Positions 1-27,085 of a stretch of 27,085 nucleotides of DNA are shown in pieces (the stretch's first letter is position 1; each line of letters begins with the position of its first letter). Where the stretch lies: the IMG/VR virus record IMGVR_UViG_3300031227_000338, positions 1 to 27,085 of that record; one strand, 5' to 3'. Origin of the DNA: a virus. Under the pieces are notes generated by a model. It saw only the letters and a program-made list of their open reading frames with translations, made no database searches and was not told the origin of the DNA. Position numbers and translations under genes: made by a program.

Positions 1-44
1 CAAACAATAATTGATTCACTCTTAAAATAACTGGAGGCCATACC

Positions 45-203
45 ATGACAGAATTAACAAAACAAAATATTTATGACTGGTTAGGCTCTGACAACACCGA
101 AGCCCAAGCCGTTGAGATCATCCAAGATTTAGCCAATGGGAATTATGATATTGAAGCCCTGAAAAGTGATATCTCAGGATATCAAGATAATTTGAAGCCA
201 TAA
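45..203 (+). CDS. Small unknown protein, probably frameshifted
   Basis: A 52-aa frame opens at an ATG preceded by GGAGG at 33-37 and stops at 201-203. I do not recognise the product; it is acidic and looks helical. In the -1 frame, codons from 191 to the stop at 296-298 read as convincing protein (about 35 residues, including a CxxC) but have no start codon of their own. Adding one T to the TTT run at 191-193 would join the two parts into a protein of about 85 aa. So the gene is either broken by a one-base deletion (natural or assembly error) or recoded. The second part runs into the next gene, which starts at 273. It opens the chain of small + strand genes. Confidence 0.6.
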   Translation: MTELTKQNIYDWLGSDNTEAQAVEIIQDLANGNYDIEALKSDISGYQDNLKP

Positions 204-272
204 CCCATGATGATATTTGTCAAACTTGTGAGACTATCGCTAAAAAATTGAACTTAACTATCGGGGCAAAAC

Positions 273-452
273 ATGCACGTTTACAGCAAAGACATTAACA
301 ATAAAAGAATAGTTCTAACTGAAGTAAAAGGCATTTGGAAACTGACTGTAATTAATAGATCAAGTAATAATTATACAACATCAAAAGTATATGGAAAGGA
401 TGAAAAAAAGGCCCGGGCAGAATATAAACAGAAAATAAAAGATAATTCTTAA
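273..452 (+). CDS. Small basic unknown protein
   Basis: A 59-aa frame with ATG at 273 and a GGGG ribosome-binding site at 263-266, six bases upstream. The product is Lys- and Asn-rich, with a strand-like N-terminal half (RIVLTEVKGIWKLTV) and a basic helical end. I do not recognise the family. Its start overlaps the 3' end of the reading-frame remnant of the preceding gene. It is followed directly by a hairpin at 462-485 that may end its message. Confidence 0.55.
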   Translation: MHVYSKDINNKRIVLTEVKGIWKLTVINRSSNNYTTSKVYGKDEKKARAEYKQKIKDNS

Positions 453-461
453 AAGCTTGAG

Positions 462-485
462 GAAATAAGCGCACCTGCTTATTTC
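462..485 (+). terminator. Intergenic hairpin, copy 1
   Basis: A perfect 9-bp inverted repeat, GAAATAAGC and GCTTATTTC, with a 6-nt loop, followed a few bases later by CTTTTT. It could be a weak terminator or an RNA-processing or stability hairpin between two co-directional genes. A near copy lies at 961-984, also in an intergenic gap. Confidence 0.5.
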
Positions 486-517
486 TTAAACTTTTTAATA
501 ATAACAGGAGACATAAA

Positions 518-943
518 ATGAAATATACAGAACTAAAAGCAAAGCATTCGGCCGAAGTAAACAACTTCCCCATGGCCTTCTCTTTCTCAGACGATCAGCT
601 TGTTAAGGCTTTGAAAAAATTAAATGTAAAACGTGAAAACATGGAGGCGGAACTTATGGGCCTTGACGGTGGCGGAATGATCCGAAAAACGGACGTAGAA
701 GCTTTTGACAACATGTTTGCAAGACACCGGACAGAACGGGCCGAAGCCTTTAAAGACGACGAATTTTTAATTAATGCGATTAATTACGAGCTGGGAAATC
801 ATGAATTTATTATAACTTATGACCCACAGCCAGTAATTGACGCGCTCAACCTTGATATTGAAGACGAACGGGTTTTGAAATGTTTTTGTATTGCAAGAAA
901 AAAATATCTGGAATGGCAGGAAGAACACGGCTGTTTTGCATAA
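518..943 (+). CDS. Unknown acidic phage/plasmid-type protein (141 aa)
   Basis: ATG at 518 follows a clear AGGAGA site. The N-terminal pattern (YTELKAKHSAEVNNFPMAFSF) and the following helical region resemble a family of small hypothetical proteins on mobile elements that start with a helix and an FPM(A/F)FAF-like strand (possibly DUF7659; from memory, not searched). The protein is acidic (many D and E), has no obvious catalytic motif, signal peptide or membrane segment, and has a Gly triplet (LDGGG) near residue 50. It lies between the two copies of the intergenic hairpin, so it may be expressed as a processed or separately terminated unit. Function unknown. Confidence 0.75.
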   Translation: MKYTELKAKHSAEVNNFPMAFSFSDDQLVKALKKLNVKRENMEAELMGLDGGGMIRKTDVEAFDNMFARHRTERAEAFKDDEFLINAINYELGNHEFIITYDPQPVIDALNLDIEDERVLKCFCIARKKYLEWQEEHGCFA

Positions 944-960
944 CTTTTTAAACTTTTTAG

Positions 961-984
961 GAAATAGGCTTAAGGGCTTATTTC
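961..984 (+). terminator. Intergenic hairpin, copy 2
   Basis: GAAATAGGC and GCTTATTTC pair over 9 bp with one G-T wobble and a 6-nt loop. It is nearly the same hairpin as at 462-485. Here the T-runs (CTTTTT twice, 944-959) lie before the hairpin, so a simple intrinsic terminator on the + strand is less likely than an RNA-stability or processing element. Confidence 0.45.
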
Positions 985-1028
985 TTAAGATGTTTAAATA
1001 ATAATATCAATTACTTGAAAGGTGCATT

Positions 1029-1301
1029 ATGAAAACCTACGCAGATTTAGAAACCGCTTTAATGCTCGAATTAAAAATTTGGTTTAAAAGACAGTGCTTG
1101 CTTCCTTCTGAAAGTTTTTATCTTTATTATCAAGAGAAAACATCAGAACATAACGGGGGAATTATTATTTTAGTGGATCCGCCGGCAAATAAAAACTATC
1201 GCCTTGCCTCTGCTGAAAGAATTAACAAAGGCGCAACAATTGAACAGAATTCTAATTACTTCCGCAATTCAATACTTGGTGGACTTCCGGTATTAGGATA
1301 A
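1029..1301 (+). CDS. Unknown small protein (90 aa)
   Basis: ATG at 1029 follows AAAGGTG. The product begins with a helix (residues about 3-22), then a strand-rich middle (GGIIILVDPP) and a polar end. There is no signal peptide and no recognised motif. AT-rich codon use matches its neighbours at 1336 and 1701 but not the genes after 2350. Its stop codon is part of the recurring TAAACAATTA element. Function unknown. Confidence 0.65.
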   Translation: MKTYADLETALMLELKIWFKRQCLLPSESFYLYYQEKTSEHNGGIIILVDPPANKNYRLASAERINKGATIEQNSNYFRNSILGGLPVLG

Positions 1302-1335
1302 ACAATTATTAATCATTAACAAAGGGATTAAACAA

Positions 1336-1674
1336 ATGAAATTAGATTATAAGTATATTTTAAATCAAACTACTTTAGTAGGGAATGGTGATTGTGGACA
1401 TTCTTTTTATGATTCTATTATTGAAGTATGCCGACTATTGTTTAAAAATGTAACCTACAAAGACGGGCTTATAACTTCTAAAACAAAACTTGGAAAACTC
1501 CGTATTATTTGCAGCTTTAACGAGCCTAAAGTATATATTGATATTTCTAATTGTTGGTGTCAAGAAAGTCAGTTAAATTCTTCAAATATAAGATTTTTAA
1601 ATTATGAATCTTGTTGCAACTTCCTGGACGGAGTAAAGGACCTTGAAGATATTATTGTTAAAAACGAAGGATAA
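1336..1674 (+). CDS. Unknown Cys-rich small protein (112 aa)
   Basis: ATG at 1336, with a weak AAAGGG site upstream. The product contains eight cysteines in 112 residues (for example GDCGHSF, CWC and CCNF) and alternates short strands and helices. The cysteines do not form a tidy CxxC pair pattern, so a zinc fold cannot be asserted. It is markedly AT-rich. Neighbours are equally small unknown genes, probably early or accessory phage functions (inference). Function unknown. Confidence 0.65.
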   Translation: MKLDYKYILNQTTLVGNGDCGHSFYDSIIEVCRLLFKNVTYKDGLITSKTKLGKLRIICSFNEPKVYIDISNCWCQESQLNSSNIRFLNYESCCNFLDGVKDLEDIIVKNEG

Positions 1675-1700
1675 TAAACAATTAAACAGGAGCTAAAAAC

Positions 1701-1907
1701 ATGAAAAAATTTAACACTATAAACACAAAAGAACAAAATAATATAATTTATGACCTTTGTTTGTTACATGATAAGTTAAACGAAATTAAAAGGAGCGACA
1801 AGCTATTAACGCCAGCCGTTGAAAAGCTTATTATTGACATGCAGAATGAAATTAAAGATAGAATCCGCCTTGCAGCAAGATTAATAAAAGAACTTAACGC
1901 CAAATAA
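1701..1907 (+). CDS. Small helical unknown protein (68 aa)
   Basis: ATG at 1701 with CAGGAG nine bases upstream. The product looks like a two-helix bundle: residues about 10-30 and 37-66 are amphipathic with heptad-like Leu/Ile spacing, and it is rich in Lys, Glu and Asp. No motif recognised. The next gene at 1931 encodes a much shorter peptide with a similar helical pattern (QKELYDVLVQIEKI), which hints at a relationship, but the similarity is too slight to call duplication. Confidence 0.6.
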   Translation: MKKFNTINTKEQNNIIYDLCLLHDKLNEIKRSDKLLTPAVEKLIIDMQNEIKDRIRLAARLIKELNAK

Positions 1908-1930
1908 ACAATTAACTCGGAGGCTTAAAA

Positions 1931-2023
1931 ATGAAAACCTGCACCTTGTCAGAAGAGACACAAAAAGAGCTTTACGACGTATTAGTACAAATTGAAAAAA
2001 TACGGAGAGTTGAACACATTTAA
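1931..2023 (+). CDS. Very short peptide (30 aa)
   Basis: ATG at 1931 is preceded by a good GGAGG (1918-1922) with suitable spacing, and the frame closes at 2021-2023. The peptide is one amphipathic helix. The ribosome-binding site is the main support, as the frame is too short for coding statistics. It could also be the remnant of a longer gene. Confidence 0.4.
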   Translation: MKTCTLSEETQKELYDVLVQIEKIRRVEHI

Positions 2024-2050
2024 CTATAAAATCATACGAGAGGACAAGCC

Positions 2051-2348
2051 ATGGCCGATACAGCTAAAGTTATTTTAATCGAGGGAAACCCACATAATAA
2101 AATTCCCAGGTGGATCAATTGCAGTTTGCAGAACTTCAGACAATGAGTATTGGGCGCATATCGAAGTAAATCACAAAGACGGGCCAAACGGTCAGATCCT
2201 TGAAGACGATCACCGGCAGAGCAAGAACGGGGAAGTCGTCACAAGCCGGGTTGATTACAACTATCCTCATACAGACATTCCGGCCATTCAGTACCATGAA
2301 AACATAAACCACATAGCCGTCCGGATCAAGACGAAAGGAGGCAAGTAG
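2051..2348 (+). pseudogene. Frameshifted unknown phage protein (two frames)
   Basis: ATG at 2051 opens a frame that would stop after 31 codons at 2144-2146. The frame one base further on (+1), with no start codon of its own, reads as well-formed protein from about 2103 to the TAG at 2346-2348 (PGGSIAV, then NEYWAHIEVN). Joined at ATT-CCC near 2102-2108 they give one protein of about 98 aa, HNKIP followed by GGSIAV. Such proteins with a PGGSIAV...EYWAHI core are, as I remember, common hypothetical phage proteins. Either one base is extra in the AAAA or CCC run, the gene is decaying, or the ribosome slips +1 on CCC-A. The second frame supplies the AAAGGAGG site for the next gene. Confidence 0.65.
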
Positions 2349-2349
2349 T

Positions 2350-2958
2350 ATGGACACGATAACCAGAAAATATAATCTTTACCAGTATCAGGAGCTTTCA
2401 GAACAGGCCAAACAGAAGGTGCAGCAGATGTTTGGCGAGGATCCGATTGATGAAACGAGCATGCTGACAGAAGACTTTAAAATGTTACTTGAACAGGATA
2501 ACCCGTATTTTACAAACCCAGAATTTCAGTGGAGTTTGGGCCATTGCCAGGGAGACGGATTGAGCTTTTCCTGTGATGTTGATGTTTTAGCGTTTGTAAA
2601 GGCAGAACTGGAAAGCATTAAAAAACCTAGTGTGCAGAATGTGATTTCTAACTATTTAACAATCAGGTCAACGGGGAATAAAGGCCGATATTGTTACGCA
2701 TCAAAGAACGATATTGATTTTGATTTTGAGACAGATGTCGGTGGGAACATAGAGCAGGTTTTTGATTCTGTAATTAAAGCCGTACAGGATAAGTATATGG
2801 ATCTTTGTGCTAAATTCGAGAAAAGCGGTTATGAGCAATATGCTTACAGGTATTCCGACGAGAACGCACAGGAAATGTCTGAGGGGAATGATTACACTTA
2901 CCTTGAAGACGGAACGATGTTTAACAAAGAGGAAGGAGATACACCGAGCAATGGTTGA
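2350..2958 (+). CDS. Conserved phage-type hypothetical protein (202 aa)
   Basis: ATG at 2350 with AAAGGAGG at 2334-2341. The product has an N-terminal helix (YQELSEQAKQKV), a central strand-rich part with the motif QWSLGHCQGDGLSFSC at residues about 60-75, and an acidic tail. The S-L-x-x-CQGDG-x-S-F pattern recurs in many phage and mobile-element hypothetical proteins. Some have been labelled antitoxin-like, but I see nothing here that proves that role. Soluble, acidic, no membrane segment. Its last codons overlap the start of the zinc-ribbon-like gene at 2951, so the two are probably co-translated. Confidence 0.75.
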   Translation: MDTITRKYNLYQYQELSEQAKQKVQQMFGEDPIDETSMLTEDFKMLLEQDNPYFTNPEFQWSLGHCQGDGLSFSCDVDVLAFVKAELESIKKPSVQNVISNYLTIRSTGNKGRYCYASKNDIDFDFETDVGGNIEQVFDSVIKAVQDKYMDLCAKFEKSGYEQYAYRYSDENAQEMSEGNDYTYLEDGTMFNKEEGDTPSNG

Positions 2959-3124
2959 ATATACAACAGTACCCATGGACGACGGGACGGACGATTTTAT
3001 TTTGCAGTGTAACAACTGCGGAGCATTTAAACTGAATGCAGGAAGTGGATCCGAAATCGAACACCACAAGACCTGCAAACCTAACGACGATGACTGGACG
3101 GAAGGAGCAGGCGAGTCATGGTAA
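2951..3124 (+). CDS. Small zinc-ribbon-like protein (57 aa)
   Basis: ATG at 2951 overlaps the stop of the preceding gene; a second ATG at 2975 could also be used. An AAGGAG lies upstream at rather long spacing. The product carries a likely metal site: QCNNC around residues 19-22 and HHKTC around residues 41-45, that is CxxC...HxxxC. The rest is acidic. Small treble-clef or ribbon proteins like this are frequent in phages and often bind nucleic acid or a host protein, but the target here is unknown. The frame stays open upstream into the preceding gene in another frame; that part is a shadow. Confidence 0.65.
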   Translation: MVEYTTVPMDDGTDDFILQCNNCGAFKLNAGSGSEIEHHKTCKPNDDDWTEGAGESW

Positions 3125-3174
3125 AGAAGTAAACAGAGACATTAACCCATAATTTTAAAAACGGAGACAGTATC

Positions 3175-3759
3175 ATGGCACAAAAAAAAGTAGTTAAATC
3201 ACCAGCGATCAAAATCCAATTTATGAACCTTATTTTAGTGGGAGATTCCCCGTTGGTTTGTCATGCTTGGAGCGAAAAGGCAAAGAAAATAATGGCAGAC
3301 GACCAGGACCCCGAAAAGGTCAAGCCTCCAAGAACAAAAAGAGACAAAATAGCAGAATATCAGGCGAGCATGTATCATCTTCCGAACGGAAAACATGGTT
3401 TCCCGTCAATTGCTTTTAAATCTTCCGCCGTCCGAGCAGCAAAGAACGTGGAAGGGATGACCATGGCCGACACCAGAAACGCTTTTCATGTTCAGGGGGA
3501 ACTGGTAGAGATAAAAGGAAAACCGGAAATGCGTGAGGATATGATCCGCGTTAAAACTGGCGGAGCAGATTTGCGCTATCGTGGAGGTTTTAACGAATGG
3601 GAGGTTGAGATTACCGTCCGGTTTAATTCTTCAGTTATTAGCGCAGAAAAGATTGTGAACCTGTTTAATCTTGCAGGGTTTGGCGTAGGTGTTGGAGAAT
3701 ACAGACCAGAAAAAAACGGATCTTGGGGCTTATTTCATGTTAAAACGGAGAAGGAATAA
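3175..3759 (+). CDS. Conserved phage protein with Gly-rich C-terminal motif (194 aa)
   Basis: ATG at 3175 with GGAG upstream. After a basic N-terminus there is a hydrophobic strand (MNLILVGDSPLVCH), a charged linker, the segment GFPSIAFKSSAVRAAK at residues about 76-91, strands around residues 110-150, and a glycine-rich end GFGVGVGEYRPEKNGSWG near residues 168-185. I recall this layout from many uncharacterised phage proteins. The alternation of strands and helices ending in a Gly-rich loop also resembles RAMP/Cas7-like folds, but that is only a structural guess. It is coupled to the next gene by a TAATG overlap, so the two likely act together. No signal peptide or membrane segment. Confidence 0.75.
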   Translation: MAQKKVVKSPAIKIQFMNLILVGDSPLVCHAWSEKAKKIMADDQDPEKVKPPRTKRDKIAEYQASMYHLPNGKHGFPSIAFKSSAVRAAKNVEGMTMADTRNAFHVQGELVEIKGKPEMREDMIRVKTGGADLRYRGGFNEWEVEITVRFNSSVISAEKIVNLFNLAGFGVGVGEYRPEKNGSWGLFHVKTEKE

Positions 3760-4205
3760 TGGAATATGACTGGAAATACGGCTCAAGAATCTCCGGTAAT
3801 GCGAGTGTTGTTGGCGGTCAGATTGAATCTATACGTCAAAAAAAGGGCGGTTTTGTTGGTGCTAGAGACGTTTTGCAGAGTGCAAAGAGAAAAACATCTC
3901 CCCTGCACGAATATTTTGAATGGGACGATGGTTTGGCTGCTGATGAATATCGGTTAGTTCAGGCAAGAGAATTGCTGCGAGCTATTGTTATTGTCAGGGA
4001 AGATGTTACTGTTCGAGGATTTGTAAACGTCCAAATTGAAGACGATCTAACTTATACCAGTATTGACTTTGCTTTGTCAGATGCGGAGTTGAGGTTACAA
4101 GTTATAAATAAAGCAAAAAAAGAAATGATATCATGGCATCAAAGGTATAAAGATTTAGTAGAGTTTAATCCCATTCATGAAGCTATTGCGAGGTTTGCAG
4201 ACTAG
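3759..4205 (+). CDS. Conserved phage protein, partner of the preceding gene (148 aa)
   Basis: ATG at 3759 overlaps the preceding stop (TAATG), with GGAGAAGGA just upstream. The protein has a small basic N-terminal part (GGFVGARDVLQSAK), the block SPLHEYFEWDDGLAADEYR at residues about 47-65, a strand-rich centre and a C-terminal helix with WHQRYKDLVEF. The PLHxYFEWDD block is one I associate with conserved hypothetical phage proteins of unknown function. The TAG stop (4203-4205) sits exactly where the G-rich pentamer array begins, so the array may have replaced or displaced the original 3' flank. Confidence 0.75.
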   Translation: MEYDWKYGSRISGNASVVGGQIESIRQKKGGFVGARDVLQSAKRKTSPLHEYFEWDDGLAADEYRLVQARELLRAIVIVREDVTVRGFVNVQIEDDLTYTSIDFALSDAELRLQVINKAKKEMISWHQRYKDLVEFNPIHEAIARFAD

Positions 4206-4518
4206 GCAGGCGTGGACTGGCGGGGCGGGGCATGGTCAGGCCCGGCGCGGAATGGCTTGGCAGGCATGGCCAGGCGCGGTGAGGCAAGGCGAGGTGAGTG
4301 GGGCGAGGCATGGCAGGCGTGGTCAGGTCTGGTTTGGCATCGCTGGGCGAGGCGAGGTATGGCGGGGCAGGCTGGGCGCGGCAAGGTTCGGCGGGGAGAG
4401 GCAAGGCGTGGCAGGGCAGGGCAGGTTAGGCGTGGCGAGGCAGGGCAGGGCACGGCAGGCTAGGCGTGGCGAGGTTTGGCTTTGCAAGGTCAGGCATGGC
4501 AGGGCGAGGCAGGCAGGG
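4204..4518 (+). repeat. G-rich degenerate pentamer array (GGCNN, about 63 units)
   Basis: Here a GG pair ends almost every fifth base: 4210, 4215, 4220 and so on to 4260, then in step again after single-base shortenings near 4264, 4303, 4317, 4371, 4425, 4459 and 4513. The unit is GG followed usually by C (sometimes T) and two variable bases. Only a few units lack the GG (near 4299, 4342 and 4484). Local copying is visible: the 14-mer TAGGCGTGGCGAGG occurs at 4427-4440 and 4461-4474. Open frames run through it on both strands only because it lacks stop codons; the register slips argue against coding. The strand asymmetry (G-rich on +) and GG-N3 spacing would suit two-quartet G-quadruplexes. 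No spacers and no reverse transcriptase are present, so it is neither CRISPR nor a diversity-generating cassette. Confidence 0.9.
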
Positions 4519-4530
4519 AAATCTATAACG

Positions 4531-4538
4531 AAAGGAGG
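4531..4538 (+). promoter_or_regulatory. Ribosome-binding site deciding the recombinase start
   Basis: AAAGGAGG ends six bases before GTG at 4545. It favours that GTG over the in-frame ATG at 4476, which lies inside the pentamer array and would add a low-complexity leader. Confidence 0.75.
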
Positions 4539-4544
4539 AACAAA

Positions 4545-5246
4545 GTGACTAATGCAATTATTTACGCGAGGTTTTCTCCGCGCAGAAACGCTGAAACTTC
4601 AGACTCAAACGAGATCCAGAAGGCATATTGTGAACAGCATGCTCATGACAAAAAATACACTGTGGCCGGTTTTCATGAGGACAAGGCCCTTTCCGGATCC
4701 GACGCAGATCGTCCGGCTTTGTGGGCCGCCCTGGAGCAATTAGAAAAGGGCTCCGTCTTGCTGGTTTATAAGCTCGACAGACTGGCCAGAAACGTCTATC
4801 TGATGGAATTAATAAAGCAGGCAGTGAAAACCTGCGGCGCAAGGATTGAAGCCGTTGAGGGCGATGTTGAAGGCGATACGGCTGAATCTGTGCTGATTAG
4901 ACAGATACTTTCTAGTATATCGGAGTATGAACGCAAGATCATAGCCTTAAGGACTAAATTTGCAATGCAGCAACATCAGCGAAACGGAAAGAGAATGGGT
5001 AGGTTTCCGCCTTATGGTTTCCAGATCGATCCGGAAGACAATACCATGCTCATCCCGGTTGAACTAGAGCAAAAGGCAATCGTCCGGATCTGGGCGATGA
5101 AGGCCGAAGGATATGAGACTATGCAGATTGCCAGAAAGATGAACCATGAGAAGTTGCATAAGACCCGGAACGGAAATCGCTGGGCCAGAAAACAAATTGA
5201 TAAAATCTTAAGTAATCACAAACAAATAAAAGGAGACAGTAAATGA
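4545..5246 (+). CDS. Serine recombinase, resolvase/invertase type (233 aa)
   Basis: The GTG start at 4545 is chosen for its ribosome-binding site. The catalytic domain is clear: IIYARFSP near the N-terminus contains the Y-x-R-x-S nucleophile motif, followed by DKALSGSDADRPALWAALE (residues about 44-62), VYKLDRLARN (about 73-82) and SEYERKIIALRTK (about 125-137), the start of the long dimer helix. The end (GYETMQIARKMN..., WARKQIDKIL) looks like the short DNA-binding helix-turn-helix of resolvases and invertases. At 233 aa it is far shorter than large serine integrases, so resolution, inversion or mobilisation is likelier than phage integration. It is translationally coupled (ATGA) to the 197-aa gene downstream and sits next to the pentamer array and about 600 bp from a repeat-rich junction; either could hold its target. 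Confidence 0.92.
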   Translation: MTNAIIYARFSPRRNAETSDSNEIQKAYCEQHAHDKKYTVAGFHEDKALSGSDADRPALWAALEQLEKGSVLLVYKLDRLARNVYLMELIKQAVKTCGARIEAVEGDVEGDTAESVLIRQILSSISEYERKIIALRTKFAMQQHQRNGKRMGRFPPYGFQIDPEDNTMLIPVELEQKAIVRIWAMKAEGYETMQIARKMNHEKLHKTRNGNRWARKQIDKILSNHKQIKGDSK

Positions 5247-5836
5247 ACAAGAATCCAATAGATAGTTCAGTAATTGCAAAAAGGCTAGCAACTGCGCTGG
5301 ACAGAACTCAAAAGGATATTGAATCCTATTTTGACCGGGTTAAACAGGGGGCAACTGATATTATCCGGGAGAATGTAGCCGACGCAATAAGGAGTAAAAC
5401 CTTGACAGAAGATATCGCAAAGCATGTCGATAAAAATGTTTCTTTTGTTGTCGCTAAACACTTCAGGCAAAAGGACTTCAAAGGGGATCTTGACAGGAAA
5501 ATTGAATCTATTGTTGGAGAAGAATTCAGCGCTTTTATTAATAAGTCTGTAAAGGAGGTTTTTGAGGACTATTTCCGTGAGAACATCAGGGTTATGATAC
5601 AGGACTCAATAGAAAAACAAACAGACTATGTTATTGAGACGACTAAAAAGATTGCCTTAACAACTTTTACTGACGCTATATCGACAAGAGTTAAAGAGCA
5701 GTTTAATGATGTGGCTTGTAAACATGTCATTACAAAAAAGATCGACGAGCTGATGGGAGCTCTTGGGAAAAGTCACGTTAAGCGGCTTTTAGAGACTGAG
5801 CTTGAGCACAGGGAAGGGGAAAGCGACAAGCATTAA
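5243..5836 (+). CDS. All-alpha protein coupled to the recombinase (197 aa)
   Basis: ATG at 5243 overlaps the recombinase stop (ATGA) and is preceded by AAAGGAGA. The protein is predicted by eye to be almost wholly helical and charged, with repeated amphipathic stretches (RTQKDIESYFDRV, DLDRKIESIVGEEF, EKQTDYVIETTKKI) typical of coiled coils. No signal peptide, enzyme motif or known domain is recognised. Co-translation suggests it assists or controls the recombinase, for example as an accessory or synaptic factor, but that is inference only. It is the last + strand gene before the convergent junction. Confidence 0.75.
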   Translation: MNKNPIDSSVIAKRLATALDRTQKDIESYFDRVKQGATDIIRENVADAIRSKTLTEDIAKHVDKNVSFVVAKHFRQKDFKGDLDRKIESIVGEEFSAFINKSVKEVFEDYFRENIRVMIQDSIEKQTDYVIETTKKIALTTFTDAISTRVKEQFNDVACKHVITKKIDELMGALGKSHVKRLLETELEHREGESDKH

Positions 5837-5850
5837 TATTTTTGTTCCCT

Positions 5851-5979
5851 CTATACTTACACTACTCATACACCATTGTGGTGTATGCAGTGGTGTATCT
5901 GTATCCTGCCGTTTTTGCATGGTTTTCCTTCCAGACACACCATTACCTACACCTATACTTACACTACGACTTACACTAC
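5851..5979. repeat. Repeat-dense convergent junction (iteron-like)
   Basis: The 15-mer CTATACTTACACTAC occurs at 5851-5865 and 5953-5967. Its core ACTTACACTAC occurs again at 5969-5979, 12 bp after the second copy and touching the stop codon of the - strand gene. Between them lie several TACACCA or TGGTGTA words (5869-5875, 5879-5885, 5891-5897 and a related ACACCA at 5937-5942). This is the whole gap between the converging gene arrays. Candidates are a replication origin, a recombination site for the nearby serine recombinase, or a protein-binding terminator region. Confidence 0.7.
5867..5887. other. Perfect inverted repeat in the convergent gap
   Basis: CATACACCA and TGGTGTATG pair over 9 bp around TTG. 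No T-run follows on either strand, so it does not look like a standard intrinsic terminator. A dimeric DNA-binding protein site or a recombination crossover dyad is as likely. Confidence 0.6.
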
Positions 5980-6194
5980 TATTTTTCTTCTATAATCTGA
6001 ACAATACTCTTTAAAACGTCCAGTGGTACCTCTGACCCGTGAGCAGCAACATGCGCTATGGATTCTGGCTCTCCCATCGAGGGATGTAACGTGGCTACTC
6101 TTAGCTTTTTCTTTTTGGTGATTTCATCTTGAGTGATAACAAATCCGGTCGTGGTTGCAAAATTGGTTGTAAATGTGGCGTGAAGAACTTTCAT
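5979..6194 (-). CDS. Unknown small protein (71 aa), last gene of the - operon
   Basis: ATG at 6194, one base after the stop of the RusA-like gene. The product has a strand-rich N-terminus (VLHATFTTNFATTTGFVIT), a basic KKKK turn and an acidic helical C-terminus. No motif recognised. Its stop codon overlaps the third copy of the ACTTACACTAC repeat, so the repeats and this gene's end are shared sequence. The position directly after RusA suggests it belongs to the same DNA-processing operon; its role is unknown. Confidence 0.65.
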   Translation of the reverse strand: MKVLHATFTTNFATTTGFVITQDEITKKKKLRVATLHPSMGEPESIAHVAAHGSEVPLDVLKSIVQIIEEK

Positions 6195-6195
6195 G

Positions 6196-6600
6196 TTATT
6201 TCTGTCTTTCTATTGTTAATTCAACCCTTGACGTCTTCTTGTCGATAAAAAACTCTGCCGGCAACGTGGTTAAATGTTCCGAATCGTCGTCTACCAGTAG
6301 GTTTGCGTCAACCAACCCGTCATATGTCGGCTTTAACATTGCCAGATGGTTAATGTCGTCACGTCGGCGCTTTTGCTTGTGATAGAATTTCGCCTTGATC
6401 GTAGCTCTCCGCCATGGCCCGGAACTGATCCCTTCACGTTCTGCAGCTTCCATGGCCAGTCTCCGGGACTTCTTTGTTACTGCAGCTCGTTTCATCCTAC
6501 CGCCAATAGATCCGCACACGGTATTTGGAGACAATATCGCAGGTGGAAGCGGTAGGATTATAACGACGGTTTCTTTGGTAAATTTACTTTTTACTTTCAT
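6196..6600 (-). CDS. rusA: RusA-like Holliday junction resolvase (134 aa)
   Basis: The N-terminus IILPLPPAILSPN matches the strand and PLPP/SPN pattern of the RusA family. The catalytic part RRRDDINHLAMLKPTYDGL with VDANLLVDDDSEH (residues about 78-109) supplies the conserved acidic residues: D81, D82, D94 and the D104-D105 pair, with the lysine K90 between. RusA dimers cut four-way DNA junctions symmetrically; in phages they resolve recombination or packaging intermediates. Length is near the family norm of 120-140 aa. ATG at 6600 lies within the last codons of the upstream gene (17-bp overlap), fitting a single operon. Confidence 0.88.
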   Translation of the reverse strand: MKVKSKFTKETVVIILPLPPAILSPNTVCGSIGGRMKRAAVTKKSRRLAMEAAEREGISSGPWRRATIKAKFYHKQKRRRDDINHLAMLKPTYDGLVDANLLVDDDSEHLTTLPAEFFIDKKTSRVELTIERQK

Positions 6601-6952
6601 TAACCTGTGCTATGTGGTCGTTGTAAGAAGTGTAGGGGACAAATACTGAAGAAATCGAGCTGATTGGTTTTTCATATATCCAACCGCCAGGGACGCGATG
6701 AATAATTAGTGCGTTCGGCTCTTTCCCTGGCATTTTCATAATTTTAACTTCATGTAGCTTCATGTCGTAAACAGTGTACGGCTCATCCCCGAAGGAATCT
6801 TCATACTCAATAACTCTTTTCTCTGTCATCATCTTCTCCTTTTTTCGGCCTAGGCCAAGTATTCTGTTAGCGATCTTTTCTTTTTTCCAATCGACCGGAC
6901 CGCCTTCGTCGTCGAATGGATCGTGAATATCTTTAAAAAGTGAATGGTCCAT
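6584..6952 (-). CDS. Unknown protein with two possible starts (122 or 81 aa)
   Basis: The frame opens at 6952, two bases after the stop of the MerR-like gene, but that ATG has no convincing ribosome-binding site. Inside it, a tandem ATG-ATG at 6832-6827 (residues 41-42) is preceded by AGGAG at 6840-6836. The first 40 residues are acidic then basic (DPFDDEGGPVDWKKEK); the rest is strand-rich with KLHEVKIMKM and VPGGWIYEKP. Not recognised. Both starts may be real, giving a long and a short form, or only the inner one is used. Confidence 0.65.
   Translation of the reverse strand: MDHSLFKDIHDPFDDEGGPVDWKKEKIANRILGLGRKKEKMMTEKRVIEYEDSFGDEPYTVYDMKLHEVKIMKMPGKEPNALIIHRVPGGWIYEKPISSISSVFVPYTSYNDHIAQVNESKK
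6836..6840 (-). promoter_or_regulatory. Internal ribosome-binding site
   Basis: AGGAG, followed by AAG and then ATG-ATG, lies inside the 122-codon frame and supports initiation at 6829 (six bases away) or 6832. It is a better site than anything before the outer ATG at 6952. Confidence 0.5.
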
Positions 6953-6953
6953 A

Positions 6954-7262
6954 TCAGTAATTTGGGATCGTTACATTAATCGTGAAAGTGTATTTAATCT
7001 CATTGTTAGCAAGTATCTTAGCTTTCATTTTAGAGTCGTCCATTACCTTCTTTGCCATTTGTCTTTTTATGCCAGCCTTGACCATTTTCTGTAAGATAGC
7101 TATTTCGTGAATGTTCTTCCTGGTAAAGTACGCCGGGGATCCTGCTTTCGGGGCTGGGATCTCTGGCGTGATTAGCCCAGCGAATACCCAGCCGGTAAGT
7201 GTCATATATTTAAGATCGAGCATTTTGCAAACTTCACCTTTTTGCCATAAGGGATCTTTCAT
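6954..7262 (-). CDS. MerR-type winged-helix DNA-binding protein (102 aa)
   Basis: Residues 1-60 follow the MerR/excisionase-like HTH pattern: LWQKGEVCKMLDLKYMTLTGWVFAGLITPEIPAP, then a Gly/Pro wing and YFTRKNIHEIAILQKMVKAGI. In classical MerR proteins the N-terminal HTH selects a promoter and the C-terminal part senses a ligand; here the C-terminal part is short (ending NVTIPNY), so this may be a small regulator or a recombination directionality-type protein. ATG overlaps the stop of the preceding gene (ATGA). Its position among replication genes suggests control of this operon or of a phage switch (inference). Confidence 0.75.
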   Translation of the reverse strand: MKDPLWQKGEVCKMLDLKYMTLTGWVFAGLITPEIPAPKAGSPAYFTRKNIHEIAILQKMVKAGIKRQMAKKVMDDSKMKAKILANNEIKYTFTINVTIPNY

Positions 7263-7462
7263 TTATTGTCCTTTCTGTTTAATGGATGACAGATAGAATT
7301 ACAACCATGCCAATCAAGATTACGCTTAGAGATGTCGCCCATAGTTTCGATAAACTTAACAATCATTTCTGCCATCAAATAATCTGGCATATCAAAATCA
7401 TTCTCAACATTATACTTATTTATTAATTTTTGTAAGTCTACTTGAAAAGCTACTGAAGCCAT
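7259..7462 (-). CDS. Unknown small protein (67 aa)
   Basis: ATG at 7462 follows a G-rich stretch (GGGGGGTGG) that may serve as ribosome-binding site, 12 bases after the Prim-Pol stop. The N-terminal two thirds are helical and acidic (VDLQKLINKYN, YLMAEMIVKFIETMGDI); the C-terminus is polar with two Cys and two His (WHGCNSICHP), a possible metal site. Overlaps the MerR-like gene by ATGA. Function unknown. Confidence 0.65.
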   Translation of the reverse strand: MASVAFQVDLQKLINKYNVENDFDMPDYLMAEMIVKFIETMGDISKRNLDWHGCNSICHPLNRKDNK

Positions 7463-7474
7463 TACACCACCCCC

Positions 7475-9724
7475 CTATTCAGGTTCTTGTTTTGTTTCTT
7501 CCAATCCATACGGGTATGCCCAGACCATCAAGGCGCGTTTCCCCGGTTTTGTTCCGATTACAACATGTTTTTGTTCTTGTAAATCAGCTAAATGGTCGTC
7601 GCGTTGACGTTTGCTGTGTTTCGGGGTTTTTTGTGCAAGTACACTTTTCGGGATCCCTTTTGCTCCGGCCTTTTTAATATGGCTAAATATTCTCAGTTTG
7701 TCTTTTTCGTAAACACTTTCTACGACATGGTTCTCTACCATATTCACAGTTCTGGTCAGGAGTGCATTTGCCAGTTGACACGCCCAATCAGCGTGCATAT
7801 CTGAGATCTCGGGATTGTCGAATCTATCCCCTGCAGCGACATTAAGCGCAAGCCGGCGAGCGTTCTCCCCGGACTTTAACCATAATTTATCAACACCTTT
7901 ATTCTGGTTCTGTCTGGCCATTCGGTCTGACGCTAGTTCAAAATCCATAAAGCATTCATGGGCCTGCGCGTTTGTAGGGATTACTGCCGGGAATATGCCC
8001 GTTGCCGCGTCGATGTCCGGAGTTCCTGCAGGGGCCATAATTGATCTTGTCCACCATGCCTGCAGCTGAGTGACCAGATGCTCTGGAACAGGTTTTGTTT
8101 CGTGTTCTTTCCATCTTTTAGCTGGATTTGTGTTTGATATAAATATCAACACACGACCCAGCCATCCGTCCTCGATCTCTGCAGGACTGATACCCTCGCA
8201 AAGCTTTTCAGGTGTCGTCGTACCATATAGGCAGCAACATGGTTGAACGATAACCTTGCGCTCCTGTTTTGCATATTCTTTGCCATAATATGTCGATTTC
8301 GCACATGAATAAAGTTTCATTAATATCGGGACAATAGATGCTAAATGTGGATTAACTCCGCCAGAAGCCTTGATGCTACCCATCATGTGGCCAATTTCAT
8401 CCATGGGGAAATATATCGAAGGAGATTCTGTCAGGCGTGATTCGATCGCTGCATCTCCAGTGACACTTTCTCCGCCCAAAATTGCGTGAATCCCTGCGGT
8501 TTCTATCAGTCTTTTAATCTGATCTCTGGCGTGCTCCTTCCCTGCGCTGGAAGGAGCGACACCCATTGCGTACAGGTTTGTCCGATTGTTCCATTGATCT
8601 CTGACCTTCTGTCCGAATAGTGCTCCACAGAAAGGCAGGACAGCCCCAAGAGTGAGTAAAGGTTGATCTTTTAAAGCAGTTGCGTTGATCCATGCACAAA
8701 TGTCTCCAATTAAGCCTGGCGGTTTCAATAACCATTCAGGGAATGCTTCTTCAGGTTTTATCTCGGAAACTGATTCAATTCTGGGTTCGTTTTTTACTTC
8801 TTTTTTCACACTGGCCAATAATCCAGCTGCCAGTTTTCCGCCATAGTCCATGAGTTCCTCATCGTCTGGCCTTAACCCGTATTCTTCTAATAACCAGCCT
8901 GCAGGTTTCTTCCCGGGCGTTTTCTTAGCTTCATGTACTTTTCTCTCGAAGTCTTTCCGTTCCTTTTGTGGATCCCATGGCGGATTGCACATGGGATTGT
9001 ATACGCTCCATAACAGCTGGATTGCCGTACCCTCATCGAGTTCAAAACCAACTACCAAAGAGCGAGCGGCCCATAATAGAGCCTCATGGCCGTCCTGTCC
9101 CTGATTTGCCGGCGCACATTTCTTCAGGTACAGTTTCGCTCTGTCAATAATGTCTGTTTTGGGAAGATTTACTTTGTTTATTATTTCCCTGGGCTTTTCC
9201 CATGGTAATGCCGGTGCTTCTTTTTCTGGCTTCAGATGTTCCGGATATTCTGCCAGCTCGACATCATCAGGGCCATGTTTCGGCATCCATTGATACTTCT
9301 TCCCGTTTGGATGCGTGGACGGGGTTAGAATAATATAATAGCCGTCACCCCGGATATCGATTCCGTTCCGGAAGTTGTTTCTATTTGCAGGAGGATCGTC
9401 TGATTTAAACAGATAATGCGCTCCGCCTCTCGGTGTGATCTGAACGGCTGTTTTTGGCATGGTTTCGGAGAATTCTTCGAGAGATTCAAACCCGTCCTCA
9501 CCTTTCTCTGGGTCATAGTCGATATCGACGGTATAAACTCCGGAAGCTTCACCACAGGCAAGTCCGATATTTGCCTCTGGCCATCTTTGCCACCAGGCGC
9601 GAATGGTTTTTTCGTCGGTCGTTGCGTCTCTGCAGCCATGTTTTGTCAGCGGTGTTTTGACTTTAGCTCCACATGGGAAGATGTGCCAGCCTCTTTGCGA
9701 GTAGTTCAGTGCGTGATTAATCAT
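7475..9724 (-). CDS. Prim-Pol primase-polymerase with DUF3987-type ATPase (749 aa)
   Basis: Residues 1-165 form a bifunctional primase-polymerase (archaeo-eukaryotic primase) domain: GWHIFPCG near the start, VYTVDIDY with metal ligands D67 and D69, GGAHYLF with H103, and GIDIRGDGYYIILTPS around 121-136. Residues about 330-560 resemble the DUF3987 primase-associated helicase/ATPase, with Walker A GVAPSSAGKE (388-397), a Walker B-like IYFPMDEIG (437-445) and WLGRVLIF near 521. The C-terminal 100 residues look like a winged helix. This protein probably makes primers and unwinds the fork, and because no other polymerase is in the window it may also polymerise. The ATG overlaps the helicase stop by 8 bp, so the two are co-translated. 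Confidence 0.92.
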   Translation of the reverse strand: MINHALNYSQRGWHIFPCGAKVKTPLTKHGCRDATTDEKTIRAWWQRWPEANIGLACGEASGVYTVDIDYDPEKGEDGFESLEEFSETMPKTAVQITPRGGAHYLFKSDDPPANRNNFRNGIDIRGDGYYIILTPSTHPNGKKYQWMPKHGPDDVELAEYPEHLKPEKEAPALPWEKPREIINKVNLPKTDIIDRAKLYLKKCAPANQGQDGHEALLWAARSLVVGFELDEGTAIQLLWSVYNPMCNPPWDPQKERKDFERKVHEAKKTPGKKPAGWLLEEYGLRPDDEELMDYGGKLAAGLLASVKKEVKNEPRIESVSEIKPEEAFPEWLLKPPGLIGDICAWINATALKDQPLLTLGAVLPFCGALFGQKVRDQWNNRTNLYAMGVAPSSAGKEHARDQIKRLIETAGIHAILGGESVTGDAAIESRLTESPSIYFPMDEIGHMMGSIKASGGVNPHLASIVPILMKLYSCAKSTYYGKEYAKQERKVIVQPCCCLYGTTTPEKLCEGISPAEIEDGWLGRVLIFISNTNPAKRWKEHETKPVPEHLVTQLQAWWTRSIMAPAGTPDIDAATGIFPAVIPTNAQAHECFMDFELASDRMARQNQNKGVDKLWLKSGENARRLALNVAAGDRFDNPEISDMHADWACQLANALLTRTVNMVENHVVESVYEKDKLRIFSHIKKAGAKGIPKSVLAQKTPKHSKRQRDDHLADLQEQKHVVIGTKPGKRALMVWAYPYGLEETKQEPE

Positions 9725-11351
9725 TTAAGCTATACCCTATTATTTCAGCGTTTTTCCCGCGCTGCCGCACGGTGATTGTTCGGGTTCTGTCGTTGATCCA
9801 TTGTGGTAAAAACATGTCCTGTAGTGCTTCTCTTACAGTTATTGTATCCCAACTAGAAAAGCCCCTAGCTCTCCACCATTGCCGAGCTTGTCGTTCGGCA
9901 TATCCACCATGATCCAAACAGATCCATTCTCTAAACGTGCTGATCCCGCATCGATATTGCACCCGGAGACTATCAGGTTTTTCTGGCTTAATATGCCGAT
10001 GAACAGTGACGGCATCAACTAAGAGAGTTTCTGGTTCGCTACCCAAGATATTCTTATTACTGTGTTTTGCTTCGTTAAGTCTTCTTTCTCCTTCTTCAGA
10101 TTCAAGCCTTTCAATTTCCTTTTTAGGGATCACCCAACCACAATGAGGGCATTCCCCAATAGCACGACTAAAGGTATCACCACAGTCTTTGCACTCGATT
10201 ATTTTAACCACTCCAGCGTCCAGGCAATCAATTGGCCCATGCTCTTCAATACACCCAGCATAGTCAAGCACTAGACAATCCTCTTTCCCGGGATGCGTCC
10301 GCAGACCACGCCCGACCATCTGCATATAGAGCCCTTTTGACAGCGTAGGGCGAAATAGGGCAACACAATCCACCTGCTTTGCATTAAACCCTTCGGTATA
10401 AACATTGATGTTACAGATAGCTTTAATCCTACCGGCCTTAAATTCATCTGCTATGCGATCGCGTTCTGAGGCCGGAGTTTTTGCCGTCACAACCGGAGCG
10501 TGGAGCCCGTATTTTCGAAGTTCTTGGGACACGGCTTTGCAATGGCTAATGTCAACACAAAAGAAAATAATGTTTTTCCGTTTTTCAGCCATGATGGTCT
10601 GCATCGAGGATTGGACAGCCACAGCGACAACATCGCTTTTATCAACTGCCTCGGCCAGTGATTTTATGATATAGTCACCGCCCGAGTTCCGCTTTACTTC
10701 TGTTAGGTCGGGTTGAGCGTCACCGATTTTAGATCTCAGCCTGCAGAGATATCCACCCTCGATCAGATCCCCGACATTAGCCTCATAACAGACGTGATGT
10801 AAAATGTGGTCCTTATGACAAATTGGGCCACATCCCATCCGGTAAGGTGTCGCAGTAAACCCGACAATTCTCAGGTTTTTGTTAAGGCTCCGGCAACCTT
10901 TAATAAACTTCCGATATTTACCTTCCCCTTTGGCCGGTATCCTATGAGCCTCATCAATAATGATGCAATCGAAAGGTGCGAAGTTCCCCCATCTTCTGTG
11001 AATGCTGTCAATACTGGCATAAGTAACAGAATGATCTTCATCTCGTTTTCTTAGCCCTGCAGAGTAGATCCCAATATCCCCACCGGGCCAGACTTCCATC
11101 AACTCTTCAGCGTTTTGTTTAACCAGTTCTTTCCTGTGGGCTAAGATACAAACACGGAAAGCAGGATAGTCAGCTTTCCATCTCTGAATCGCCCACGCCA
11201 TCATTAAAGACTTGCCTCCGCCGGTTGGGATTACTACGCAAGGATTCGACTCATAGATACAAATATGGTGATGCAGCGCACTTATTCCGTCCTCTTGAAA
11301 AGGATAGGGTTGTAGAATACTACTATTTGCCGTCGCAGGGAACAGTGTCAT
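9717..11351 (-). CDS. SF2 DEAH-box helicase, RadD-like (544 aa)
   Basis: Helicase motifs are in order: YPFQEDGISAL (Q-like, 16-26), motif I PTGGGKS (42-48), LAHRKELVKQ (70-79), DEAH (133-136), TATP (166-169), a second RecA lobe with IIFFCVDIS (261-269), YTEGFNA (318-324), and motif VI QMVGRGLRT (344-352). A four-cysteine zinc finger CxxC...CPHC follows (C387, C390, C401, C404), as in RadD/YejH. The C-terminal 140 residues are unique to this subfamily. RadD-type helicases help repair or restart forks and interact with single-strand binding protein. Starts one base after the stop of the small basic gene; co-transcribed with the Prim-Pol. Confidence 0.92.
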   Translation of the reverse strand: MTLFPATANSSILQPYPFQEDGISALHHHICIYESNPCVVIPTGGGKSLMMAWAIQRWKADYPAFRVCILAHRKELVKQNAEELMEVWPGGDIGIYSAGLRKRDEDHSVTYASIDSIHRRWGNFAPFDCIIIDEAHRIPAKGEGKYRKFIKGCRSLNKNLRIVGFTATPYRMGCGPICHKDHILHHVCYEANVGDLIEGGYLCRLRSKIGDAQPDLTEVKRNSGGDYIIKSLAEAVDKSDVVAVAVQSSMQTIMAEKRKNIIFFCVDISHCKAVSQELRKYGLHAPVVTAKTPASERDRIADEFKAGRIKAICNINVYTEGFNAKQVDCVALFRPTLSKGLYMQMVGRGLRTHPGKEDCLVLDYAGCIEEHGPIDCLDAGVVKIIECKDCGDTFSRAIGECPHCGWVIPKKEIERLESEEGERRLNEAKHSNKNILGSEPETLLVDAVTVHRHIKPEKPDSLRVQYRCGISTFREWICLDHGGYAERQARQWWRARGFSSWDTITVREALQDMFLPQWINDRTRTITVRQRGKNAEIIGYSLND

Positions 11352-11528
11352 TTACTTTATTTCGTCTACCTTCCTATACCGCTTCTTAGTTGCTTTAGTT
11401 ACGCTCCGCAAACTTGAAAAAGACCTCTTTGTTGAAGCTTTGGCTTTCCCTACTACCTTCCTCCCGGCCTGTTTAAGCCTCTTAAGGCCCTTCTTTAATT
11501 CTGCTTGTCGTCTTGTCATTTCACTCAT
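11352..11528 (-). CDS. Small Lys/Arg-rich basic protein (58 aa)
   Basis: A 58-codon frame from ATG at 11528 to TAA at 11352-11354, with an AAGGAAAGGG purine stretch upstream. Its TAA is followed at once by the helicase ATG (TAAATG), an arrangement typical of coupled genes. About 20 of 58 residues are Lys or Arg (RRQAELKKGLKRLKQAGRK), with almost no acidic residues after position 10, so it probably binds nucleic acid. No HMG, HU or H-NS signature seen. Fills what would otherwise be a 200-bp gap. Confidence 0.65.
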   Translation of the reverse strand: MSEMTRRQAELKKGLKRLKQAGRKVVGKAKASTKRSFSSLRSVTKATKKRYRKVDEIK

Positions 11529-11551
11529 GTTTTTGCCCTTTCCTTTCGTAC

Positions 11552-11818
11552 TTATTCCTTCTTCTTTTTAGACTTTTTAGACTTTTGTTCAGTCATTTCT
11601 TTAATCTTGAACTCATACTTGTAAGGAGAAAGCGCAATGAACTTTTCTGCTAGTTCCTTAGTCTCAAACCTTTTCTCCATTTGTGTTTTTATTAATGTTC
11701 CGTGTGCGACTAAACATTTCGAGTTACCGCCCGGATTGTATTCGTCCATCTTGTACCCGGGACATGGTGTTGATATCCACGTTGTCACTATCCAAACTAC
11801 CATAAAAAACTTTGTCAT
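11552..11818 (-). CDS. Small membrane-anchored or exported protein (88 aa)
   Basis: ATG at 11818 is preceded by GGAGGAAATC. The first 17 residues form a hydrophobic segment (FFMVVWIVTTWIS) followed by PCPGYK, so it is a signal peptide or an N-terminal anchor; the sequence around the cysteine is not a standard lipobox. The exported part is about 65 residues, basic, and ends in a run of Lys (SKKSKKKKE). Together with the preceding exported gene it may act at the cell envelope, for example in superinfection exclusion or lysis control; that is inference from location signals only. Confidence 0.65.
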   Translation of the reverse strand: MTKFFMVVWIVTTWISTPCPGYKMDEYNPGGNSKCLVAHGTLIKTQMEKRFETKELAEKFIALSPYKYEFKIKEMTEQKSKKSKKKKE

Positions 11819-11835
11819 GATTTCCTCCTATACTA

Positions 11836-12201
11836 TTAGTTTAATATTGGGTTTCGTTCTTGCCTAAAAAATATAATTGTTTCATTGTCTTTAATCTCAA
11901 CTAGTTGATAATACGGGTAGAATCCATAGTAATCATCCATTGGCTGCACCTGATATTTGTCGTTTTTCAGTCCACCTATAAGATATCGACAATCGTCTCC
12001 GGTCTGAACATAAAGAGAAATTTCTTCAAACTGGCTACATTTTTTTTCCTTTATTTCTACCTGAATGCCAGTGCAGTTACCTCCAGTAATAGTCCCGGTA
12101 ATAGTCCCGGTCTGTGCTCCAGAGTTCTTTGCAACAAAGATTAGAGGGGTCAGGCATCCAATCGTAAAAAATATTACTATTGTCCATACTTTTTTGCTCA
12201 T
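11836..12201 (-). CDS. Secreted small protein (121 aa)
   Basis: The start at 12201 (MSKKVWT) is chosen because GGAGG at 12212-12208 lies six bases upstream; an ATG eight codons further up overlaps the previous gene. Residues 1-31 are a signal peptide (basic start, hydrophobic WTIVIFFTIGCLTPLIFVA, then KNSGAQ as a probable cleavage region). The mature part begins with a Thr/Gly repeat (TGTITGTITGG), has three cysteines likely forming a disulphide, and a Tyr-rich segment (DDYYGFYPYYQ). The short beta-rich form recalls carboxypeptidase-regulatory-like or SdrD-type small domains, but I cannot assign a family. Confidence 0.68.
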   Translation of the reverse strand: MSKKVWTIVIFFTIGCLTPLIFVAKNSGAQTGTITGTITGGNCTGIQVEIKEKKCSQFEEISLYVQTGDDCRYLIGGLKNDKYQVQPMDDYYGFYPYYQLVEIKDNETIIFFRQERNPILN

Positions 12202-12202
12202 T

Positions 12203-12793
12203 TTAAACCTCCACTGGCCGTTCATGTGACAAGCACCCTTTAAGTAACTTTAATTGTCTGTCTGTGGAGAAGTCTGCAGGGATATATTCATTAGAAGGCA
12301 GTTCTTCGCTTAACAGTTCCATCCGCTGATATCCTTCTGCAGTTAGCTCTGAGCAAAAAATGCTGGTCAGGTCTTCGGTGTTCATACCACCCCAGCCGTC
12401 ATACATCGCTTTAAGAAGCTCAATAGTGTCCTTCTCATACGGCAGGCCAACAACTTCGTTTCTGAAGTTTTTTAGAGCCATACGCATCCCGTAGGTTCTC
12501 TCAACTTCCAAGTGCCGGATTGCAACTTCTCCATTATAGCGTCTGATCCGCTCTCTTAATGGCCCTACCTGGACACCCCTTGTCTCAAGGCCAGACTCAA
12601 TGTCAGCGACGTTACTCATAATAGTTGATTCAAAAATCAGTTTCATGTCGTACTCTGGGAGGCTCATAGCTATCCCAACATGCGACCATTTACTACCGGA
12701 ACGCTTCCGGATCTGCTCACTAAAGAATCCTTTTCCAGAGAACAGCACGATATCTCCTGTTTGAATATCCTTTCTCATTAGATGGTACTTCAC
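12203..12793 (-). CDS. YiiX/YebB-like permuted NlpC/P60 cysteine hydrolase (196 aa)
   Basis: The GTG start (12793) is supported by AAGGAGG seven bases upstream. The protein shows the signature of the circularly permuted papain-like family: TGDIVLFSG (12-20), SKWSHVGIAM with His38, then FEST with E55, and TSIFCSEL with the likely nucleophile Cys147. In permuted NlpC/P60 enzymes the Cys follows the His in sequence, as here. Members cut amide or acyl bonds in peptidoglycan or other targets. No signal peptide, so it acts inside the cell or needs a lysis partner. It overlaps the 57-aa gene upstream by GTGA and is followed by two exported proteins, a possible envelope or lysis group within the replication operon. 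Confidence 0.8.
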   Translation of the reverse strand: MKYHLMRKDIQTGDIVLFSGKGFFSEQIRKRSGSKWSHVGIAMSLPEYDMKLIFESTIMSNVADIESGLETRGVQVGPLRERIRRYNGEVAIRHLEVERTYGMRMALKNFRNEVVGLPYEKDTIELLKAMYDGWGGMNTEDLTSIFCSELTAEGYQRMELLSEELPSNEYIPADFSTDRQLKLLKGCLSHERPVEV

Positions 12794-12963
12794 GACGGTT
12801 CCTCCTTCCCTAGTTTAAACCCGATCTCGTTAGCTTTAAACTTCTTTGTGGCAGGGTCAATTTCAACACCCTTAAGAACAAATTCTATGTCTCTAGTCAC
12901 TACACCGTTAGCTACCGCTATACAGTCTCTCAAGACATCGGTCAGGGTCTTCATAATTTCCAT
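12790..12963 (-). CDS. Small unknown protein (57 aa)
   Basis: ATG at 12963 follows AAGGAGG with a short 4-base spacer; the TGA at 12790-12792 overlaps the GTG start of the hydrolase gene. The product is helix then strand (MKTLTDVLRDCIAVANG, DIEFVLKGVEIDPATKKFKA) and is plausible protein. Not recognised. Lies between the Cas4-like nuclease gene and the hydrolase, in step with both. Confidence 0.65.
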   Translation of the reverse strand: MEIMKTLTDVLRDCIAVANGVVTRDIEFVLKGVEIDPATKKFKANEIGFKLGKEEPS

Positions 12964-12972
12964 GGTTCCTCC

Positions 12973-14292
12973 TTATTTGTTTGGTCCTGTTAATTCTAGT
13001 ATCCATGCTGTTTGTGAGCATTTAACAATAACGGCAACACGCCGTCCCTTGATCTCTTTCGCCATATATTTGCCGTCATGCTGTGTTGCTGTTGGATTCA
13101 CGTTTGCCAGAGATTCGTTATAAAACGATTCCCACGCCTTATTGAGCATAGACGCTGGCCCGCTCCACTTCTGGACGCTCAAATCACTCTCGTACCGCTC
13201 CATAACATTGCCAATCGGCACTCCACCATAAACGACCTCAGATCCCGAAAACTCTTCCTTGATTATTTGAGTTTTGTCGTTGAGACTTGAAGGAGTACAG
13301 GCCATAAGTTCTTTTGTGCTCCATTTTCCATCACCGTCGCCGTTTACCCAAATTGATCCATCCTTATTTGTGAATTCAATGCTGTTGTCTGTTGAGTCTG
13401 TTGGTTTTGCGAAGTGGATCAGGTCTGGCAGAACGATGTGATGAGGGCAGGCTTCAAGCTGTTTTTCGCGTGAAATTGTCGCTCCGGTATAGTTACAGCT
13501 CCAGCGTCCATGGTCCGTGTCCGTTTCGGGAGTAGAATGGCAACATTGCCTGCAGGAAATGTACGGTACCGGCAAAGCTTTTAAGGATTCCCCCCAACAT
13601 AAATCGGAGGCAGGACAAAACCTGCAGGTAAATGTTCCGGGTTTTGAAACACATCTTTCTGGAGCATGTCTGGCTAGAATTATCCGACGGGCCTTCGCTA
13701 TTAGTTCGTTAGATTCCCGTCCACTATAATGAATCCGCTCGGTGTAAAGTTCATCGGTGTTTTTGTTTACAGCCATATACAAGGCACGCTTCATGCCCGT
13801 CTTATGCATATACATTTGCATCTGAGCATAGTGCTTGAAGAATCCGACCTTAACGCCTTTTTTCTTCAGGATCTTAAAATATTTGTCGTTGTGGGTTTTG
13901 CCTTCGAATACATGCCAAGTTTTAGGAGCTTCAGGAATACCTAAGCAGCAACCGTCCATATGACCGCTAAAATGACCGCTGACATCCGACATACCAAACT
14001 GTTCACCTTTGTCATCAACGTCGTGAACGGTTACGCCTATAGACCTTAGATCCCTTACCATCCGGCCTTCCTGCAGGTGTCCTGTCTCAAACAACCTGTA
14101 AAGTCTGCCAGGGAAATTCTCTTGTACGCAATCGTTAAAATCGTACCAGAGATAACGATCACACTCATGGCCAATGATACTGGCCCCCAGATATCCCCTT
14201 GGAGGCTCAGTATCGCCATCAACCTTAAGGCTAATATATATGGCCGTGACTGTTTGTGAATCAGTTGGGAGACAGGAACTAATATCTCCCAT
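12973..14292 (-). CDS. Cas4/AddB-type Fe-S PD-(D/E)XK nuclease (439 aa)
   Basis: The RecB-type nuclease core lies in residues 35-200: GHLQEG (71-76), SGHMDG with D113, VFEGKTH with E130 and K132, and HYAQMQMYM (Q157, Y161). C44 (GHEC) together with C223, C226 and C232 (CRFCPASDLC) reproduces the split four-cysteine 4Fe-4S site of Cas4, AddB and related phage exonucleases. Such enzymes resect DNA ends, giving single strands for recombination. A second Cys/His cluster follows (C247, C250 and C251 in SCRQCC, C266, C282, with HH at 284-285) in a 190-residue C-terminal extension not typical of Cas4; it may bind zinc. ATG overlaps the Gp157-like stop (TAATG). Neighbours (Gp157, DUF669, Sak4) fit a phage recombination module. 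Confidence 0.88.
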   Translation of the reverse strand: MGDISSCLPTDSQTVTAIYISLKVDGDTEPPRGYLGASIIGHECDRYLWYDFNDCVQENFPGRLYRLFETGHLQEGRMVRDLRSIGVTVHDVDDKGEQFGMSDVSGHFSGHMDGCCLGIPEAPKTWHVFEGKTHNDKYFKILKKKGVKVGFFKHYAQMQMYMHKTGMKRALYMAVNKNTDELYTERIHYSGRESNELIAKARRIILARHAPERCVSKPGTFTCRFCPASDLCWGESLKALPVPYISCRQCCHSTPETDTDHGRWSCNYTGATISREKQLEACPHHIVLPDLIHFAKPTDSTDNSIEFTNKDGSIWVNGDGDGKWSTKELMACTPSSLNDKTQIIKEEFSGSEVVYGGVPIGNVMERYESDLSVQKWSGPASMLNKAWESFYNESLANVNPTATQHDGKYMAKEIKGRRVAVIVKCSQTAWILELTGPNK

Positions 14293-14891
14293 TACTTAAT
14301 CACTAATATTTTTTCACGTTTTGGAAGGCATGCACCTTCAACCGCAATCCCAGCTTTGAGATCGGCGCGAATGTCGTCGGTCAAGACCTTGGTTGTGGTT
14401 ACTTCTTTAAGGTATTTCCTAGCCAAATCCGGCACGCCTTCGCTGTCCACTTCGGCAAAAATATCAATCGGTGCTTTCCCTCCGGGGTTCTGGACGTTCA
14501 AGGTATGTTTTGTGGTTTTGACTTTTGGGATGTTTGAGGATTCCATGGCATGTTTTAATAACTCTTTGACTTTATCAGCCTTTGCAGAAAACTGCTTCGC
14601 CATGGCCTGCAGCCTTCCAGCCTCAAGCTTGAGAGTTTTTTCCTGAGCGATAGCATCTTTGATTATATAAACAAACTCATCAGCTCTTTCGGCCAAGTTC
14701 TCTTTGATATCGTCATAAAACGATTTCAAAGCGTCCTGAACGGCCGCGGAAGGGCCTTCGGCCTCACCTTGAACACCAGAGGCCAATGTTTCATTCTGCT
14801 CTTCAGTATAGAGGTCCCATGCGCTTGCAAAGCTGTCGGGGGTTCCGAACGATGTCAGCTCGGGCTTAACTAATTTCAATGCTGTGTTCAT
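14292..14891 (-). CDS. Gp157-family protein (199 aa)
   Basis: Residues about 55-145 show the siphophage Gp157 layout: long helices with EKTLKLEAGRLQAMAKQFSAKADKVKELLKHAMESS, then VKTTKHTLNVQNPGG, where a Thr/Lys-rich strand follows the coiled coil. Family members sit beside recombination ATPases and nucleases in many phages, and one was linked to phage resistance in Streptococcus thermophilus; their biochemical role is not settled. The N-terminal 50 residues are low-complexity and acidic. Upstream is the DUF669 gene, downstream the nuclease, in the usual order for this kind of module. Confidence 0.82.
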   Translation of the reverse strand: MNTALKLVKPELTSFGTPDSFASAWDLYTEEQNETLASGVQGEAEGPSAAVQDALKSFYDDIKENLAERADEFVYIIKDAIAQEKTLKLEAGRLQAMAKQFSAKADKVKELLKHAMESSNIPKVKTTKHTLNVQNPGGKAPIDIFAEVDSEGVPDLARKYLKEVTTTKVLTDDIRADLKAGIAVEGACLPKREKILVIK

Positions 14892-14906
14892 AAGGTGGTC
14901 TCTCTT

Positions 14907-15482
14907 CTATCGCTCCCATGGCGGTTTAGTTTTGGTTGATGACGTAGTTGCTGGTTTGATGGTTTTTTTTGCCTGAGGCTTTGCCTTTGTGGTCCCACTG
15001 TCTGGCTCAGTACCAGCAGTCGCTTCTTTTTCTTCTTTTTCTTCTTCTGCTTCTACTTCCTGATCCGGGTTAGCTGGCTTGTACGTCCGGACTTCGTTCT
15101 CAGCTTCACGATCACCGTCACCAGCCTTAACTTTGAGCTTGACGATAATTATTTTCTCGATCAGTTCCTGGCTGTCGGTAATCGCAGCCAAGCCAAGGGC
15201 CTGCCCAAGAGCGGCCAGTTGCTTAATGCCAATCTCAACGCATTTCGAATTTGGGTTGCTAAGGTTAATGTTATCAAAGACTTTCCGGCCCTCATATTCT
15301 TCTCCAATAACAGAAAGCTGAAGTTTGAGATATGATCCATCGCCTTTTTTAGTCTCTTTTACTTCTGCTTTCTCGATGAACATGTGGTATTCACCAGGAG
15401 GCAAAGGTTTAAAGTCTTCTGTCTTTTCATGCTGGCCTGGCTCGAAAGCGTTCCCACCATAACTATCTGAAATATCGCCCAT
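14907..15482 (-). CDS. DUF669-family single-strand DNA-binding-like protein (191 aa)
   Basis: ATG at 15482 with AAGGAG upstream. Residues 20-105 match the DUF669 pattern: LPPGEYHMFIEKAEVKETK, GSYLKLQLSVIGEEYEGRKVFDNINL, and a helical GIKQLAALGQALGL. These phage proteins are thought to act like single-strand DNA-binding proteins. The C-terminal third is an acidic, then basic, low-complexity tail (EAEEEKEEKE, KPQAKKTIKP) ending in PPWER; disordered tails of this kind recruit partners in SSB. It lies immediately downstream of the Sak4-like ATPase, a common pairing. Confidence 0.82.
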   Translation of the reverse strand: MGDISDSYGGNAFEPGQHEKTEDFKPLPPGEYHMFIEKAEVKETKKGDGSYLKLQLSVIGEEYEGRKVFDNINLSNPNSKCVEIGIKQLAALGQALGLAAITDSQELIEKIIIVKLKVKAGDGDREAENEVRTYKPANPDQEVEAEEEKEEKEATAGTEPDSGTTKAKPQAKKTIKPATTSSTKTKPPWER

Positions 15483-15506
15483 GGTTCTACTCCTTATGTG
15501 TTGTTA

Positions 15507-17309
15507 TTATTTAACTACCTTAGTCAATGCTTTCATAAATTCATTCCAGTCAAGAGGCAGTTCATATGGCAATCGGCCATAAGGGCCACGACCACCACCC
15601 GGATGAGCTGGTCTTTTCTGGGTGAACAGAAATCGGAATCCACCAGTTACGTCAATACCGCGTTTCTTTTCCTGTCCAAACCCTTTGTCTTCTTTCTGCA
15701 CCTTAACTTTAGTGTTGCAAAACAGAATTACATCTGCCCAACGAAAAAGCATATTTACGGCTTTCTCGTTAATGTCAAGAATGTACTGATCGTAGCTGTC
15801 ACCGGATGGATCGTCAAAGCGTTTAACCTTAACATGTCCGATAATAATACTGGACATCCCTTTGTGGCTTCTCAGGGCGTCCAACCCTTCTGTGATCTGT
15901 CTCCAATAGTTCACTGATTCGGTGTATCCTTTGCCATACCCACCGCCAACGGCCTCAATATTCTTTACGTTTGCAGCGTCGCAAACAGCGTTCCAGACAA
16001 GAGGCTCCATCGCGCTTGCGCTGTCTAAAACTACGGTTCTGTGCTCATGTTCTTCGGAGTAAAGGGATCCAAGTGCTTCGATAATATCTTCAAATTTATT
16101 GCAAACTGGAAACTTTGGGATTTCCAAGTCGTCTGCTCCCTCTTCACCTTTCATCGATAATAGGATAGGAGCGTTCAAGCCGGTCTTGAATATTTTATTG
16201 TCCTTAAATTGCGTTCCGCAGGAAAAGGTCGTGTTGTGTGTTACGACCAAATCTCGTCCCGCTAGATAGGTGTGAGAGGGTGAATCGACGGATATACATT
16301 TAACAGGGACGGACTTTACAGGTGTAACGGAGACGATAGCATCTTTATTGGCTTTCCTTCTGGAGTTTTTTGTTTTAAAGCAGTTAAACTTAAACTTTGA
16401 AAACCTAAAAGGATTTTCTTTCGGGAAAAATGCTACACGAAAATTGGGCCCACAATCTTTGCCATTAAGTTTTGCACGACATCTTGTAATAGATGCTTTG
16501 ACCCCGAGAGATCGAAGCAGTTCGATAAATCCGTCACAGAGACACTCTTTGACCGTTGAGAATTCACACTGGCCTTTGTTGTTGTCGTAGCAACATCCGT
16601 CAGTATCCATGAGCCCAGCCAGCAAGCTTCTCCTGTCTTCTTCGGTACTTTCCCAAACTGAAGCATGGGGGATGTGCTTATTGCCTAGCAGGTTTCTGTT
16701 TCTTAGTTTTACTTTAAGACCTAAGATCGTAGAAGTCTTGCAGCCAGCAGTTTGGTATGGTTTACCAGTTGATCCCAAATTATTTCCAATTAGAGCGTCC
16801 CTGTCTGATATTGTTACTCGACCATCGCTAGAACTTCCATCTCCGAGCCAAACTCCCAAAACATATGGGTCAATGCCTATTACTGAAGTCTTCTTTATCT
16901 TGAGCGGGAGCGTGATTGGGACTGCATGATTGTAACGATCTCCGTTGGGAGGTCTAAGGGTCTTAAGGATTTGGCCTGTAGTCAACACTCGTTCTTTATT
17001 GTCCCGTATCGACCTTGTGAGCCATTGATGCTCTTTATCGGCTATCAATGAGGCCCCGCTCTTAAACTTCACTTCATAGCAGGTTCGTTTTTCCATGATA
17101 CCCGTCACATCGGTAACGCGTACCATGCTGCCGTCTCTATCAAAGACATAATCCCCTCTTTTAATAAATTTCAGTGGTTGCCATCCCCTGTTTGTAAAAA
17201 TTGGGGTATTGTAGTCGAGAGCCTTCCCGATCTTTTCAACACCTAGAACCAGGATCCTTGGTGCTCTTAAAATTGTTTCTTTTTTAATACTGTTAAGGTC
17301 AAACGTCAT
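15507..17309 (-). CDS. Sak4-like RecA-fold ATPase interrupted by an intein (600-aa precursor)
   Basis: Extein residues 1-29 (ending VLGVEKIGK) and 360-600 (starting TTFSCG) together rebuild a Walker A, G-V-E-K-I-G-K-T-T, with the intein placed after the lysine. HRTVVLDSASAMEPL supplies Walker B, and SSIIIGHVKVKRFDDP is the later conserved strand of the phage nucleotide-binding family related to Sak4. The mature enzyme would be about 270 aa, normal for the family. Sak4 proteins are ATP-dependent single-strand annealing or strand-exchange factors working with SSB. Until the intein leaves, the ATP site is split, so activity depends on splicing. ATG overlaps the 73-aa gene upstream. Confidence 0.87.
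   Translation of the reverse strand: MTFDLNSIKKETILRAPRILVLGVEKIGKALDYNTPIFTNRGWQPLKFIKRGDYVFDRDGSMVRVTDVTGIMEKRTCYEVKFKSGASLIADKEHQWLTRSIRDNKERVLTTGQILKTLRPPNGDRYNHAVPITLPLKIKKTSVIGIDPYVLGVWLGDGSSSDGRVTISDRDALIGNNLGSTGKPYQTAGCKTSTILGLKVKLRNRNLLGNKHIPHASVWESTEEDRRSLLAGLMDTDGCCYDNNKGQCEFSTVKECLCDGFIELLRSLGVKASITRCRAKLNGKDCGPNFRVAFFPKENPFRFSKFKFNCFKTKNSRRKANKDAIVSVTPVKSVPVKCISVDSPSHTYLAGRDLVVTHNTTFSCGTQFKDNKIFKTGLNAPILLSMKGEEGADDLEIPKFPVCNKFEDIIEALGSLYSEEHEHRTVVLDSASAMEPLVWNAVCDAANVKNIEAVGGGYGKGYTESVNYWRQITEGLDALRSHKGMSSIIIGHVKVKRFDDPSGDSYDQYILDINEKAVNMLFRWADVILFCNTKVKVQKEDKGFGQEKKRGIDVTGGFRFLFTQKRPAHPGGGRGPYGRLPYELPLDWNEFMKALTKVVK
16233..17222 (-). mobile_element. Intein with LAGLIDADG homing endonuclease, class 3-type
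   Basis: Residues 30-359 of the precursor (330 aa). The first residue is Ala, not Cys or Ser, and the last are T357-H358-N359 with Thr at +1. Splicing block B contains EHQWLT, where W96 is two residues after the block-B His; block F contains VKCISV with C338; block G contains T357. Trp, Cys and Thr at these places match the WCT triad of class 3 inteins, in which the block F Cys starts splicing. The endonuclease has two LAGLIDADG-like helices, YVLGVWLGDG (149-158) and LLAGLMDTDG (229-238), both with the catalytic Asp kept, so homing may still work. Confidence 0.88.
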
Positions 17310-17520
17310 TGTTAGTAACTCCTTCCCTTTCCTCTTTTAACTGCTGTTTGGCGAATATAATGATTTTAAGCTTGCTAATATCACCCCACCTAATTCTATG
17401 CGCACACGATTGAATGTACTGGAGTAGCAAAAAAGTTCTTGACGATCTTACACAGGTAGAATGTTTGTTTTGACCTAATTTAGAAAGAAAAGTCCTTTCG
17501 TTCGACGTTGTGTATCTCAT
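17299..17520 (-). CDS. Small unknown protein (73 aa), first gene of the DNA-metabolism operon
   Basis: ATG at 17520 is preceded by GGAGGTGAT (17531-17523), an almost ideal anti-16S match with 6-base spacing from GGAGG. The product is basic with a helical second half (FLLLQYIQSCAHRIRWGDISKLKIIIFAKQQLKEER) and no known motif. Its last 11 bases overlap the Sak4-like start. As the leader gene behind a hairpin it may influence how the operon is expressed, but nothing in the protein shows this. Confidence 0.75.
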   Translation of the reverse strand: MRYTTSNERTFLSKLGQNKHSTCVRSSRTFLLLQYIQSCAHRIRWGDISKLKIIIFAKQQLKEEREGVTNNDV

Positions 17521-17522
17521 AC

Positions 17523-17531
17523 ATCACCTCC
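17523..17531 (-). promoter_or_regulatory. Strong ribosome-binding site after the hairpin
   Basis: GGAGGTGAT, eight bases after the end of the 17540-17610 hairpin and close to the ATG at 17520. The long match to the 16S 3' end indicates efficient initiation of the operon's first gene. Confidence 0.75.
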
Positions 17532-17539
17532 AAAAATTC

Positions 17540-17610
17540 GGCATAAAAAAAGACCGAAATCATAAAGCGGTGTGTGGCCTGCTTCGTAGAAATCGGTCTT
17601 TTTTTATGCC
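17540..17610 (-). terminator. 18-bp inverted repeat with A/U tracts, possible attenuator
   Basis: GGCATAAAAAAAGACCGA (17540-17557) and its exact complement at 17593-17610 flank a 35-nt loop. The core GACCGA/TCGGTC stem followed by seven T in either direction is the layout of a bidirectional intrinsic terminator. The loop can form a further 5-bp stem (GAAGC with GCTTT) and contains a repeated GATTTC. It lies downstream of the 2148-aa gene, so it may end the virion operon, but only about 20 nt separate it from the next ATG, leaving no room for a promoter after it. It must therefore sit in the leader of the next operon if that operon has its own promoter. Confidence 0.8.
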
Positions 17611-17663
17611 TATTGTTTGTTTGATCATTAAATATCCCCACACGGAATCAAAGTTTAAGCCCG

Positions 17664-17692
17664 ATAAAAACACACTTTCAAAAGTCTGTCAA
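17664..17692 (-). promoter_or_regulatory. Candidate sigma-70-type promoter
   Basis: On the - strand, a perfect TTGACA (17692-17687) is followed after 17 bases by TTTTAT (17669-17664), four of six matches to the -10 consensus. It begins five bases after the stop of the 2148-aa gene and would place the start of transcription near 17657, giving a leader of about 135 nt that includes the hairpin. Activity is not shown by sequence alone. Confidence 0.5.
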
Positions 17693-17696
17693 GATT

Positions 17697-20600
17697 TTAT
17701 TTTTCATTAAAAATTTTATTTAGATGTCGCATTCTCTTCCAATAACTTTTAGTACCTACCTTCCTGCCTGATCGCCTACCGTCAAGAGTAAATATCCAGC
17801 GATTCCTGAAAGCAGCTGCAACAAATTTAAAATCATCCTCATACTGTGGGTTGTTATGAATCGCGTCAAGAAGCTCTTCTTTCCGAGCCGGTGTAATGTT
17901 TGGGTTTGTTAGCTGCCATGCAGCGTTCCGGATGATCTGGACATCGCCTTTTACCTGGTCGTCAACTTGTGCCTGAGTTAATTTCAGCTCATAATACATC
18001 GCAAGAGATGTCGGGTCCGGATCAATTTCGTTTTTACGTTTCTTTATCAGCTGGTCCCATGCCTGTGCTCTTTCTTCTTTACTGGAGATAGAAAACACAT
18101 TAACTGCCTGGTCGAATGATAGCCTTTTAAACGATGCTTTAAACGGAGACATTTTGGCCGTGGCTTTGATGTTTTTCTGCTGTCTGGCCGTAAATCCCTC
18201 GTAATCCTCTGCAGGGATTATTTTTCCTTTCCGGATGCTATTGATTATCTTTCTGCGACGATCTGATTCCTCAGCGTCCGCATGAGAGATGTTACTGCGA
18301 CCTCCTTTTTCTCGGTTGTAGTCAATCATCCTCTTCTGAGCCGGTGATCTCGTGATATATGCGGGAGCCGGCGATATTCCGGACGCTCCTATGATCCATG
18401 AGACGGACGTTTTCTCTCCGTTCTCATGTAGCTTCATACCGTTTCTAACAGAAAATGGCATGAACATGTTTTCAACAAAATAAAGCGATCCTTGCGCTAG
18501 TCTGGTTAAAGGATCACCTTCTTTGATCTGCCGCCCAAAATAATCTTCATTAGTGAGGAGGTCAACTGCAGTACCCCACAAGGGGTTCAGTTTATGTGTG
18601 AGCGTCTTCCATGGCTGTGTCATCCACGCCACTATGTCTTTAGAATAATGTGGGTTAGAAAGCCGCTCAGGGCTTCCGTCGGTATTCTTGCGGCCAGTTT
18701 TTGGAAAGTAAAGGTCCTTTGGTTCTTCTGGCGGTTCTCCAGTAAAAAGATATTGAAGCAACGCGCCCTGAATGGCGTAAGAGATCCCAGCTCCGAAGGC
18801 ATAACCCATTCTGCGAGTGACAACATCCTGATCGTTGCCAATCCTTCTCCAGAACGTCGCAGCGTCCACTGCTCCGCCTCCAAACTCCCTTATCGATCCC
18901 AACGTCCAACCAGGAGCACGAAAGGCCAGCATAACGATCTCCTTGACCGTCCTGTTCCAGTTCAGGTTATCATACCGGAGTTGACCCATCCTGTTATCAA
19001 CATTATCCCATGCACTGGCAAGTTCTGACTGTATCCGGATATCGTCCCAATCCTTTTTATTGGCCTGTTCATAGACATCGGAAGCCATATGGTAAAAGAT
19101 CCCTAATTTAAGGCGCGGTACCTCCATCTGCATGATCGGAATAGAAAGTCCTTCGATCAGAGCCATGGAAGCATGAATCGGTGCTGCCATCGCACCCTTA
19201 ACTTTGCCAGAAGCATCTTTGCTAAATTTAACATCTCTCAGGGCCTTAAGTAAATTGCTCCCGGCATTATTCCTGTATGCTGCATCCATGGTCGCACTAC
19301 CACCGCCATCAATTACGGCCTGAACAATTTTTCTCATAAAAGGATCTTCAATCTCGCTAAGTTCCTGCCCCATGGCCTTCATTACTTTGTCGCCGGTAAG
19401 ATAATCTGAAACCGGAGCTTTCCATGATTTCTTCACCCATTCGTCGATTGCACCACTAACATCTCCCCTTGAGAGTTTCTGCAGGCCAAGACCAATGTGC
19501 GTATTTATACTGTCTGATGCCACATTAATTCCGTGAAACGCGCTTAAGCCGTGACTTGCCATCAGGGTAACATTCCGCAATTTGCGAAGGCCGTCATAGA
19601 TGTTTCTGGTGATGAGACTTGGGCTCGAGCCAAGGCCCGGGGAAAGATGTCTGTTAAGAATTGTTGCGGCTTCTTTAGGTACGGCCCACTTCCCAATTTC
19701 AAGAACTCCCGGTTGAGTATGTGTTGACGATCGGGTCCCGAGAACTACCGATCTGTCAAGATTCAGCAGTGGTTTTACAATATCGTTATCATTTAAGAAG
19801 GTTTTCCATGCTGCAGAGATCTTCGGGGCAACCTTTGCCATTTTCTCCGGAGCTGCAAGCCATGCTTCAAGAATTACAGCTTCCTTCTCTTCTTTTTTAC
19901 GGCGGTACCTTTCCCTCGTTTTCCCAAGATCTCCCAGGGTCTCGTCTCTGAGATCAGCTAGGGCCTGAAATTCTTTCCGGATCGCAGCACGATTAGCAGT
20001 TTGCTCGAATTTTATGGGCTGTCCTTCACGTTTACCGCTTTCATGTACGCGGCCGATCGTATGGTCGCCATGCAGCATGTAATTAAATAAATCGTACTGG
20101 TTTCCGATCTGATGGCCTATTTCATGAGCCAGCACAGATGTTGGTCCTGCGAATCGAGTCTCTATTTTGTTTTGACCGGGATATGACAAACCCCATACTT
20201 GACCGCGCATTTTTGCTACACGTTCATGGGAAACGCCCATTCTGGTCGCTACGCCCATGAGTTGGTCCACAAGAAGCTTGTCATATGCTTCAGGGAGGGT
20301 AAGCTCAGGTGTCACCTTAACTTCCATATCCGGATCGTCAATAAACTCCCATCCGGCCTTTTTATAATTCTTCTCTAATGAAGACGGAACGAATACAGCC
20401 ATGCCCAGCTCTTTAAAATCCTGTTTGATCCTCTTGCCGGCAACGAAACGATTCATCTCATGAAGTCTTAAAATTGTCATCTCAACCGGATTGTAATGGG
20501 CCAACTCAAGGCCAGCATCAAGGCCGTCTTTTAACGTGAGATATTTTCTTTTATGAAGGAAGCCTTTCGGGACCAGTCTTCTTTTAGACAGTAATCCGGA

Positions 20601-23600
20601 AATCACGTCAGAGGCATGTTCTGGTCTTTTAAATAAGTGAGGGAAATAATTTTCAATATAATCTTCTAGTGCACCAAACTCCTGAACCCTTTTACGGCCC
20701 TTGTCCAACATTTCACGCAGGAGTGCTGCAGCGTCATCCAGTTCTGTTGTTACTTGAGGACGCGCACCTTTTGGATCCTCCATCTTGTCAATAAAATCAA
20801 CGATGTCCTCCGGAGCCATCCAGTGAAACTGTTTGCCCGTCTCATGAAGCTTGGCCCGTGTCATCTCGTCAAGCTGAGCGGCTTCTGCGGTTCTTTTTCT
20901 TTTAACTAATGCCGCGACTTTTCCAATAACCCCACGTTTATGAGGCATAAGGATCTCCATTACATTGTCGGCAACTTCCCCTGCAGTCATTTTTGCCTGG
21001 GCAACTTTAGTCAGGATCTCGTTTGAAGGTTCATTCTGGGAATAACTGTCATCATCTGAAACTGCGACGTTTGCGTTTCCGGAGGATCCACCGCCTTTTT
21101 TCTTCTTGTCGTCGGGCAGGTCAGTCTGCTTACCCTGTTTCTTTTTCCTTACTTCGTCAAACTCGAAATCTTCGCCTTTTGCGTCTTTCTTGGCCTGTTC
21201 CAAATCTGCTGCAGCGTCGCCATCAGTTTCGGTCTTAAACATTTTAGGCTGAACAGGCTTTGCCTTCTTTTTCTTACCCTTGTTTTTTTCTTTTTGCTGT
21301 TCGAGAATAAGAGGCTCTTTGGTGATATCTTCTCCGGCCTCTATTTTTTTATTTAGAGCGTCCTGCCCTTCCTGTAAGCTTTTGTCGAGATCCTCAATGG
21401 TAGGTTTTTTCTTTTCCTTGGAAAGAATATCTGCAGTCTTTACCAACATGTGTCCGATGTGCTCATGTTCTGTGTTGTTGCCAGTCTTCGGGTCCTCCAT
21501 TGACCAGCGGCCATCTTCTTTCTTGGTCCCCCTAAACCTGTCATTGATGTGGAGCCCTCTTCCGCCCATAACCTGTCTGATGTCAAGATCGTCAAACATG
21601 GCAATCTTTTCTAGCTCAGTTTCTGTCAGATTAGGCTCTTTTTTTTCGTCCTTAAGCTCATAGTCTTCCCGTTTTTTGTCCGGAGCTACTTCTTCACCCG
21701 CAGGCTTTTTAACAGCTTCTTGCTTAAGTTTATCAATCTCCCGCGCTTTTTTAGCAGATTCAGCTTGCAAGAATTCCTCTTCGAAGTTGTCTTCTTTGCC
21801 CTGCTCAACCTCTTTTTCTATTTCAGCTTTCCGTTTGTCTTCACCCTCAAATGGTTTCTGCTCTTTTCTGTTGTCAATTTTTTCGTGATGTTTAAGCCTC
21901 TTGAGCTGTCGTTCTTTTATTGCCAGTTGTGTCTTTAAGTCCCTTTCTTTTTCTTGCTGTCCAGCGAACCATTTTATAGTTTCGTCGGCGGCTTGATCTG
22001 CCTCTTCTTTGGAAAGCCCAGCTTCGATGCTATCTCGGAGAACTTCTTCCCGTATGCTTTCTTCCTGAGATCTCTCAGCTTTGCTAATTGCTGTTCGTTC
22101 AATGCCTTCATCTGTTAGCTCCTTACTAATATAATTTTCATACTCCTGTTGTTGAATATCGGCCTCATCAGATGCCTTCTGTGCGATGTCTCCAATTGCA
22201 GAGACTTCTGTTCCGGAATAAGATTCCTCCATTTTCTTAAAAAAGTCATCGATGTCAGCTTTTCCATGCTCATCTGTCTTGATATATCCTGCTTCGGCCA
22301 GAGATTCTGCCATATGGTCAATACTCATTCCACCTTTTTTCCGGAGAACAGGTCTTCCAACCATTTTGGTGTTAATTCGTTTATCTTTTGACATGTCAGA
22401 GATTATGGATCCCCATTGTCCATGAACATCATCAAAGTCTAAACCGCCGACCTTTGAAATGTGCTGCAGCATAGTGTCGGGTTTCTTAACCTTTAAGCCT
22501 TTACTTTTAATTTTGGATCCGATTTTGTTTCCCGGATCCTCTTTCTGCCTTTTTTCAATTGCAGAGATCAATTCAGTTTTTTTCATGTTAGTTTTAAGGC
22601 CAAGCCCTTTGGCCAGTGCTCTAATTTCTTTAAATGGTTTCGCCTGCAGGTCAGAGTTTGGTAATACTTTGTCAAGCTGATCTTCCAGATCTGCCGGTTT
22701 TTTGTCTTGCACGGCTTCTTGCACGCCCTGTGGAAGTTGCGTCTCATCACCGGCAGGTTTTATCTTTTCCTGCACTTCAGCTACAGTTTTATCCTCTTCC
22801 TTCGCTTGCACGGCTTGCACTTCAGGTGTAATTTTCTCACTCCCACCAACTCCCACCTCCTCTGTCGTGGGAGTAGTTTCTTCCTCTTCTGACGCCTCAG
22901 AAACCAACCCTCTCGCATTGTCAGCAAAAGCCGATCGATCTTCTTTAGACATCTCCGGGAGACCGTATTTTGCAAAAACCTTCCGGGATGGTTTTTCTTC
23001 ACGGGCCAACTCTATTGCTTCCCCTGGGTTTTCTGAAACCCATGTCGCTGTCCCAAGCTCGGTCTTTAACACTTCTTTCTCAATTTCACGGCCTAAAGCG
23101 ATTTCTGTGTCCTCTTTTGACTTAGAGGCGCGATGGAGCATGTTTTTCGTAGTTTCTTTGTCAAGGCCATATGTGTTTGCAAGGGAATCAGTGAAAGCAT
23201 CACGTTCTTTTAGGTTTTTTTGACCTTTCCATCCTTGATACGTCCCGGTACCACCAACAGCAAGGAAGGTCTGCATTATCGTGTCAATAGCCGTGTCCCA
23301 AAGTGCCTTTGGTTCCAAGGCGTTCGGGTCAATATCGCTTATTTTCCTATTTGCGCTATGAAGCCCTTCTGTGATTAACTCTTCCGGGGCCTCACGCCCA
23401 AGACTTTTCCCGATGTCCTTCATTACCTGCTTAAAGCCTGCTCTTATGATTTGTTTTCCGCCGCCAAACATTGACTCGAAGCCGCCCCAGCCAAGTTTTT
23501 GAAATATGCTGGCAACGGCTCCCTCGATTACTGCAGCCCGACCGGCATAAAGTAAACGATCTGAACCTTCAAGACCTTTGTCTGTAGCAGTAGTTAAAGC

Positions 23601-24143
23601 ATCATTTCCCTCAAAAAGAGAAAAACCGGCAATGATCCCATAAGGACCAGCTCCAGCAAGTCCTGCAGCGGTAATCACAGAGTCAGCTGCACCCCTGACC
23701 CATCCGACACCTCTTGCGCCTTTTCTACCAAGTTGTTCTATATCTTTCTGCCGAACGCCCTCCTGAAAAGTCTGGTTGGACCGAATCATCTCATCTGCAA
23801 GCTCAGGATTGAAAGGCCGATTAGTAAGTGCGGCAACCTTTGAGATTGTTCCTAAGCCAAGAGCTGAAACCTGCCTCCCGACAAAATTATCAGGAATTAA
23901 AGAGATGTCTCTTTCCGTCCGTGCCTGGTCGAGTTTACGATCGTTTCCCTCAATCCGCATATCAGCTGCAGCAGACGCATTTTCAGCTATTTGTGCTTTC
24001 AGGATCGCATTCTCAAAGCCAACAAACTGTTCGGTGTATTTCTTTTTGTCAGCGTCAGACTCTCCGGCTACAAGATCCTCAGCTGTCAAGCCCATGTCCA
24101 GAGACTGCCGTACAAAGTCTTCAGAGAAGTTCTCTTGTCTCAT
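17697..24143 (-). CDS. Giant polyvalent virion-type protein with zincin motif (2148 aa)
   Basis: One unbroken frame of 2148 codons. N-terminal part (about 1-310): helical with Gly/Ala-rich hydrophobic stretches near 151-181 and 284-304. Residues about 500-531 (FKEIRALAKGLGLKTNMKKTELISAI) look like a SAP/HeH-type DNA-binding segment. Around 600-612 GGMSIDHMAESLAEAGY is a segment typical of large polyvalent phage proteins. Residues about 660-1040 are Lys/Glu-rich, probably coiled and disordered. At 1340-1344 HEIGH, within SVLAHEIGHQIGN, is a zincin (HExxH) metalloprotease motif. The C-terminal 800 residues are helical with hydrophobic stretches near 1780-1805. Such proteins are thought to be carried in the virion and injected with the DNA. 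Starts three bases after the preceding stop. Confidence 0.85.
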   Translation of the reverse strand: MRQENFSEDFVRQSLDMGLTAEDLVAGESDADKKKYTEQFVGFENAILKAQIAENASAAADMRIEGNDRKLDQARTERDISLIPDNFVGRQVSALGLGTISKVAALTNRPFNPELADEMIRSNQTFQEGVRQKDIEQLGRKGARGVGWVRGAADSVITAAGLAGAGPYGIIAGFSLFEGNDALTTATDKGLEGSDRLLYAGRAAVIEGAVASIFQKLGWGGFESMFGGGKQIIRAGFKQVMKDIGKSLGREAPEELITEGLHSANRKISDIDPNALEPKALWDTAIDTIMQTFLAVGGTGTYQGWKGQKNLKERDAFTDSLANTYGLDKETTKNMLHRASKSKEDTEIALGREIEKEVLKTELGTATWVSENPGEAIELAREEKPSRKVFAKYGLPEMSKEDRSAFADNARGLVSEASEEEETTPTTEEVGVGGSEKITPEVQAVQAKEEDKTVAEVQEKIKPAGDETQLPQGVQEAVQDKKPADLEDQLDKVLPNSDLQAKPFKEIRALAKGLGLKTNMKKTELISAIEKRQKEDPGNKIGSKIKSKGLKVKKPDTMLQHISKVGGLDFDDVHGQWGSIISDMSKDKRINTKMVGRPVLRKKGGMSIDHMAESLAEAGYIKTDEHGKADIDDFFKKMEESYSGTEVSAIGDIAQKASDEADIQQQEYENYISKELTDEGIERTAISKAERSQEESIREEVLRDSIEAGLSKEEADQAADETIKWFAGQQEKERDLKTQLAIKERQLKRLKHHEKIDNRKEQKPFEGEDKRKAEIEKEVEQGKEDNFEEEFLQAESAKKAREIDKLKQEAVKKPAGEEVAPDKKREDYELKDEKKEPNLTETELEKIAMFDDLDIRQVMGGRGLHINDRFRGTKKEDGRWSMEDPKTGNNTEHEHIGHMLVKTADILSKEKKKPTIEDLDKSLQEGQDALNKKIEAGEDITKEPLILEQQKEKNKGKKKKAKPVQPKMFKTETDGDAAADLEQAKKDAKGEDFEFDEVRKKKQGKQTDLPDDKKKKGGGSSGNANVAVSDDDSYSQNEPSNEILTKVAQAKMTAGEVADNVMEILMPHKRGVIGKVAALVKRKRTAEAAQLDEMTRAKLHETGKQFHWMAPEDIVDFIDKMEDPKGARPQVTTELDDAAALLREMLDKGRKRVQEFGALEDYIENYFPHLFKRPEHASDVISGLLSKRRLVPKGFLHKRKYLTLKDGLDAGLELAHYNPVEMTILRLHEMNRFVAGKRIKQDFKELGMAVFVPSSLEKNYKKAGWEFIDDPDMEVKVTPELTLPEAYDKLLVDQLMGVATRMGVSHERVAKMRGQVWGLSYPGQNKIETRFAGPTSVLAHEIGHQIGNQYDLFNYMLHGDHTIGRVHESGKREGQPIKFEQTANRAAIRKEFQALADLRDETLGDLGKTRERYRRKKEEKEAVILEAWLAAPEKMAKVAPKISAAWKTFLNDNDIVKPLLNLDRSVVLGTRSSTHTQPGVLEIGKWAVPKEAATILNRHLSPGLGSSPSLITRNIYDGLRKLRNVTLMASHGLSAFHGINVASDSINTHIGLGLQKLSRGDVSGAIDEWVKKSWKAPVSDYLTGDKVMKAMGQELSEIEDPFMRKIVQAVIDGGGSATMDAAYRNNAGSNLLKALRDVKFSKDASGKVKGAMAAPIHASMALIEGLSIPIMQMEVPRLKLGIFYHMASDVYEQANKKDWDDIRIQSELASAWDNVDNRMGQLRYDNLNWNRTVKEIVMLAFRAPGWTLGSIREFGGGAVDAATFWRRIGNDQDVVTRRMGYAFGAGISYAIQGALLQYLFTGEPPEEPKDLYFPKTGRKNTDGSPERLSNPHYSKDIVAWMTQPWKTLTHKLNPLWGTAVDLLTNEDYFGRQIKEGDPLTRLAQGSLYFVENMFMPFSVRNGMKLHENGEKTSVSWIIGASGISPAPAYITRSPAQKRMIDYNREKGGRSNISHADAEESDRRRKIINSIRKGKIIPAEDYEGFTARQQKNIKATAKMSPFKASFKRLSFDQAVNVFSISSKEERAQAWDQLIKKRKNEIDPDPTSLAMYYELKLTQAQVDDQVKGDVQIIRNAAWQLTNPNITPARKEELLDAIHNNPQYEDDFKFVAAAFRNRWIFTLDGRRSGRKVGTKSYWKRMRHLNKIFNEK

Positions 24144-24145
24144 TT

Positions 24146-25537
24146 TTATGTCGCCTCTTCTGTACTGTCTTTAAGGAGTTGAAGTCGTTTCAGGTCCGCT
24201 TTTTCTTTTATTTTCAGTGCATCTTCCATGTCTTTGAGGCCGTTGCGTTTCTGTTCAAGAGCCTTAATCTCTTCCTTGGCCTGTTTCTGCCTTGCATCAC
24301 GGGTCCCGGAACTAAAATATGTCTCTTTTTTACGTTTGCTAAAAGGCTTCTTCTTAGAGCCTTGTTTTCCGTGAGCTTTAACCTCAGTGGCAAGAGCTTC
24401 TTTTGCCTTAGTGAGTTCATTTTCCAGAGAATCCAAGCTTTCAATCTGTCCGTTCTCGGATCCGATCCTGAGAGCGTTTAGCTTGTCCCTTGATGCCTCA
24501 ACCGCTCCAGCAGCCTTGTTCCATGCGATTTTAAGTGCAGGCTGGTCATAAGCTTGTGATGGAGCAGGGAAGTCCTTAACTTCGACCACTTCCTGTTCTG
24601 CGATAGTTGCCTCCGGGCCTTCTTGCTGAACGCCATCTGGTTGCCCCTCTACAGGCCCAAATCCGCCTTCTGACAGACTTTGCTGCATCTGCCCGACATC
24701 TTGTTGCTGAGTACCAACTGGTTGTCCCTCTGTAGGCCCAAATCCGCCTTCTGCGCTAGCATCTGAGAGTCCTTTCGCACGGTCAACTATCTCCTGCACT
24801 TGCCCGACACCATCTGGCTTCGGGCCGTAGCCAATCATCTTAAGCCTTTGCTGATAATATTCATTAGCCTTCTCAGGATTCACTACGTTTGTGATCGAAT
24901 CAGTCGCCAGATCAAAGGACTGCTGACTAATGTCGATCTTGTCTTTATCGCTAAGGCCCCGTTTTTCAGTATCTTTGACTTCGGTATTCCCCTCTAAATC
25001 CATGCTAAATTGTCGGTTGTTCCCTTCGTCAAACCAGACATCTCCGGGGCCTTGCCCTTTCGGATGCCGGGAAGGATCTTGCCGCTTAAAAATAGGTTCT
25101 ATGTTTGCCGCTTTAGCTTCCAGCATGCGAACAGCTTTAACTTTTTCATCAGGACTAAAATCAGGATTGTTCTGGACTTTATAGATTTCGTTTCGTAGTT
25201 TCTCTTCATCATGTTTCTGTTCTGCAGTCAGCTCATAGTCAAACATGTCACGGTCAAGGCCGGCATTAAAGAGAGTATCTTCACGGTCAAATAATCGGTC
25301 GCGATCGGACTCATTAGCACTAAAAGATTGCTTTCGGTCTAGCAGTTCCAGTTTATTAGCATTCCGATTTTCTTCAGTCTTAGAAAGGAAATCCTGCCGG
25401 CTATTCTGCCGAGTCTGCCGGTCTAGGATATCTAACCCTTTTAATTTTGTTTTTCCAAGTTGTTCACCTCGTCCTCCTGCGAATTTTGCGCCGAGTACCG
25501 ATGCAGGGTTTGCTCCATGTTTCATTTCGATAGCCAT
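24146..25537 (-). CDS. Charged, repeat-containing virion-type protein (463 aa)
   Basis: ATG at 25537 with TAGGAG upstream. The protein is almost devoid of hydrophobic stretches. Residues 1-30 (GANPASVLGAKFAGGRGEQLG) resemble starts of podophage internal or tail-associated proteins. Residues about 35-215 are charged helices. A Gly/Gln-rich part at about 260-315 holds two copies of EGGFGP(T/V)EGQP(V/D)G, 27 residues apart. The last 150 residues are Lys/Glu-rich coiled coil. It directly precedes the 2148-aa gene with a 2-bp gap, so it may be a structural or ejection partner. No family assigned. Confidence 0.7.
   Translation of the reverse strand: MAIEMKHGANPASVLGAKFAGGRGEQLGKTKLKGLDILDRQTRQNSRQDFLSKTEENRNANKLELLDRKQSFSANESDRDRLFDREDTLFNAGLDRDMFDYELTAEQKHDEEKLRNEIYKVQNNPDFSPDEKVKAVRMLEAKAANIEPIFKRQDPSRHPKGQGPGDVWFDEGNNRQFSMDLEGNTEVKDTEKRGLSDKDKIDISQQSFDLATDSITNVVNPEKANEYYQQRLKMIGYGPKPDGVGQVQEIVDRAKGLSDASAEGGFGPTEGQPVGTQQQDVGQMQQSLSEGGFGPVEGQPDGVQQEGPEATIAEQEVVEVKDFPAPSQAYDQPALKIAWNKAAGAVEASRDKLNALRIGSENGQIESLDSLENELTKAKEALATEVKAHGKQGSKKKPFSKRKKETYFSSGTRDARQKQAKEEIKALEQKRNGLKDMEDALKIKEKADLKRLQLLKDSTEEAT
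24637..24753 (-). repeat. Internal tandem repeat, 81-bp period
   Basis: The 36-bp segments 24637-24672 and 24718-24753 are near identical (differences at a few third positions) and lie 81 bp apart, encoding the two EGGFGP-EGQP copies. It is an in-frame duplication with partial divergence. Confidence 0.75.
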
Positions 25538-25567
25538 TATTTACTCCTAAAAAGTTAAGGTCGATTT

Positions 25568-26398
25568 TTACAGAACCTGTATCGTTGGTTCTTCCGCTTC
25601 TTCAGGGTCTTCCCAAGTTACATCCTTCACACGGTAACGAAGAAAGCCGCACCCATCAGGGATAAAAGTAACATACATGGTGAAATACTCTCCAGGCACA
25701 GCATTAAACCCCATAGCGTTCAGCTCTTCCAGGGTAATTACACTTTCAAGAGTGATATCCTCCCCCAAAGCTAGGCCCGAAAAAACGTTGTGATTTTCAA
25801 AATACGGCCCATGAAAAACTATAGGGTCAAAAGTATCAACAACCTCACCAAAAACCACCTGTGTTTTTCTTTGCAGGTTGGTAAAATCCGGCCAGGACTC
25901 ATACATGTAATAACCTGGGCCAGGGTTCCACCCGTCATCATCATAGTGAAGACAGAAACCTCCGTCAGGGCAAGTGTAAACCCCAGTCTCTCTTGGTTCA
26001 ACGAGACAGGCCCCGTCTTCCTCTGGAGCGGGGGTAGGCTCCTCAATGGTAAGGACAGTTGGTGTTACAATAGCGACATCATGACTGGACAACCTCCAGT
26101 CATGAAAAACAATTCCCCGCTGATTTTTATGTAATCTCCAAACATATTTTACCTGCCTGGTTCCCCAACGCCAATCAACTGTATTGTTTGTCTGCAACCA
26201 CCATCCGTCTGGAGGTATTCTAGGGTCTTCTGAAGTTCCTGGCCACACGTAAAGCCAATAATATGTAAAGTAAAGGGTAGAATAAAGATATTGACTATAA
26301 TAAATATTGTTGCCATAAAAAATATTCTCACTACCTCGAACTCCCAATGGAGATCTGTAACAAACACCTAAAGGGCTTCTGCCCGGAGCATCAATCAT
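25568..26398 (-). CDS. Unknown Trp/Tyr-rich virion-type protein (276 aa)
   Basis: ATG at 26398 overlaps the preceding stop (ATGA). The first 80 residues are unusually rich in Tyr and Trp (NIYYSQYLYSTLYFTYYWLYVW, then GWWLQTNNTVDWRWG), suggesting a beta-rich surface-exposed or sugar-binding part. The middle has four Cys in GACLVEPRETGVYTCPDGGFCLHY that may form disulphides or bind metal. The end is acidic (EDPEEAEEP). No signal peptide. The position before the 463-aa and 2148-aa genes suggests a tail or fibre-associated protein, but no family is recognised. Confidence 0.7.
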   Translation of the reverse strand: MIDAPGRSPLGVCYRSPLGVRGSENIFYGNNIYYSQYLYSTLYFTYYWLYVWPGTSEDPRIPPDGWWLQTNNTVDWRWGTRQVKYVWRLHKNQRGIVFHDWRLSSHDVAIVTPTVLTIEEPTPAPEEDGACLVEPRETGVYTCPDGGFCLHYDDDGWNPGPGYYMYESWPDFTNLQRKTQVVFGEVVDTFDPIVFHGPYFENHNVFSGLALGEDITLESVITLEELNAMGFNAVPGEYFTMYVTFIPDGCGFLRYRVKDVTWEDPEEAEEPTIQVL

Positions 26399-26859
26399 GC
26401 TTCAGCCTCCGCCGCCCAACATCGCCCAGCATTGTTCAAGTCAACCCAATGCTCTTGAAATTTTACAGCAATAATTTGCTCTCCGATTAAATATGGCGGA
26501 GTAATAAATTGGTCTTCTTCTTCTCCGTCATATTCGCCATCATCTACCCCGGTAGCTGTGCGACTAAAATTGCCTACATAGACATATGCTATTTCATCAA
26601 CCGTTTTCTGGTCAAAAGGAGAGCGCCTAAGCATGTAAGGTTTATACACTATAATTCTCTGCCCGTCATCAGTAGGATCGGTCTTCCTGCACCAAATAAC
26701 ATCATAGAAATCAACAGAGTCAGTATCAAAACCTATGACATCCATAACCACGATATCGCCAGAAACATCGCCAAAATGCAACATCTTCCCAGACATGGGG
26801 TCAAAGGGATGTTGAGGCATCCCGAAGGGCCTTGTCTTTCGGAGTCTAGGGACAGCCAT
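26395..26859 (-). CDS. Unknown phage structural-region protein (154 aa)
   Basis: ATG at 26859 overlaps the preceding stop (TAATG). The sequence starts RLRKTRPFGMPQHPFDP, has strands in the centre (DIVVMDVIGFDTDS, QRIIVYKPYML) and ends HWVDLNNAGRCWA; the closing VDLN..GR.WA is a pattern I have seen in small proteins of tail-gene clusters. Acidic overall. Function unknown; from context possibly a head-tail or tail-associated component. Confidence 0.7.
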   Translation of the reverse strand: MAVPRLRKTRPFGMPQHPFDPMSGKMLHFGDVSGDIVVMDVIGFDTDSVDFYDVIWCRKTDPTDDGQRIIVYKPYMLRRSPFDQKTVDEIAYVYVGNFSRTATGVDDGEYDGEEEDQFITPPYLIGEQIIAVKFQEHWVDLNNAGRCWAAEAEA

Positions 26860-27074
26860 TAAGGAGTGCCCCCTTCGATAGACCCAACACCGATCTTAGA
26901 GACTGCATCCCCAATAGAAGTAAGATCAGGATACGAATCGGTCCTGCGCTCTACAAACGTACACAGGCCAACAACTGCCTGATTTCTCATGTCAAGCCGT
27001 TTCACGGTTAACTCATTTATTAGTTTCCAGAGACTCTCTTGTGCTGTAAATTGCCGGGTTTGTTTGTCTTTCAT
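26859..27074 (-). CDS. Unknown small protein (71 aa)
   Basis: ATG at 27074 lies within an ATGA overlap with a gene that enters from the right edge. Helical N-terminus (TAQESLWKLINELTVKRLDM), then a Cys-containing middle and a Gly-rich end (IGVGSIEGGTP). No motif recognised. Operon position is with the virion-type genes. Confidence 0.65.
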   Translation of the reverse strand: MKDKQTRQFTAQESLWKLINELTVKRLDMRNQAVVGLCTFVERRTDSYPDLTSIGDAVSKIGVGSIEGGTP

Positions 27075-27085
27075 GCCATCATAAA
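27071..27085 (-). CDS. Possible 3' end of a gene cut by the window edge
   Basis: The five codons TTT ATG ATG GCA TGA read on the - strand give a stop that overlaps the next ATG (ATGA), the same coupling seen throughout this operon. Only four residues are visible, so identity is unknown. Confidence 0.3.
   Translation of the reverse strand, partial: FMMA

Follow-up and report, generated by a model that had tools for sequence, protein, structure and literature searches.

The array and the genes beside it

The window, a 27,085-nucleotide stretch of viral DNA (positions 1 to 27,085 of IMG/VR record IMGVR_UViG_3300031227_000338), carries two small genes, an array of G-rich pentamers and a serine recombinase gene in succession (Table 1). 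The array was picked out from the raw sequence alone by the author of an earlier note. GG recurs every five bases across 4204-4518 (315 bp), on the strand that agrees with the direction of transcription. As that note had observed, the array starts where the 148-aa gene stops: the units run from 4205, the G of TAG (4203-4205), to about 4518. Autocorrelation, proposed there as a check, bore out a period of five with two free positions. Identity at lag 5 was 0.60 versus 0.345 in dinucleotide shuffles (z = 9.2), and lag 10 gave z = 8.1; of the 61 GG-to-GG spacings, 51 are five bases long and seven are four. Four other IMG/VR contigs (L006-L009) carry the same array, without a difference wherever they overlap it, so that it is not a chimeric piece of assembly, an outcome the earlier note had allowed for. 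This confirmed that the array is real. Its suggested growth by local duplication is likewise in line with the data, the sequence TAGGCGTGGCGAGG occurring at 4427 and again at 4461, 34 bp apart.

Table 1. Features of the locus in the window
Feature	Position	Strand	Remarks
vipr gene, 194-aa Cas7-like RAMP protein, phrog_4652	3175..3759	+	Profile match to 36pp; AlphaFold model
Candidate vap (accessory) gene, 148 aa, phrog_15946	3759..4205	+	Start overlaps vipr stop; partner in nearly all loci
Putative vrRNA array, GGY-NN pentamers with 4-nt GGCA units between	4205..4518	+	Periodicity, unit parse
Guide 1 (W1): GT CT GG GG AT CA CC GC AT TT	4209..4258	+	10/10-unit matches in silico, Prim-Pol/DUF3987 genes
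Guide 2 (W2): AT CA GC GA AA GA GA GG GA AT; eighth unit GTGG	4263..4311	+	10/10-unit matches in silico, AAA_25 helicase genes
Guide W4: GT CA CT TT AT TG GA GA AT GG	4316..4365	+	Parse; no target found
Guide W5: TG GC AA TC GG GA AA GT AG AG	4370..4419	+	Parse; tentative L110 match
Short guide W6, 6 units	4424..4453	+	Apparently from 34-bp partial duplication
Guide W7: TA GT GA TT TT AA CA AT AG GA	4458..4507	+	Parse; no convincing target
Serine recombinase, 233 aa from GTG 4545	4545..5246	+	Resolvase/Recombinase domains; neighbour, outside system

Two explanations of the array were discarded at this level, in agreement with the earlier note. A coding role was rejected since the frame changes along the whole array, which in most homologous loci lies between genes. 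CRISPR was rejected as well: there are no palindromic repeats with unique spacers, and the only point of contact is a RAMP-fold protein, with no match to any cas family. Sites resembling promoters or terminators were no more frequent around the array than in shuffled sequence, no Rfam family, hammerhead included, was matched in 13 loci, and no plasmid copies of the array were found.

Analysis of the 194-aa protein connected the locus with VIPR (Viral Interference Programmable Repeat), a phage-encoded relative of CRISPR described in the available text of one 2026 preprint (PMC13142463). Neither this protein nor the 148-aa protein matched Pfam, both belong to PHROG families of unknown function, and a search of a defence-system library was negative. 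When a profile of the 194-aa family was compared with solved structures, one clear match was obtained, to PDB entry 36pp, 'SUSP1 Vipr protein' (E = 1.6e-21); with the single sequence the match was weak (E = 0.0021), the two Vipr sequences being distant. In Foldseek the AlphaFold model (pLDDT 81, with low confidence at residues 33-46) matched Cas7/Csm3 RAMP subunits from CRISPR complexes of types III and VII (E about 1e-5). Residues G168, G172, R177, G182 and G185, in a G-rich C-terminal loop, are invariant or nearly so in the family; the thumb could not be located. On the profile and the predicted fold we assign the gene product as Vipr. A protein of the TRAP or RecT kind, each subunit of which binds five bases, had also been considered and was dropped after these matches.

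The 148-aa protein was modelled with a pLDDT of 92, and a fold search with the model returned weak winged-helix-like matches, none of them significant. A conserved partner of vipr, it is a candidate for the accessory (Vap) protein and probably has this role; it matched no published vap family.

Sensitive blastn of the array against phage records gave 27 matches, all in Mycobacterium phages; the four records examined first were Cheoctovirus. In these the array immediately precedes the gene for a relative of the 194-aa protein (38% identity), and next comes one for a relative of the 148-aa protein (32%). By tblastn the 194-aa protein was found in 34 phage records (27 Mycobacterium, 5 Gordonia, one cyanophage and one Pseudomonas), and a scan of IMG/VR yielded 18 loci. 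Scanning for GG chains of period 5 detected, in most of these loci, a same-strand array close to the vipr homologue, and weaker period-5 tracts at the equivalent place in L013-L017. Among 99 unrelated control loci (956 kb) there were no arrays, the best chain score being 5.5 versus 47 in the window. Among the homologous loci compared, vipr is present wherever there is an array; the gene pairs with such arrays are those of the window, itself a viral record, and of mycobacterial, Gordonia, cyanobacterial and uncultivated phages. A homologue of the 148-aa protein accompanies vipr nearly everywhere. The gene following vipr in the Pseudomonas phage is a vap candidate by position only, and in the partial locus L023 no homologue was found. 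The recombinase behaves differently. Its GTG start lies about 27 bases after the end of the array, and the earlier note had suggested a link between the two or a recombinase target; this suggestion is not supported. Contigs almost identical to the window are the only ones in which the gene adjoins the array; in every other homologous locus it is missing from that place. By this comparison it is a neighbour that is not conserved and not part of the system.

Some of these relatives deserve a separate remark. In L003 (Donkeykong gene 48, 2950-3336) a 'hypothetical protein' is annotated over the guide array, and similar annotations exist in other Cheoctovirus records; these gene calls are probably spurious, lying over non-coding RNA. 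The tracts of L013-L017 (about 6.3-6.6 kb, after vipr and vap) are degenerate; a different repeat consensus or decay could account for them. At L023:4938-5351 the match to vipr is confined to its C-terminal part, no array is present in the DNA examined, and the system is possibly broken.

Units, separators and proposed guides

According to the preprint, a VIPR system comprises a mostly phage-encoded ancestral RAMP protein, a small accessory gene and vrRNAs of alternating GGY and NN; the NN pairs recognise double-stranded DNA, and the one base skipped between them tends toward the codon wobble base (PMC13142463). The array can be described in the same terms. Its conserved part is GGY, the third position in the window's group of arrays being C in 83% and T in 12% of units, so that the unit is GGY-NN. 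The register slips, about seven by the earlier note, are not random: seven consist of the 4-base unit GGCA, and one more, placed by hand in the parse as GTGG, is a unit one base short. Units of four bases in the window's group of related arrays are GGCA in 55 of 60 cases, and in a second group of arrays GGCT in 36 of 40. Runs between off-length units have medians of 10 and 11 in the two groups, with a peak at 10 in the first.

The window array was parsed as GGCA, 10 units, GGCA, 10 units (the eighth short), GGCA, 10, GGCA, 10, GGCA, 6, GGCA, 10, GGCA. Because seven of the slips share GGCA and the 4-base units are nearly fixed in related arrays, they look like punctuation between guides, mostly of ten GGY-NN units. 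As parsed from the sequence, five guides have ten units and one has six, the range for VIPR being 9-16 repeats per vrRNA. The six-unit guide W6 and the last guide, W7, share the start TA-GT-GA owing to the 34-bp duplication. No tail or processing signal is visible between the guides, nor was the conserved 3′ tail of the SUSP1 type seen. This counts against the SUSP1 layout and not against VIPR, because array architecture differs between types according to the preprint, which also mentions staggered arrays with overlapping vrRNAs (PMC13142463). The 4-nt punctuation may correspond to these 'staggered arrays', and it may already stand in the supplement of that work.

Predicted targets of the guides

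Targets were sought in IMG/VR under the rule that one base is skipped between NN pairs, which was shown experimentally for the SUSP1 VIPR (PMC13142463). For guide 1 the eight inner units were used as the search core, and 14 loci were found. The match extends to 20 of 20 bases in three of them (L034, L036 and L039) and to 19 of 20 in three more. All six extended loci encode the peptide [VI]LGGIQPAI[LFM] in similar replication proteins, and the base passed over is the wobble base of the codon; Pfam identified Prim-Pol and DUF3987 domains in the L039 protein. In a control with two bases skipped there were seven loci, none of which extended. In silico, guide 1 thus has a match to all ten of its units in Prim-Pol/DUF3987 replication genes from other viral contigs. 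A single match in bacterial genomes, in Stenotrophomonas, was judged to be due to chance: about 0.5 matches are expected in 257 Gb, and this one does not lie in a replication gene. Three contigs of this phage contained no self-target of guide 1 at up to three mismatches, and the phage's own Prim-Pol/DUF3987 replication protein (7475-9724, minus strand) is without the guide-1 motif. Elsewhere in the window, on the minus strand, an AAA_24 ATPase gene (15507-17309) contains a Hom_end/LAGLIDADG homing-endonuclease insertion, probably an intein, and is adjoined by a gene for a DUF669 protein (14907-15482).

Guide 2 was searched with nine units (18 bases), the short eighth unit being left open. This gave 17 loci, 13 of them in codon phase. 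The open unit is GG, as in the guide, at 11 of the 17, and ten of these 11 are in phase at one helicase motif, represented by six distinct sequences. The motif in the ten loci, IQAEN[DE][DE]GD[IM], lies downstream of the Walker A motif, and three of the target proteins were identified by Pfam as AAA_25. By the same computational test, guide 2 matches 10 of 10 units of AAA_25 (RepA-like) helicase genes on other viral contigs. The matches in any one target family share their ancestry and are not independent, so that binomial values overstate their independence; agreement with the guide of bases outside the search patterns is less affected by this homology. The target contigs are viral and not known to have a host in common with this phage.

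The remaining guides were less informative. W5 has an in-phase match with two mismatches (18 of 20 bases) to a P22-type coat gene in L110, which we regard as a tentative target. For W4 no target was found at 18 bases and its 16-base matches do not extend, while W7 gave 41 core matches and no full match. For the guides other than guide 1, self-matches under the one-base rule did not exceed 7 of 10 units in the loci scanned.

Interpretation and comparison with known systems

Taken together, the protein matches, the array and its decoded units make it very probable that the locus is a phage VIPR system, with the array as its guide array and two decoded targets. It is then a further member of a very recently described group. 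The sequence-level features of VIPR that were examined agree, except for the SUSP1-type 3′ tail. What the earlier note offered as a structural DNA or RNA element holds in the broad sense of an RNA element, namely a guide array.

We infer transcription, RNP assembly, DNA binding and silencing from the preprint (PMC13142463), in which most experiments so far concern type II systems. The vipr gene would supply a Cas7-like RAMP protein and the neighbouring gene probably its accessory protein, and the array would be transcribed from the plus strand into vrRNAs. GGY would be gripped by the protein and the NN pairs would base-pair with double-stranded DNA, one target base being skipped between pairs; the 4-nt GGCA units would mark off individual guides, each with about ten NN pairs. 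The expected outcome is that replication genes of rival elements are silenced at transcription, and the phage probably uses the array in this way against its rivals. As the skipped base is the wobble position, one guide could cover a conserved protein motif whatever synonymous codons encode it, which suggests a reach across many phages. We put forward, with rather less than even confidence, a more general reading: an array format with fixed, frame-breaking 4-nt punctuation (GGCA or GGCT by lineage) and guides aimed at wobble-insensitive motifs of replication ATPases would give broad-spectrum silencing of unrelated phages and plasmids.

The division into guides has a rival explanation. The locus could be a VIPR system whose vrRNAs are staggered and overlap, the 4-nt units shifting the register without marking guide boundaries. 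Such arrays are mentioned in the available text of PMC13142463, and the lack of a visible tail or processing signal between guides would suit them; against this, the sequence of the 4-nt unit hardly varies, the commonest run length between units is 10, and in both decoded targets the match covers the ten units that lie between two separators and stops there. We consider overlapping vrRNAs possible but doubtful. Much less is to be said for an array RNA that acts as a RAMP-bound regulatory or structural RNA or as a decoy, its matches arising by chance on conserved motifs. It is true that two or three of the five full guides are without a convincing target and that gapped patterns of 16 bases do match by chance, at 7 to 41 loci per scan. 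However, bases of guides 1 and 2 that formed no part of the search patterns match much more often than chance would give, the codon phase is consistent, and the skip rule has experimental backing in SUSP1, which makes a decoy very improbable.

The reading of the earlier note, a G-quadruplex element, a recombination hotspot or a target of the adjacent serine recombinase, drew on the G-rich strand with GG every five bases and on a recombinase start only 27 bp past the array. The recombinase is absent from other array loci where vipr is always present, and the variable bases decode to genes. Since the two free bases yield gene targets under the VIPR rule, neither quadruplexes nor a hotspot are needed, and we find this reading scarcely credible.

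With the locus read as a VIPR system, its close counterparts include the arrays of Cheoctovirus (Mycobacterium) and Gordonia phages, which have homologous vipr and vap genes, GGCNN arrays and GGCA separators. The order differs: the array is upstream of the gene pair in Mycobacterium phages, between vipr and vap in Gordonia phages, the cyanophage and L011, and after vap in the window and other loci. The type II systems of SUSP1 and Pseudomonas fulva (PMC13142463; 36pp) share with the window a small RAMP protein, a small accessory gene, GGY/NN tandem repeats, a phage-encoded location and targets that can be decoded with a one-base skip at the wobble position. The SUSP1 vrRNAs, however, are each transcribed separately, at a length of about 100 nt, and carry a conserved 3′ tail, whereas the window has one continuous array divided by GGCA; and the targets of the SUSP1 and P. 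fulva systems are satellite or lysogeny genes, in contrast to the replication genes decoded here. Class 1 CRISPR-Cas (Cas7/Csm3 backbone) resembles the locus in its RAMP fold and in an RNA guide with bases periodically excluded from pairing, but it uses a contiguous spacer in place of a noncontiguous five-base code, and the window has no cas genes, CRISPR repeats or adaptation genes. The interest of the locus and of its relatives in cultured mycobacterial and Gordonia phages lies in a different array layout, which would be directly readable as punctuated guides, and in two decoded replication-ATPase targets that are concrete, testable and outside the SUSP1 group.

Other layouts were seen among the more distant homologues. 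In cyanophage Cy-LDV1 (L027) two separate arrays, at 4605-4786 and 5403-5544, lie one on each side of vap. In Pseudomonas aeruginosa phage LESphi2 (L028:3594-3898) several short GGY/NN blocks precede a distant vipr homologue, each followed by a non-repeat stretch, like the tailed type II layout.
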